From the NCBI GenBank assembly GCA_016192705.1, contig JACPTQ010000040.1, positions 54,936-116,547 on the forward strand: 61,612 bases of DNA, written 5' to 3'. Both the position numbers and the translations under genes were made by a program. Shown piece after piece: positions 1-61,612 of this stretch. The DNA comes from Deltaproteobacteria bacterium (GTDB taxonomy: Bacteria > Myxococcota > JACPTQ01). The notes beneath the pieces were generated by a model. That model was not told the origin of the DNA, ran no database searches, and was given only the letters and a program-made list of their open reading frames with translations. The number at the start of each line of letters is the position of its first letter. Position 1 is the first letter of the stretch.

Positions 1-257
1 TCGCCAAGCCCCATATTGAGGACAATTTTCTGCAGCCTCGGCACCTGCATCTTGTTTTTGTAGCCAAACTCCGACATCAACTTAGGAATAATCTCGCTCG
101 CAAAACGAAGGCGAAGCCGGGCTGGCGGCGCCGGTTCAGCAGGCTTTTTCGGCGCGGCCGCTGCTGCCGCCTGCGCGCCAGCTTCGCCCTTGCCGCCCTT
201 GGCCTTCCTCTTCTCTTTGTCCTTGCCTTTTTCTTTGGCTTTTTCGTTATCAGGCAT
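1..257 (-). CDS. rplE: 50S ribosomal protein L5, 3' part outside window
   Basis: This is the beginning of L5, the large-subunit protein that contacts 5S rRNA; the rest lies beyond the window edge. From about residue 50 the reading frame shows the family signature ([12 protein letters not shown], then KIVLNMGLG). Before that lies an unusual N-terminal extension of roughly 45 residues rich in Lys, Ala and Glu, where typical L5 starts almost directly with the conserved core. The ATG at 257 follows rplX by two bases. An upstream Lys-rich tail could contact rRNA, but that is inference. Confidence 0.9.
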
Positions 258-259
258 GA

Positions 260-598
260 CTATTCATTCCCTTTCGTGGCCAAATGCTCGCCGCAGCTCG
301 CGCAACTACGGACCTTTCGCCCATCATCAAGCGTCTTAATATGCGTTCGACGGCCGCGCGCACATTTCGGACAAACGAGAAGCACATTAGCGACTGGAAT
401 TCCGGCCTCCCGCTCAACAATTCCACCCGTCCTCTGCTTTTGCGAAGGCCGCGTGTGTCGCTTCACAAGCCGCAGTTTCGCGACAAAAACCAAACCCCGC
501 TTCGGATCAATGCGGATCACCTCGCCGCGGCCGTGGTCGCTTCGCTCCTTCCCTTTCCGAACCTCAACGGTGTCGCCTCTTCGAATTCGCGCGAGCAT
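260..598 (-). CDS. rplX: 50S ribosomal protein L24
   Basis: L24 is an assembly-initiating protein of the large subunit. The 112-residue product begins with the KOW-type stretch ([22 protein letters not shown]) and contains the characteristic [13 protein letters not shown] segment. The tail carries two CxxC pairs (CPKC and CASC), consistent with a zinc-binding form of L24. It lies two bases from rplN and two from rplE in the S10-spc transcript. Confidence 0.97.
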
Positions 599-600
599 AA

Positions 601-969
601 TTACAGCACCTCCGGGGCCAGCGAAATAATCTTCATGAACTTCTTCCCGCGTAGCTCACGCGCAACCGGGCCAAATACGCGGCCGCCGATCGGCTCTTTC
701 TGCGCGTCGATAAGAACGCAGCTGTTCTCGTCAAATCGGATGTACGACCCGTCCGAACGCCGCGTCTCACGCGCGGTGCGCACAATCACAGCCTGTTTCA
801 CCTCGCCCTTTTTCACTTTGGCGTTCGGCAACGCTTCCTTTACGGAAACAACAATAATGTCGCCCACAGATGCGTATCGCCTTCGCGAACCACCGAGGAC
901 TTTTACGCACATGACCTTTTTTGCCCCCGAGTTATCTGCCACATCGAGGTATGACCGCATTTGAATCAT
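601..969 (-). CDS. rplN: 50S ribosomal protein L14
   Basis: L14 sits at the subunit interface and helps form bridges to 16S rRNA. The 122-residue length is the family norm. The start [19 protein letters not shown], the [20 protein letters not shown] block and the ending [19 protein letters not shown] are all canonical. It sits between rpsQ (7-base gap) and rplX (2-base gap), the standard order, and shows nothing unusual. Confidence 0.98.
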
Positions 970-976
970 GACGACC

Positions 977-1297
977 TCAAACCTTCGCTCTTTCTAGGAT
1001 CTCTTGAATCCGAAAGCTCTTTCGCTTCGATGTCGGTCGTGTCTCGACGATGACGACCTTGTCGCCCTCGCGACACTCGCCCTTCTCATCATGAACCAAG
1101 TAAGCTTTCCGACGGCTCAGGTATTTCTGAAACCGGCCATGCACCGTCGTCGAGCGCACCTCAACCTTCACGGTCTTCTGCATCTTCGACGAGCTGACCA
1201 CACCCACCATCCGGCGTTTCTGCCGTTCATCACCCACCAACGCCGCTGCAGCAGCCTCGCCCGTCGCCGACTCCGCCGTTTCGATTCCCTCAGCCAT
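977..1297 (-). CDS. rpsQ: 30S ribosomal protein S17 with N-terminal extension
   Basis: S17 is a primary 16S rRNA binder of the small subunit. The core is recognisable from about residue 29 ([21 protein letters not shown], then KAYLVHDE and [20 protein letters not shown]). The first 25 or so residues are an Ala/Glu-rich leader that the shorter typical S17 lacks. Its start overlaps the 3' end of rpmC by 8 bases, which suggests translational coupling. An internal start nearer the core cannot be excluded. Confidence 0.96.
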
Positions 1298-1490
1298 TCT
1301 TCTTCTCCCGTTTCTCCCGCGAAATGGTCTTTACGCGCGCAAGGTCACGCTTCAACTCCTTAAAGCGCGACGTGTTTTCCAACTGCCCCGTGTACTTTCG
1401 AAACCTCGCCTGAAAAAGGTCCTCGACAAGGCTGCGCTCTTTGGCGGCCAACTCATCCATCGGTAACTCTCGAATCGCTTTTGCTTTCAT
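1290..1490 (-). CDS. rpmC: 50S ribosomal protein L29
   Basis: L29 is a short helical protein near the peptide exit tunnel, where it helps form the docking site for trigger factor and SRP. The 66-residue product shows the usual two-helix pattern: [13 protein letters not shown], then [19 protein letters not shown] and RDLARVKTI. It overlaps rplP upstream by 4 bases (ATGA) and rpsQ downstream by 8 bases, so all three are probably translationally coupled. Confidence 0.97.
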
Positions 1491-1906
1491 CCTCGCAACT
1501 CACTTCTGACGATGAACTTCGTCGGAATTGGCAATTTGTGCGCCGCCAAACGAAATGCCTCACGGGCCACGTCCTCGGCTGGCCCTTCCATCTCGAAAAG
1601 CACGCGCCCCGGCTCGATGACGGCAACATACTCTTCCGGCGTACCTTTCCCCTTCCCCATGCGCGTCTCAGCCGGTTTCTTTGTCAGCGGCTTCCATGGA
1701 AAGATCCGAATCCAAATCTTCCCACCGCGTTTGATGTACCGCGTGAGTGCAACACGCCCCGCCTCAATCTGGCGAGCCGTCACCCAACCCGGCCCCAGCG
1801 CCTGCAATCCATACTGCCCGTAGCTGACGTCGCTGCCGCGCTGGGCAACGCCACGCATGCGCCCCTTCTGGCACTTTCTCCATTTCGAATTCGCAGGCTG
1901 CATCAT
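1487..1906 (-). CDS. rplP: 50S ribosomal protein L16
   Basis: L16 organises the central protuberance and A-site region of the large subunit. The product is 139 residues, a normal length. Motifs include [11 protein letters not shown], the [14 protein letters not shown] block, the [11 protein letters not shown] segment, and [18 protein letters not shown] containing the conserved arginine-loop region. It starts with tandem Met codons about 15 bases downstream of rpsC. Confidence 0.98.
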
Positions 1907-1921
1907 GGTCGTTGTCCTCCG

Positions 1922-2602
1922 TTACCTCGGGCTTGGGCTCGGGCCTTGCCCCTGAACCTCGCCACGAAACACCCACGTCTTGACGCCGATCTGCCCGTAC
2001 GTCGTGTTCCCTTCGGCAAAGCCATAATCGATATCGGCACGCAGCGTGTGAAGCGGAACGCGCCCTTCGCGATACCACTCGCAGCGCGCCATTTCAGCGC
2101 CGCCCAACCGCCCGGCGCACATGATCTTAATGCCTTTCGCGCCGCTCTTGATCGCCGAAGCAACCGCCTTCTTCATCGCACGGCGAAACGTCACCCGGCG
2201 CTCGAGCTGCGTCGCAACGCTCTCAGCCACAAGCTGCGCATCGGTCTCCGCGCGCCGAACCTCGTGAATATTCACAAAGATTTCGCTCTGCGTAAACCGC
2301 TGCAGCTCGCGCTTCAACTGGTCAACGCCCGCGCCGCGTTTTCCAATCACGATGCCCGGTCGCGCCGTAAAGATGTTGACCTTGCACTTGTTCGCCGCCC
2401 GCTCGATTTCAATTTTCGAAATCCCAGCCGACTTCCCGAGCGCCTGATCCATTCCCTGTGGGCGGAAGCCGTTCTTGATGTACCGCTTGACGCGAAGGTC
2501 CTCGTGGAGCCACTGGGCGAACGCCTTATCTTCGTACCACTTGGAGTTCCAAGTCCGAATGACGCCCAACCTAAACCCAATCGGATGTGTCTTTTGTCCC
2601 AA
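1922..2602 (-). CDS. rpsC: 30S ribosomal protein S3, TTG start
   Basis: S3 lines the mRNA entry tunnel of the small subunit. The conserved start [21 protein letters not shown] is preceded by a TTG codon with a GGAG ribosome-binding site about eight bases upstream, so I place the start there (226 residues); a longer frame exists but would run back into rplV. KH-domain and C-terminal signatures include [14 protein letters not shown]-type sequence and [30 protein letters not shown]. The final Gly/Pro/Ser/Arg residues form a short tail. Confidence 0.96.
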
Positions 2603-2607
2603 AGCGC

Positions 2608-2940
2608 CTACTCCTTCTCTTCCACAACGACCGTAAGATGAGCCGACCTCTTGATGAGCGGCGTCGCACGCCCATGCGCGCGCGGCAGCCACTTTCCGGC
2701 CGTTGGCCCGTCGTTCACAAACGCCTCTTTCACCACCATGCGATCGACGTTGGCATTCGGCTTTTCAGCTTCGGCGGTTAACGCCGTCTCAATGACCTTC
2801 GCGACCGTTTTCGCGCCCCGCTTGGGCGTGAACGCCAGCGTCGCAAGCGCCCGCTCAACTGGCATGCCACGCACCATATCCACCAGCATCCGGATCTTTC
2901 GCGGCTGGACTTTCAAAAATCTTCCCATCGCCCGTGCCAT
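2608..2940 (-). CDS. rplV: 50S ribosomal protein L22
   Basis: L22 lines the constriction of the peptide exit tunnel through its beta-hairpin. The product is 110 residues, as expected. Visible signatures are [21 protein letters not shown], the [20 protein letters not shown] hairpin region and the ending [11 protein letters not shown] prefer the ATG at 2940, preceded by GGGAG, over the GTG one codon earlier. Five bases separate its stop from the TTG of rpsC. Confidence 0.97.
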
Positions 2941-2952
2941 CACCGTTCTCCC

Positions 2953-3327
2953 TTATGCCCCTGGCTTACCTGCAGGCGCCGCTGGTGCCGCACCCGCTGG
3001 CGCCCCCGGAGTCGCCGCTCCTGGTGCGCCCGGCGCTCCCGGAACCGCGCCCGCGACCTTCGTCTTTTTCTCGCCCGAATGTCCATGGAACGTCCGCGTC
3101 GGCGCAAACTCACCGAGCTTGTGGCCAACCATATTTTCGGTCACGAACACCGGGATATGCTTTCGCCCGTTGTGAACCGCGAACGTCATTCCAACCATAT
3201 CAGGCACAACCATCGAACGCCGTGACCACGTCTTGACGATTTTCTTTACCTTTGCACGGAGGTTGTCCTGCACCTTCTTCATCAGATGATCATCAACAAA
3301 CGGACCTTTTTTTACTGACCTAGGCAC
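2953..3327 (-). CDS. rpsS: 30S ribosomal protein S19 with Ala/Gly/Pro C-terminal tail
   Basis: S19 works with S13 in the head of the small subunit. The first ~90 residues are canonical: [37 protein letters not shown], then [21 protein letters not shown]. It continues with about 34 residues made almost entirely of Ala, Gly and Pro, so the protein is 124 residues against the usual 90-95. The tail is in frame and followed closely by rplV, so it is not an annotation artefact of overlapping genes. Confidence 0.96.
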
Positions 3328-3337
3328 TCAACCCTCC

Positions 3338-4159
3338 TTACTTTCCTTTTCGGTGCTTCACGATGAAGCGATCGGTCCTGGCGCTGTTCCGCGTCTTGTA
3401 ACCCTTTGTCGGCTTACCCCACGGGGTCACGGGATGCCGCCCACCGCTCGACTTCCCTTCACCACCACCGAGAGGATGATCGACAGGGTTCATCGCGACG
3501 CCACGAACAAACGGCCTCCAACCAAGCCACCGCTGCCGCCCGGCCTTGCCAATAATGACGTTTTCGTGGTCGACGTTTCCAAGCTGCCCAACGGTCGCAC
3601 GGCACTTCTCATGAACCGTCCGAACCTCGCCGCTTGGCAACCGGATCTGCGCATATCCGTTTTCGCGGGCCATGAGCTGCGCCCAAGTCCCCGCGGTGCG
3701 AACGAGCTGTCCGCCTTTGCCAATCTTCAACTCGACGTTGTGGACGACCGTTCCGAGCGGCATATCCATGAGTCGCAGGCAATTCCCAGGTTGAATATCG
3801 ACGTTCGTCCCAGAAACAACCGTGTCGCCCACCTTGAGATTGAGCGGCGCGAGAATGTACCGCTTCTCGCCGTCAACGTAATGAAGCAGCGCAAGGCGCG
3901 CCGACCTATTGGGATCGTATTCAATCGCCGCGACCTTCGCGGGAACGCCATCCTTGTTGCGTCGGAAATCGATCATTCGATAATGGCGTTTGTGACCGCC
4001 GCCGCGATGCCGCATCGTGATCTTGCCGCGGAAATTTCTTCCACCCGTTTTCTTCTTGACGTCGAGCAGCGCCTTTTCGGGCGTCGTCTTGGTCACGTCC
4101 GAAAAGTCAGCGACCGTCATATAGCGTCGTGCCGGGGAGGTCGGGTTAAACGTTTTCAT
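3338..4159 (-). CDS. rplB: 50S ribosomal protein L2
   Basis: L2 is one of the most conserved large-subunit proteins and is needed for subunit association and peptidyl transferase structure. The 273-residue length is standard. Motifs include [32 protein letters not shown], and the C-terminal [20 protein letters not shown] block with the conserved His residue. Its start codon overlaps the stop of rplW by one base. Confidence 0.98.
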
Positions 4160-4455
4160 TACTGCGCCTCGACAAATTCGATGTTGTCACCCGCGTGAAG
4201 AGTGACAATCGCCTTCTTCCAATTTGATCGATGCCCGGGCGAACGGCGTCGCGCAATCCTCTTTCGCTTGCCGCGAACCGTCAGCGTGTTCACCGCATCA
4301 ACGCGAACGTTAAAAAGCTTCTGCACCGCAAATCGAATCTCGGCCTTCGTCGCATCGTCCGCGACTTGGAACAAGACCTGATTCGCCGCATCTTTGATGA
4401 CGGTGCCCTTTTCCGTCACAAGCGGTTTCAAAATCACGAGGTGTGGACTCCTCAT
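4159..4455 (-). CDS. rplW: 50S ribosomal protein L23
   Basis: L23 sits at the tunnel exit and is a main docking point for trigger factor and SRP. It is 98 residues long. Family signatures are [42 protein letters not shown] and the basic KRKRIARRR loop followed by NWKKAIVTL. It overlaps rplD by 4 bases (ATGA) and rplB by 1 base. Confidence 0.97.
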
Positions 4456-5075
4456 TTCTGCAACACCTCCTCAACCTTCTTGGCGGACTCGACCGTGAGA
4501 ACCAAGTTGTCGTACTTCAAGATGTCCTCAACGTTGAGCCCCGCAACCGGCAACATCTTCACGCCTTTAAGATTCCGCGCGGACAGCCAGAGGTTTCGGT
4601 TGTCTGCCGAGTCAATGACAAGCGCACTCGAAACACCGAGCCGCCCCAGGGCCGCAAGTGCCTCCTTCGTTTTCACGCGATCGAGCGCAAACTTGTCGAC
4701 GACGATGAGATTCTTGTCGCGAGCGCGAAGCGACAGCGCCGAGCAAATTGCCGCGCGCCGAGTCTTCCGAGTTGGCCGATACGAATAATCGCGCGGATGC
4801 GGACCAAACGGCTTCCCGCCGCCAACCCATTGCGTCGCCCGCGTCGAACCCGCCCGCGCGCGCCCCGTGCCCTTCTGCTTCCACGGCTTTTTCCCACCGC
4901 CAGAGACCGCCGAACGCACCTTGGTCGAATGCGTCCCGCGTCGCTTGGACGCTCGCTGCGCAACAACCACCTCCCAATGAAGGTGTTCCTTGACCTCGGC
5001 ACCAAAAACGCCGTCGGCGAGCTCGAGCTCGCCCACTTTCTTCCGATTCAAATCGACGACATCAACCTTCGGCAT
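4452..5075 (-). CDS. rplD: 50S ribosomal protein L4
   Basis: L4 reaches into the exit tunnel; in E. coli it is also the autorepressor of the S10 operon. The 207-residue product has the expected tunnel-loop sequence SGGGKKPWKQKGTGRARAGS followed by GGKPFGPHPRDYSY, and the C-terminal VAGLNVEDILKYDNLVLT block. Only three bases separate it from rpsJ, where rplC would normally lie. Whether L4 autoregulation exists here cannot be judged from the sequence. Confidence 0.98.
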   Translation of the reverse strand: MPKVDVVDLNRKKVGELELADGVFGAEVKEHLHWEVVVAQRASKRRGTHSTKVRSAVSGGGKKPWKQKGTGRARAGSTRATQWVGGGKPFGPHPRDYSYRPTRKTRRAAICSALSLRARDKNLIVVDKFALDRVKTKEALAALGRLGVSSALVIDSADNRNLWLSARNLKGVKMLPVAGLNVEDILKYDNLVLTVESAKKVEEVLQK

Positions 5076-5078
5076 GAC

Positions 5079-5387
5079 CTACCCCCTAATCTTCACGTCG
5101 ACGCCAACTGAAAGGTCGAGCTTCATGAGCGCGTCAAGCGTCTGCTGAGTCGGGTCAAGAATGTCGAGAAGCCGCTTATGCGTCCGAATCTCGAACTGCT
5201 CGCGCGATTTCTTGTCGGTGTGTGGCGAGCGCAGCACGCAATACTTGTTGATCCGCGTCGGAAGCGGGATCGGCCCGGCCACTCGCGCTCCCGTTCTTTT
5301 CGCCGTCTCGACGATCTCGGCCGCCGACTGGTCCAGCAACCTATGATCGTACGCTTTCAAGCGAATTCTTATTTTCTGCGTCGCCAT
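5079..5387 (-). CDS. rpsJ: 30S ribosomal protein S10 / NusE
   Basis: S10 is a small-subunit head protein and, as NusE, a partner of NusG and NusB in transcription elongation. Signatures include [34 protein letters not shown] and [27 protein letters not shown]. Two adjacent ATG codons exist; I chose the second, seven bases after AGGTGG. It follows tuf by about 29 bases. The next gene is rplD rather than rplC. Confidence 0.97.
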
Positions 5388-5416
5388 CATCTCACCACCT
5401 CGCCCGGCACTCGCCC

Positions 5417-6622
5417 TTACTTAACGACCTCGGTCACAACACCCGCCCCAACCGTCTTTCCACCCTCACGCACCGCAAACCGAAGCTCTCGCTCCATCGC
5501 GATCGGCGTTATGAGCTCGACGACGAACGTGATGTTGTCGCCAGGCATAACCATCTCGACGCCCTCGGGCAACGTCACCGCGCCCGTCACGTCGGTCGTT
5601 CGGAAGTAAAACTGCGGCCGATACCCCTTAAAGAATGGCGTGTGTCGTCCGCCTTCTTCCTTGTTGAGAATGTAAACTTCGGCCTTAAAGTTCGTGTGCG
5701 GTGTCACCGAACCCGGCTTCGCGAGCACCTGGCCACGCTCGACCTCTTCCTTGTCGATACCACGCAAGAGCGCCCCCGCGTTGTCGCCCGCTTGCGCGTA
5801 ATCGAGCGTCTTCTTAAACATTTCGACGCCCGTTACGACCGACTTTTTCGTGTCGCGGTATCCGACGATTTCAATTTCATCGCCGATCTTGATCTGCCCG
5901 CGCTCAACACGGCCCGTCACGACGGTCCCGCGGCCCTTGATCGAAAACACGTCTTCGATCGGCATCAAGAACGGCTTGTCGACTTCGCGCGTCGGCGCTG
6001 GAATCGACTCGTCGACCGCATCCATGAGGTTGTAAATCGGGCCGCACGACGCGCAATCGCGCTTCCCGCAGCCACATTCCATCGCCTTGAGCGCGCTGCC
6101 GCGAACGATCGGAATCTTGTCCCCAGGGAATTCGTATTTCTTGAGGAGGTCGCGAACTTCCTCTTCGACAAGTTGCAGCAGATCGGGATCGTCGACCTTG
6201 TCCGCCTTGTTCAAGAACACGACGAGCGCCGGAACGTTAACCTGCTTCGCGAGCAACACGTGCTCACGCGTTTGCGGCATCGGACCGTCATCCGCGCCAA
6301 CAACGAGGATCGCCCCGTCCATCTGCGCGGCGCCGGTGATCATGTTCTTGATGTAGTCGGCGTGCCCCGGGCAGTCGACGTGCGCGTAGTGTCGCTTGTC
6401 GGTTTCGTACTCGACGTGCGCGACCGCGATCGTGACGACCTTCGACTTGTCGCGGACCGTACCGCCCTTCGCGATGTCGGCGTATTCGCGCGCCGCGGAC
6501 TTGCCGATCTTCGACAGAACCTTCGTGATCGCGCTGGTGAGCGTTGTCTTGCCGTGGTCGATGTGACCGATCGTCCCAACGTTCACGTGAGGCTTGGTTC
6601 GCTCAAACTTCGCTTTGGCCAT
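5417..6622 (-). CDS. tuf: Elongation factor Tu, variant switch I and Cys-rich insertion
   Basis: EF-Tu delivers aminoacyl-tRNA to the ribosome as a GTP complex. The 401 residues contain the P-loop GHIDHGKT, the DCPGHADY and NKAD motifs, and normal domains 2 and 3 ending in [10 protein letters not shown]. Two features are odd. The nearly invariant switch I RGITI is KVVTI at residues 61-65 (the Thr is kept). Residues 183-193 carry an insertion with four cysteines, CxCx4CxxC, near the end of the G domain. It is the only tuf in the window, located between fusA and rpsJ. Confidence 0.97.
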
Positions 6623-6676
6623 CTCGTATCTCCTCCATCACTCTTTCGTCGCCCTCGGGCGATAAAACCAGCCGAA

Positions 6677-8767
6677 CTACCCCTTACGTCCCTCTATCAC
6701 TGTCTCCGCTATGTGTGCGGGCACCTGAGCATATTGCGAAAACTGCATAGTATATGTTGCGCGCCCCTGCGTCGCGGATCGAAGGTCGGTCGCATAACCG
6801 AACATCTCCGAAAGCGGCACCGCGGCCGTAATAATCTGGACTGTCCCGCGCGGCTCCAAATTGCCAACCTTCCCGCGCCGCGAATTAAGCCCGCCCACAA
6901 CCGTTCCCAAATAATCGTCCGGACAAACCACCTCAACCGCCATGATCGGTTCGAGGAGAACCGGACGCGCCTTCTTCGCGGCGTCCTTAAAGCCCAGCGA
7001 GCCGGCAATCTTAAACGCGATTTCTGAGGAGTCAACCTCGTGATAGCTCCCATCGAGAAGGCGGACAACGATGTCAACGACCGGGTACCCGGCCAAGATT
7101 CCGACCCCGAGCGCCTCCCGGATCCCCTTCTCGACGGCCCCAATGTACTCGCGCGGTACGGTTCCACCGACGACTTCATCCTCAAACACAAACCCGGTCC
7201 CTGGCGCGCCCGGCTCAACCGTGAGAATGACGTGGCCGTACTGTCCGCGCCCACCCGACTGCTTGACGTGTCGACCGACGCCGTCGGCTTTCGCGCGAAT
7301 CGTCTCTTTGAAAGCGACCTCGGGCTTTCCAACGTTTGCCGAAACCTTAAACTCACGCAGCAGACGATCGACGATGATCTCAAGGTGGAGCTCGCCCATC
7401 CCAGAAATGATCGTCTGCCCCGTCTCATGGTCAGCGTGCACCCGAAACGACGGGTCTTCGAGAGCCAACTTTTGTAGCGAAACACCGAGCCGATCGAGGT
7501 CGCCCTTCGTCTTTGGCTCAATCGCGACCGAAATTACCGGCTCCGGGAACTCCATCTTTTCGAGAACAACTGGAGACCGCTCGTCGCAAAGCGTGTCGCC
7601 CGTCGACGTCGACCGGAATCCGACCGCCGCGGCTATGTCTCCAGCGTAAACTTCCTTGATCTCTTCGCGTTTGTTCGCGTGCATCCGCAAGAGGCGCCCT
7701 ACGCGCTCTCGCGTGTCTTTCGACGCATTAAAGACGTAGCTCCCCGACTCGAGTTTGCCCGAGTAAACCCGGAAGAACGTCAAATTCCCAACGAACGGGT
7801 CGTTCATGATTTTGAACGCCAACCCTGCAAACGGCGCATCGTCGCTCGCCCTGCGCTCAACCTCAGTCGTCGCTTCACCCTCGACGCGAACGGGGGCTGT
7901 GCCCTTGACCGCCGCAACGTCCGTCGGCGCCGGCAAATAATCAACGACCGCATCGAGAAGCGGCTGGACGCCCTTGTTCTTGAAGGCGCTGCCACAAAGC
8001 ACCGGCACGAGCTTCCCGTGCGCCGAGCCCTTACGAATCGCCGCGCGCAACTCCTCGGGCGTCAGCGTGCCACCGACGTATTTATCGAGAACGGTCTCGT
8101 CGAACTCGGCCGCGCGCTCAACCAACTCATCTCGCGCACGCTGAGTCTCGTCGGCCGCGTCAGCCGGAACTCCTTCGAAATGGAAATGCGCACCGAGCGT
8201 CTCCTCGTCGTAAATGATCGCCTTCTGCTCAATGATGTCGACGACGCCTCTGAAAGAGTCTTCCCGTCCAATGGGCAATTGAACAAACGCTGCGTTGGCG
8301 CCCAAACGTTCGCGGATCTGATTGAGCACGCGCGCCGGGTCTGCACCCACGCGGTCCATTTTGTTGATGAACGCGATGCGCGGAACCCCGTATCGATCGG
8401 CTTGTCGCCACACGGTCTCGGATTGAGGTTGAACACCGCCGACCGCGCAAAACACGGCTACCGCCCCATCCAAAATGCGAAGGGACCGTTCGACCTCAAT
8501 CGTAAAGTCGACGTGTCCCGGCGTGTCGATGATATTGATTCGGTGATTTCGCCAGTCGCAGGTCGTCGCGGCGCTCGTAATGGTAATCCCGCGCTCCTGC
8601 TCTTGCTCCATCCAGTCCATGGTGGCCGCGCCGTCGTCGACTTCGCCGATTCGATGCGACACGCCCGTGTAGAACAAGATCCGCTCGGTGGTCGTGGTTT
8701 TCCCGGCGTCGATATGCGCCATGATCCCGATGTTACGGGTCCTCTCAAGTGGGGTTGACCTTGCCAC
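6677..8767 (-). CDS. fusA: Elongation factor G
   Basis: EF-G is the translocase GTPase. The 696-residue length is typical. The start codon is GTG, giving [30 protein letters not shown] with P-loop AHIDAGKT, then switch [19 protein letters not shown] and NKMD. Later domains show [18 protein letters not shown] and the C-terminal [18 protein letters not shown] block. It lies between rpsG and tuf in the str operon. No fusion or truncation is seen. Confidence 0.98.
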
Positions 8768-8796
8768 GACCTTATTCCGTTCGTTCTTTCCATCGC

Positions 8797-9267
8797 CTAC
8801 CAGCGGTAATGGGCAAACGCCTTATTCGCCTCCGCCATCTTATGCGTATCGTCGCGCTTCTTGACCGCGTTCCCGCGCCCCTGCGACGCCTCGAGGATTT
8901 CGCCCGCGAGCTTTTCTTCCATCGATTTCTCGTGCCGTTCACGTGCGTAGAGCCCAATCCACCGCATGCCGAGTGACACACGGCGATCGGGGCGCACTTC
9001 GACCGGAACCTGATACGTCGAACCACCAACGCGCCGGCTTTTGACTTCCACCGCCGGCTTCACGGCGTCGAGCGCTTTCTTGAAAATCTTGACGGGATCG
9101 TCCTTCGTGCGTTCATGAATCACGTCGAACGCGTGGTAAACGATCCGCTCGGCAATCGCCTTCTTGCCCTGCTCCATGATTCCGTTGATGAACTTCTGGA
9201 CGAGCTTATCCTGATATTTGGGATCCGGAAGAATCCTACGTTTCGGAACTTCTCTGCGACGCGGCAT
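8797..9267 (-). CDS. rpsG: 30S ribosomal protein S7
   Basis: S7 nucleates assembly of the small-subunit head; in E. coli it is also the str-operon autorepressor. The product is 156 residues. It begins [23 protein letters not shown] and shows the [19 protein letters not shown] loop, [15 protein letters not shown] and the ending [14 protein letters not shown], all characteristic. It is separated from rpsL by 15 bases and from fusA by 29 bases. Confidence 0.98.
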
Positions 9268-9282
9268 GGTTCCTCCTTACCC

Positions 9283-9666
9283 CTACTTCGCCCGCTTCAC
9301 GCCGTACTTCGAGCGGCTTTGTTTGCGCGGCGACTTCGGGTTTTGAACACCGGCGCAGTCGAGTTGTCCTCGAATGATGTGGTAGCGAACACCCGGAAGG
9401 TCCTTGACGCGGCCGCCTCGGATCATCACAACCGAGTGCTCCTGAAGGTTGTGTCCTTCGCCCGGGATATACGCCGTCACCTCGTGGCGATTCGTCAAGC
9501 GAACACGCGCGACCTTACGAAGCGCCGAGTTCGGCTTCTTCGGCGTCGTGGTGTAGACGCGAACGCAAACACCACGTCGTTGCGGGCACTCCTGCAACGC
9601 GGGCGCCTTGTCGCGCGCCTTGAGTGACACTCTCGCTCTCCTGACCAGCTGATTAATCGTCGGCAT
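9283..9666 (-). CDS. rpsL: 30S ribosomal protein S12
   Basis: S12 contacts the decoding centre. An in-frame extension upstream exists, but the conserved start [12 protein letters not shown] at 9666 is preceded by AGGA at good spacing, so that is the start (127 residues). The [18 protein letters not shown] loop and the [16 protein letters not shown] loop both carry the lysines found in streptomycin-sensitive strains of other species. It is the first gene after the promoter at 9799-9826 and heads the str/S10 transcript. Confidence 0.98.
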
Positions 9667-9788
9667 TCGTCCTAACCCTTCGAAATCGTTCAGCCCAATC
9701 CCAAAAAACCAATGGCCGCAAACGCCCTTCGTCTCGCGCCAAGCCTCCAAAAAGCCGGGCGAATCCGCTAAAGATCGCTCGCCAAAAG

Positions 9789-9820
9789 GAAGGCGCGCAT
9801 TATATGGAAATCGCGCCTTC
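9789..9820. repeat. Inverted repeat overlapping the rpsL promoter
   Basis: GAAGGCGCG at 9789-9797 is perfectly complementary to CGCGCCTTC at 9812-9820. The arms bracket the -10 box and fill part of the -10/-35 spacer. It could be an operator, a hairpin ending the rpoBC transcript, or both. There is no long T-run, so an intrinsic terminator is not certain. Confidence 0.6.
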
Positions 9821-9826
9821 TGTCAA
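9799..9826 (-). promoter_or_regulatory. Consensus sigma-70 promoter for the str/S10 operon
   Basis: On the minus strand a perfect TTGACA (9821-9826) is followed after 16 bases by a perfect TATAAT (9799-9804). The -35 box starts five bases beyond the rpoC stop codon, and transcription would run into rpsL about 130 bases downstream. This gives the str/S10 genes a start independent of rpoBC readthrough. Confidence 0.85.
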
Positions 9827-9830
9827 TAGG

Positions 9831-14003
<4,173 letters not shown>

Positions 14004-14020
14004 CGAACGCTCCTTCTCAC

Positions 14021-17000
14021 TCAGCTTCCGACCGACTGTGTCTCTTCAATCAGCTCAACATCGAGCGCGAGGCTCTGGAGCTCCTTCACGAGCACGTTGA
14101 AGCTCTCGGGCAACCCGCTCTCGAGCACATGCTCATTCTTCACGATGTTCTCGTACATGCGCGTGCGGCCAACGACGTCGTCGCTCTTGACCGTCAAGAA
14201 CTCCTGAAGCGAATACGCCGCGCCGTACGCCTCCATCGCCCACACTTCCATCTCACCGAGCCGCTGACCGCCGAACTGCGCCTTACCCCCAAGCGGCTGC
14301 TGCGTGACAAGCGAGTAAGGCCCAATCGACCGCGCGTGAATCTTGTCGTCGACCAGATGGTGAAGCTTCATCATATACATGACGCCAATCGTCACCTTCT
14401 GATCAAACGCCTCACCGCTCCGCCCATCGCGAAGCGACATCTGCCCAAGCGACTCAACGCCCGCCGACTCCAGCATCCGCCGAATCTCCGCCTCGGGCGC
14501 GCCGTCAAACACCGGCGTCGACACATGGATCCCGTCCTTAACGAGTTTCGCGAAACGCACGAGGTCCTTGTCTTTCAACGAATCGATGAAATCGTCGAGG
14601 CCTGCCGTGTCGTACGCTTTCTTCAGCTCCTTGCGGAGCGCTTCGGCGCTAAACTTCTCCTCGACGATTTGGTTCAGGCGTTCGCCGATCTTCCGCGCCG
14701 CCCAACCCATGTGCGTCTCGAGAATCTGCCCGACGTTCATACGCGATGGAACGCCGAGCGGATTAAGCACGATGTCGACCGGCGTCCCATCTGGCATGTA
14801 CGGCATCTCTTCCTCGGGAAGAATGCGCGACACAACGCCCTTATTGCCGTGCCGACCGGCCATCTTGTCGCCGACCTGAATCTTCCGCTTGATGGCGACG
14901 TAAACCTTGACCATCTTGATGACGCCGGGCGGCAACTCATCGCCCTTCTTGAGCTTCGCGATCTTCTCGGCAAATGTGAGCTTCACGAGCTCGATCTGCT
15001 CGTTCAAACTCTCGATAACCTTGAGCGCCTTGTTATCCGTCTTCTCATCTCCAACTGAAATCTCGCCCCAGAACTTTTGCGGAATCTGGTCGAGGATCTC
15101 CTCCGTGACGACGTCCCCTTTCTTAAGGAGGACTTTCCCCTTGTCATCCGACACACGCCCCGCGACCTCTTTCCCCGCGAAGAGCTTTCGAACGCGTCGG
15201 AACGCCGAGTCGCGAATGATCTTGATGGTGTCGTTCTGGTCTTCGAGGAGACGCGCCTCTTCTTGGTCTTCGATCTCCTTCGCACGCTCGTCTTTATCGA
15301 TCCCCTTGCGACTAAAAAGCCGCGCGTTGATCACGGTTCCAACAACACCCGGCGGCACGCGAAGCGACGTGTCGCGCACATCGCCCGCCTTCTCGCCAAA
15401 GATCGCCCGCAGCAACTTCTCTTCAGGCGAAAGCTGCGTCTCACCCTTCGGCGTGACCTTGCCAACCAAGATGTCGCCCGGACGCACCTCGGCGCCGAGG
15501 CGAATAATCCCGCTGTCGTCCAAGTCCTTGAGGGCCTCTTCGCCGACGTTCGGAATATCGCGCGTAATCTCTTCGCGTCCGAGCTTCGTGTCGCGCGCAA
15601 CGCACTCGAACTCCTCGATGTGGATCGACGTGAAGACGTCTTCCTTGACCGTGCGCTCGCTGAGAAGGATCGAATCCTCGAAGTTGTAACCGCCCCACGG
15701 GTTGAGGCACGTGTTTTGATTCGAGCGCTGGAACTTCACGAGGTTGTAAATGTCGACCTCGCTGTGGACCTCGCCCGACGTATCGTCACTCTTCACAACG
15801 ATGCGCGTTGCATCGACGGCGTCGACAACGCCCTCGCGCCGCGCCACCACCGCAACGCCCGAATCCCGCGCCACGATCGCCTCGACGCCCGTTCCGACGA
15901 GCGGCGCCTCCGTCTTAATGAGAGGAACCGCCTGGCGCTGCATGTTGGATCCCATGAGGGCGCGGTTTGCGTCGTCGTTCTCAAGGAACGGAATGAGCGA
16001 CGCCGCGACCGACACCAGCTGGTTCGGCGACACGTCCATGAGCTGCACGTCTTCCGGTTTCGACGACAAGAAGTCGGGTCCGCGACGACACTGCACAAAC
16101 GCCTCGCTGAATCTCCCCTTCTTGTCGATGAGCGAGTTCGCCTGCGCGATGACGTGCTTCTCCTCTTCAAGCGCGCTGAAATACTCGACGTCGGTCGTGG
16201 CCCGTCCGCCCGCACATTTCCGATACGGCGTTTCGATGAAGCCGTACGAGTTGACGCGCGCGTACGTCGACAGCGACGCGATGAGACCGATGTTCGGACC
16301 TTCCGGCGTCTCGATCGGGCAAATGCGCCCATAGTGCGTTGGGTGGACGTCGCGCACCTCGAATCCGGCGCGCTCGCGCGTGAGGCCGCCCGGCCCCAGC
16401 GCCGACAAGCGCCGCTTATGCGTCACCTCGGACAGCGGATTCGTTTGGTCCATAAACTGCGAAAGCTGCGACGAACCAAAAAACTCCTTCACGACCGCGC
16501 TGACCGGCTTCGCGTTGATGAGGTCGTGCGGCATCAGCGTCTCGACCTCTTGAATCGTCATGCGCTCTTTGATGGCGCGCTCCATGCGCACGAGCCCGAT
16601 GCGGTACTGATTCTCGAGAAGCTCGCCGACCGCGCGAACGCGCCGATTCCCGAGGTGATCGATGTCGTCGATTTGCCCCTTGCCGTTTTTTAGATCGATG
16701 AGATATCGAACCACCTCGAGGATGTCGCGCTTCGTAAGGACCGTGTTTTCGAGTGCTTCGTCAAAGTTGAACTTGTAATTCAACTTCAAACGACCAACCT
16801 TCGAGAGGTCGTACCGCTCGGGGTTGAAGAAGAGCCCGTTAAACACGTTGAGCGCCGTCTCTTTCGTTGGCGGATCGCCCGGTCGCAGGCGTCGATAAAT
16901 CTCGAGGATCGCCTCCTCGGCTGTGTTGATCTTGTCCGACATGAGCGTGTCTCGGAAAAACGACCCGACGTTCAGGTCGTCGATAAACAACACCTCGATC

Positions 17001-18022
17001 GTTTCAACTTTTCGCTTGCGAAGCTCTTCGAGGTTTTGCTCCGTCACTTCTTCATTGCACTCGATAAAGATCTCGCCCGTTACAGTGTCGACAATGTCGT
17101 GCGCCGAAACCTTCCCAAAAACATCCTCGGGCTCAACGGGAATCCGATGAATCCCCGACTGCTCGAGCTTCTTGAGCGCTCCCTTCGTGAACTTTCGGCC
17201 CTTCTTAACGAGGACTTCCTTCGTCTTCGGATTGACAACGTCGCGCGTCGCGCGTTGCCCTGGCAACAGATCGAAGTTGATATCTTTCGCGAATTTCTTT
17301 CGATCCTCGATGTAAATCGTTTCCGTCGCATAGAAGTAATTGAGAAGCTCCTCAACCGAGAAACCGAGCGCGCGCAACAAAACCGTCGCGGGCATCTTGC
17401 GGCGGCGATCGATCCGCACGTACAAAATGTCCTTCGGGTCAAACTCGAAATCGAGCCACGACCCACGGTACGGAATCACCCGAGCGCTGTAGAGCAGTTT
17501 CCCCGACGCATGCGTCTTGCCACGATCGTGGTCAAAGAATACGCCCGGCGAACGGTGCAGTTGGCTCACCACGACGCGCTCGGTGCCGTTAATAATGAAC
17601 GTTCCCGTCTCCGTCATGAGCGGGATTTCGCCAAAATAAACCTCTTGCTCCTTGACGTCGCGAATCGACCGCACGCTCGTCGTTTCGTTGACGTCCCAAA
17701 CGACCAGCCGGATCAACACCTTGACCGGCGCCGCGAACGTCATCCCGCGCGCGCGACACTCATCAACGTCGTATTTCGGTTTCTCGAGGTGGTAGCTGAC
17801 GAAATCGAGCTCCGACACGCCGTTAAAATCGCGGATCGGAAAGACGCTCTTGAAAACCGCCTGGAGCCCAATCAGCTCGCGCGATTCCGGCGGCGTATCC
17901 GCCTGGAGAAACCGCTGGAACGAGCGCTTCTGAATGTCGATTAAATTCGGAATATCAACGATCTTCCCGATTCGGCCAAAGCTCCTCCGAACACGAAAAT
18001 TGTCTTGGATTACGGCACCCAT
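14021..18022 (-). CDS. rpoB: DNA-directed RNA polymerase subunit beta
   Basis: RpoB forms the other half of the polymerase active-site cleft. The 1,333 residues include the rifampicin-pocket region [31 protein letters not shown], in which the Asp, His and Ser positions most often mutated in resistant strains are the sensitive residues. [24 protein letters not shown] and [14 protein letters not shown] are also present. The start is preceded by GGAGG. An attenuator-like hairpin lies between rplL and this gene. Confidence 0.99.
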
Positions 18023-18048
18023 TCAATGACCTCCGTACCCGATCGACG

Positions 18049-18076
18049 AAAAAGAGCGGACGCAACCGCCCGCTCT
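18049..18076 (-). terminator. Attenuator-like hairpin between rplL and rpoB
   Basis: Read on the minus strand, AGAGCGG (18070-18076) pairs perfectly with CCGCTCT (18053-18059) across a 10-base loop and is followed by a run of T. This is the form of an intrinsic terminator. In E. coli a partial terminator at the same place lowers rpoBC expression relative to rplJL; a similar role here is inference. Confidence 0.65.
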
Positions 18077-18222
18077 CCGTCCGATCAAAAATCTCAAACC
18101 ACGCCCGCTCGAATCGCCCCGCCCCAAACCGCGCAGATCTTCCCCCTGAACCGTTTTTCGGCTCCAAAAAATCCTGCGACGAGCGACGCCTCCGTCAGGA
18201 GCATTCGCGACGACGTCTTCGC

Positions 18223-18612
18223 TTACTTCACTTCGACAACGGCGCCCGCAGCTTCGAGCTTCGCCTTGACCGACGCCGCCTCATCCTTCGAGACGCCCGT
18301 CTTAACCGGCTTCGGCGCACCCTCAACGAGGTCTTTCGCCTCTTTGAGGCCGAGCCCCGTGAGCGCGCGAACCTCTTTGATGACGTCGATCTTCTTCGCG
18401 CCCATCGAGGCGAGAATGACGTCAAACTCCGTCTTCTCCTCGGCCGCCGCCGCTGCCGGCGCGCCGCCCGGCGCTGCAACTGCCGCAACCGCAACTGGCG
18501 CCGCCGCCGAAACGCCCCATTTCGTCTCAAGCGCCTTCGTCAGGTTCGCGATATCGAGAACAGACAAGCTGCTCAGATAGTCAACAACCTTTTCCTGTGT
18601 AAGCTCAGACAT
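18223..18612 (-). CDS. rplL: 50S ribosomal protein L7/L12
   Basis: L7/L12 forms the flexible stalk that recruits translation GTPases. The 129-residue product has the N-terminal dimerisation helices ([20 protein letters not shown]), an Ala/Pro/Gly hinge of about 25 residues, and the C-terminal domain with [25 protein letters not shown] and ending AAGAVVEVK. It follows rplJ by 51 bases, and 200 bases lie between it and rpoB. Confidence 0.98.
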
Positions 18613-18663
18613 CTCCGCATCCTCCTAACTAAAAGTCCTTAACAGAAACCTCTTCAAAAACCC

Positions 18664-19188
18664 TTACTCGCCCTTTTCGAGCTGGCGCTTTCGCGCGTCT
18701 AACACGTTGACAAGCCCACCCGGCGCCGCCGCAAGCACACGAACAAACTGGCTCGCCGGCGTCTGCAACAATCCAAGGAACTGCGCGCGCAACGTATCGA
18801 GAGACGGCATCGACGCGAGCGCCTTCAACCCAGCGACATCGAGCGCTTTCCCCTGCAAACAGCCGCCGCGAAGCTTCAACTTCTCGTTCGCCTTCGCGGC
18901 ATCGGTCATCGCCTTGGCCGGTCCCACCGGACTCGAGTCGGAATACGCAAGCCCCGTCGGCCCAACAAACTCATCAACCGCCGCCTCAAGCCCCGTCCCC
19001 TTCGCCGCGATTCGCGCGAGGGTGTTCTTGACGACTCTAAACTTGACGCCCTCTTTCCGAAGCGCCCCACGAAGGCTGTTGATCTCCTCGACCTTCAACC
19101 CGCGAAAATCAGCGACGACGGCCGCCTGAATATTCACGAACTCCGCCTTCAGCCTATCGATTTCTTCTTTTTTCTCAGTTCTATTCAT
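18664..19188 (-). CDS. rplJ: 50S ribosomal protein L10
   Basis: L10 anchors L7/L12 dimers to the ribosome. The 174 residues include VVADFRGLKVEEINSLRGALRKEG, the VVKNTLARIAAKG motif and the C-terminal helix (PGGLVNVLDARKRQLEKG) that binds L12 dimers. Only 15 bases separate it from rplA, so there is no long L10-binding leader of the E. coli type immediately upstream. Confidence 0.97.
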   Translation of the reverse strand: MNRTEKKEEIDRLKAEFVNIQAAVVADFRGLKVEEINSLRGALRKEGVKFRVVKNTLARIAAKGTGLEAAVDEFVGPTGLAYSDSSPVGPAKAMTDAAKANEKLKLRGGCLQGKALDVAGLKALASMPSLDTLRAQFLGLLQTPASQFVRVLAAAPGGLVNVLDARKRQLEKGE

Positions 19189-19203
19189 CGCCTACGTCCT
19201 TCT

Positions 19204-19908
19204 TCAGACCTTCGCTACGCCAAACTGAAGCGCGTCGAGCTTAACCCCAGGGCCATGCGTCGACGACACCGTCACGCTTCGAACGTACGTTCCCTTTGCC
19301 GATGCTGGCCTCGCCTTTAAGATGACTTCCATGAGCGTGTTCAAGTTGTCGCGAAGTTTCTCAGCCTCAAACGACTTCTTCCCGATGGGAACGTGAACGA
19401 TCCCCGCCTTCTCAACGCGAAACTCGACTTTACCGGCCTTGAGCTCCCGAATCGCCTTCGCGACGTCGGGCGTCACCGTTCCCACCTTGGGATTCGGCAT
19501 CAACCCGCGCGGACCGAGAACTTTTCCAAGTTTACCGACGACACCCATCATATCGGGCGCGGCGATCACCTTGTCGAAATCGAGAAACCCCTTTGAAATC
19601 TTTTCGCCCAAATCCTCGGCTCCGATCACATCGGCGCCGGCCGCCTCCGCCTCTTTCGCCTTGTCGCCCTTCGCAAACACGGCAATCCGAACCGTCTTTC
19701 CCGTTCCGTGTGGTAAAACCACGGCCCCACGCACCATCTGATCCGCGTACTTCGGGTTCACACCGAGCCGGATCGCGACGTCGATCGTCTCGTTGTACTT
19801 CGCGGTCGCCGATTCACGAACCAATTTGACCGCCTCATCCACGGTGTATTTCTTATCGACGCCGATCTTCTCGGCCGCTGCTCGAAATTTCTTTCCCGCC
19901 TTTGCCAT
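19204..19908 (-). CDS. rplA: 50S ribosomal protein L1
   Basis: L1 forms the mobile stalk that helps release deacylated tRNA, and in other bacteria it represses the L11 operon. The product is about 234 residues. Signatures are [26 protein letters not shown], the [16 protein letters not shown] motif and [20 protein letters not shown] chose the ATG at 19908 over the GTG one codon earlier. It is 11 bases after rplK. Confidence 0.97.
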
Positions 19909-19919
19909 CACATCCCTCG

Positions 19920-20345
19920 CTATCCGACGACTTCGATTCCCATGCTGCGCGCTGTCCCCTCGACCGTTCGCACCGCTGAATCCAGCGTGTGGCAGTTAAG
20001 ATCCGGCAGCTTCATTTGCGCGATCTCTTTGACCTGCGCCTTCGTCACTTTTCCAACTTTGTCCTTGTTCGGAACGCCCGAACCCTTTTCAACCTTCGCG
20101 GCTTTGGCGAGGAGGATCGACGTCGGCGGCGTTTTGCAGATAAATGAGAAGCTCCTGTCGGAGTAAACCGTGATGACGACCGGGATGATAAGCCCCTCTT
20201 GCGACGCGGTTTTCGCGTTGAACTCTTTGCAAAACTGCACAATGTTCACGCCATGCTGACCAAGCGCCGGGCCGACCGGGGGCGCTGGATTCGCCTTCCC
20301 TGCGGGACACTGCAACTTCACAAATGCCGAAACTTTCTTCGCCAT
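19920..20345 (-). CDS. rplK: 50S ribosomal protein L11
   Basis: L11 forms the GTPase-associated centre and is needed for RelA activation. The 141-residue length is canonical, as are [24 protein letters not shown], the [17 protein letters not shown] segment and the C-terminal [25 protein letters not shown]. It follows nusG by 14 bases and precedes rplA by 11 bases. Confidence 0.98.
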
Positions 20346-20359
20346 CGCCTTCTCCTAAC

Positions 20360-20905
20360 CTACGACTTTTCGACCTGGCCGAAATCGAGCTCAATCGGCG
20401 TCGGGCGACCAAAAATCGCCACGGAAACCTTAACTTTCCCTTTTTCGTGGTTGACTTCCTCGATCGAACCACTGAAGTTTTGGAATGGCCCATCGATGAC
20501 TCTCACCGCGTCACCCTCTTCAAAATCGAAGCGGGGCTTGGGTTTGAGCGCACCTTCCGTAATCCGATTCGTGATCTTTTCAATCTCCGCCTCGGGCACC
20601 GGCGGCGGATTGGCCTGATCGTCGCCGACGAAACCCATGATCTTCGGCGTGTTCTTGACGAGGTGCCACGTCTCTTTGTTCATCTCCATCTTGACGAACA
20701 TGTAGTTCGGATAAAGTTTCCGCGTCGTCGTCTTCCGCTCGCCGCGCACCGTCTCAACGACATTTTCGATCGGCACGAAGATCTGCTCGAACTTGTCGTC
20801 CATCTTGTGCAGCTTGATCCGCTCCTGGAGCGAGTTCTTCGCCTTGTTCTCAAACCCCGCGTACGTCTGCACGATGTACCAGCGCTTTGCTATCGTCTCT
20901 GTCAT
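20360..20905 (-). CDS. nusG: Transcription antitermination/termination factor NusG
   Basis: NusG bridges RNA polymerase to Rho or to S10. The start MTETIAKRWYIVQTYAGFENK at 20905 follows GGAAG, so the few upstream in-frame codons are left out (181 residues). The NGN domain shows KLYPNYMFVKMEMN and WHLVKNTPKIMGFVG, and the KOW domain shows FEEGDAVRVIDGPFQNFSGSIEEVN. It lies just after secE in the usual secE-nusG-rplK order. Confidence 0.97.
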   Translation of the reverse strand: MTETIAKRWYIVQTYAGFENKAKNSLQERIKLHKMDDKFEQIFVPIENVVETVRGERKTTTRKLYPNYMFVKMEMNKETWHLVKNTPKIMGFVGDDQANPPPVPEAEIEKITNRITEGALKPKPRFDFEEGDAVRVIDGPFQNFSGSIEEVNHEKGKVKVSVAIFGRPTPIELDFGQVEKS

Positions 20906-20920
20906 CGCCGCTTCCATCAC

Positions 20921-21295
20921 TCAGTAAATCGCCAAAGTCAGCTTTCCGAACACAAAGTCAAAAAGGCCCAGAATAAGCGACACGATAACGGAGGTCGCGA
21001 TGACAACCATCGTCGCCGCGTACGTCTCTTTTTTTGTCGGCCACGTCACCTTGCGAAGTTCGCCGACGCAATCGCTCAGCCACTCATTAACGCGATGGTG
21101 GCGCCACAGAAACGCTGTTCCCAGAAACGCAAAACCGAAGCCGATAACATCGGTCAGCTTTACGTTCTCACCAATCAGGTGAGAGTCGTGCCATCGGAGC
21201 CAATCCCAAACCGTCGCGAACCCTTTGGACAAAATGAGCCAAAGGAGAAGGCCGGCCAGCATGTAACCGACAGTTATGTATCGCGCAACACCCAT
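20921..21295 (-). CDS. secE: Preprotein translocase subunit SecE
   Basis: SecE clamps SecY in the inner-membrane translocon. The 124-residue form has three predicted membrane segments, like the enterobacterial type: about residues 7-25, 47-64 and 98-120. The signature amphipathic helix plus WPTKKET sequence (CVGELRKVTWPTKKET) precedes the last segment. It is located between tRNA-Trp and nusG, the canonical neighbourhood. Confidence 0.95.
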   Translation of the reverse strand: MGVARYITVGYMLAGLLLWLILSKGFATVWDWLRWHDSHLIGENVKLTDVIGFGFAFLGTAFLWRHHRVNEWLSDCVGELRKVTWPTKKETYAATMVVIATSVIVSLILGLFDFVFGKLTLAIY

Positions 21296-21383
21296 GCGCC
21301 CCTCGCCCGCGGAAACACCCGCGAAATCAAAAAGTCGCGTACTCTACGACACCCGCCTAACGGGCGTCAACACCAAAAAAATA

Positions 21384-21456
21384 CAGGCCAGGAGGGACTC
21401 GAACCCCCAACCCACGGATTTGGAGTCCGTTGCTCTACCGTTAGAGCTACTGGCCT
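21384..21456 (-). tRNA. tRNA-Trp (CCA anticodon)
   Basis: On the minus strand the acceptor stem AGGCCAG pairs with CTGGCCT, with G as the discriminator base. The anticodon stem ACGGA/TCCGT encloses the loop CTCCAAA with anticodon CCA. The T arm contains GGTTCGAGTCC. CCA is not encoded. A repeat element (21457-21541) begins at the base next to its 5' end. Confidence 0.97.
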
Positions 21457-21541
21457 ATTTTGTCGGCCGTCTTCGAGCACAAGCCAGTGGCTTGTGCGTG
21501 CCGACAAAATGGGTGAGCGCCCCTTTAGGGAGCGCGAACCC
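21457..21541. repeat. Double-hairpin repeat, copy A
   Basis: The outer arms ATTTTGTCGGC and GCCGACAAAAT enclose the palindrome GCACAAGCCA-G-TGGCTTGTGC. A second hairpin segment follows (GGGTGAGCGC, CCCTTTAGGG, GCGCGAACCC). Its final 79 bases are repeated exactly in copy B. The element touches the 5' end of tRNA-Trp. Confidence 0.85.
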
Positions 21542-21570
21542 CACCAACGCCTCTATTACCCAAACCTCCG

Positions 21571-21651
21571 TTTCGGCCGTCTTCGAGCACAAGCCAGTGG
21601 CTTGTGCGTGCCGACAAAATGGGTGAGCGCCCCTTTAGGGAGCGCGAACCC
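21571..21651. repeat. Double-hairpin repeat, copy B
   Basis: Bases 21573-21651 are identical to 21463-21541 (79 of 79), a direct tandem duplication with a 110-base period. The left T-rich arm differs from copy A just outside the identical block. The central palindrome is the same as in copy A. Confidence 0.85.
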
Positions 21652-21706
21652 TAAACGTCTCTATTCCCTCAACCTCCAACCGCGCATCGATCACAAGCCA
21701 GCAGCT

Positions 21707-21788
21707 ATTTCCGCCGCAATCGGCCGACGACCCAGTGGGTCGTTGGCGCGGCGGAAATGGGGAGGGCGACGGAACGGAGCCCGAACCC
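21707..21788. repeat. Double-hairpin repeat, copy C
   Basis: Arms ATTTCCGCCGC (21707-21717) and GCGGCGGAAAT (21748-21758) are perfectly complementary and enclose ACGACCCA-G-TGGGTCGT. They are followed by a GC-rich segment ending in CGAACCC. The sequence of each arm differs from copies A and B, but pairing is kept. Confidence 0.8.
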
Positions 21789-21840
21789 AACCTCTAACTT
21801 CCGCTTTCCTACCAGGCGACACCTGCGCCTCATCGTGTTT

Positions 21841-21999
21841 CTACTTCCCTTCCTTATGCGCCGTGTGCTTTCCGCACCAAGGGCAATACTTCTTAAGTTG
21901 GAGCTTCTCCTGCATGGTGCGCTTGTTCTTTGTCGTGGAGTAGTTTCGTCGCTTACAGTCACTGCATTCCATTGAAATGATTACGCGTGTTGCGGCCAT
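21841..21999 (-). CDS. rpmG: 50S ribosomal protein L33
   Basis: L33 is a small zinc-ribbon protein near the ribosomal E site. The 52-residue product has two CxxC pairs, CSDC at residues 12-15 and CPWC at 39-42, and the family pattern [11 protein letters not shown] followed by [18 protein letters not shown]. The ATG at 21999 follows GAGGTGAGGT. Its position between tRNA-Thr and tRNA-Trp/secE is the usual one for L33 in this superregion. Confidence 0.95.
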
Positions 22000-22031
22000 A
22001 CCTCACCTCTTCGCCAAATCTTAAAAAGGTC

Positions 22032-22112
22032 GGGTTCGCGCTCTGCAAGCAGGCGCTCCCCATTTTCGCCACGCGCTCAGCCCACTGGGCTTCGCGCCAT
22101 TGTGGCAAAAAT
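22032..22112. repeat. Double-hairpin repeat, copy D
   Basis: This copy runs opposite to copies A-C. GGGTTCGCGCTC comes first, then CCCATTTTCGCC, the AGCCCA-C-TGGGCT core, and GTGGCAAAAAT closes the outer arm with one mismatch. It lies upstream of rpmG on the minus strand, where tuf is found in many proteobacteria. Confidence 0.75.
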
Positions 22113-22165
22113 AGCGCTGAGGATATCTCATCATCTAACAGGGTTTGTCAACTCTTCGATGAAAA

Positions 22166-22196
22166 AAGCCCATGTCCAGAATTGAACTGGAGACCC
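22166..22196 (-). pseudogene. Duplicated 3' end of tRNA-Thr
   Basis: These 31 bases are identical to 22297-22327, the acceptor 3' strand and T arm of the intact tRNA-Thr, 131 bases away. No matching 5' half is present. On the minus strand the copy ends in CATGGGC followed by a run of six T. It looks like an attachment-site duplicate or a partial tRNA duplication. Confidence 0.75.
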
Positions 22197-22204
22197 GTGC
22201 GAGT

Positions 22205-22258
22205 CCCTGCCTGTTCCGAGGAAGCAGGGCACCCTGCTTCCGAAGATTACAGGCAGTG
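22205..22258. repeat. Strong nested hairpin between tRNA-Thr and its partial copy
   Basis: GGAAGCAGGG (22220-22229) and CCCTGCTTCC (22232-22241) form a perfect 10-bp stem with a two-base loop. It is nested inside CTGCCTGT (22207-22214) and ACAGGCAG (22249-22256). Together with the T-run at 22162-22167 this could act as a terminator or be part of a small RNA. Confidence 0.55.
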
Positions 22259-22297
22259 GCGAGCACTACTCTTCAACTTGGAAAAGATCTTCAGCTA

Positions 22298-22370
22298 AGC
22301 CCATGTCCAGAATTGAACTGGAGACCCCGTCCTTACCAAGGACGTGCTCTACCGACTGAGCTACATGGGC
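22298..22370 (-). tRNA. tRNA-Thr (GGT anticodon)
   Basis: The acceptor stem GCCCATG pairs with CATGGGC. The anticodon stem CGTCC/GGACG holds the loop TTGGTAA with anticodon GGT. The T arm contains AGTTCAATTCT. T is the likely discriminator base, and CCA is not encoded. The 3' half is duplicated at 22166-22196. Confidence 0.96.
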
Positions 22371-22414
22371 CCGTCACGCGGTCACAAATCCATTCTCGTC
22401 CAACCACGCCCTTG

Positions 22415-22498
22415 GGGTTCAGCCTCCGTCTCCGTCGGCTTCACCCATTTTTTCGCCGCAAACCAGCCACTGGCTGCTTTGCCAATCGGCGAAAAAAT
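22415..22498. repeat. Double-hairpin repeat, copy E
   Basis: Same orientation as copy D. GGGTTCAGCCTCC leads into CACCCATTTTTTCGCCG, then the CAGCCA-C-TGGCTG core, and ends CGGCGAAAAAAT. The last base abuts the discriminator base of tRNA-Gly. On the tRNA strand it would form a long hairpin bounded by T-rich and A-rich arms just after the tRNA. Confidence 0.85.
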
Positions 22499-22571
<73 letters not shown>

Positions 22572-22615
22572 GTGACCCCTAAATAAGGCTTTTTCTCCTT
22601 TCGCGTGCGTCATTA

Positions 22616-22688
22616 GGGTTCGCGCTCCGTTTCCGTCGCGCTCACCCATTTTTCTCGCGCTGACAAGCCACTGGCTTGGTAACGCGGG
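22616..22688. repeat. Double-hairpin repeat, copy F
   Basis: It has the family order GGGTTCGCGCTCCG, CTCACCCATTTTT, and the CAAGCCA-C-TGGCTTG core. The right outer arm is degenerate. It is the first of three head-to-tail copies (F, G, H) between tRNA-Gly and tRNA-Tyr. Confidence 0.75.
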
Positions 22689-22693
22689 CCGCT

Positions 22694-22762
22694 GGGGCTC
22701 GCCTCCCTAAAGGGGTCTCGCCCATTTTCGCGGCACGCGCAAGCCACTGGCTTGCTAACGCG
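22694..22762. repeat. Double-hairpin repeat, copy G
   Basis: It has GGGGCTCGCCTCCC, CCTAAAGGGG, TCGCCCATTTTCG and the GCAAGCCA-C-TGGCTTGC core. Its first hairpin has the CCCTAAAGGGG form shared with copies A and B in reverse, and its second resembles copy F. The copy is therefore a mosaic within the family. Confidence 0.75.
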
Positions 22763-22768
22763 CCCTTG

Positions 22769-22851
22769 GGGTTCGACCTCCGTTCCGTCGGTCTCACCCA
22801 TTTTTGCGCCGCAAACCAGCCACTGGCTGCTTTGCCAATCGGCGCAAAAAT
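22769..22851. repeat. Double-hairpin repeat, copy H
   Basis: It has GGGTTCGACCTCCG, CTCACCCATTTTTGCGCCG, the CAGCCA-C-TGGCTG core and the right arm CGGCGCAAAAAT. Like copy E it ends exactly at the base next to a tRNA 3' end, here tRNA-Tyr. Copies E and H are nearly identical except where both outer arms change together (TCGCCG/CGGCGA against GCGCCG/CGGCGC). Confidence 0.85.
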
Positions 22852-22934
<83 letters not shown>

Positions 22935-22944
22935 GTGCCGCGCC

Positions 22945-22972
22945 ATGTTACTTACGAGCGTCGAGAGATCAA
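22945..22972 (-). promoter_or_regulatory. Possible promoter for the tRNA operon
   Basis: TTGATC (22967-22972) and TAACAT (22945-22950) on the minus strand are 16 bases apart and sit about 10 bases before the tRNA-Tyr 5' end. The match is moderate and rests on position and spacing alone. Confidence 0.4.
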
Positions 22973-22991
22973 GTCTTTAGATTTCCTTAAT

Positions 22992-23022
22992 TTGGCTAAG
23001 CTCGGTTACGCGCATATATAAT
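22992..23022 (+). promoter_or_regulatory. Possible promoter directly before the hydrolase start
   Basis: TTGGCT at 22992-22997 is followed 17 bases later by TATATA (23015-23020), which overlaps TATAAT (23017-23022). The ATG of the next gene is only nine bases after TATAAT and has no ribosome-binding site, so the transcript could be leaderless. Confidence 0.45.
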
Positions 23023-23031
23023 GTTGCGCGC

Positions 23032-24063
23032 ATGGGGCTCTTCGGTCGAAAAACAAACGGGACGCTCCTGTTCGCTCAAACGGAAGACCACTGGAAGATA
23101 GCGCTCTGGCGATTTCAGGGCGCGGGCCGTCGCCAACACCCCGTCCTCCTATGCCACGGCCTTGGCGCCAACCGGTTCAACCTCGACGCTCCCGGCGAAA
23201 ACAGCGTCGCCCGGTATTTGCAGCGCGAAGGGTTTGATTGCTGGGTGATCGAACTTCGCGGCGCTGGAAAATCGCGCCACGCAAAACCGATTTGGAGCCG
23301 CCGGCGTTGGCGCGCGGAGCGGCACTGGTCGCTCGACGACTATCTCCACCATGATTTACCGGCCGCGATAAAGAAAATACTCGCTGAAACCGGAAGCCGA
23401 TCAGTTCATTGGATCGGCCACAGCATGGGCGGCATGCTCGCGTACGCGTTCCTTTCGCGGTACGACCCACGACCCGTGCGAAGCGCCGTGACGATCGGAT
23501 CACCCTGTCAAGTGAACGGCCAAGAGCGGCTGTTTCGCACGCTTTCACACCTCGCACCCTTCATTCGCCATATGCCAAAACTTCCGCAGCGGTTCTTCGT
23601 CAAGGCGCTCTCGCCGCTCGCCTCGCGCACACCAGAATTTTTCGCCGACTATTTTTTCACGCCCGGCTCGATCGACCCTGCGCTACTCCAGAAGATGGCG
23701 TGCCTTGCCCTTTCTGACCTCTCACCTAAACTTGCAGCCGAGTTTCTTTACTGGTATCGAACCGGCGCGTACACCGATCTCTACGGCATGACCGATTTCA
23801 GCGCGCTTCTGCACCGAATTCATGTTCCGATGCTGCTCGTCGCCGGCAACCGCGATCGGCTCGCGCCGCTCTCCGACCTCAAAACAATTCTTGATTCACT
23901 CGGCACGGACGACAAAGAAATTCTCGTGTTGTCACGCGAAAACGGGTTTGCTCACGACTACGGTCACATCGACCCCGTTCTCGGCCGCGACGCGCCGCGC
24001 GAAGTTTTTCCACACATCCGCGATTGGATTTCCAAACACGACACAGATAGTATGTCACCATGA
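23032..24063 (+). CDS. Alpha/beta hydrolase
   Basis: A 343-residue serine hydrolase of the alpha/beta fold. It has the oxyanion-hole region LLCHGLGANR (about residues 39-48), the nucleophile elbow GHSMGG with Ser131, an acid in AGNRDRLAPL, and the catalytic His in YGHIDPV near the C-terminus. The segment between strands 6 and 7 forms a helical lid. No signal peptide is visible, so it is probably cytosolic. Substrate is unknown; lipase/esterase and polyester-type roles are both possible. It overlaps the next gene by four bases (ATGA), so the two are likely cotranscribed. Confidence 0.88.
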   Translation: MGLFGRKTNGTLLFAQTEDHWKIALWRFQGAGRRQHPVLLCHGLGANRFNLDAPGENSVARYLQREGFDCWVIELRGAGKSRHAKPIWSRRRWRAERHWSLDDYLHHDLPAAIKKILAETGSRSVHWIGHSMGGMLAYAFLSRYDPRPVRSAVTIGSPCQVNGQERLFRTLSHLAPFIRHMPKLPQRFFVKALSPLASRTPEFFADYFFTPGSIDPALLQKMACLALSDLSPKLAAEFLYWYRTGAYTDLYGMTDFSALLHRIHVPMLLVAGNRDRLAPLSDLKTILDSLGTDDKEILVLSRENGFAHDYGHIDPVLGRDAPREVFPHIRDWISKHDTDSMSP

Positions 24064-24755
24064 ATCATTCTGTTCGATTGTTCTCCATGCTCGCGATCGT
24101 TTTCCTGGCCGCGCCGGCCTTAGCCAAGTCACGTGTTCAAATCATCGAGCCTGGAGAATACCACGGCGACGAGGTCGCAACGCGTACCGGAGACCGGTGG
24201 ATGGCGCTCGAACGAACCGGGAACCGCGCCCGTTGGCGCGAGACGTCGGTGGTCGTCACCAAAGTTCACCACCAATTTGTCGATGCCGATAACCCGACAA
24301 TCAAATCCGGAAAACGCGTCTCGACCGCGCTCCCCGCCGAGCCCGCGTTGCTCATACGCGGGCTAACGCGACTCAACGTGGTCGAGCCGGGTCTCGTGCA
24401 TGGTCCATTAGCGCTGAAGATCGGCGACCAACACGCCTTAAGCAACGGGACTGTTCTGGAAGTGATTCGCCAGCAACCGCGCCATCGCAAGCGAAATATC
24501 GACGCGACGCCGTACCTCATCCGTATGCGACGAGGGGCGAAGCAACAAGTCATTTATGAAGGCCCGCCCGACAGCGAAACGATGGTTCTCCCGTCCGTGC
24601 TGGTTATGGGCGACATCGACGGCGACGGGAACCCCGACTTGGTCCTGAAGATACCGTCATACAATCAGGAGACGATCACGCTGTTCTTATCGTCGCGGGC
24701 GCGAGGTCACCAATTGGTTCGACCCGTCGCTTCGCACGTCCGAACGGGTTGCTGA
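24060..24755 (+). CDS. Secreted protein with FG-GAP-like calcium loop
   Basis: This 231-residue protein begins with a signal peptide (hydrophobic to about residue 22, ending PALA). I do not recognise the central region. Near the C-terminus GDIDGDGNPDLVLKI matches the Asp-rich calcium-binding loop of FG-GAP/VCBS-type repeats, so a metal-stabilised extracellular fold is likely. It overlaps the upstream hydrolase by four bases; a shared role in envelope lipid or polymer handling is possible but unproven. Confidence 0.75.
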   Translation: MNHSVRLFSMLAIVFLAAPALAKSRVQIIEPGEYHGDEVATRTGDRWMALERTGNRARWRETSVVVTKVHHQFVDADNPTIKSGKRVSTALPAEPALLIRGLTRLNVVEPGLVHGPLALKIGDQHALSNGTVLEVIRQQPRHRKRNIDATPYLIRMRRGAKQQVIYEGPPDSETMVLPSVLVMGDIDGDGNPDLVLKIPSYNQETITLFLSSRARGHQLVRPVASHVRTGC

Positions 24756-24828
24756 AATGAACGCCAAGGTTTTTTCGACCTGGGATCCTTGACGGATTCG
24801 CGTCGCCTTGACAAGCTGCGGGCGCGTT

Positions 24829-24901
24829 GCTGGCGTAGCTCAGTTGGTAGAGCAGCTGATTTGTAATCATCAGGTCGTCGGTTCAACTCCGACCGCCAGC
24901 T
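24829..24901 (+). tRNA. tRNA-Thr (TGT anticodon)
   Basis: The acceptor stem GCTGGCG pairs with CGCCAGC, with T as discriminator. The anticodon loop TTTGTAA gives anticodon TGT, and the flanking stems closely match other bacterial tRNA-Thr(UGU). It lies alone on the plus strand. Repeat copy I begins directly after it. Confidence 0.95.
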
Positions 24902-24984
24902 ATTTTTTTCGCAATCAGCCGAAGACCCAGTGGGTCTTTGGCGCGAAAAAAATGGGTGAGCCTGACGGAACGGAAGGCGAACCC
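24902..24984. repeat. Double-hairpin repeat, copy I
   Basis: It starts with ATTTTTTTCGC at the base after the tRNA-Thr discriminator. The core is AAGACCCA-G-TGGGTCTT, the right arm GCGCGAAAAAAAT, and then GGGTGAGCC and GGCGAACCC close the second hairpin. The orientation relative to its tRNA is the same as copies E and H relative to theirs. Confidence 0.85.
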
Positions 24985-25011
24985 CACAAACGTCGCATCA
25001 CGAAGAATCTT

Positions 25012-25054
25012 CGCGGCCTTCTTAAAGCGCAACCCAGTGGGTTGCCCGTGCCGA
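25012..25054. repeat. Partial double-hairpin repeat, copy J
   Basis: Only the inner part is kept: the palindrome GCAACCCA-G-TGGGTTGC (25028-25044) with flanks resembling copy A (GCGGCCTTCTT on the left, CGTGCCGA on the right). The second hairpin is missing. Confidence 0.6.
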
Positions 25055-25193
25055 AAAAGCCCTGAGCAACATATAACCACATCTAACCCGATCTAAGTCG
25101 CATGTGACACTTGCAAAGCGTATTTCTTGTGTCTTCGGAGATCCGCGTTTTTGTCGGTCATCCGAACATCGTGCCAATAACCAGGAGGTAATC

Positions 25194-25691
25194 ATGAGAA
25201 TCAAAGACGTACGAAGAGTTCGCGCAAACGCCCTTCTCCTTTGGAGCGCGTTCGTTTTCTCGGGATGCGGAGGATCCGATTCATCGTCGAGCGGAGGGAA
25301 CGGCAATCCGCCACCCCAGCGCGGAGTCACAACCTGCGGAACGGTTAGCTGTCAGCTAGGCCAGTACTGCTGGGCACCGCAGGCTTCGATATGTCGGGAC
25401 GGATGTCTAACCGACCAAAACTGTGCCGCGAACCAGACGTGCAATACAGGCGCCGTCAACCCGACGTGCGTCAACGTCACGGCGAGTCCAACACCACCAA
25501 CACCCAGACCGGTGCCGACTGGATGCAAGGCAACGTGCCAAAAAGCTTTCGGGTGTGGAAAAATCACGGCGACAGTATACGCGGGTTGTAACGCTCAGTG
25601 CGATCGCGCGACGCCAACACAGAGTCAAATGGTGGCAGATTGTGGGAGCGTCGCCACCTGCGACAACATCTTGAGTTGTCTGGGCGGCTAG
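25194..25691 (+). CDS. Cys-rich lipoprotein, unknown function
   Basis: The ATG at 25194 follows AGGAGG and gives 165 residues. An arginine-rich start, a hydrophobic stretch and the lipobox FSGC (Cys25) mark it as a lipoprotein, followed by a Ser/Gly-rich spacer. The mature part contains about sixteen cysteines in two blocks separated by a Thr/Pro linker (ASPTPPTPRPVPT). The first block resembles small disulfide-rich extracellular modules. I do not recognise a family. It is followed by another lipoprotein gene on the same strand. Confidence 0.8.
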   Translation: MRIKDVRRVRANALLLWSAFVFSGCGGSDSSSSGGNGNPPPQRGVTTCGTVSCQLGQYCWAPQASICRDGCLTDQNCAANQTCNTGAVNPTCVNVTASPTPPTPRPVPTGCKATCQKAFGCGKITATVYAGCNAQCDRATPTQSQMVADCGSVATCDNILSCLGG

Positions 25692-25753
25692 ACACTTTCG
25701 ATGTGCACGGCTTCAGGAATTGGATGGTTAATCGAAAATCACTGGAGGAAACA

Positions 25754-26500
25754 ATGTTAAAAAGTGTAACAAGACATGTGGTCGCTATTTTCTTATTTGC
25801 CTCGCTCGTCACTGCGATTCCCGTTGGCTGCAAAAATGAGACGGGGAGCGCTTCGGGGGAAACGACCGGCTCTGGAAAACCGGCGCTGCAAAATTCACCG
25901 TCAGCGCGAAGCTCGTCGGGGACGCCGTGGACGCTCGACGCGGCTTCAATTCAAACGAAGCTCCAAGGTGCGTGGGTTCTGCGGCACGTCAGCTCACTCG
26001 GCGACGTGCAGGCGTGGGAAGTCAAGGGCGCGAAAGTGACAGTCTACGAGCCCAAGCGGACGACGGGGCCCAAGGAGCGGACATTGGATCTCGTCGTCGA
26101 ATCGCCTTGCACGCTCAAACTTTCGGAGACGCGGCCCGATGGGGCGACGGAGAGCGGCTTTTCGACGTTTGTGTTCCTGGGCAATGCGCTGCACTTGGGA
26201 CTCGGCGACGCTGGCGTCAAGCAGGGCAACTCAGTCGTCGCATGTGGCGGCGGTGGCGTTTTCGTCCTTACCGGGGGCAAATGCACCGTTCATAAGGCAA
26301 TGTTCGGCCGCTGGGGCTCCGAGCCGGCAACTTGCAACCTTCGGGGCGACGTCTTCAAAGGCGAAGCGAAGTACAGAAGCACGAGCGAAATCAAGGCGAC
26401 AGGTGACGTCTACGTGAGTGATCAGCTGAAGTCGAATCCCGCGACGCGCGCCGCGAGCTTCGCTGAGGCTAAATCGAGCGCCGATGCGCTTGCGAAGTAG
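25754..26500 (+). CDS. Lipoprotein, unknown function
   Basis: The ATG at 25754 follows GGAGGAAA. The 248-residue product has a signal peptide with lipobox IPVGC (Cys26) and a low-complexity Ser/Gly spacer to about residue 55. A globular region begins PWTLDAASIQTKLQGAWVLRH, whose QGAW opening is reminiscent of lipocalin-like lipoproteins, though the match is too weak to name the family. The C-terminal tail is Ala/Ser-rich. It is probably cotranscribed with the Cys-rich lipoprotein upstream. Confidence 0.78.
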   Translation: MLKSVTRHVVAIFLFASLVTAIPVGCKNETGSASGETTGSGKPALQNSPSARSSSGTPWTLDAASIQTKLQGAWVLRHVSSLGDVQAWEVKGAKVTVYEPKRTTGPKERTLDLVVESPCTLKLSETRPDGATESGFSTFVFLGNALHLGLGDAGVKQGNSVVACGGGGVFVLTGGKCTVHKAMFGRWGSEPATCNLRGDVFKGEAKYRSTSEIKATGDVYVSDQLKSNPATRAASFAEAKSSADALAK

Positions 26501-26561
26501 ATCGCCCAACCGCCGCTAACATTTCTTGTAAATGGTGGCGCGCTGCGGTACCCATCGCGCC

Positions 26562-27866
26562 GTGAATCGTCGGTATGTCTCTTTATCTGCTGTCGCACCG
26601 ATCTATTTTTTTGTCTCGCTTGAACCTCGCGCGGCGACACAGTTGACGTTTGGAGTCTTGCCCCTTCAACCTGGGAGCCCACATGCGCGCGCGGCAGCGT
26701 CAGCGTTTTCGTCGCGCCTCGAGCTCTTGCTTCGTCAACGAAAGATGTCGGTCGTGCCGGCGCGCAAGCTGACGGGCGAGATGACGAGACTTGGAATCGC
26801 AGCGAATCAGCGCCCGACGCTCGACCAACTCGTGTCTGTTGGACGTGCGGTCGGCGCCGATCGCGTTCTGCATGGCGACCTCCGCCTTGAACCGATGGTC
26901 TACGCGAAGGGCGATGTCTGGGAGATTGAGGTCGAGCAAATCGACGTCACGAGCGGAAAGCTACGCGGGAATTTCAAGCGCGTGACCGCCTTCGGAAGCG
27001 CGCACGGCGCGGAGATCATGCCGAGCTTCGTTGATCGTATCCTCGCATACGACCCAGCCGCAGCGCCGCTCGCGATGTCGAATCCAACCCCCCTGCGTGC
27101 GCCCGACGACGCGCCCAAAGAAACAGGCATGGCGTACGTCCCCGCGGGAGAATTCATCATGGGCTCGGACCGCGGTGAAGTCGACGAAGAGCCGCGCCAC
27201 GCCGTTTACACCGACGCCTATTTCATCGACATCCACGAAACGACAAACGCCGAGTACGATCGCTGCGTCGCCGCGAAGAAATGCAAACGCTCGACCGCGC
27301 GCAGTCGAAAGAAAATGGACGCGCCCAACCAACCCGTCGCGGGGGTCGGTTTTCAAGACGCGGCCAATTACTGCGCCTTCGCCGGGAAACGCCTTCTCAC
27401 CGAGGCCGAGTGGGAGAAGGCGGCGCGCGGCACCGACGAACGTGCGTTCCCGTGGGGCAACGATTGGCGCGACGACCGCGCGAACATGGCGTGGGCGAAA
27501 GATGGCTTCACGCACACGGCGCCCGTCGGGAGTTTCGCGGGCAGCGTCAGCCCCTACGGCGCGCACAACATGGCCGGCAACATGTGGGAGTGGACCGCTG
27601 ACCTTTACGACGCGGAGTATTACCGCAAAGCGCCGCGACGAAATCCAAAGGGGCCGAACGGACCAGCAACCGCGGGCAGTCGCCGCGTCATGCGCGGGGG
27701 ATCGTGGATGTACAACCTTCCGTTTTTCCTCACGACGCACAACCGAAGCCCTGGGCGACCGCACATTCGCAAGATGTGGGTGGCATTCGCTGCGGCAAAG
27801 ATGCGTCGAGCACACCAACGCGTTAAAACTTGTGCCGTCGGTGCCGACGTGCGACTCTTGAACTGA
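26562..27866 (+). CDS. FGE/SUMF1-domain protein with N-terminal secretion signal, probable frameshift at C-terminus
   Basis: I prefer the GTG at 26562 because it gives a compact signal peptide ending near RAA; an ATG at 26532 is also in frame. The first ~130 mature residues look like an outer-membrane-assembly type domain (VLPLQPGSPHARAAASAF, GRAVGADRVLHGDL). From about residue 180 the formylglycine-generating-enzyme-like fold is clear: FIMGSDRGEVDEEPRH, FIDIHETTN, GVGFQDAANYC, RLLTEAEWEKAARG, FPWGN, HNMAGNMWEWTAD and RVMRGGSW. The expected end (GIRCGKDASSTPTR) lies in another frame, stopping at 27825. Such proteins often bind ligands rather than act as enzymes. Confidence 0.85.
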   Translation: MNRRYVSLSAVAPIYFFVSLEPRAATQLTFGVLPLQPGSPHARAAASAFSSRLELLLRQRKMSVVPARKLTGEMTRLGIAANQRPTLDQLVSVGRAVGADRVLHGDLRLEPMVYAKGDVWEIEVEQIDVTSGKLRGNFKRVTAFGSAHGAEIMPSFVDRILAYDPAAAPLAMSNPTPLRAPDDAPKETGMAYVPAGEFIMGSDRGEVDEEPRHAVYTDAYFIDIHETTNAEYDRCVAAKKCKRSTARSRKKMDAPNQPVAGVGFQDAANYCAFAGKRLLTEAEWEKAARGTDERAFPWGNDWRDDRANMAWAKDGFTHTAPVGSFAGSVSPYGAHNMAGNMWEWTADLYDAEYYRKAPRRNPKGPNGPATAGSRRVMRGGSWMYNLPFFLTTHNRSPGRPHIRKMWVAFAAAKMRRAHQRVKTCAVGADVRLLN

Positions 27867-28667
27867 ATGGTCCGATCGGCCCCATGGCATACGAAAACGG
27901 TAAAGGCGTTCATCCGCTTGACGACCCTCGCTTCAATCTGTGCGGTCGCATGCGGACGAAACTCGCGCGGCGCAGGCGCTCCGCCCGATAACATCATGAC
28001 CGGTTCTGGCTGGGTGACGTTGACAACATCCGCCGGACTCTCGTTTTCCGCGGCCTCACGCGATTCAGTCGGCCCCGGAAAAGGAGTTGCGATTTACATT
28101 CACGGAAAGGAGATTGAGGACTTGGGTTACGAAGCCGCGGCCGATGGGGGGTATGACGTCGTTGCGTTCGTCGATGCGCTCGCGGACGCCGGCTATGCGG
28201 CGCTCGGGCCGCTTCGCCCGGGTGGCCGCTCGATTCCTGAATACGACGCGATCCACGAACGCTCCATTCGCCACATGACAACCGACCGCAACGCGAGCGT
28301 CTCGCGCCTCTTCGTCATCGGCTTCTCAAAGGGCGGCCTTCTCAATTTGCGAATCGCCGTTGACGCTGGACTGAGCCCCGCGGCGTTCATCTTCATGTCG
28401 CCAGCGCCCTTCACCGGCGCCGACTCGTGGTCGAACACGGCGACCGATCCAAACTTGCAGCGCATCATAGCGCCCGTCCACGTGACGCTCGGGGCCAACG
28501 AGCCGAACGCGGAAATCGTGACGAACGTGAACAAGTTCATCAGCGATTTGCAGCGGCTTGGAAAAACGGTGACGTCAAAAACGGACTACCCGGGCGACCA
28601 CCAGTGGTTCCACAAGGTGCGGTCCGAGTATTGGCCCGACATCGTCAACTTCATGGCCTCGCACTGA
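27867..28667 (+). CDS. Alpha/beta hydrolase-like lipoprotein
   Basis: A 266-residue protein with a signal peptide and lipobox AVAC (Cys29, possibly Cys25). The fold shows AIYIHGKEIED near the oxyanion hole, the nucleophile elbow GFSKGG, and DHQWF near the C-terminus with a plausible catalytic His. A Lys replaces the usual variable residue after Ser in the elbow, which is tolerated. It starts directly after the stop of the FGE-like gene. Substrate is unknown. Confidence 0.78.
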   Translation: MVRSAPWHTKTVKAFIRLTTLASICAVACGRNSRGAGAPPDNIMTGSGWVTLTTSAGLSFSAASRDSVGPGKGVAIYIHGKEIEDLGYEAAADGGYDVVAFVDALADAGYAALGPLRPGGRSIPEYDAIHERSIRHMTTDRNASVSRLFVIGFSKGGLLNLRIAVDAGLSPAAFIFMSPAPFTGADSWSNTATDPNLQRIIAPVHVTLGANEPNAEIVTNVNKFISDLQRLGKTVTSKTDYPGDHQWFHKVRSEYWPDIVNFMASH

Positions 28668-28687
28668 GGCGAACGCTTCACGACAAA

Positions 28688-30244
28688 CTACGGTGTCGGC
28701 GGCCGCACGCGCTCCATGACGCGCTCCGCGGCGCTGACCGTGACTTCGCCGGTTGTCGGCCCATAGAGCGTGCCTTGCGCCTCGTATTCTCCGCGCTCAT
28801 ATTCGGTGCGCGTCGTGATGTAGCCGAGATGCTCGTTCGCAAGGCCGACCACAAACGCGCGATCGAACCCCTTCGTGAGCGCCCATTTTTTTAGTTCGAG
28901 CCCAATCTCCGTGATCGGCTCTCCCGGGATCGACGCGAGAACCGTCTTGTCGAGCCGCACAGCTTTGAACGGCGCCGTCGACGCGAGCCAATCGGGCGTG
29001 AGCTGAATGGTGAACGAAAACCCAGGAATGAGATGACAGATGTCGGTCGTCGCGCCTGGAATCGGGAAGCAGCCCGTGTTGAATCGAGGCGCCGGGAGCG
29101 TGACGTCTTCAAACGCCCCCGCGATTTCGATCTCGCGTCGCGTCGCGACCGACGGCCACGCCTCGACGTATCGCCGCGCGAGAAGCGTCCCCGCAGCGAA
29201 CCCGCCCACGGGCGACACGTCCCCTTCCGCGCCGTTCGTGAAAATAGCCACGACACCGCCGTCGACATCGCGCTCAATGACGCGCTCGGTCACGCCCATC
29301 ACATCCCCCGAAAACTGCATGTTGCTTGCGCCGAGGACCGTTCCGTGAACCGCGAAGTTGAGGACCGCGGCAATCGGCGCGCCGCTCGTCGCGTGCACGA
29401 TTTTAATGACGCCGAGTTCCGGGTCGAAAATTCCCGGGCGCCCACTTCGATTCTGAGACGCGCCCAATTCGCGCACGGCGGCGAAACCAAGCGCGGCCGG
29501 CTGAAGCGCCCCGTGAGCGTCGGTCAGAACGCGCTTGGCCGTTGCGAGCGCGACGTCGTACGCACGTTGACTGAAACAGTCGGCCGCAACAAGCTGCCAC
29601 AACTTCTTTTTCGAGAGCGCCCCCGGTCCAGAGTGGGTGTGGGTTGCGGCGACGATCAAATTCTCAGCCGGTATTCCCAGCGACGCGGCGAGCGGCAAGA
29701 GGTCGTCGTGAAGTTCACGCGTCACGCCAATCGCATCGAGCTTGACCAGTGCGAATTTTGTCGCGCCGTTCGACAGCACGACCGCTTTGGCCATGATCGG
29801 ATCGCGCGTCCCGGTGTTCCGAGCGAAAAGCGTCGCCGCGTTGGTCGGGTCGGGATCGACACACGGGCCGCCGAGCGCAACGAGGTGAAGCGGAATTGTG
29901 ACCGCGTCGATCACGCGTCGCGGCGCGGCCCCAAAACCGGCGAGCGGCGAGCCCGCGTACGGCACAAGCTCGATCGCCGCGGCGCCCGCGTGGAGCGCAA
30001 GCCCGAGCCCAGCGTCGACGGGCCCCGCGTCGACCGGCCCCGCATCGACGGCCGCCCCCGCATCCAGCGGCAATGGCGCGGGCAGATCCACAGCCGCATC
30101 GACGACGGGTGCGTCCGCGGGCGGCGTCCATCCACCGGCGTCCGCATGGCCCTGCGCGCTGAACATCATCGGCGCGTCGTCGCAACTTGCAGCGGAAATG
30201 GCCGACAGGAAGAGGACACGAGGCAAGTGATGTCGTCGACGCAC
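28688..30244 (-). CDS. Neutral/alkaline ceramidase-like lipoprotein
   Basis: The GTG at 30244 lies seven bases after GGAGG and starts a lipoprotein signal (ISAASC, Cys21), giving 518 residues. A linker of DAG-type repeats (DAGPVDAGPVDAG) precedes a domain that matches neutral ceramidase: the zinc-site signature AATHTHSGPG, NFAVHGTVLGASNMQFSGDVMG and FTNGAEGDVSP. Neutral ceramidases split ceramide into sphingosine and fatty acid. Anchored outside the cell, it could act on host or environmental sphingolipids or on the cell's own. The C-terminal part is shorter than in animal enzymes. Confidence 0.85.
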   Translation of the reverse strand: MRRRHHLPRVLFLSAISAASCDDAPMMFSAQGHADAGGWTPPADAPVVDAAVDLPAPLPLDAGAAVDAGPVDAGPVDAGLGLALHAGAAAIELVPYAGSPLAGFGAAPRRVIDAVTIPLHLVALGGPCVDPDPTNAATLFARNTGTRDPIMAKAVVLSNGATKFALVKLDAIGVTRELHDDLLPLAASLGIPAENLIVAATHTHSGPGALSKKKLWQLVAADCFSQRAYDVALATAKRVLTDAHGALQPAALGFAAVRELGASQNRSGRPGIFDPELGVIKIVHATSGAPIAAVLNFAVHGTVLGASNMQFSGDVMGVTERVIERDVDGGVVAIFTNGAEGDVSPVGGFAAGTLLARRYVEAWPSVATRREIEIAGAFEDVTLPAPRFNTGCFPIPGATTDICHLIPGFSFTIQLTPDWLASTAPFKAVRLDKTVLASIPGEPITEIGLELKKWALTKGFDRAFVVGLANEHLGYITTRTEYERGEYEAQGTLYGPTTGEVTVSAAERVMERVRPPTP

Positions 30245-30376
30245 CGCAGTTCCTCCGTAACAAAAGTTCGGAATATTACCACATCGGTCCACGGCCAACC
30301 ATACGAGATTCCCCGATTCCCAGAAAAAGAGACCGGATTTCAAGTCTGAGGCGCCAGGCAACCGTCGCGCGCGATG

Positions 30377-32017
30377 CTAGTTGCTAAACCCACGCACGAA
30401 AAAAGGCGCGACTTTTTGTGAATCACCGACCACCGACGCGTAAACGATTGAGCTCGCGTTCAGCGTGATGCGGCAACGCTCGTTCGTGTTCCATTTGTAC
30501 GACTGACATTTGTACGTGCTCGAGATCGACGGCGCCCTTCCCACGCGAATGTAAAGGTCGGCGTCCCCGGCTGGCGTCGCGAAGTCCGGCGTGAGCTCAA
30601 AGACATACGTTCCGGGGGCGAGGCTTTCCGTCGTGTAGTCGATGCGCTGGCTCTTCCCGACCGAATCCGACTTCGCGAGCCCCTTCCATTTGATGACCGG
30701 GCGATTGACCGGCGAGAAAACGTTGTCCGTTTCGCCGATGACGAGCGGCACCTGAACCCCCGCAATGTCCGCGAGGAACTGCCCGTAGTGGCGCGGATTC
30801 GCGTCGTCGGCGAGCGCCCGCAAAATCGCCATCGTCCCTTGCGCCATGTCTTGGAAATACGCAGGCATCGCGTTCATGATGACGTCGGCGTTTTTCGTTC
30901 CCGTCGGGTCGCGCGCGGGGTCAAGCGCTTTCCGAACGTTGAACATGGCGTCGTTGTCGTACGCAAACGTGTCGCACCCGTTCATGAAGAAGACTTGGTA
31001 CTTGCCCGGAAACCAGCGCCCTTTCTGCGTGAGCGCCGCGATGTTCGAGCCAAGCCCCGCGTGGCCGCTGTACGCAATGAGATCGGCGCCCGTTGAAACT
31101 TCGTTATAACGCTTATCGAAGGCCGCGCCCTCCGACTTAAGCTCATCGGTCAGGATTGCGACGACGCTGATGCGGCGTCCATTTGCGAGCTCCTTCGTGA
31201 ACACCACTTCGCGCGCCGAATCTCCGGGGTCGTCGGGCAAATTGGCCGGTGAGATCGTCGCACCCGGCAAATAAATCTTCATCTCGCGAAGAAATCGGTT
31301 GTACGCGGCGATTCCCGCGTCGTCGTTGGCGGTCGCGCCCTGTTCGTACTTGCCCCACACGGTGACGACGTTGAACTGGTTGTCTTCCCAAATGCGGTGG
31401 TACTCGGGAAACTTCGCGACGGTGTTTTCCGTGCTCACCACAGCCGACGCCGTCGTCGTCGTGACGTCCGCGGCGGCGAGCGTGCAGCCCGATGCTTTCG
31501 TGCGGTAGTGGTACCAGTAGTTCGCGACCTTGATCTGGTCTGGCTCGTAAGCATCATTACACGTTAAGGAGTAGCGCGCGTGAAAAGCCGTTTGACCCGG
31601 CAAATCGACGCGCTTCGGAAGCGTGATCGAATACGACGACGGCAAATTTGTTTTGCCCGGCCACACAACGGGAATCTTGACACGGAATGTCGCGCGCTTG
31701 AGACCACCCGCGAGCGCGTACGTTTTGACGTTGCTCACCGACGTGCGTCCCACGCGCGCAACGCCGCCAATCTCGTTGAAATGGCCGACGAGATAAAACG
31801 CTTGGCTCTTTGCGGCCGCGACCGACGACGCTCCAGAAGTCGTCACGAGCTCACCGTTGTATTCGAAGTTCATGAGCGTCGCGTTCGGGCTTGAGAGCGG
31901 CTCTTCCATGACGGCGGCGACCTCGGGCTCATCGCCTTCGACGCCACCACACGCGGCGCCAACGACGGCGAACGAGACAACGACCGAGACGCGCGTCTTG
32001 CGATGATTGGTTTTCAT
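30377..32017 (-). CDS. Lipoprotein with possible caspase-like fold and PPC domain
   Basis: The start at 32017 gives MKTNHRKTRV and a lipobox (GAAC, Cys23), 546 residues. The region around residues 280-360 has a hydrophobic strand ending in SGHAG (His319), then 28 residues later a second hydrophobic strand ending in NGC (Cys348). That is the His/Cys spacing of clan CD cysteine peptidases (caspase, gingipain, C11/C25 type). The last 90 residues resemble the pre-peptidase C-terminal (PPC) domain common on secreted peptidases (APGTYVFELTPDF, GDADLYIRVG). A secreted peptidase is my best reading, but the assignment rests on short motifs. Confidence 0.6.
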   Translation of the reverse strand: MKTNHRKTRVSVVVSFAVVGAACGGVEGDEPEVAAVMEEPLSSPNATLMNFEYNGELVTTSGASSVAAAKSQAFYLVGHFNEIGGVARVGRTSVSNVKTYALAGGLKRATFRVKIPVVWPGKTNLPSSYSITLPKRVDLPGQTAFHARYSLTCNDAYEPDQIKVANYWYHYRTKASGCTLAAADVTTTTASAVVSTENTVAKFPEYHRIWEDNQFNVVTVWGKYEQGATANDDAGIAAYNRFLREMKIYLPGATISPANLPDDPGDSAREVVFTKELANGRRISVVAILTDELKSEGAAFDKRYNEVSTGADLIAYSGHAGLGSNIAALTQKGRWFPGKYQVFFMNGCDTFAYDNDAMFNVRKALDPARDPTGTKNADVIMNAMPAYFQDMAQGTMAILRALADDANPRHYGQFLADIAGVQVPLVIGETDNVFSPVNRPVIKWKGLAKSDSVGKSQRIDYTTESLAPGTYVFELTPDFATPAGDADLYIRVGRAPSISSTYKCQSYKWNTNERCRITLNASSIVYASVVGDSQKVAPFFVRGFSN

Positions 32018-32100
32018 TTTTGCGATTCTCCGGGCCCCTGTTGAGCAACCGGGGTGCCAACCTGTCGGCCTTAATTCGTCAGCGGTTCCACGGACGTCCA

Positions 32101-32130
32101 GCGACGATGGGGTCACGAGACCCCAGTCGC
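32101..32130. terminator. Hairpin after the moaA operon
   Basis: GCGAC-GA-TGGGGTC, loop ACGA, GACCCCA-GTCGC: a 12-bp interrupted stem in the gap between the [4Fe-4S] gene and the next lipoprotein gene. There is no T-run, so it may work with Rho or only protect the mRNA end. Confidence 0.5.
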
Positions 32131-32163
32131 GCCTCCCCATCACGATAAAGAATCGAGCGTCCG

Positions 32164-32625
32164 CTACTTGTTGACGGCCCGGCCGAGCCGCTCCGCGCGA
32201 CGACGGACAAGACGAATAACCGACGCGATGGGAACGCTCGTCGGGCAGACGTGCTGGCACTCGCCACACGATTCGCAGCGCGCGGAATGCTTGAGGAACG
32301 GGGCTGCGAACGCGGCCAGCGACGCTGATCGCGAGAGGAGCAGCGGCGCCATTGACGGTCCGGCGAATTCGTGGCGCGGCGCGGTCGACGTCACGGGGCA
32401 AAGCGCGTCGCAGATCCCACAGTTGATGCAGCGTGACGCCGTCGCATAGAGCACCAAGTCCTCGGGCGACGACGGGAGCAAACGATCCGCCGAGTAGTGC
32501 GCGTTAAACTTCGCGAGTCCGCCGTCGCCGCGATGAAAAATCCGTTTGACGAGGTGCGCGACGAGGCCGAAGGCGAGCACCACGTACGCCCAAATCCGAG
32601 CCCCGCGCGCGCCGGCGCTGCTCAT
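32164..32625 (-). CDS. Membrane-anchored 2x[4Fe-4S] protein (HdrC/GlpC/SdhB-like)
   Basis: A 153-residue protein with one N-terminal membrane segment (about residues 11-28) followed by two [4Fe-4S] ferredoxin motifs: CINCGICDALCP (Cys66, 69, 72, 76) and CESCGECQHVCP (Cys117, 120, 123, 127). The roughly 40-residue helical spacer between the clusters is the pattern of HdrC, GlpC and fumarate reductase/succinate dehydrogenase iron-sulfur subunits, not of small free ferredoxins. It overlaps the cytochrome c gene by four bases. A membrane electron-transfer role is likely; the partner is unknown. Confidence 0.85.
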   Translation of the reverse strand: MSSAGARGARIWAYVVLAFGLVAHLVKRIFHRGDGGLAKFNAHYSADRLLPSSPEDLVLYATASRCINCGICDALCPVTSTAPRHEFAGPSMAPLLLSRSASLAAFAAPFLKHSARCESCGECQHVCPTSVPIASVIRLVRRRAERLGRAVNK

Positions 32626-33236
32626 TTCTTGTTGAGGGTTCGAATGTGCGCGACGAGGTCGTTCAGTTTTTGTAAATCCATCTTATCCATGAAGCTCGGC
32701 ATCTTCGTTTTCGGCTTGCCGTGCGAAATAACGACGCCAATCTGCTGATCCGTGCGGCTCGCTTGCCATGCTCCGTCGGTCAAGTTGCCAGACGCCATGA
32801 TGCCTCCGCCCGCTCCGCCTTTACCATGGCACGTGGCGCAAAGCTGTGCAAACAACTGCGCACCCTCGGCGGCGTCGCCCTTTTTCCCGTCGATGATGAC
32901 CGGCGGCAACTTCTCGTTGGGCGCATCGTGCTCATTGCCCTCATGGACTTCGTCGCTCGCGGGCGAGTCCCCCATCGCACGCGCCGTCCCCGTGATGGGC
33001 GGATGACCGGGCGGCATCGCCTTCGCGCTGCGCGCAATCGACGGATGACCCGGCGGCATCGTACCCGGCGCCGCAGCGAGACCCATTCGGCTTTCGCGGC
33101 TCGCCCCTTCGAGACCACCGCGATGAATCGCGTCGTTCGGCATGTCGCCCCGCGGTCCCTCCGAGCTGTTCTTCTTGGTACACGCGAAAAGCCCCGCGGC
33201 GACTACGGCCACGTGCACAACGCCAAATGTTTTCAT
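32622..33236 (-). CDS. Cytochrome c lipoprotein with MPPGHP repeats
   Basis: The ATG at 33236 overlaps the moaA stop (ATGA) and encodes 204 residues. A signal peptide with lipobox LFAC (Cys19) anchors it. Two MPPGHP motifs lie at residues 60-65 and 74-79. The heme-binding CATCH is at 133-137, and KTKMPSF gives Met179 as the likely sixth ligand, so this is a single-heme class I cytochrome c. The longer frame running back into moaA is not used. Together with the downstream [4Fe-4S] protein it suggests an envelope electron-transfer chain. Confidence 0.88.
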   Translation of the reverse strand: MKTFGVVHVAVVAAGLFACTKKNSSEGPRGDMPNDAIHRGGLEGASRESRMGLAAAPGTMPPGHPSIARSAKAMPPGHPPITGTARAMGDSPASDEVHEGNEHDAPNEKLPPVIIDGKKGDAAEGAQLFAQLCATCHGKGGAGGGIMASGNLTDGAWQASRTDQQIGVVISHGKPKTKMPSFMDKMDLQKLNDLVAHIRTLNKK

Positions 33237-34261
33237 CCGCCCACTCCACTCATCGCAACGCGCAAATGCGTGAGATCCGGGGCACCGTCGTTGAAATGAT
33301 GCCCCACGTCCTTCATCAAAAGTGCGCCACGAAGCGCGTCCGCAATCTCGACGTCCGACCGGCCCGCGCGCATCAAATCGCGAATCGAAATCCCGTTGGG
33401 CGACGCGAGGCAGGGTCGCAATTCGCCCATCGCGTTGACGCGCACGCGATTGCAATCTTCGCAAAAGTTGTGGCTCGTCGCGCTGATGAACCCCGCCTTT
33501 CGAGCGGTTCCGTCTGCGGCGGCCACATACCATGCGGGTCCGCGCCCCCGCGCGCGTTGCCCCTCTTCGCGCACGAGCCGACCGCCGAGCCGCCGAATCG
33601 CTTCGGTTGCCGACAAAAAGCTCGTCGCATAAAGCGCCGCGCCTGCCCCGATCGGCATGAGCTCGATAAATCGCGGCGTTATCGCGTGCGCCCAAGCGTA
33701 GTCGCATATCGCCCCGAACTCGCCGTCGTTGATGCCGCGAATGCAAACCGTGTTCGTCTTCACTTCGTCAAAGCCAGCGGCAAGCGCCGCCTCGATCCCA
33801 CGAAGCACGCGATTGAGATCGCCGCCACGGGTCACCGCTCGAAACCGCTCGCGATCGAGCGAATCGAGACTCACCGTGACGCGCCGAACGCCCGCCGCCT
33901 TGAGCGCGCGCGCGTTCTCAGCGAGGAGCGTCGCATTTGTTGTGAGTGCGATGTCGTCGATCCCCACGTCCCGACGAATCGCCGTGATGAGGTCAATCAC
34001 GCCGCGACGCAAGAGCGGCTCGCCACCCGTCACGCGAACCGTCGCGATGCCCAGCGTTCGAAAAACGGCGACGACGCGCGCGAGCTCCTCGAGGGTGCAA
34101 ACCTCGGATTTTTCAGCGTGCGGCCCGCCTTCCTCCGGCATGCAGTACCCGCACTTCATGTCGCAGCGATCGGTGACGGACAGCCGCAGGTAACGGATGG
34201 TGCGCCCAAACCGATCGGCGAGCGGCGCCGCGAGTCCTTGGCCTATGGAGCTCGAATCCAT
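33233..34261 (-). CDS. moaA: GTP 3',8-cyclase MoaA
   Basis: MoaA converts GTP to the cyclic intermediate of molybdopterin synthesis by radical SAM chemistry. Residues 33-40 hold the CxxxCxxC cluster ligands (CDMKCGYC), followed by TGGEPLLR. The C-terminal [4Fe-4S] site is CEDCNRVRVNAMGELRPC, and the substrate motif INDGEF is present. I chose the ATG at 34261 (342 residues, typical length) although the ribosome-binding site is weak. Its stop overlaps the cytochrome c gene. The other moa genes are not in the window. Confidence 0.95.
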   Translation of the reverse strand: MDSSSIGQGLAAPLADRFGRTIRYLRLSVTDRCDMKCGYCMPEEGGPHAEKSEVCTLEELARVVAVFRTLGIATVRVTGGEPLLRRGVIDLITAIRRDVGIDDIALTTNATLLAENARALKAAGVRRVTVSLDSLDRERFRAVTRGGDLNRVLRGIEAALAAGFDEVKTNTVCIRGINDGEFGAICDYAWAHAITPRFIELMPIGAGAALYATSFLSATEAIRRLGGRLVREEGQRARGRGPAWYVAAADGTARKAGFISATSHNFCEDCNRVRVNAMGELRPCLASPNGISIRDLMRAGRSDVEIADALRGALLMKDVGHHFNDGAPDLTHLRVAMSGVGG

Positions 34262-34327
34262 CAACGAAATAATACCAGACAAGATGAGTCGATGTCCCGC
34301 GACCGGCGTCTGGCCGGCGCCCAAGAA

Positions 34328-35425
34328 CTACTTCGGCTTACGCGCGAGCTCCGCGTCGATAATCTCCGAGAAAGCCTCAAGCGGCTGCGCCCCCGAAACC
34401 ACACGCCCATTGATAAAGAAGGCCGGCGTCCCATTCACGCCCGCCTTTTGCCCGTCCTCGAGCCCTTTCTCAACAATCGCCCCCTTCTTCCCCGAATCGA
34501 GGCACTCGTTGAACTTCGCGGTGTCGATGGCCAACTCCTTCGCATAACCCTTGAGAGCGTCAACGCCGAGCGCCTTTTGGTTGTCGAACAACTTATCGTG
34601 CATCTCCCAAAACTTCCCCTGGTCGTGCGCGCAAAGCGCCGCCTCATGCGCTTTCTTCGCGTTTTGATGGAACGGCAACGGGTAATCGCGGAAGGCGAGG
34701 CGCACTTTCGCACCATACTTTTGCACGACTTCCTTGATGGTCTTTGCACCACGCGAACAGAATGGACATTCGAAATCACTGAACTCGATGATCTTCACGG
34801 GCGCATTCGGAGGCCCCATCGACGGCGCACCGGCTTCTGACACTTCGACGCGCGGCACTTCGGGCGCCGGCAAATTGAGCTCCACTTTGTATTTCGCGCG
34901 CAGCGTCTTCAAAAACTCGCCGCGAATCTTCACGACCCCCGTCTTTTGCAGGTACTTCGTGATTTCGGGCTTCACCTTGTCAAACGGTTCCTCGAGGCGG
35001 TCTTTCACCATCTCATAGAACTTCTTGATTTCGTCGTCCGATGGCGCCGGAACTTTCGAATCGACCTCCGCCTTGAGAAGCGCGCCGCGATCGATGCTCC
35101 GCGCCTTCGCCTCAAGGTCGAGAAGCTTTTGCTCGACCATTTCGTCGAGCGCGCCTTTCAGGATTTCATGGCGCTTCGTCAAATACTCCGTCTTCACCGG
35201 ACCGAGCTGGTTCTTACTCTTATCGAGCAACGTCGCGAAGGTGATCGACGTGTCGCCAACTTTCGCAACCGCGGAGTCGCCGGCCGGCTCGTCCGACGCG
35301 CTGCCAACCCGCGCCCGGGCACCGCGCGCCCCGTCCGAATTACGCCCATCGCGGTTCGCTTCGGGGCTCGCCTTGCAGGCAGCAAAAAGAAACGCGAGCA
35401 CCGCAATTCCCGATATCGACTTCAT
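34328..35425 (-). CDS. SurA-like/DsbA-type thioredoxin fusion lipoprotein
   Basis: The 365-residue product has a lipobox (LFAAC, Cys17). Residues ~50-190 form a SurA/trigger-factor-like helical region (VAKVGDTSITFATLLDKS, KGALDEMVEQKLLDLEAK, DEIKKFYEMVKDRLEEPFDKVKPEI), though no parvulin domain follows. The second half is a DsbA-like thioredoxin fold with active site CPFC, then RLAFRDYPLPFH and the cis-Pro region NGTPAFFINGR. It probably acts as an envelope chaperone/thiol oxidoreductase. It is divergent from the tandem DsbA-like gene at 35532. Confidence 0.87.
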   Translation of the reverse strand: MKSISGIAVLAFLFAACKASPEANRDGRNSDGARGARARVGSASDEPAGDSAVAKVGDTSITFATLLDKSKNQLGPVKTEYLTKRHEILKGALDEMVEQKLLDLEAKARSIDRGALLKAEVDSKVPAPSDDEIKKFYEMVKDRLEEPFDKVKPEITKYLQKTGVVKIRGEFLKTLRAKYKVELNLPAPEVPRVEVSEAGAPSMGPPNAPVKIIEFSDFECPFCSRGAKTIKEVVQKYGAKVRLAFRDYPLPFHQNAKKAHEAALCAHDQGKFWEMHDKLFDNQKALGVDALKGYAKELAIDTAKFNECLDSGKKGAIVEKGLEDGQKAGVNGTPAFFINGRVVSGAQPLEAFSEIIDAELARKPK

Positions 35426-35531
35426 TGTTAGACCTCCCGACCGACCTATCCGTTATTAAAAGAATGGAGGCGCGACTCTAATCAGGAACGCGACTACAAT
35501 GCAAGGCACGAAAGGCGCGAGGGGATAAAGA

Positions 35532-36923
35532 ATGAATCGATTGAGCCAACCAGCCGTTTACGTTGTTCTGGTCGCACTGGGATGCGCCGCCGCGAAAAAG
35601 GAGGAATCACGTGACGTGCTGGCTGATTTGTCGAAGGAAGAAAAGAAGCCGCCCGGGGGTCGTATCGGGTTCGCGACACCCAGCATCTACCGCGTCGCTG
35701 TGCCCGCGACCGCGCCCGTGCTCGGCCCGCGCGATGCGAAGGTCACGATCGTTGTGTTTAGTGAGTTTCAGTGCCCATTTTGCGCGCGGCATCGCGCGAC
35801 GCTGAAACGGATTCGCGACGAGTTTCCGGGCGACGTGCGGATCGTGTTTCGCCACAATCCGCTTGCGTTTCACGCGCGCGCGTTTCCCGCGGCCATTGCG
35901 GCGCTCGCGGCCGGCGAGCAGGGGAAGTTTTGGGAAATGTACGACCTGCTTTTCGACAACCAGCGGGCGCTCGAGGACGCTGACCTCATCGATTACGCAA
36001 AAAATGTGGGCTTATCTGAGGACCAGTTTCGGGCCGACCTCATTCGCGCCGATCTTGCGACGCGTGTAAAGGACGACCAGCGCGCGGCCACAACGTTGGG
36101 TGCGCGCGGCGTTCCCGCGTCGTTTGTGAACGGCCGCCACCTGTCGGGAGCGCAACCGTTCGAGACTCTTAAGCAAGTCGTCGAAGAGGAACGCGCACGG
36201 GCGAACCAACTTCTTAAGACCGGCGTCAGCGCGCTCGACCTCTACGACACACTCACGGCCAAAGGAAAAACAGGGATCGAAACGCCGCGGCGTCCTTTCC
36301 GCGCTGCGGTCGACGACAACTCGGTTTACCGCGTTCCAACGACGGATGCGCCGTGGCGCGGTCCCAAGGACGCGAAGGTCACGATTGTCGTGTACAGCGA
36401 TTTTCAGTGCCCGTTTTGCGCGCGGGTTAACCAAACGATCGACCAAGTTCTGCGTGACTTTCCGTCGGTAAAATTCGTGTTTCGCCACCTACCGCTTCCG
36501 TTTCACGTGCAAGCGAAACCGGCGGCGCGCGCCGCGTGGGCCGCTTGGCAGCAAGGGAAGTTTTGGGAGATGCACGATCTTTTGTTCGCGAATTTCCGCG
36601 CGCTCGACCCCGTTGATCTCGAACGCTACGCGGGCTCGCTGGGGCTCGATGTCGCGCGCTGGAAGCAAGATATGGAAAGCGCGGCAGCGAAAAAGGCCGT
36701 CGACGAGCAGATCGCTGAGGCGACGCGGTTTGGTCGAATGGGAACGCCGACGTTTTTCGTCAACGGAAAAGTGTTGGTCGGTGCGCAACCGTACGACCGT
36801 TTCGCGGAGCACGTGAAAAAAGCGACACACGACGCTGACGCGCTCATCGCGAAGGGCGTGAAGCTCGCTGACGTTTACGACGCGCTCACGCGAAACGGAC
36901 GGACTCAAAGACCCACGCCGTAG
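35532..36923 (+). CDS. Lipoprotein with two tandem DsbA-like domains
   Basis: A 463-residue lipoprotein (lipobox ALGC, Cys18) made of two DsbA-like domains in series. Each has CPFC ([12 protein letters not shown] and [12 protein letters not shown]), the FRHxPLxFH segment, QGKFWEMxDLLF, and a cis-Pro motif ([22 protein letters not shown]). The two halves share the same order of motifs, consistent with an internal duplication. Both active sites are intact. It is likely an envelope disulfide oxidoreductase. dnaJ starts one base after its stop. Confidence 0.9.
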
Positions 36924-36924
36924 G

Positions 36925-38040
36925 ATGCGCGATTACTACGAAATCCTTGGCGTTTCGCGCGGGGCGTCCGACAAGGAGATTCGCGCCGCGTATCGCCGCC
37001 TCGCGAAAAAATACCACCCCGATCTGAACGCGGGCGATAAGCGCGCCGAAGAACGATTTAAGGAAGTGTCGGAAGCGCATGCGGTCCTGTCGGACGGCGA
37101 GAAGCGCGCGGAGTACGACACGATGGGGCACGACGCGTTTCGGGCGGGTGCGTCGGGCGATTTCGCGGGGGCTGGAGGGGCTGCGGGCCCGGGCGTTCAT
37201 TTTGAATACGGCGATTTCGGGGAGTTTTTTCGGCAAGCGGGATTCGGCAGCGACGCGTTTGGTGGCGACGCGGCGTACTTCGGGCGAGAGGCGGCGCGGA
37301 ATCGGCGGGCGGCTGACCTCGTCCAGCAGATCCGAATTCCATTTCGCGACGCGCTCCTCGGCGGCGAACTCAAAATCGCGATTGCGAAGCACATTCGCTG
37401 TCGGCGATGCGATGGGGCGGGCGGTACGTTCGTTACGTGCGCGACGTGCGGCGGAAGCGGGCGGCGGAAAACGGGCCGTGGATTGTTCGGGCAGTCGCAA
37501 CCGTGTCGCGCATGTCGAGGCGAAGGGCGAATCGTGCGCGAAGAGTGCTCGGCGTGCGCGGGGCGTGGCGCTGTCGCGGGCGAGGAGCGATTGACGGTCA
37601 AGATTCCTGCAGGGATCGAAACGGGAAAGCGGATCCGACTCGCGGGAAAAGGAGAACCGGGGGTTCGCGGCGCGCCGTCGGGCGACCTTTACTTCGCGGC
37701 CATCGTCGATGACCACCCGTACTTTCGGCGAAACGGCGCGGACCTCGCGATCGATGTTCCGGTGACGGTCGCTGAAGCTGCACTCGGCGCAAAGATCGAG
37801 CTGCCGACGCTCGACGGAACCGTGACGTTGACGTTGCCCGCGGGCGCACAGTCGGGACAAAAACTGCGCCTACGCGGGAAGGGCGGCTATTCGGCACCCG
37901 GTGGTCACGAGCGCGGCGATATTTTCGCGACCGTGCAGATCGTTCTTCCGCGCCTACTCGATGGCGAGTCGCGCCGCCTAATCGAAGACTTCGGGCGACG
38001 AAACGCGGGAAACCCGCGCGACGGGCTTTGGACAAAGTAG
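36925..38040 (+). CDS. dnaJ: Chaperone DnaJ
   Basis: A 371-residue type I Hsp40. The J domain carries HPD at residues 31-33. A Gly/Ala/Phe-rich linker follows, then four zinc-binding CxxC motifs: [25 protein letters not shown] and CSACAGRG. The C-terminal substrate-binding region shows [22 protein letters not shown] and RLRGKGG. The spacing between zinc motifs one and two is short. The ATG follows the upstream stop by one base, so it is cotranscribed with the DsbA-like gene. No dnaK or grpE is nearby. Confidence 0.93.
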
Positions 38041-38056
38041 CCGGGCGTAATGATGG

Positions 38057-39103
38057 TTAGCGTCCGCAGATTCGCGTGACGACATCAGCCCAGATCGCGG
38101 CCGACCGATCCCACGTCATCGTTTGTGCGCGCGCCAGTCCTCGCGATGCAAGGTCGGCTGCAAAAGCGTTGTCGGTGAGGATGCGCGAAACGGTGCGCTC
38201 CCACGCGTCGAGATCGTCGGGATCGAGCGCTGGGGCGGCGTCGCCGACGACCTCGGGAAGCGACGCGCGGTTGGACACGACGACCGGCGTTCCGCACGCC
38301 ATCGACTCGAGCGCTGGAAGACCAAAACCCTCGGCATAAGAAGGGACAAGCGTTGCAACCGATTCGCTGTAAACGCGCGCGAGCTCGCCGGGGTCGACGA
38401 CCGGACGAAGGTCAACGCGATCACCGAGGCCACGTCCCTCGGGAGGCAACGCGGAAAGCCCTACGCAAAGAAGTCGCAACTCGGGAAACCGTGGCAGAAG
38501 GCGATGAGCGAGGCGGAAAACAAGCGAGGTGTTTTTGTGCGGGCGGCCATTCGTCATATGGAGGAGGCGCGGCAAACGGACAGCGTTTGGAAAAGGATTG
38601 AGCGCATGTCCATTGGGGACGACGACCACCTTTCGTGCGGGCAAGCCGAAGTCGAGGAGCGTGCGTCGCGAAAACTCAGACACGGTCACAACGGCGCGAG
38701 CCCTGTCGACAAGCGACGGGAGGATGCGCCGGAAGTACAGGCGGTGCTTGAGTTTGGCGTTGGGCGCTTGAACGTCGATGAGATCGTGAACGGTGAAAAC
38801 GAATGGGATGGGGCACGCAAACGGGACAACGTACGTCGGCGAATAATAAAGGTCAGCGTTGGCGCGCCCGAGCATCGCTGGGAGAAGCGTCTGCTCGCCG
38901 AGTCCGTAGGGGCGAATCTCGGCGGGCAAAACTTCGTAATCACCCGGTGGCAACAGCGCGCGTGGGCAGCTGGGACGCGCAATCGCCGTGAAGCGCACGT
39001 TGAACGAGCGCCGCTGAAGCGCCGCGAAGAGCTGGGCGGCGTGTCGTGAAATCCCGTGCCACCGCGGACCGACGACACGCAGGTCAAAAAGGACGTGCGT
39101 CAC
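38057..39103 (-). CDS. GT4-family glycosyltransferase
   Basis: The GTG at 39103 follows GAGGAGG and overlaps the upstream glycosyltransferase by 20 bases, giving 348 residues. Signatures of retaining GT-B (GT4) enzymes include VFTVHDLIDVQAP, VVTVSEFSRRTLLDFGL with VVVVPNGHALN, and the donor-binding EGFGLPALESMACGTPVVVSNRASLPEVVGDAA. It probably transfers a sugar in surface polysaccharide or glycolipid synthesis, paired with the neighbouring enzyme. A longer frame extends upstream but runs through the neighbour. Confidence 0.9.
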   Translation of the reverse strand: MTHVLFDLRVVGPRWHGISRHAAQLFAALQRRSFNVRFTAIARPSCPRALLPPGDYEVLPAEIRPYGLGEQTLLPAMLGRANADLYYSPTYVVPFACPIPFVFTVHDLIDVQAPNAKLKHRLYFRRILPSLVDRARAVVTVSEFSRRTLLDFGLPARKVVVVPNGHALNPFPNAVRLPRLLHMTNGRPHKNTSLVFRLAHRLLPRFPELRLLCVGLSALPPEGRGLGDRVDLRPVVDPGELARVYSESVATLVPSYAEGFGLPALESMACGTPVVVSNRASLPEVVGDAAPALDPDDLDAWERTVSRILTDNAFAADLASRGLARAQTMTWDRSAAIWADVVTRICGR

Positions 39104-40163
39104 GCATCGCCTCCTCGTAGACCGCGACCGTTTCGCGCGCGCACCGCTCCATGTCAAACCGACCCGCGACCCCGAGGCCGCGCAGGGCGAGCTCGCGACG
39201 CGCCGTGCCGTCACGCAAAAGGCGCACGATTTCAGACCGCCACGCCGGGGCGTCGTCGGGCGAAAGAAGCCGCGCGCCATCGTCAAGCAGCTCGGGCAGC
39301 GCGCCCGCGCCAGCCGCAACAACGGGAACACCGAGCCGCATCGCCTCGAGAGGCGGGTATCCAAAACCCTCGGCGCGCGAAGGAAACACAAAAAGCGTTG
39401 CGCCCGCGATGAGGGGACCGAGGTCGGCGTCCGGCACGAAACCAAGAAAGCGGACCTTCCCGTCGGCCTCGCGCTCGATCGACTCGGCCGCGTGCCACCG
39501 CTGCCCCGCAACAACAAGCGGCGGAAGCTCGCCCTGCGATGATCGCCAAACCTCTGCGAGCAGTGCGAAGTTCTTTCGCGGCTCAATCGCCGACACCGCG
39601 ACGATGTAATCACGCGGCAGTTCGAACGCCGCCCGCACACGCGCGATGGCGTCCAGCGGCGCCGCGAGCGTTCGCACGCCGTTCAAGACGACGCGCACCT
39701 TCGGCTGGACGCGCGGAAACTGTGCGACCACATCGCGAGCGGTCGCGGGCGACACGCAAATGATCCGGCGCGCGCGGCGAAGCGTAAAGGGCGTCCAGGT
39801 GCGAGCGAGCAACCGGTGCTTCCGCGACACCGTTTCGGGGTGCGTGAAAGGGATGAGATCGTGAAGGGTCACGACGAAGGGGCACGGCAACCAAACGGGC
39901 GCGAGAAAATTTGCGACTGCGTGAAAGACATCGACGCGGTCCGCGTACAGTTGCGTGGCCAATCGGGCTGCGTAGCGCCACGGTTTCCACGGGTGGGTCG
40001 ACCGGTGCGTGACGTTTGGTGCTGATGCGCTAATCTCGCCGCCGTAACAATAGAAGCCTTTCTGCGGCGTGCATCGACCAAAGCTCTCGACGAGGAGTCG
40101 CGCGTACACCCCAATTCCCGTTGCCCGCGGCACAACGAACGACGTGTCGATCCCAACGCGCAC
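39084..40163 (-). CDS. GT4-family glycosyltransferase
   Basis: The likely start is a GTG at 40163 giving the canonical RVGIDTSFVVPRATGIGVYARL (359 residues); an ATG at 40229 is in frame but lacks a ribosome-binding site. GT4 features are VFHAVANFLAPV, VVTLHDLIPFTHPE, IICVSPATARDV, IVAVSAIEPRKN and the donor site EGFGYPPLEAMRLGVPVVAAGAGALPELL. It overlaps the second GT4 gene. It is divergent from the PP2C pair and may share a regulatory region with it. Confidence 0.9.
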   Translation of the reverse strand: MRVGIDTSFVVPRATGIGVYARLLVESFGRCTPQKGFYCYGGEISASAPNVTHRSTHPWKPWRYAARLATQLYADRVDVFHAVANFLAPVWLPCPFVVTLHDLIPFTHPETVSRKHRLLARTWTPFTLRRARRIICVSPATARDVVAQFPRVQPKVRVVLNGVRTLAAPLDAIARVRAAFELPRDYIVAVSAIEPRKNFALLAEVWRSSQGELPPLVVAGQRWHAAESIEREADGKVRFLGFVPDADLGPLIAGATLFVFPSRAEGFGYPPLEAMRLGVPVVAAGAGALPELLDDGARLLSPDDAPAWRSEIVRLLRDGTARRELALRGLGVAGRFDMERCARETVAVYEEAMRDARPF

Positions 40164-40288
40164 GCGCGCATTCTGTGTCGGCGCCCTCTGCGTTACAAGC
40201 CCGAACGCTCGCGTTGACGCGTGGCGCATCGGCGCTTTGTTTGACTCTCGAAAGCGCAGTGTTACAGTTTGATCGGGACACCCGACGC

Positions 40289-41050
40289 GTGCGCATCGAA
40301 TCGTATGGACGAACGGACGTCGGCCTCAAGCGAGGTCACAACGAGGATTGCTTTCATATCCTCGAGACCGAAGGCCTGTTCATGGTGGCCGATGGAATGG
40401 GAGGCCACCGCTCCGGTGAAGTCGCGGCGCGCATGGCGGTCGACACCATCGCCGGTTTTTTTAACGCAACCAAGCGCGACGAAGAGGTGACGTGGCCTTT
40501 CAAGCTCGATAAAACGCGCGACTACGTTGAGAACCGACTGCTCGCCGCGGTGCGACTCGCAAATCTCCGCATCTTTGAGTCGGCCGAGCGTGAGTCGCAA
40601 CTGCACGGCATGGGCACGACCATCGTGAGTTTGTTGCTCCTTGACGATCGTGCGCTCATCGCACACGTGGGCGACTCGCGGATTTATCGTCATCACGCCA
40701 ACGAATTCGTTCAACTCACGGAGGATCATTCGCTTCTCAACGATTACATCCGCATGAAGAAGCTCACCGCCCAAGAGATCGAGCAGTTCCCTCATAAAAA
40801 CGTGATCGTGCGCGCCCTCGGGATGAAGGAAACCGTGCAGGTCGACCTGAGCACGGTAAAAGCTGAAAAGGACGACCTGTTTCTGCTCTGCTCAGACGGG
40901 CTTTCCGGGATGGTTCCCGATCCAAAGATGGAAGAAATCGTTAAGCGTCAGCCCGATCTCGGCGTTGCAACGCAGGAACTTATCGACGCCGCGAACGCGG
41001 CCGGCGGCAACGATAACATTTCGGTTGTGCTCATTCGGATAGGGGCGTGA
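40289..41050 (+). CDS. PP2C-family Ser/Thr phosphatase (Stp1-like), first of a tandem pair
   Basis: The GTG at 40289 aligns with the start of the neighbouring paralogue and gives 253 residues; a longer frame exists. PP2C motifs with metal-binding aspartates are all present: GHNEDCF, VADGMGGHRSGEVAARM, HGMGTTIV, AHVGDSRIY, LCSDGLSGMV and GGNDNISVVLIR. Bacterial PP2C enzymes of this type reverse Hanks-type Ser/Thr kinase signalling, but no kinase gene is in the window. Its stop overlaps the GTG of the second copy. Confidence 0.92.
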   Translation: MRIESYGRTDVGLKRGHNEDCFHILETEGLFMVADGMGGHRSGEVAARMAVDTIAGFFNATKRDEEVTWPFKLDKTRDYVENRLLAAVRLANLRIFESAERESQLHGMGTTIVSLLLLDDRALIAHVGDSRIYRHHANEFVQLTEDHSLLNDYIRMKKLTAQEIEQFPHKNVIVRALGMKETVQVDLSTVKAEKDDLFLLCSDGLSGMVPDPKMEEIVKRQPDLGVATQELIDAANAAGGNDNISVVLIRIGA

Positions 41051-41811
41051 CCGTGGCGATCGAGGCCGCGGGGCGCACAGACGTCGGACAAAAACGCGGG
41101 CACAATGAGGACGCGTTCGCGGTTCACGTCGAAGACGGTTTGGTCGTGGTGGCAGACGGCGTTGGCGGCGGTCGTTCGGGCGAAGTCGCATCGCGCCTCA
41201 CGGTCGAAGCGGTCGGCAATTTCTTTCGCGTGACATCGCTCGATCCCGAGGTGACGTGGCCATTCAAACTCAATCCAGCGCGAAGTTTTAACGAGAATCG
41301 ACTGGTCGTCGGTGTGCAACTCGCGAATCTTCGCGTCCGCGAAGCGGCTGCCAGAGACCCCGCGCTTGATGGAATGTCGACGACGGTCGTCGCGATCTCA
41401 TTCGCGGACAATGAAGCGAGCGTTGCGCATGCCGGCGACTCGCGCGCATACCGGTTTCGCGAGGGGTCGCTCAGCCAAATCACCGAGGACCACACGCTTC
41501 TCGCGGACTACCAAAAGTTGAAACCGCTCTCGCCGGAAGAGGTCGAGGTGTTTCCATACAAAAACGTCATCGTGCGCGCGCTCGGCATGCGGGACGAGGT
41601 CGACGTCGCCGTCGCGCAACACGAAACAAAACCAGGTGACATCTACTTGCTGTGCTCGGACGGTCTCTCCGGAATGGTCAGCGATCGCGAAATCACCGAC
41701 ACGCTGTCGACCGCGAGCGATCTCGACAAGGCGTGCGCCGAGCTCATCGATCGCGCCAACGCCCACGGCGGCGTCGACAACATCACCGCCGTCCTCGTTC
41801 GGGTTCGATAA
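41047..41811 (+). CDS. PP2C-family Ser/Thr phosphatase, second of a tandem pair
   Basis: This 254-residue paralogue has the same motif order: GHNEDAF, VADGVGGGRSGEVASRL, DGMSTTVV, AHAGDSRAY, LCSDGLSGMV and GGVDNITAVLVR. The start GTGA overlaps the first copy's stop. Both share the unusual internal block EVTWPFKLxxxR, which suggests a local duplication. Differences near the active site (GVGG for GMGG, AHAG for AHVG) may shift substrate choice. A repeat element lies just after its stop. Confidence 0.92.
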   Translation: MTVAIEAAGRTDVGQKRGHNEDAFAVHVEDGLVVVADGVGGGRSGEVASRLTVEAVGNFFRVTSLDPEVTWPFKLNPARSFNENRLVVGVQLANLRVREAAARDPALDGMSTTVVAISFADNEASVAHAGDSRAYRFREGSLSQITEDHTLLADYQKLKPLSPEEVEVFPYKNVIVRALGMRDEVDVAVAQHETKPGDIYLLCSDGLSGMVSDREITDTLSTASDLDKACAELIDRANAHGGVDNITAVLVRVR

Positions 41812-41815
41812 GGTC

Positions 41816-41898
41816 GGGTTCGCCCTCCGTTCCGTCGGGCTCCCCATTTTGCTCGCGCCAACAAGCCACCGGCTTGTTGCCAGATTGCTCGCAAAATT
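41816..41898. repeat. Double-hairpin repeat, copy K, between convergent genes
   Basis: It has GGGTTCGCCCTCCG, CTCCCCATTTTGC, the CAACAAGCC/GGCTTGTTG core and the right arm GCAAAAT. It fills the space between the PP2C stop (41811) and the stop codon of the opposing hydrolase gene (41897-41899). This is the only copy seen outside the tRNA cluster. T-rich and A-rich outer arms fit a bidirectional terminator. Confidence 0.8.
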
Positions 41899-43921
41899 AT
41901 TCGATGGTCGCGACGCCGTCGGCCGCGAGCGTCTCAAAGAAGCGCTTCCAGATCGCGATGGCACCCGAGTCGTTGAGCGCGACCCAATGGTTGCCGTCGG
42001 GATACTGAATGAGAGCCGCGGTTGCCGCGCCTTTGACGTTGCCACGCACCGGCTTCGCGATCTCTCGCCGTCCCTTGAGCAGAAGCCCCTCGATCGGCTT
42101 TGACACCGGAATCACAGGCGTGACGCCAATCGAAATCGCAAGCGCCTCGACCGACGCCGGCGACGCGTAATCATCCTTCAGCCCTTCCGTCATGAGAATG
42201 TTCTTCGACACCCCCGACGGCGGCGACTCGACGATTCGCGGCGCGTAGTTCATCGCATCGGACCGCTCAAAATAGGTCTGGACCAAATTGATGAGAATGT
42301 TGAATTCGTCAAACGACTCGGTCGCTGGAATTCCAAGCCCGAGCGTGATGAGCGACTTCACATCGACGGGCTCGCGCTTCGTGAGCGCGCCGACTGCAAT
42401 CGCTGCACCCGCGCCTGAGAGCACGGCGCCCTTGATCGACGGCTCGAGCGCGAGGAAAAGCGGTCCTGTAAAACCACCCTGCGAGTGGCCCATGAAGAAC
42501 AGCTTGTCCGGGTTAAACGATATTCTTACGCCCACGTTTGAAATCGGCGCGTCGATCTTGAGGGCTCGAACCATCCTAACGCGCTGAAACTCATCGATCG
42601 CCGACTGCCGCACGTTGTTGAGCCCCGCAATCGGGTTCAGGTAATTGAAGAACGCCAGCTCGATCGCACTGTCCAGCTCGCGGCCCGTCGGCATCGTCTG
42701 CCCTTGCGGCACGCTGTACCGCGAACCGTGGAGCGGCTGCGGAATTCCAATCGCCGCGATTCCCACGCCCGCAAGCCGTGCCGCAATCCCTTCGCTGCGG
42801 AACGTCCGCTCACTGCCGCCCGTTCCGTGTGCGTAAAGCACGATCGGAAACCCGCCCGGCGGCGGCACGGTGCGCGGCACCGACAACTCAAACGGAATCC
42901 CTTCGACCTTTTGACGAATCGGCTCGCCGGCTTCGTTGAAAAGGATGGCGCCACCCGTCGAATACGGCTTATCGCCCGTCTGATAGTTCGGCGTCGTGTA
43001 GACACCCTTATAGAGGTGGTACGGCGGCTCAGTCGAATTCGGCAACCGATACTCGCCCTTGAACTCAAGCCCACTCACAACCGGCGCGTTTTCCTTTTCC
43101 ATCACGTACTGATAAATCCGCTCCATCTCGCCGAGCGCGTCTTGTGTGCGATAGAGCGCAATCGCAGCGACCGAATCGCGCGACACGCCAATCCCCTCTA
43201 GGAAATCAAAAACCGGCGCGTAGGTGCCACGGTGCGCCTCGAGCGATTCGTCACCGACGGGCGACGGGGACTTCAACAACTGAAATTCAGGCGAGGGCCC
43301 GATGTTCACACCCGATGCGTCGAGAACGTTTCGCGTCACAACGCCGGCGTAGAGCGTGCTCGGACGAAGCGGAAAGCCATACACCGGGAGCGCCGTCAGC
43401 GTGTTCGCCGGGAGGAACGTCGTTTTCTCGGCGGAGAACTTGAGGCGCAGCGGGAATCGGCGGCCGCGCGCGGGCGACGCCGGATCGACGTCGACCAAGA
43501 AAACCGACGCGTCGTCGGCCATTGATGCGGCGGCACCTTGCGGAAGAGATGCTGGATCGATCGCCCCGCTCAAACGAAAGAAAACGCCCGCATTCGTGCC
43601 AAAACCCTTCGTGTTCTCCGCAATGATCGACAAGTAGTTTGTAACGAGCGCGTTGTTTGAGTCGTTCGGAAACTTCGAAAGGTCGAGCGTACCGTCCGCC
43701 TTCTGCCTAAAATGCGACGGGAACGGCACCGACAAAAACTCACTAAACCCATCGCCACGCGGCACTTCAAACTGCACGAGCGTTTGCGCTTGCGGGTACA
43801 CCGATCCCCCATTGTCAGGGGCCTTTGAGCCACAGGCGCCCACCACTGAGGTCGAAAGACCCATCGCAAGAATCCCCATGCGATGCGTCAAGACGCCGGA
43901 CTTGAAGCGTTTCACCTGCAT
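41897..43921 (-). CDS. Large lipoprotein alpha/beta hydrolase
   Basis: The ATG at 43921 follows GGAGGAAGA and starts a lipoprotein signal (VVGAC, Cys30); 674 residues. The N-terminal ~250 residues are a non-catalytic region with SbsA/Ig-like features (VPFPSHFRQKADGTLDLSKFP, FRLSGAIDPASLP). The C-terminal half is an alpha/beta hydrolase with YAHGTGGS at the oxyanion hole, GHSQGG as nucleophile elbow, an acid in EGLKDDYASP and His in PDGNHWV. Similar large surface hydrolases occur in myxobacteria, as far as I recall. Substrate is unknown. Confidence 0.87.
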   Translation of the reverse strand: MQVKRFKSGVLTHRMGILAMGLSTSVVGACGSKAPDNGGSVYPQAQTLVQFEVPRGDGFSEFLSVPFPSHFRQKADGTLDLSKFPNDSNNALVTNYLSIIAENTKGFGTNAGVFFRLSGAIDPASLPQGAAASMADDASVFLVDVDPASPARGRRFPLRLKFSAEKTTFLPANTLTALPVYGFPLRPSTLYAGVVTRNVLDASGVNIGPSPEFQLLKSPSPVGDESLEAHRGTYAPVFDFLEGIGVSRDSVAAIALYRTQDALGEMERIYQYVMEKENAPVVSGLEFKGEYRLPNSTEPPYHLYKGVYTTPNYQTGDKPYSTGGAILFNEAGEPIRQKVEGIPFELSVPRTVPPPGGFPIVLYAHGTGGSERTFRSEGIAARLAGVGIAAIGIPQPLHGSRYSVPQGQTMPTGRELDSAIELAFFNYLNPIAGLNNVRQSAIDEFQRVRMVRALKIDAPISNVGVRISFNPDKLFFMGHSQGGFTGPLFLALEPSIKGAVLSGAGAAIAVGALTKREPVDVKSLITLGLGIPATESFDEFNILINLVQTYFERSDAMNYAPRIVESPPSGVSKNILMTEGLKDDYASPASVEALAISIGVTPVIPVSKPIEGLLLKGRREIAKPVRGNVKGAATAALIQYPDGNHWVALNDSGAIAIWKRFFETLAADGVATIE

Positions 43922-44120
43922 TCTTCCTCCGCGTTCCCCCAACTGGGCCCACCAACACACACAGAGTATACACATCTCGTACCTAAGGGGGAACCGCTCT
44001 GGAAAACGACGGCACCGCGTTGAACTGTTGTAATAAAAAGCGGGTGACCACTTTCGCAACCACCCGCCTTCGCTTTCAAGGTAGGCCCGCCGATGAAGCG
44101 AGCCCATGGGTTAGGGAGAC

Positions 44121-46075
<1,955 letters not shown>

Positions 46076-46166
46076 GTTTCCACCTCCTGAAAACCACGCT
46101 GAAACCAGCGCGGCAACCTCTACCTGAGCCTTGAAACGCCCCCTGGCGCCTCAACTGGGCGTCGGG

Positions 46167-46195
46167 AAGATAGGTTCGCCGAACGAATCTGTCAA
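46167..46195 (-). promoter_or_regulatory. groES-groEL promoter
   Basis: On the minus strand TTGACA (46190-46195), a 17-base spacer and TATCTT (46167-46172) form a strong sigma-70-type promoter about 90 bases before groES. CIRCE lies eight bases beyond the -35 box. Confidence 0.85.
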
Positions 46196-46202
46196 GGGCG
46201 AT

Positions 46203-46229
46203 TTAGCACTCAGGATGGGAGAGTGCTAA
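46203..46229. promoter_or_regulatory. CIRCE operator (HrcA binding site)
   Basis: TTAGCACTC, nine bases, GAGTGCTAA: an exact match to the CIRCE consensus. HrcA bound here would repress groES-groEL until heat shock. It sits just upstream of the -35 box, whereas CIRCE in many bacteria lies downstream of the transcription start. Confidence 0.95.
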
Positions 46230-46257
46230 TAAGAAGAGTCGACCGCTGACAGTCAAC

Positions 46258-46333
46258 AGTTGACAGTTAGGAGGAAAGAAAAACGAGCTAACAGCGAATC
46301 CCCCTTCTTCCTGTGAACTGTTAACTGTCAACT
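46258..46333. repeat. Inverted repeat between the CIRCE element and the next gene
   Basis: AGTTGACAGTTA (46258-46269) is perfectly complementary to TAACTGTCAACT (46322-46333), 52 bases apart. Around the left arm TGACAGT/TCAACAGT sequences repeat. It follows the stop codon of the minus-strand gene at 46339 and may serve as its terminator. Confidence 0.5.
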
Positions 46334-46338
46334 TCCTC

Positions 46339-46842
46339 TTACTTACACCCCGGCATCCCGATGACCTTGCCGGTCGCCGTCGTCGAGAGCTTATCCAGCG
46401 CCTGCTGCAGCGTCTTCAAGCCCTCGGGCATCTTGTCCTTTCCGCTCGCGGGGTTGTACGACACGGTTTTCTTGCAGCCGACCATGTTGATCTTAATCTC
46501 AACGGTCCCCGCATCCATGATGATGACGCCCCTGCCCGCACCAAAGACCGTCCCGTCGGCAACGCTACAGATGCCGCTCGACTTGATGCCGCCTTTTAGT
46601 GACTTAACGTCCGCGTCGCCAAAACGCCACCGGTGCTCGACCGAAATCTTCCCAGGTTTCGATGAGTTATGCCACGTTGTCGTGTGAACGCCCGTCCCGG
46701 CCGCGAACATCTCGAGCATCGCCGATTTGACCGGCGAATAGCCACCGCTCCACTTGAGCGTCGCGAATGGAAGCGTGTGGGACGCGAACGCGTTCAGCGC
46801 CGGCGTCATCAAAATCGTAACCGCCAAAACGATCTTGTCCAT
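46339..46842 (-). CDS. Secreted protein of unknown function
   Basis: The ATG at 46842 follows GGAGG and encodes 167 residues with a clear Sec signal peptide (hydrophobic to about residue 18, cleavage near AFA). The mature part begins HTLPFATLKWSGGYSPVKSAM. Three cysteines are present (GICSVADG, VGCKKT and the last-but-one residue). I do not recognise a family. It lies between the groESL control region and an HTH gene, both with short gaps. Confidence 0.78.
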   Translation of the reverse strand: MDKIVLAVTILMTPALNAFASHTLPFATLKWSGGYSPVKSAMLEMFAAGTGVHTTTWHNSSKPGKISVEHRWRFGDADVKSLKGGIKSSGICSVADGTVFGAGRGVIIMDAGTVEIKINMVGCKKTVSYNPASGKDKMPEGLKTLQQALDKLSTTATGKVIGMPGCK

Positions 46843-46896
46843 CGTTCCTCCTTTACTCGGTTGACGATTGTTAGACGCGCGGTGAGCTCATTTTAT

Positions 46897-47247
46897 TCAA
46901 TGATCGAGCGGGTCCTTATATCGCGCGGCAGCCCGGATGAGTTCCGCCTGCAGCTCAGGGTTCGCAAGCGCCTTTCGCAGCGCCGCGATGAACGCCGCAT
47001 CCGTCCCCGTACTCCTACTCGTACTCGTTGTCGTGCCCGTGCTCGTATTCGTGCCCGCTCCCGCTACCGCAACCGATTCCGCAACCGACTTTAACGCTCC
47101 CAACATCTTCACATGCTTTAATGTCGGGAACAGCGTCCCCGCTTCCCACCCCTGCACCACCGCCACCTCAACCTTGAGCCGCGCGGCAAAATCTTTTTGT
47201 GTGCACTTGACCGCCTTCCGAAGCGCCACGACCTCAGCGGCGGTCAT
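46897..47247 (-). CDS. XRE-type helix-turn-helix protein with repeat-encoded linker
   Basis: A 116-residue DNA-binding protein. Residues ~3-55 form an HTH of the XRE/antitoxin type (VVALRKAVKCTQKDFAARLKVEVAVVQGWEAGTLFPT). A Thr/Ser/Gly linker follows (residues ~65-85), encoded by a degenerate hexanucleotide array, then a helical tail (FIAALRKALANPELQAELIRAAARYK). It may be an autonomous regulator or an antitoxin-like protein; no toxin gene adjoins it. The linker length probably varies between strains. Confidence 0.8.
   Translation of the reverse strand: MTAAEVVALRKAVKCTQKDFAARLKVEVAVVQGWEAGTLFPTLKHVKMLGALKSVAESVAVAGAGTNTSTGTTTSTSRSTGTDAAFIAALRKALANPELQAELIRAAARYKDPLDH
47001..47074. repeat. 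Degenerate hexanucleotide array inside the HTH gene
   Basis: Successive six-base units of the form CGTNNN or CGCNNN (CGTACT, CGTTGT, CGTGCC, CGTGCT, CGTATT, CGCTCC and others) encode the Thr/Ser/Gly linker. Because the period is a multiple of three, changes in copy number would keep the frame. Confidence 0.7.
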
Positions 47248-47274
47248 TCCAGCGCCTCAACCCTGGACCGCGAG

Positions 47275-47372
47275 AAGGGTTCGGATGCAAGGCGCCAAGG
47301 AGCGAGTGGCCGAGTCGTATTCCGTATACGTCGAGGCCGCGAGCGACGAAGGCAACGCCGCAGACGAGCCCT
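47275..47372. repeat. Long imperfect hairpin repeat
   Basis: From AAGGG to CCCTT the 98 bases fold back on themselves around GTATTCCGTATAC. Pairing blocks include GGCC/GGCC and GTCGTAT/ATACGTC. On the minus strand it follows the ATP-grasp-like gene and precedes the HTH gene. Similar elements (with GGCGCC, GAGCGA, GACGAAGGCAACG and CAGACG) occur between genes in other proteobacteria, as I remember; I could not check. Confidence 0.6.
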
Positions 47373-47389
47373 TATCGTGGGATCAGGGT

Positions 47390-48808
47390 TCATTCGCGCC
47401 AAAGCACAGCCGCGATACCGCCGCCCGCCGCGATGTTCACAATCTTCTTCGTCGAGGCCCGCGACAAAACGCCAAACCCCGACCCGACCTGGATGAACCC
47501 ACAATCGACAAAATGTTCCTTCGGCCGCAGCTTCCCAGAAGCGTCAAGCTCCGGGAAAAACTCGCGGCTGACTTCGCCATAAACCTGCACGACGCACGAC
47601 CCCGGCTCGGCGATCGCCTCGCCCAGCGCCTTGTCCCACTCGGCCTTCGTCGCATCGCGGCCAATGACGACGCCCTCCCCGCCGTACGATCGATTCGGCT
47701 TCAGTACCAAGTCACTCGCGTTCTTCTTGGCGAAATCGACGAGGTCGATCTTTTTCCCTTCGGGATTCACCGTCTTCGTCGGCCGCAAAAGCCGCGTCCA
47801 AAGCATGTGCTTCTTAAAAACTTCGCGCTCAGCCGACGTAAAGATCGCTTGGAAGCGCGCATCCGTAAAAACTTCCCAAAGGCTCTTGTGGTCGAGCTCC
47901 CCGGCGAGTGACGAAATAATCCGCCCCTCGCGAAACCCTTTTTCGAGCGCCTTCAAGTCGGCGCCCTTGCGCTTCATCGCGACGAGGTCGCAAAACTCCG
48001 TGTCTCTATAGATGACATCGAGCGTCCCGCCGCGATACGAAACCTTGCCGTCCTTGACCGAAATCGACCGCGGATCGACGTGCACGACGCGCACACCCTC
48101 GGCGCGAAAACGCTCGGTCATTTGAGCGAGCTCGCGCGTCCCGCCTTTGTCGCGCTTGTCCTCGAGGAAACCGATCGTCGGCGCGCCCTTGACGCCAAGC
48201 CCGAGCGCGTGCGCTTGAAGCGTCCGAACAAGTTGCTGGCGCAAGTCGGGCGGCGGCCGCAATCGAATGCCACCGCGAAATTTCTGTAGGCACGGCAGCA
48301 CAACCTCAGACACGATTCCCTCGACGGTCGGAACATAATCGAGGCCACCGATGCCAACGCCGTTCAGCTCGAAAAACTTGAGCGTCTCACGCCAATCCGA
48401 GCGCGACAACGCGGCGTTGGAGTCGAGCCGCCCGACGATGAGCCCGCCAAACGGCGCGCCGTGCCGCGCGATCGACCGTGCCCACGACGCCTCGTCATCC
48501 GTAAGCGGAAGCACTTCTTGCAGCGCCTCGTCTTTCACATACCGCGTCGCGACCTTCGCCATCGCCGCCATCGTGACGCGCGTCACGCGCCGCGCGTAAG
48601 CGAGCTGCTCGGCCGTGAGGGGCCGCGGCCGCAGCTTCACGTCGATGATCCGCTCTTTACCGCCCGCGTCGACGTAAACGAGCCCGCGTTCCTTCGCGAG
48701 CCGGCGCACCTCGGCCGCGAGGTTCCTTGCCAACGCCGTTGGGATTTTGTCAAAAACGCTGTTCAAGCCATCGAGGGCGGGCTTTTCTACGGTCGCCAGT
48801 CTCGTCAC
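47390..48808 (-). CDS. ATP-grasp-like protein of unknown function
   Basis: A 472-residue protein starting with GTG. The C-terminal third carries an ATP-grasp-like signature, VLKPNRSYGGEGVVIG, followed by acidic and His-containing motifs (VQVYGEVSREFFPEL, HFVDCGFIQVG), and ends IVNIAAGGGIAAVLW. The middle has RLDSNAALSRSDW and a mixed alpha/beta region (VRVVHVDPRSISVKDG). The overall layout resembles circularly permuted ATP-grasp ligases. Substrate is unknown. It is divergent from the radical SAM gene, which may suggest a peptide-modification pair. Confidence 0.65.
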   Translation of the reverse strand: MTRLATVEKPALDGLNSVFDKIPTALARNLAAEVRRLAKERGLVYVDAGGKERIIDVKLRPRPLTAEQLAYARRVTRVTMAAMAKVATRYVKDEALQEVLPLTDDEASWARSIARHGAPFGGLIVGRLDSNAALSRSDWRETLKFFELNGVGIGGLDYVPTVEGIVSEVVLPCLQKFRGGIRLRPPPDLRQQLVRTLQAHALGLGVKGAPTIGFLEDKRDKGGTRELAQMTERFRAEGVRVVHVDPRSISVKDGKVSYRGGTLDVIYRDTEFCDLVAMKRKGADLKALEKGFREGRIISSLAGELDHKSLWEVFTDARFQAIFTSAEREVFKKHMLWTRLLRPTKTVNPEGKKIDLVDFAKKNASDLVLKPNRSYGGEGVVIGRDATKAEWDKALGEAIAEPGSCVVQVYGEVSREFFPELDASGKLRPKEHFVDCGFIQVGSGFGVLSRASTKKIVNIAAGGGIAAVLWRE

Positions 48809-49260
48809 CTTCGCGTCTTCCTGCCCACGTCAACAATCAACCGGGCGAAATCTGCGCGAATTGTAGTTCTATTCCCGCCACGATTGCAAAGGATTGTGGA
48901 ATTCGTTCCGCGACGGGCTGCTATCCTACGGATCGGCGGGGCATTGGCTCGCTCCGACTCGCAAACGTCCTCGGGTCTGCACAAACATCATGGTGAATGG
49001 ACGTCATGAGGTCATGCGAGCATCCGATGTCTTCCGACGCCATGACACCCCAGACCCTGCGGATGCGAGCCTGCGCTCGCCTATGCCCCACCGATTCACC
49101 GAGACTCCGCACCGTCTCACCGAGACTCCGCACCGTCGCAGAACGCCACGATCCGGCTTGGGGGCGACACGACCTCTCGTCGATACGAACAGCGCTTGGC
49201 TCCCTCCGACCCGAAATCACGATCGACATTTCTAGGCCAGATCTGGTAAAGGTGGGTGTC
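48809..49260. other. Intergenic region between divergent genes
   Basis: This 452-base gap separates the ATP-grasp-like gene and the radical SAM gene. An in-frame extension of the radical SAM ORF enters it but has no protein-like conservation that I can see. It holds the tandem repeat at 49096-49137. No convincing promoter pair could be picked by eye. Confidence 0.5.
49096..49137. repeat. Two-copy 21-base tandem repeat
   Basis: The unit TCACCGAGACTCCGCACCGTC occurs twice with no spacer, identical in all 21 positions. It lies in the leader of the radical SAM gene. Confidence 0.85.
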
Positions 49261-50283
49261 ATGTTCGGGACTTCGACCGTCTTGAAACGCACGCACATGC
49301 CGCCGCCGCGCGAGTGGAAAGGGCCGACGCTGTACGACTTGATCAAGGTCGGTTTTTTCGCGTTCGGATTTCCAAAAAACGGATTCGTGTCGGTCGATAC
49401 GACGAACCGGTGCAACTTGCGGTGCCGACACTGCTATTTCTTTGAGCAAGATTACGAGGAAAAACCGGAGCTGACGCTCGACGAGTGGTTCGCGAAGTTC
49501 GAGGCGCTGAAGAAGGCCGAGCCGTGGCGATTCCCATTTTTTCAGTGCACGTGGGTCGGCGGCGAGCCGCTCTTGCGTAAGGAACTCATCGAGCGCGGAC
49601 GAAGCTTTTTTATGTACAACACCGTCGTCACGAACGGTACGATGCCGCTCCCCAACTGGCCCGACGTCAATTGGTATGTGTCGATCGATGGCCTCGAAGA
49701 GCACCACGAGTACATCCGCAAGGCGAAGGGCATCTACAAGAAGATTAAGCGCAACATCATGAACATGACGGCCGACCGCGGCGTGACGATCGCGTGCTGC
49801 TTGACGAAGCAAAACTGCGGCGACATCGAAGAACTTGTGATCGAGTGGAGCCAAGTGCCGGGCGTCAAGCACATGGTTTTCGATTTCTACACGCCGATCG
49901 AATCGATCGACGACGACCTTTGGCCCGGCTGGGAAATGCGCGACCGCACGATCGACGTCTTGCTCGAAATGAAGAGGCTGTACGGCGATTTTCTCGTGAC
50001 GCCCGCGCGCACGTTTCGGATGATGAAGTCGGAAAATGCGGCGCAGGTGACCGAGAACTGCCTCTTCGAGAAAAAGGCGACGTCGTTCGCGCCGAACGGC
50101 GAGGCGAAACCAAAGTGCATGCTGGGCGAAAAAGCCGACTGCACGCGCTGCGGGTGTGTGGTGCCGTACTACATGGCGTCGCTCACGAACCGCTCGTTTA
50201 TTCTGGGCGATCATCTCGCGAGCGTGCGGAATTTCTTCGCGAACGTCGGCACGCGCTCGACATCGCTCACACACGCGATTTGA
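49261..50283 (+). CDS. Radical SAM protein with C-terminal cysteine cluster
   Basis: The ATG at 49261 follows AAAGGTGGG, giving 340 residues. The radical SAM cluster motif CNLRCRHC is at residues 51-58 and the SAM-binding GGEP at about 103. The C-terminal part holds further cysteines (CMLGEKADCTRCGCVV), which could ligate an auxiliary cluster as in SPASM/twitch or HpnH-type enzymes. A conserved EWKGPTLYDLIKVGFFAFGF lead segment precedes the core. Reaction unknown; peptide or lipid modification are candidates. Confidence 0.85.
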   Translation: MFGTSTVLKRTHMPPPREWKGPTLYDLIKVGFFAFGFPKNGFVSVDTTNRCNLRCRHCYFFEQDYEEKPELTLDEWFAKFEALKKAEPWRFPFFQCTWVGGEPLLRKELIERGRSFFMYNTVVTNGTMPLPNWPDVNWYVSIDGLEEHHEYIRKAKGIYKKIKRNIMNMTADRGVTIACCLTKQNCGDIEELVIEWSQVPGVKHMVFDFYTPIESIDDDLWPGWEMRDRTIDVLLEMKRLYGDFLVTPARTFRMMKSENAAQVTENCLFEKKATSFAPNGEAKPKCMLGEKADCTRCGCVVPYYMASLTNRSFILGDHLASVRNFFANVGTRSTSLTHAI

Positions 50284-50340
50284 TTTGACCGACTTCATCG
50301 GCCAGAATTGTCCATAAGCCCATTCACGAAGGGGACGCCG

Positions 50341-52266
50341 TTGAAGAAACTCTTTCGACCTTCATGCGGATTGCTGATTCTCACAGCCAGCGCGTGCACG
50401 ACCGTTACGCAAAGCACCGATTCGACCGTGAGCGTCAGCCACGTGCTCCCGAACAACTTCGCGCTCTCGGCGGTTGTAAGCGAAGTCGAGATGGTGCTCG
50501 ATGAGCCGACCGATGCGGGCGCTCTGTTCGCGGCGCCGACCGCTACGATGGTCGCGCGAACCGACGACGGCTACAACCTCAACATCTATACGGAGGATGT
50601 CGACCAAGACGGGCGCGTCGAGATGCGACTCCAGGTGCTCGGGAATCCGTTTGCGTCGCGAAAGCTTTGGACGTTTTCGAAAGCTGGGTCGGCGCTCGGG
50701 AATGGGTTTTGGATTCGCGCGAAGTTGTATCGGGCGGACGGCGGCGCGAAGGAGACCATCGCAACGGCCATGGCGACGTCGACCGACGATTTAAAGACGA
50801 TCCAATTTGGCGGCGGGCTGAAGAAAGTGTCGCTCGTTTATGCCTGTGCGAGCGGCGTCGCGTGCGTGAGCGATGGCGGTGCAAGCGCGGATGCGGGAGC
50901 GGCAGCGGACGCCGGGGCGGGCGCGGGAGCAGATGCGGGGGCGGATGCAGGTGCGGACGCGGGAACGGACGCCGATGCGGGCGCGGATGCGGGTGCCGAC
51001 GCGGGAGCGGCAGCGGATGCGGGCGCGGACGCGGGTGAAGATGCGGGCGCGGACGCAGGACCACCCGGCTGCGGCGCCGCGGCTCTCCTCGAATCCCTCG
51101 ACGGGAACAGTGGCACCCCATCCATCGCGCAGGATACCGCGGGCAATGCCCTCATCGTCTGGGCCCAGTATACCAACGCGGGGAGAGTAGCGATTTGGGC
51201 GGCCGTCCAACCATCCGGCAGCGGCTGGTCCACGCCCGAAGTGATCGACTTCTTAGATGGCGGGAATTCTGATTCCCCCGCCCTGGCCATGGCCAATAAC
51301 GGTACCGCAATCGCCGTATGGAGGCAGCCGTCGATCTGGGCAAATCGCTACGTACCAGGAATCGGATGGGGCGATGCTGGCGTGATCGAGATCGGCGCGC
51401 AAGCCGTCTACACCCCGCGCGTTCGAGCCGACTCGACCGGAAACGCTATCGCCATCTGGGCGCGAGCCATGGGCGGGGGACTGTTTCATCTTTTTGAGAA
51501 TCGTTACGTCGCCGACGCCGGATGGGGCGGCGAGGGCGCGCTTGCGACACCGTCGACCGGCTTCGTGAACCTGACGCAGCTCGCGCTTAGCGCGACCGGC
51601 TCCGGTGTCGCCGTCTGGGAGCAGTATAACGACGCAGGTTACGACGTCTGGGCCGCGCGCTTTGTCGACGCCGGATGGCTTGCACCCGAAGCCCTTGAGG
51701 CATCGTCGAATTCGGCGGAAGCCCCGTGGGTCGCCATCGACCCGGCCGGAACCGCGACCGCTGTTTGGCGGCAACAAAGCGGGGCGTTTCAAGCGATTTG
51801 GTACAGCCGCGCGTCGCCCGGCGGCTCGTGGTCGGCACCCGCGCTCGCCGAAACCGTGGCCGGGAGCGGCTCCTACGCACCCCAGGTGGTCGTTGATGAT
51901 ACGGGGGTCGTGACCCTCGCGTTTGCGAACTCCGTCATATACGCGAATCGGTTTGTCCCCGGCGCTGGCTGGGGCGACGCGGGCGCGGTCGACAATTCGG
52001 TTGGTTCGATCCTCGACTCACTCTCGTCTAACGCGGCGGGGACAGCCTGGGTTACCTGGCGCTACTCCGTCAACGGGCAGTTCAACTTGCTCTCGAATCG
52101 ATTCACGGCCGCGACCGGGTGGAGCCCGGCATATCCCGTCGAGACGAGCGACGCGGGGACCGTGTGGGTGAGCGGACTCGCCGTTGACTCATTAGGCCGC
52201 GCAAGGATCGTTTGGTCGCAAAACGATGGAACGCGCGACAACATTTGGGTGAACCAATGTCAATGA
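50341..52266 (+). CDS. Lipoprotein: DxDxDG module, DAG linker, propeller-like repeats
   Basis: A TTG start at 50341 after AAGGGG encodes 641 residues. Signal peptide with lipobox TASAC (Cys19). Residues ~30-180 form a module shared with the next gene (DEPTDAGALF, DDGYNLNIYTEDVDQDGRVEMR, GSALGNGFWIRAKL, IQFGGGLKKV). A DAG-repeat linker of about 60 residues follows. The rest is about eight repeats of 45-55 residues with a shared pattern (GNAxxVWxQ, then NRYVPGxGWGDAG), typical of a beta-propeller. It is probably surface-exposed. Ligand unknown. Confidence 0.8.
   Translation: MKKLFRPSCGLLILTASACTTVTQSTDSTVSVSHVLPNNFALSAVVSEVEMVLDEPTDAGALFAAPTATMVARTDDGYNLNIYTEDVDQDGRVEMRLQVLGNPFASRKLWTFSKAGSALGNGFWIRAKLYRADGGAKETIATAMATSTDDLKTIQFGGGLKKVSLVYACASGVACVSDGGASADAGAAADAGAGAGADAGADAGADAGTDADAGADAGADAGAAADAGADAGEDAGADAGPPGCGAAALLESLDGNSGTPSIAQDTAGNALIVWAQYTNAGRVAIWAAVQPSGSGWSTPEVIDFLDGGNSDSPALAMANNGTAIAVWRQPSIWANRYVPGIGWGDAGVIEIGAQAVYTPRVRADSTGNAIAIWARAMGGGLFHLFENRYVADAGWGGEGALATPSTGFVNLTQLALSATGSGVAVWEQYNDAGYDVWAARFVDAGWLAPEALEASSNSAEAPWVAIDPAGTATAVWRQQSGAFQAIWYSRASPGGSWSAPALAETVAGSGSYAPQVVVDDTGVVTLAFANSVIYANRFVPGAGWGDAGAVDNSVGSILDSLSSNAAGTAWVTWRYSVNGQFNLLSNRFTAATGWSPAYPVETSDAGTVWVSGLAVDSLGRARIVWSQNDGTRDNIWVNQCQ
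50886..51060. repeat. DAG-codon low-complexity array
   Basis: This stretch is built from 12- and 6-base units coding Ala-Asp-Ala-Gly (variants of GCGGACGCGGGA). The codons vary at third positions, so selection on the peptide pattern, not only slippage, probably maintains it. Confidence 0.75.
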
Positions 52267-52802
52267 ACGTGCGGACATGGGCGGCGCTGGCGGTTCTTGC
52301 GATGGCGTGCGCGTGCAGCACCGCAACGATAGATACAAGCAACACGGTCAGCGTGCGGCACCAACTGCCGAATGGGTTTGCGTTTCGGAGCACGGTGAAC
52401 GAAGTCGAGATGCTGCTCGACGAACCGGCCGACGCGGGCGCGCTTTTCGCGAGCACCGCCGCGACGATGGTCACGACGACCGACGACGGCTACCCGCTTA
52501 ACATCATCACCGAAGACGCCGATGGCGACGGGCGCGTCGAGATGCGCATCGTCGTGCTCGGGAGCGTCTTCGCATCGCGCACGGCGTGGACGTTTGACAA
52601 GGCGGGGAGCGCGCTCGGAAACGGGTTCGTGATTCGCGCGAAGCTGCGGCGCCCCGACGGCGGCGTGATGGAAACCGTCGCGACGGGCGTTGCGACAACG
52701 ACCGACGATTACAAGACGATTCAATTTGGCGGCGGCCTAAAGAATGTTACTGTTCTTTACGACTGCGCGCCGGGCGTCGCCTGCGTGACCGACGGCGGCT
52801 GA
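52257..52802 (+). CDS. Stand-alone paralogue of the DxDxDG module, lipoprotein
   Basis: The 181-residue product starts at an ATG overlapping the end of the previous gene; a second ATG six bases later is also possible. The lipobox is around MAC/CAC (Cys18 or Cys20). It then matches the N-terminal module of the 50341 protein nearly end to end: SVRHQLPNGFAF, DEPADAGALFA, DDGYPLNIITEDADGDGRVEMR, GSALGNGFVIRAKL and TIQFGGGLKNV, ending at VACVTDGG where the other protein begins its DAG linker. It is thus the module without a repeat domain. Confidence 0.82.
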   Translation: MSMNVRTWAALAVLAMACACSTATIDTSNTVSVRHQLPNGFAFRSTVNEVEMLLDEPADAGALFASTAATMVTTTDDGYPLNIITEDADGDGRVEMRIVVLGSVFASRTAWTFDKAGSALGNGFVIRAKLRRPDGGVMETVATGVATTTDDYKTIQFGGGLKNVTVLYDCAPGVACVTDGG

Positions 52803-52830
52803 CAAGGCCCTTCAATCACACGAGGTTTTG

Positions 52831-54441
52831 ATGCGCACATCTTTACGACCGTTTCTTATTATCGCGTTCGGCTTTGCCACCACTTGCTCGTCAGAAACAG
52901 CCTCCACAACGCCACCCGCAGATGCGGGAACGAAAACCGACGCGGGAGTTGACGCGGGTACCGTTGCGGATGCGGGCACGGGTTCGGACGCCGGCTCATG
53001 GACCGCGAGCGTCACGGCGGCGAAAACGGGTGGCACCATCATCGACGGCGGCGCGATTTATTCGTCGACGAAGCTGCTCATCGGATGGAGCGCGACGTCA
53101 CAAGCGATCGACCACTTCGCCATCACCGCGAGCGAATCGATCGGCGGCACCGTCACGACAGCGAGCGCCGATGCGGGCGTCATGAACGCCACGCTCATGG
53201 GGCTTAAATCGGGAACGACGTACGCCATTGCGGTCGCCGCGTGCGTGAACGCTGGATGCACCACGATGCTCGCCGCCACTGGCGCCGACGCTTCAGCGAC
53301 GACGGAACAGGAGTTTTACAGAATGGTCGGCTCGGGCAACACCATGAGCGGCTGGGACGCAGGCGTTTGGGCCGTGCCAGACGGCATGACGCTCTCGCAC
53401 GTCTTTCGGTATGGCGCCGACGCGGGCGCGTCGCTCGAAGGGAAGCTTCAGATGGCTTACAACGTCGACCCGGCCATCGGTGGTTACGGCAAAGGGCTTT
53501 GGGGCGCGCGGCTCGCGACGATTCCGACGGCAGCCGACGCCGGCTCGCTCTACCCATTCACGCCGTTCGGCGGTTCGTACATGCTTTCAAACCCAGACGC
53601 CGGCGGCACATCCGACGTAGCCGCGTATAACGCCATCGGAATGCCGGTGCCACTCGGCGGCACACTCGGCGCAAAGATTCGGCTCTTCTTAGAAGGAACC
53701 GGCTCTGACGGTCGATCGCGCATTCTTTCGCTCGACAGCACGGACGGCTACGAAGGGAAAGATTTTCATGGCGGCTCGGCGACGGTTTGCCTCACGAACG
53801 CCGATTACTCGGGCGATGGCGGCTGCGCGCTGACCCGCGTCATCAAGGTCGAAGCCGACGACGCCGGCAACACAAACTTGCGCGACGCGCGCCAATTCAA
53901 GATCGGATACCCGACGATGACCGATTGGCGATGGAACGGCGAGCCGGGGACGTTCATGGTCTTCACCGTTGACCTCATCAACGAAGGCCCGTGTGGCATC
54001 GTTGGGTCCGACTTCACGTCGGGGTACGCCGTTTACGACGGCATAAAGTGGGACGTGCAGTACGACGGCGGGACGTGCCCGAAGCTCTTTAGAAACGTTC
54101 GCGTGCCCAACCCCGTTCACCTGGGAGCCGCAACCTACAAGATGTACTTCACCGACGACCGCGATGGCGGCAACCAACAAAAGCGCGTCGCGTACGCGCA
54201 CGCGGGGCGAACAGGCAATCCAGCGTACGTCGACTTCGAGGATTGGGAAGACACGGTCACAGAAGCGCGCGACGTGAATTTCTTGTGGCCCGACGGCACG
54301 CTCATGGCAAGCGACTATGAACGCCCGATGGACGATTTCTCGTTCCTCATGCCGACGAACGACGTCAATTTCCAGGTGATGTACTCGAACTTCGGCATGC
54401 CGATGCCGCACATCGCCGTGCTCATCCTCGTGAATCCGTAA
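52831..54441 (+). CDS. Large lipoprotein with DAG linker and FN3-like region
   Basis: The ATG at 52831 follows GAGG and encodes 536 residues with a lipoprotein-like signal (ATTC, Cys19). A DAG linker (residues ~28-58) leads to a fibronectin type III-like region (SVTAAKTGGTIIDGG, WSATSQAIDHFAIT, LKSGTTYAIAVAACVNAGC). The remaining 380 residues are one large unrecognised domain with scattered DG, DAG and EDW motifs (YVDFEDWEDTVTEARDVNFLWPDGTL). It lacks the DxDxDG module of its two upstream neighbours. Surface adhesin or sugar-binding roles are possible. Confidence 0.78.
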   Translation: MRTSLRPFLIIAFGFATTCSSETASTTPPADAGTKTDAGVDAGTVADAGTGSDAGSWTASVTAAKTGGTIIDGGAIYSSTKLLIGWSATSQAIDHFAITASESIGGTVTTASADAGVMNATLMGLKSGTTYAIAVAACVNAGCTTMLAATGADASATTEQEFYRMVGSGNTMSGWDAGVWAVPDGMTLSHVFRYGADAGASLEGKLQMAYNVDPAIGGYGKGLWGARLATIPTAADAGSLYPFTPFGGSYMLSNPDAGGTSDVAAYNAIGMPVPLGGTLGAKIRLFLEGTGSDGRSRILSLDSTDGYEGKDFHGGSATVCLTNADYSGDGGCALTRVIKVEADDAGNTNLRDARQFKIGYPTMTDWRWNGEPGTFMVFTVDLINEGPCGIVGSDFTSGYAVYDGIKWDVQYDGGTCPKLFRNVRVPNPVHLGAATYKMYFTDDRDGGNQQKRVAYAHAGRTGNPAYVDFEDWEDTVTEARDVNFLWPDGTLMASDYERPMDDFSFLMPTNDVNFQVMYSNFGMPMPHIAVLILVNP

Positions 54442-54499
54442 GGTTGGCTTACCGACTTTTCGAATATCCGCCGTGCGGTGAGCGAACGAACCATCGCGT

Positions 54500-54518
54500 C
54501 GCCGTCGAGCGGACGGCG
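54500..54518. terminator. Hairpin between convergent lipoprotein genes
   Basis: CGCCGTC, loop GAGCG, GACGGCG: a perfect 7-bp stem in the 88-base gap between two converging stop codons. No T-run is present on either side. Confidence 0.45.
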
Positions 54519-54529
54519 GTTCACTCTTC

Positions 54530-57500
54530 TTACTCCAAGAGTCCGGTGATCGCGTCGATCGGGGCGAGGTTGGTTTGGCTAACGCCGCCGATTGTCAAAA
54601 AGCCGCCGCCGGCGTAGACCGTCACCGTGCTTCCGAGAAGCGCATAGACGTTGCTACTCGCGTTCGGGTTCCACGACAGGAGCTGGCCACCGTCGGTCGC
54701 GAACGCCGCGAGTCGGTTTCGCGTCGTAGCGCCGCCCATGGTCGTGAACGTACCGCCCGCGTAAACCACCCCACCTGAGACCGTAAGCGCGTAAACGTAA
54801 TTGCCCGCGTTCGGGTTCCAGGGGAGGAGCCCGCCGTCGGTGTCGATCGCGGCGAGGTAGTTTCGCGTCTCGCCGCCGACCGCGCTGAACTCGCCGCCCG
54901 CGTAGAGTGTCCCTCCGCTCACCGCGAGGGCTTTGACACCGTACCCCGAGAGGGCAGTGACGTCGGGATCCCATGCCAGAAGCCCGCCGTCGGCGTCGAT
55001 TGCCGCGAGTTTGTTCCTCGTTAAGCCGCTGATCGAGGTGTAAGTCCCTCCGACGTAGACCCTTGACCCGCTCACGGCGAGCGAATTTACGCTGCTATTC
55101 GCGCTCGGGTTCCACGGGAGGAGCCCGCCGCCGGTGTCGATCGCGGCGACGTAGTTTCGCGTCTCGCCGCCGACCGCGGTGAAATCGCCGCCCGCGTAGA
55201 CCACCCCACCAGACACTGCGAGCGCATTGACACCGGCGTTCGCGTTCGGGTTCCACGGCAAGAGGATGCCCTCCGTCCCGATCGCCGCAAGGCGGGTTCG
55301 CGTTCCGCCATCGATCGCGGTGAAGTCGCCACCTGCGTAAACCGTCGACCCGGTCACCGCGAGCGCGCGAACGACGCTATCCGCGTTCGGGTTCCAAGGT
55401 AGGAGTCCGGCATCGAGATCAATCGCCGCGAGGTAGCTCCGCGTCTGGCCGCCGACCGCGGTGAACTGGCCGCCCGCGTAGACCGCCCCACCGCTTACCG
55501 CGAGCGCAAAGATGCTGCCGCCACTTGCGCTCGGGTTCCACGAGAGAATCCCGCCATCGGTGTCCACTGCGGCCAGGCTGGAACGGTTGCTGCCGCCGAC
55601 CGAGGAAAAGCTGCCGCCCAGGTAAACTGTCGATCCGGCCACCGCGAGTGCATAGACAGTCGGGAACGAACCCAGATTCAGATTCCACGGTAGGAGCCCG
55701 CCATCGGTGTCGATTGCCGCGAGGCCGGTCCGCGAGGCTCCGCCGATCGTCGAGAACTGCCCCCCCGCGTAGATCACCCCATCGCTCACCGCGAGCGAAT
55801 AAACGAAGAAGTTCGCGTTCGGGTTCCACTGGAGAATCCCGCCGTCGGTGTCGATCGCCGCGAGGCGGTTTCGCGGCTGGCCTCCGATCGTCAAGAATGC
55901 CCCTCCAACGTAAACCGCTCCACCGCTTACCGCGAGCGCCTTGACCTCGTCGGCAGCGTTCGGGTTCCACGGCAAAAGCCCACCGTCGGTGTCGATCGCT
56001 GCGAGGCGGTTTCGCGGCTGGATACTGATCGAGGAGAAATTGCCCCCCGCGTAGATCACCCCATCGCTCACCGCAAGCGCATAAACGCTGCCGGCCGCGT
56101 TTGGGTTCCAGGCGAGGAGACCGCCGTCGAAATCGATTGCCGCGAGCCGGTTCCGCGGCTGGCCTCCCATCGAGGTGAAATAGCCGCCTGCGTAAACCAC
56201 CCCATCGCTGACCGCGAGCGCATGAACTCCGTTGTCCGAATTTGGGTTCCAGGCGTGGAGCGTGCCATCCGCGTTGATTCTGGCAAGGCGATTTCGCGGA
56301 ACGCCCCCCACGCTCGTGAAATAACCCGCGATGTACCATCCGCCCGCGTCGTCGGGTATCGCCGCGTTGATTTGGCCGTCGTCGATCGTGAGCGGATCCG
56401 CAAACGCGAGCTCACCGGTTGTGTTGTTGAGCACCGCGCCGGGACCCGTGAACCGCCCCATCCGCGTGAACCAGCCGCCCAAGTAGATCGTGCAACCTCT
56501 GCGCGCCATCGCGTAGACGATGCCGTTCGGGACCCACCTCGCGATCGCGCTCACGGGGGGACAGTCGACGAGCGAGTCAATCGTGACCGCGAGGACAGGT
56601 GAGTCAGCGCTCTCGTTCCCCGCAGTGTCGACGGCGCGTGCGGTGAAAAGGTAGTCCCCCTCCGCGAGAGCCGACGACGTCACGGTGTACGCGCCCGTGC
56701 CATCCGCTGTCGTCGTCGCGACGGGCGCGCCACTCGCGTAGAGCCGCACCGTCGCGCTTGCTGGTGCACCGCTCCCGTTGAAAGTGGGCGTTGTGGCGCC
56801 CGTGATGTTGTCGGTGCTCGATGCCCCGGTGTCGCTCGACGCGATGAGATCGGGAGCGCCCGGCGTCGAGAGCGGCGTCGTGTCGATCGTGATGCTGAGC
56901 GCGGCCGACGCATCGCTCACGTTTCCCGCGTCGTCTTGCGCCTTGACGGTGAACGTGTAGACGCCGTCCGTGAGCACCGACGATGTCACCGAATAGGCGC
57001 CCGTGCCGGTTGTGCTCGCCGTTCCAACGAGCGTGCCGCCGTCATGATAGAGGCTCACCATCGCGAACCCCTCGACCGTTCCCGTGAAGGTTGGAGTCGC
57101 GTTGTATGTGATGTTGTCCGCGCTCGACGCCCCGGTATCGCTCGCCGCGGAAAGATCCGGCGCGCCCGGTGCGGCTGGTGCCGTGCTGTCTTCGATGTAA
57201 GGGATCGCCGCGTTGAGTGCCGTGCAAAGCCCGACGTTCTCGCCGAGATCGACAATCCGCCCATAGAAAACCGTCGATGTGTTGTCTGGAACCGCGACGG
57301 TGACCGCGAATTGGCCGGCGTCGTTTACGGTGCCGGTTGTCGGTGTCGCCGTGCAAGTCGCGTCGCCCGCGTAGATTCGAATCGTCGTGTTCGCCTCGGC
57401 GGTGCCGGCGACGATCGGCGCGTTGTTGTTCGCGGGGCCTTGCGGAATAACTCCCGTCCCGACGGGCGCCGCGGGGGGCGTCGTGTCGATCGTTCCCGCG

Positions 57501-58009
57501 CACGAATATCCGACGCGGCACGGGATGCTGAAAGTCACCGTTTTCGGCTGCCCCGACACAAATCGAAGGCTGGTTCCGTCGTCAAACGCTTCCTTCGCGG
57601 CACGCTCGCTCTTCCCGCCCTGCATATTCACGACGACGCCGAGACTCATCACGACCGATTCCGGCAGCGACCCAGAAAACGTGAAGGTAAACGTGCCGCC
57701 CGCAAACGGGTTCTCGGCGAACGTTACGCAGAATTCGTTTCGCGTGTCGCCGTCGCAATCTTTGACTTCAGACGTATAAACCCGGCCGCCCGTCGACTTC
57801 GTTGATGCGCTCTGCGCCGTCCAGTTGAGCCCGGCATCGCCCGGAGCATCGAGAAAGAGAACGAGACCTGTGATGAGGGTTGCGTCGAATCCCGAGCCGA
57901 GGTTGATCGTCGCGACGATCTTGCCCTCCGTCCCCGTGTTCGTCGCGCAGCCAAGCGGCGCAAGCAGGACCACGGTGAAGTGCAACAGCCGCCGCCTGGA
58001 ATTGAACAT
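54530..58009 (-). CDS. Giant lipoprotein: DxDxDG-like module, Ig-like repeats, 14 propeller repeats
   Basis: The ATG at 58009 after AAGGAGGGG encodes 1,159 residues; lipobox PLGC (Cys21). Residues ~30-175 resemble the neighbouring module (LDAPGDAG, DCDGDTRNEF, NPFAGGTFTFTFSG). Three Ig-like repeats follow, with the pattern PGAPDL, SDTGASSxDNIT, TPTFxG. From about residue 500, fourteen repeats of ~44 residues carry YAGGxFTxxGG, RNxLAAIDxDGGLLxWNPNA and ALAVSGG. Fourteen units could form two seven-bladed propellers. The repeat family resembles Delta-60/DUF5122-type repeats. It is likely displayed at the cell surface. Confidence 0.85.
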   Translation of the reverse strand: MFNSRRRLLHFTVVLLAPLGCATNTGTEGKIVATINLGSGFDATLITGLVLFLDAPGDAGLNWTAQSASTKSTGGRVYTSEVKDCDGDTRNEFCVTFAENPFAGGTFTFTFSGSLPESVVMSLGVVVNMQGGKSERAAKEAFDDGTSLRFVSGQPKTVTFSIPCRVGYSCAGTIDTTPPAAPVGTGVIPQGPANNNAPIVAGTAEANTTIRIYAGDATCTATPTTGTVNDAGQFAVTVAVPDNTSTVFYGRIVDLGENVGLCTALNAAIPYIEDSTAPAAPGAPDLSAASDTGASSADNITYNATPTFTGTVEGFAMVSLYHDGGTLVGTASTTGTGAYSVTSSVLTDGVYTFTVKAQDDAGNVSDASAALSITIDTTPLSTPGAPDLIASSDTGASSTDNITGATTPTFNGSGAPASATVRLYASGAPVATTTADGTGAYTVTSSALAEGDYLFTARAVDTAGNESADSPVLAVTIDSLVDCPPVSAIARWVPNGIVYAMARRGCTIYLGGWFTRMGRFTGPGAVLNNTTGELAFADPLTIDDGQINAAIPDDAGGWYIAGYFTSVGGVPRNRLARINADGTLHAWNPNSDNGVHALAVSDGVVYAGGYFTSMGGQPRNRLAAIDFDGGLLAWNPNAAGSVYALAVSDGVIYAGGNFSSISIQPRNRLAAIDTDGGLLPWNPNAADEVKALAVSGGAVYVGGAFLTIGGQPRNRLAAIDTDGGILQWNPNANFFVYSLAVSDGVIYAGGQFSTIGGASRTGLAAIDTDGGLLPWNLNLGSFPTVYALAVAGSTVYLGGSFSSVGGSNRSSLAAVDTDGGILSWNPSASGGSIFALAVSGGAVYAGGQFTAVGGQTRSYLAAIDLDAGLLPWNPNADSVVRALAVTGSTVYAGGDFTAIDGGTRTRLAAIGTEGILLPWNPNANAGVNALAVSGGVVYAGGDFTAVGGETRNYVAAIDTGGGLLPWNPSANSSVNSLAVSGSRVYVGGTYTSISGLTRNKLAAIDADGGLLAWDPDVTALSGYGVKALAVSGGTLYAGGEFSAVGGETRNYLAAIDTDGGLLPWNPNAGNYVYALTVSGGVVYAGGTFTTMGGATTRNRLAAFATDGGQLLSWNPNASSNVYALLGSTVTVYAGGGFLTIGGVSQTNLAPIDAITGLLE

Positions 58010-58365
58010 GTTCCCCTCCTTGGCTTCATCCGAGGAACTTTACGAACTCTTCAAACCAAGTGTGAGGCTTAAGCCTCGAGACTGCAACGCGCAGGTCGCG
58101 GTCCGTGTTCGCTGTACGCGCGCGGCCGTGGGTGGTAGAGAATCGCTCGTTCGCGGTTGATGGGGAGACAATGAATGCTGATGAGCCGATGTCGTCCGCG
58201 CCGTGGGTGGCCGCTCCCTCGTCGGAGCCGACGTCATCTTGCGAGTCGACGACGTCGTATCGTGGCAGGACGGCATCGTCCCCGACGAGGAGGAAATCGT
58301 CCGCGGCGGATACAAATTCCCAATAAAATAAAGGGGCAACCAAACGAAAAACGGAGGAGAAGATC
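58010..58365. other. Intergenic region with possible gene remnants
   Basis: This gap lies between the giant lipoprotein and the gene at 58366. It holds protein-like fragments on the plus strand in two frames: one around 58026-58160 (EELYELFKPSVRLKP, ending AAVGGRESLVRG) and one at 58203-58331. The segments GCCGTGGGTGG occur in both, so an old duplicated or decayed reading frame is possible. Confidence 0.4.
58203..58331 (+). CDS. Possible small or decayed ORF
   Basis: A GTG-started frame of 42 codons encodes VGGRSLVGADVILRVDDVV and ends GGYKFPIK. Its composition looks like real protein, but it has no ribosome-binding site and an in-frame stop lies just upstream. It may be the remnant of a longer gene. 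Confidence 0.25.
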   Translation: MGGRSLVGADVILRVDDVVSWQDGIVPDEEEIVRGGYKFPIK

Positions 58366-58869
58366 ATGAGCGAAAAACACGTTACTGACAGTACAAACCG
58401 GGTGACCGCGCCCAAGCCGGGCGACACCGCCATCGATTTGAGAGGTATCGAGCTTGTCGACCTGACCCGCGACGAGATGAAAGCGCTGGCGCGGCCGCGA
58501 TCGAACTGGATCGAGGTCGCTGAGCAGGTGGCTGCGGTGTACCCGCAGGTGGCCGACCAACTGGGCCTTGGCAAGTTCGATCCGGCGACGGCGATCAATA
58601 ACCCGATCGCGCGGATCGCGGAGCTCGCGCCATACGAAGCGTGGCTTGAAAAGGCGCTTGAAATGGTACGGGAGACGCGCGCGAAAGCGGCGAGCGATGC
58701 GTGGCGGGCGATGCTTAAGGTGTATCGTCGGGCGAACGATGTGGCGCTTGAAGACCCGCGTGTCGCGAAGGCGTTTCGGTTCGTGAGCGACTATCTCGCG
58801 ACCGATTCGACGCGGGAGCAAGCGGCCGGGCCGACGGGGACAACGGCGACCAACACGGGACCGCGGTAA
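58366..58869 (+). CDS. Small helical protein, unknown function
   Basis: The ATG follows GGAGGAGAAG at good spacing. The 167-residue product has no signal peptide. It begins with a polar stretch (SEKHVTDSTNRVTAPKPGD), then a mostly helical body: WIEVAEQVAAVYPQVADQLGL, IARIAELAPYEAWLEKAL, AASDAWRAMLKVYRRAND and VAKAFRFVSDYLA. The C-terminus is a Thr/Gly-rich tail. I do not recognise the family. A hexanucleotide array starts seven bases after its stop. Confidence 0.78.
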   Translation: MSEKHVTDSTNRVTAPKPGDTAIDLRGIELVDLTRDEMKALARPRSNWIEVAEQVAAVYPQVADQLGLGKFDPATAINNPIARIAELAPYEAWLEKALEMVRETRAKAASDAWRAMLKVYRRANDVALEDPRVAKAFRFVSDYLATDSTREQAAGPTGTTATNTGPR

Positions 58870-58875
58870 GAGCAA

Positions 58876-58995
58876 CCGCTCCCGCTACCGCACCCGCACC
58901 CGCTCCCGCTCCCGCGCCCGCTCCCGCTCCCGCGCCCGCTCCCGCTCCCGCACCCGCTCCCGCTCCCGCGCCCGCACCCGCATCCGCATCCGCTT
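58876..58995. repeat. Hexanucleotide array (CCGCNN) x 20
   Basis: Twenty uninterrupted six-base units all share CCGC, followed mostly by TC, GC or AC. It lies between the stop of the small helical protein and the leader of the four-helix-bundle gene. Frames through it encode only dipeptide repeats (for example Arg-Glu), and I do not consider it coding. Confidence 0.9.
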
Positions 58996-59085
58996 TCCCT
59001 TCGTTCGTGCCTCCTTTCTCGCCGCCTCATGCGACCCCATCCGGTTGGTGAGGGCCGCATTCGGCGGCTTCGAAAGGAGTCCCTC

Positions 59086-59439
59086 ATGTCTCATCGGTTC
59101 ATCGCCTTCGACGTTGCGCTGGAGTTCGCCAATCGCATTCGTCCAGTGCTTGATTCGCTTCGTCGCAAAAACCGCGCACTCGAAGATCAGCTTCGGCGCG
59201 CGGTTGCTTCGGTGGTTTTGAATATCTCAGAGGGCGACGGCAAATCGTCACTTCGCGATCAAGCCCGCTTCTTCGAAATCGCGCGTGGGTCATGTCGCGA
59301 GGCACGAGCCGCGCTTCGACTCGCAGCGCTGTGGGGCTACGCCGACGACGCGACAGTCGCCGCACTCGACGCGCTCGGCGATCGAGTATGCGCGCTGCTG
59401 TCGCGCCTTATCGCACGAGCTTCGTCAGCATCGCGATAA
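59086..59439 (+). CDS. Four-helix-bundle protein (S23/Avd-like)
   Basis: The ATG follows GAAAGGAG; 117 residues. The sequence has the four-helix-bundle pattern of 23S rRNA intervening-sequence (S23) proteins and of the Avd fold: FDVALEFANRIRPVL, LEDQLRRAVASVVLNISEGDGKSS, then RDQARFFEIARGSCREARAALRLA and a final helix LLSRLIARA. No reverse transcriptase or variable-protein gene is near, so a diversity-generating element is not indicated. It converges on and overlaps a paralogue by 32 bases. Confidence 0.87.
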   Translation: MSHRFIAFDVALEFANRIRPVLDSLRRKNRALEDQLRRAVASVVLNISEGDGKSSLRDQARFFEIARGSCREARAALRLAALWGYADDATVAALDALGDRVCALLSRLIARASSASR

Positions 59440-59758
59440 CCCGGGACAACAAGTGACCGATCTCTTTCGGTGCATCGTCGATCAAGTCCAGCAGCGCCGC
59501 ACTCTCGCACGCTTCGCCGCGCGCGATGGCGTAACACCGACGTTTGTCGGCCTTTGCGACTCGCCCCGCGCCTTCCGCGGTATTCGTAAGGACTGAGAGC
59601 GACGCCCGACGAAACTGATCACGAAGCACTTGATTCGCGATCGGAAGTCGCTGAGCGATCCGGGCGAAGTCGCGGGCGACACGGAAGCAGTCGAGGCGTT
59701 CGAGGGACGAGGACGCGGAAACGGTAGCGGTAGGGGTTGCGATAACGGGAAGCGGCAT
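59408..59758 (-). CDS. Four-helix-bundle protein (S23/Avd-like), convergent paralogue
   Basis: The ATG at 59758 follows AAGGAG; 116 residues. The motif order matches the plus-strand neighbour: LDCFRVARDFARIAQRL, LRDQFRRASLSVLTNTAEGAGRV, CYAIARGEACESAALLDLI and the final helix HLLSRVIAMLTKLV. The two genes face each other and share their last 32 bases in antisense. Both leaders contain the same CTTCGAAAGGAG sequence. Confidence 0.87.
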   Translation of the reverse strand: MPLPVIATPTATVSASSSLERLDCFRVARDFARIAQRLPIANQVLRDQFRRASLSVLTNTAEGAGRVAKADKRRCYAIARGEACESAALLDLIDDAPKEIGHLLSRVIAMLTKLVR

Positions 59759-59789
59759 CGGGTTCTCCTTTCGAAGTGGTGAGCCGAAT

Positions 59790-59834
59790 CTTTCGGCCCT
59801 TAACCGAAGCGAGGAGCGCGAAGGGGGCCGAAAG
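59790..59834. repeat. Inverted repeat in the leader of the minus-strand helix-bundle gene
   Basis: CTTTCGGCCC (59790-59799) and GGGCCGAAAG (59825-59834) are a perfect 10-bp inverted repeat with 25 bases between. It lies after the stop of the SH3-domain gene on the minus strand and may end its transcript. Confidence 0.5.
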
Positions 59835-59867
59835 TGAGGCGAACCGAAGAAAGAAGAACCCGCGACC

Positions 59868-59919
59868 GCTACCGCTCCCGCAACCGCTCCCCCTCCCGCC
59901 CCCGCTCCCGCCACCGCAC
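59868..59919. repeat. Short degenerate CCGCTC array
   Basis: Units such as CCGCTA, CCGCTC, CCGCAA and CCGCCA repeat the motif of the array at 58876-58995 in a less regular form. The two arrays flank the convergent four-helix-bundle pair in the same orientation. Confidence 0.6.
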
Positions 59920-59963
59920 GACGAACGCGACGACGGGAACCAGCGAGAGCGTGGTGCCGAAAT

Positions 59964-61612
59964 CTAACGCGCTGGGCAACTCCCGAGCGCGACGTGCTGT
60001 GCCGCGATGTAGCCGACTTTCCCTTGCCACTCGATCTTCGTCCACGTGAGACCGCCGCCCGTGACGCTCTTCTCAAGCACCTTGAACTCTTTGCACGGAC
60101 GTTTGAAAAGCATCACGTGGATTCCAGCCGTCTTTGAAGGTTCTTTGCGCATGTAGATCCCATCGCCCGTAAGGTAACCGATCTCGCCGGCGGTCTCAGT
60201 CGCACCACCGCTCTCGGTCCCACCCGACTCGGTTCCGCTCGGCGTTCCGGGCGGCTCCTCAGTCGTTTTGGTTCCCGCTCCCGTTTGACCGCCACCGCTC
60301 GGCCGAATCGTCAGTGGCCTCGGCGCCGTGCAACTCTGGGCCGCGCGCGACATCTGGTTCTGGCAAAGGTGAACAACCGGCTTCTTGCAACTCGGCTGGC
60401 CCCTTCCCTTTTCGCATCGCGCGGCGGGCCACGCCCAATTCATAAACGTCCGCCCCTTCTTAATCGCGCACTTTTCAACGTCCGCGCCAAACGCTTTCCG
60501 CACAACCTTCGTCATGTCGTCGAGGTCACGATACCGCGCGCCGCGCTCGCGCTCCTTCACGAGCCGCGTACAGACGCTCTTTCCCCAACCGGTCGCCGTG
60601 CACTCGAGCGCCGCCATCACGTTTGGATTCATCTTCCCGAGGCATGCGCCAGGCGGCCCCGGTCGGATAATCGGTCGAACCGGCGTTACAACGGGCGGTA
60701 TTGGCTGAACTGGCTGAACTGGTTCAACCGGCTCGACGGGGTCCACCGGCTCGACAACGGGTGGCTCCGCGGGCTTAACCGCAGAAGTCTTCGCGCACTT
60801 TGAGATGACGTCGATAATTCCGCCGCGGCAACTCCCCGACAGCGACACCGGGCGCCCCGCAAGCCAGCTCTTTACGTTTTCGACCTGCAGCGTTCCCGAA
60901 CAGTACGACAAGCACGTCGCCGTCGCGGTCGCTTTGCCGCCCACCTTGATGCCCTGGCCCTCCTTTGCGGCCTTGAGCCCAACGCTCGCTTGCGCCCCCA
61001 TCGTGACGTCGATCGACCAACTCCCCGCGCCCGTCCAACCGCCAGCGGCAAAGAACTTTGATGGACTTAGCGACTTGATGACCGACTTCAGCCCGCCCGT
61101 CGAAACACCGCTCTCAACGCTCCCCTTGAACGCAACGGTTCCAACCGCGGCGAGCCCACCAGAAATCCCAGCCCCGCCTTCGGTCGTCCCCTTGACCCCA
61201 GCCCCAACCTCGACCGCCCCTGACCCGCTCACTTCGACGCCCAACTTGTACGGCCGATCGGCGTTGAGGCACTTCTTTAGCCCCGACGTCGCCATTTTCA
61301 AGTTACCCCAATTCTCAGACGCGTCGATCCCGCAGTCGACCGTAATCTTTCCGGCGGCACCACCCCCAACAGCGACGCGCCCCTTGAGCGACAGCAGCTT
61401 CTGGATGGTGACGCCGAGCTCTCCCGAAAGCTCGCCTTTGAGCGCAACCGAAAACGTGATCTTTCCATCTTTGCCGATAACGAAACCGCCACATCCACCA
61501 ATCGCCGTGCTCCCGCCGACCGACAGAACATCCTTAATGAGGTCGCCTTCGCCGGTCAGGTCGCCGCCCAAGCAAAGCTCCGAGCTCGACTCCGTTAGAA
61601 TCCCGCGCGCAA
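59964..61612 (-). CDS. SH3-domain protein, 5' part outside window
   Basis: The frame is open to the window edge, so the start is missing; 549 codons are present. The visible N-terminal half is a Gly/Ser/Val-rich region with alternating pattern (GAVEVGAGVKGTTEGGAG, GGLAAVGTVAFKGSVESG), which suggests a repetitive beta-structured surface domain. A Pro/Val/Glu linker (EPVDPVEPVEPVQPVQ) and a Cys-rich segment follow. The last ~75 residues resemble a bacterial SH3 domain (GDGIYMRKEPSKTAG, WTKIEWQGKVGYIAAQHV), often found in cell-wall-binding proteins. Function unknown. Confidence 0.75.
   Translation of the reverse strand, partial: ARGILTESSSELCLGGDLTGEGDLIKDVLSVGGSTAIGGCGGFVIGKDGKITFSVALKGELSGELGVTIQKLLSLKGRVAVGGGAAGKITVDCGIDASENWGNLKMATSGLKKCLNADRPYKLGVEVSGSGAVEVGAGVKGTTEGGAGISGGLAAVGTVAFKGSVESGVSTGGLKSVIKSLSPSKFFAAGGWTGAGSWSIDVTMGAQASVGLKAAKEGQGIKVGGKATATATCLSYCSGTLQVENVKSWLAGRPVSLSGSCRGGIIDVISKCAKTSAVKPAEPPVVEPVDPVEPVEPVQPVQPIPPVVTPVRPIIRPGPPGACLGKMNPNVMAALECTATGWGKSVCTRLVKERERGARYRDLDDMTKVVRKAFGADVEKCAIKKGRTFMNWAWPAARCEKGRGQPSCKKPVVHLCQNQMSRAAQSCTAPRPLTIRPSGGGQTGAGTKTTEEPPGTPSGTESGGTESGGATETAGEIGYLTGDGIYMRKEPSKTAGIHVMLFKRPCKEFKVLEKSVTGGGLTWTKIEWQGKVGYIAAQHVALGSCPAR

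Follow-up and report, generated by a model that had tools for sequence, protein, structure and literature searches.

A lipoprotein module of predicted β-sandwich fold joined to several unrelated β-propeller families in one deltaproteobacterial genome

The window, a stretch of 61,612 nucleotides from the genome of a Deltaproteobacteria bacterium, encodes three proteins, P1, P2 and P3, that a first-pass annotation had described as neighbours with a common N-terminal lipoprotein module. Open frames with the anatomy it described were found at 50341, 52257 and 54530-58009, and comprise the following features.

50341-52263, + strand: P1, a lipoprotein with signal peptide, module, DAG linker and eight-repeat propeller
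50341..50397, + strand: P1 signal peptide and lipobox ASAC, with a TTG start and the lipidated Cys codon at 50395-50397
50395..50865, + strand: P1 module copy, a predicted β-sandwich with loop DVDQDGRVE and a terminal C-x5-C
50872..51063, + strand: P1 Asp-Ala-Gly linker, predicted disordered (pLDDT <50)
51064..52263, + strand: P1 propeller, eight repeats of ~50 aa each, with a PLL-type fold match
52257..52802, + strand: P2, signal peptide and bare module
52314..52799, + strand: P2 module from the lipidated Cys, loop DADGDGRVE, model pLDDT 95
54530..58009, - strand: P3 (1159 aa), a lipoprotein in which the module is followed by an Ig-like stalk and DUF5122 propeller repeats
57500..57949, - strand: P3 module copy from the lipobox Cys, loop DCDGDTRNE
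56570..57493, - strand: P3 Ig-like region, Big_13 / Big_6, with two Big_13 Ig-like domains (Pfam)
54533..56521, - strand: P3 repeat array, 14 repeats of 46-50 aa, DUF5122 β-propeller

P1 could alternatively start further upstream, at the in-frame TTG at 50308. The DAG-rich linker of P1 contains a tandem array (50890-51060). P1 and P2 overlap by 10 bases, the start of P2 lying within the end of P1, and the two genes form a putative operon. The first-pass annotation had read the modules correctly, both at the DAG motif (LDEPTDAG in P1, LDEPADAG in P2 and LDAPGDAG in P3) and at their Asp-rich loops (DQDGRVE, DGDGRVE and DGDTRNE, respectively). The C-terminal parts are also those it had claimed: a DAG linker with eight repeats in P1, a bare module in P2, and an Ig-like region with 14 repeats in P3. 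The C-terminal half of P3 scores 106 bits with PF17164 (DUF5122), where the cut-off is 27 bits (E 9.9e-31).

The modules of P1 and P2 are 68% identical over 169 aa. The P3 module is more distant, with 27% identity to that of P2 over 165 aa and E=2e-5 in a pairwise test. We defined the family by an aligned profile of 39 copies (A1) that was run on the host's own genome. The full profile matched the P3 module at E 1.5e-40, and a profile of the other main clade, with P3's whole clade left out, matched it at E=1.1e-19. None of 1,400 shuffled modules reached E<=10 in the profile search, and the two main module clades align along their full length. Judged by sequence comparison, the P3 module is homologous to those of P1 and P2 beyond doubt, and the pairwise and profile tests agree with the original proposal that the ~150-residue module of the three proteins represents one homologous family.

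The GroEL encoded in the window is nearest to those of Syntrophorhabdales and Anaeromyxobacter (79%), which places the host among the delta-proteobacteria as formerly defined. Its genome amounts to 5.21 Mb in 88 contigs and is 96.65% complete. Searching this genome with P2 by tblastn returned 38 matches, and the 39-copy profile returned 45 at E<=1e-13, followed by a gap to E 0.3. The 45 modules are spread over 40 genes, with a tandem pair in each of five genes; the scale of three proteins noticed at first was an underestimate. A 25,300-codon open frame on contig C76 that includes a module was rejected as a giant protein, as it is an artefact in which 72 kb consists of N.

Structure prediction, which had been suggested as a check on the common module, yielded a confidently folded module in two separate models (P2 and P1), and unrelated folds were not seen. 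The P2 module, modelled with AlphaFold2 from a 39-row alignment (mean pLDDT 95, pTM 0.88), is predicted to form a nine-strand β-sandwich with no helices of note. Across the 39 copies, conservation is high at D36 (38/39), D70 (37/39), D72 (38/39), E76 (38/39), F86 (37/39) and C151 (37/39). The loop D68-x-D70-x-D72-(G)-x-x-E76 is nearly invariant, with D68 present in 31 of the 39 copies and the Gly at position 6 in just 21, and the C-terminal C-x5-C pair is among the most conserved features of the module. The loop follows the Dx[DN]xDG pattern by which calcium-binding loops are recognized, a motif that PMC3123361 reports to bind Ca2+ in at least 12 protein families. It is reasonable to propose that the module loop binds calcium.

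None of the 39 module members scanned against Pfam-A and NCBIfam scored above a curated cut-off. The best widespread Pfam match, FG-GAP_3 (E 0.0085), is confined to the loop; an FG-GAP or integrin-type propeller repeat was rejected, as the likeness is to the loop alone and the predicted structure of the module is one sandwich of nine strands. When the module profile was compared with PDB sequences, PL11 rhamnogalacturonan lyases and CRTAC1 were matched at the DxDGDG loop only, and with nothing in common beyond this loop they were not accepted as relatives. BAX and FimA were also matched by the profile in the PDB, and we treated these matches as chance because their scores were weak and there was no significant fold match. 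A Foldseek search of the PDB with the module model gave no match at E<=1e-3, nor did a search of viral models, and assignment to the CnaB/pilin Ig-like fold was rejected for want of significance (best TM 0.33). The claim that the module is undescribed held up in all four comparisons (Pfam, NCBIfam, PDB sequence and PDB fold), none of which matched a characterised domain. The module is a real domain family, previously unnamed.

We ran Pfam on all readable module proteins, a set of 37 outside which lie L045, L028 and the C76 gene, which are broken or masked. About 32 of the 37 end in a β-propeller. RCC1 heads were found in L021, L047, L035, L163, L172 and L162; NHL heads in L023, L024, L025, L033, L029, L036 and L038; Kelch heads in L026, L046 and L032; and DUF5122 heads in P3, L048, L044 and L022, with L164 below the cut-off. 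In ten proteins, including P1, a BNR-like repeat that is weak or invisible in Pfam follows the DAG linker; among these ten, the structure model made is that of P1 alone. Ycf48-like repeats were recognized by eye in L027. Modules without a head occur singly in P2 and L049 and as a pair in L040, while in L165 and L166 the place of the propeller is taken by Ig and Cys-rich parts. As a stalk, the proteins have anything from the DAG linker to a tandem series of Ig domains (L172) or of 11 Calx-β domains (L162), and the members with 11 Calx-β or many Ig domains reach 2,768 and 2,779 aa.

In the P1 model, the disordered linker (pLDDT <50) is followed by four-strand units. Foldseek matched the P1 propeller to the Photorhabdus PLL/PHL lectins (E 1.7e-11, probability 1.00, TM (target) 0.64); no PLL-type sequence match was found in the PDB at E<=1. 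PLL lectins bind fucose (PMC6943638, PMC5584973), and this likeness would be the best single lead for the heads as glycan or protein binders. Of the 20 RCC1 frames, 6 carry the module, and so do 6 of the 19 NHL frames; both counts greatly exceed chance (P ~1e-8 for either, assuming 4,700 genes). Other propeller lipoproteins of the host genome have no module and start with DAG, Ig, Calx-β or Cys-rich parts, which shows that the module is not needed for anchoring a propeller.

A tree of the 45 modules requires 13 changes among the five large propeller classes. The modules of P3 (DUF5122) and L035 (RCC1) are sisters with 65% identity (support 99/85). Those of L021 (RCC1) and L022 (DUF5122) are also sisters, with 67% identity, unrelated remainders and support of 100/95, as are those of P1 (BNR-like) and P2 (bare), with support of 100/99. 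The occurrence of different propellers on closely related modules indicates that module and propeller have recombined repeatedly. Head types still partly cluster on the module tree, as expected if heads were swapped occasionally and not at every duplication. The variable C-terminal domains proposed from three proteins are therefore strongly supported genome-wide, by Pfam analysis of the members and by the module tree.

In at least 38 of the 40 proteins, as judged by eye, the module is preceded by a hydrophobic signal peptide with a lipobox Cys at its end, the feature by which bacterial lipoproteins are recognized. The lipobox of L166 is unclear, and in L049 the Cys lies some 20 residues further upstream. 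Lys occupies position +2 in five of the 40 proteins and Asp in one, although +2 sorting rules vary by lineage and those of the host may differ. In Myxococcus xanthus, Lys +2 marks inner-membrane lipoproteins and Ala +7 those of the matrix, and a reading of Lys +2 as an extracellular-matrix signal was discarded as wrong (PMC3222651). As the longest stalks would be too long for the periplasm and Asp +2 is nearly absent, placing the module proteins on the outer-membrane surface is reasonable.

The first-pass annotation had proposed looking for the same arrangement in related genomes, where it was not found. The genomes compared as host relatives belong to the same phylum and to classes other than that of the host. 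The module profile gave nothing convincing in 194 phylum mates when the best 19 candidates per genome were scored, a procedure under which the host genome itself gave 19 matches. It also gave nothing convincing in 34 named genomes, nor in 379 genomes of the Kofleriaceae phylum and 395 of the Syntrophorhabdales phylum (best 9 candidates per genome in both); the module as such was not found among ~1,000 other genomes. A distant bare cousin is present in phylum mate G006 (L081), a 218-aa lipoprotein with E 8.5e-4 and an hhalign probability of 96% over 111 columns; the reverse search with this cousin matched one host module (E 0.003). The existence of the cousin suggests that the domain probably predates the host genome. 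GTDB contigs, viral contigs and plasmids yielded no module relatives; the GTDB and viral scans consisted of one stringent pattern, IQFGGG[LAE]K, which makes these negatives weak evidence. As far as present data and the genomes compared show, it is in this lineage alone that the module appears to have expanded and become coupled to propellers.

The 23S-IVP family (PF05635), to which the DGR protein Avd is related, has genes close to four of the module loci. A diversity-generating retroelement targeting the module genes was rejected because the 96.65%-complete host genome contains no match to the reverse transcriptase family RVT_1 (PF00078). An all-against-all comparison of neighbours revealed no conserved partner gene beside the modules.

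We propose, with a probability of roughly 0.6, that the module is a lipid-anchored base (anchor or adaptor) domain that mounts interchangeable binding propellers on the outer membrane. After secretion, the Cys would be acylated and the protein held in the membrane, most likely the outer membrane, in its outer leaflet. Beside the Cys, the β-sandwich of ~150 residues would owe its stability to a metal loop of the Dx[DN]xDG type, probably with calcium, and a C-x5-C disulfide would close it. From the membrane this base would bear either a flexible DAG linker or a rigid Ig, fn3 or Calx-β stalk, with the β-propeller at the far end. If the base stayed constant while the propeller was swapped or re-amplified, the outcome would be a repertoire of ~40 surface binders for glycans or proteins, and the family has the appearance of a lineage-specific kit from which many surface receptors or adhesins could be assembled. 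More tentatively, this may be a previously unknown "one base, many heads" surface receptor system, in which a lineage that forms a class of its own expanded one anchor domain to 40 genes and repeatedly recombined it with at least five unrelated propeller families for combinatorial recognition of prey, kin or polysaccharides.

The bare modules (P2, L049 and the double L040) indicate that the module may serve a function in its own right. Rather than acting as a passive base, it might itself bind, for example to an outer-membrane glycan, LPS or peptidoglycan, alone or beside a propeller. β-Sandwiches are common binding folds, and both the three proteins that are purely bare or double modules and the tandem pairs in five proteins are in keeping with such a role. 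However, the conserved residues of the module are mostly structural (loop acids, F86 and the Cys pair), and we consider binding by the module rather unlikely. A role as a signal for export or sorting, in which the module would be a folded domain recognized by a dedicated lipoprotein surface-export route with the propeller as cargo, is distinctly unlikely. The invariable position of the module at the N-terminus, adjoining the lipid anchor, is what such a signal would show, as is the service of one family to 40 cargoes that are unrelated between proteins. Yet a signal would have no need for tandem or bare copies, other propeller lipoproteins of the host do without it, and no neighbouring gene is conserved as a candidate exporter.

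BamB is a lipid-anchored propeller (cited in PMC9218822), and the module proteins could likewise be periplasmic scaffolds, held either by the inner membrane or on the periplasmic side of the outer one. The Lys +2 of some members, an inner-membrane mark in M. xanthus (PMC3222651), points in this direction, but members with 11 Calx-β or many Ig domains, if extended, do not fit the periplasm, and the paralogues are too numerous and diverse for a housekeeping scaffold, making such a role highly improbable. We favour the lipid-anchored base with interchangeable propellers. Lipid-anchored surface proteins and propeller lectins are already known kinds; the combination, across 40 paralogues, of one base domain and several propeller families unrelated to each other was not described in the open-access literature searched. 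The family adds an undescribed domain with a confident predicted fold, and unrelated propeller families repeatedly fitted onto one base inside a single genome. Should the heads differ in their ligands, the host would possess a large stock of binders suited to surface display, and the base might be used as a display scaffold. The family also offers a clean natural case for the route of propeller lipoproteins to the delta-proteobacterial cell surface, and for domain exchange as a builder of receptor repertoires.

Several known systems resemble parts of these proteins. The best PDB fold matches of the module are the Ig-like/CnaB domains of pilus adhesins and pilins (Streptococcus Cpa and PitB), which belong to the same all-β class; the match is not significant (E 9e-3, TM 0.33) and there is no sequence match, and the module proteins are lipid-anchored whereas the Streptococcus pilus proteins are attached by sortase. 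The P1 propeller half has its fold in common with the seven-bladed PLL/PHL lectins of Photorhabdus, but P1 differs in having eight repeats and a lipid anchor, and we know of no PLL/PHL lectin that carries the module. The module has a D-x-D-x-D-(G)-x-x-E loop like those of the Dx[DN]xDG families named in PMC3123361 (EF-hand, dockerin, FG-GAP and others), although here the loop, a putative metal site, lies in a nine-strand β-sandwich and sequence kinship ends at the loop. The C-terminal parts are ordinary members of repetitive propeller families (RCC1/BLIP-II, Kelch, NHL and DUF5122), and β-propellers are known to be re-amplified continuously in evolution (PMC9218822); what differs is that one N-terminal base domain is common to several unrelated propeller families. 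Outer-membrane vesicles of the predatory bacterium M. xanthus carry an RCC1-repeat protein and many lipoproteins (PMC4158809), kinds of protein that recur in the module family of the host, whereas a search of the sampled genomes of the Kofleriaceae phylum did not recover the module. In its logic, a constant base bearing many heads would be comparable to other repertoires built from a constant anchor and a variable tip.

Two neighbouring module lipoproteins of the window, P1 and the bare-module P2, are flanked by genes of other kinds. P4 begins 26 bases past the end of P2 on the same strand, and P5 lies immediately upstream of P1:

about 48997-50283: radical SAM gene (P5)
52828-54441, + strand: DAG-rich fn3 lipoprotein without the module (P4)

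Together, P5, P1, P2 and P4 may constitute one operon.

Several module genes elsewhere in the same genome do not read through intact. At L045 (C51:74715-75173), a module frame of 170 codons ends at a single TGA and is followed, in the same reading frame, by a 936-codon frame of RCC1 propeller repeats; either the gene is disrupted here or the contig was misassembled. In L028 (contig C55, about 9000-11000), the protein encoded 3' of the module is Arg-rich and apparently out of frame, which suggests a frameshift. The module gene at C76:7000-80000 is interrupted by about 72 kb of N, and the module-bearing frame of 25,300 codons on that contig is false, being a product of this stretch.

Even when module proteins are left uncounted, the genome has an unusual wealth of propeller proteins. 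Its 5.2 Mb contain about 20 frames with RCC1 repeats and 19 with NHL repeats, module-bearing ones included. Many of its propeller proteins are lipoproteins.

The window also contains two 23S-rRNA-intervening-sequence (PF05635) four-helix genes, which adjoin CCGCTC-type repeats with 6-, 12- and 18-base units:

58876-58994: repeats
59029-59439, + strand: first PF05635 gene
59408-60076, - strand: second PF05635 gene
59859-59917: repeats

Relatives of these genes recur near the module loci L162, L025 and L172.

Beyond this genome, the module has a distant relative in bare form: the 218-residue lipoprotein L081, from a phylum-mate (G006) of a different class.
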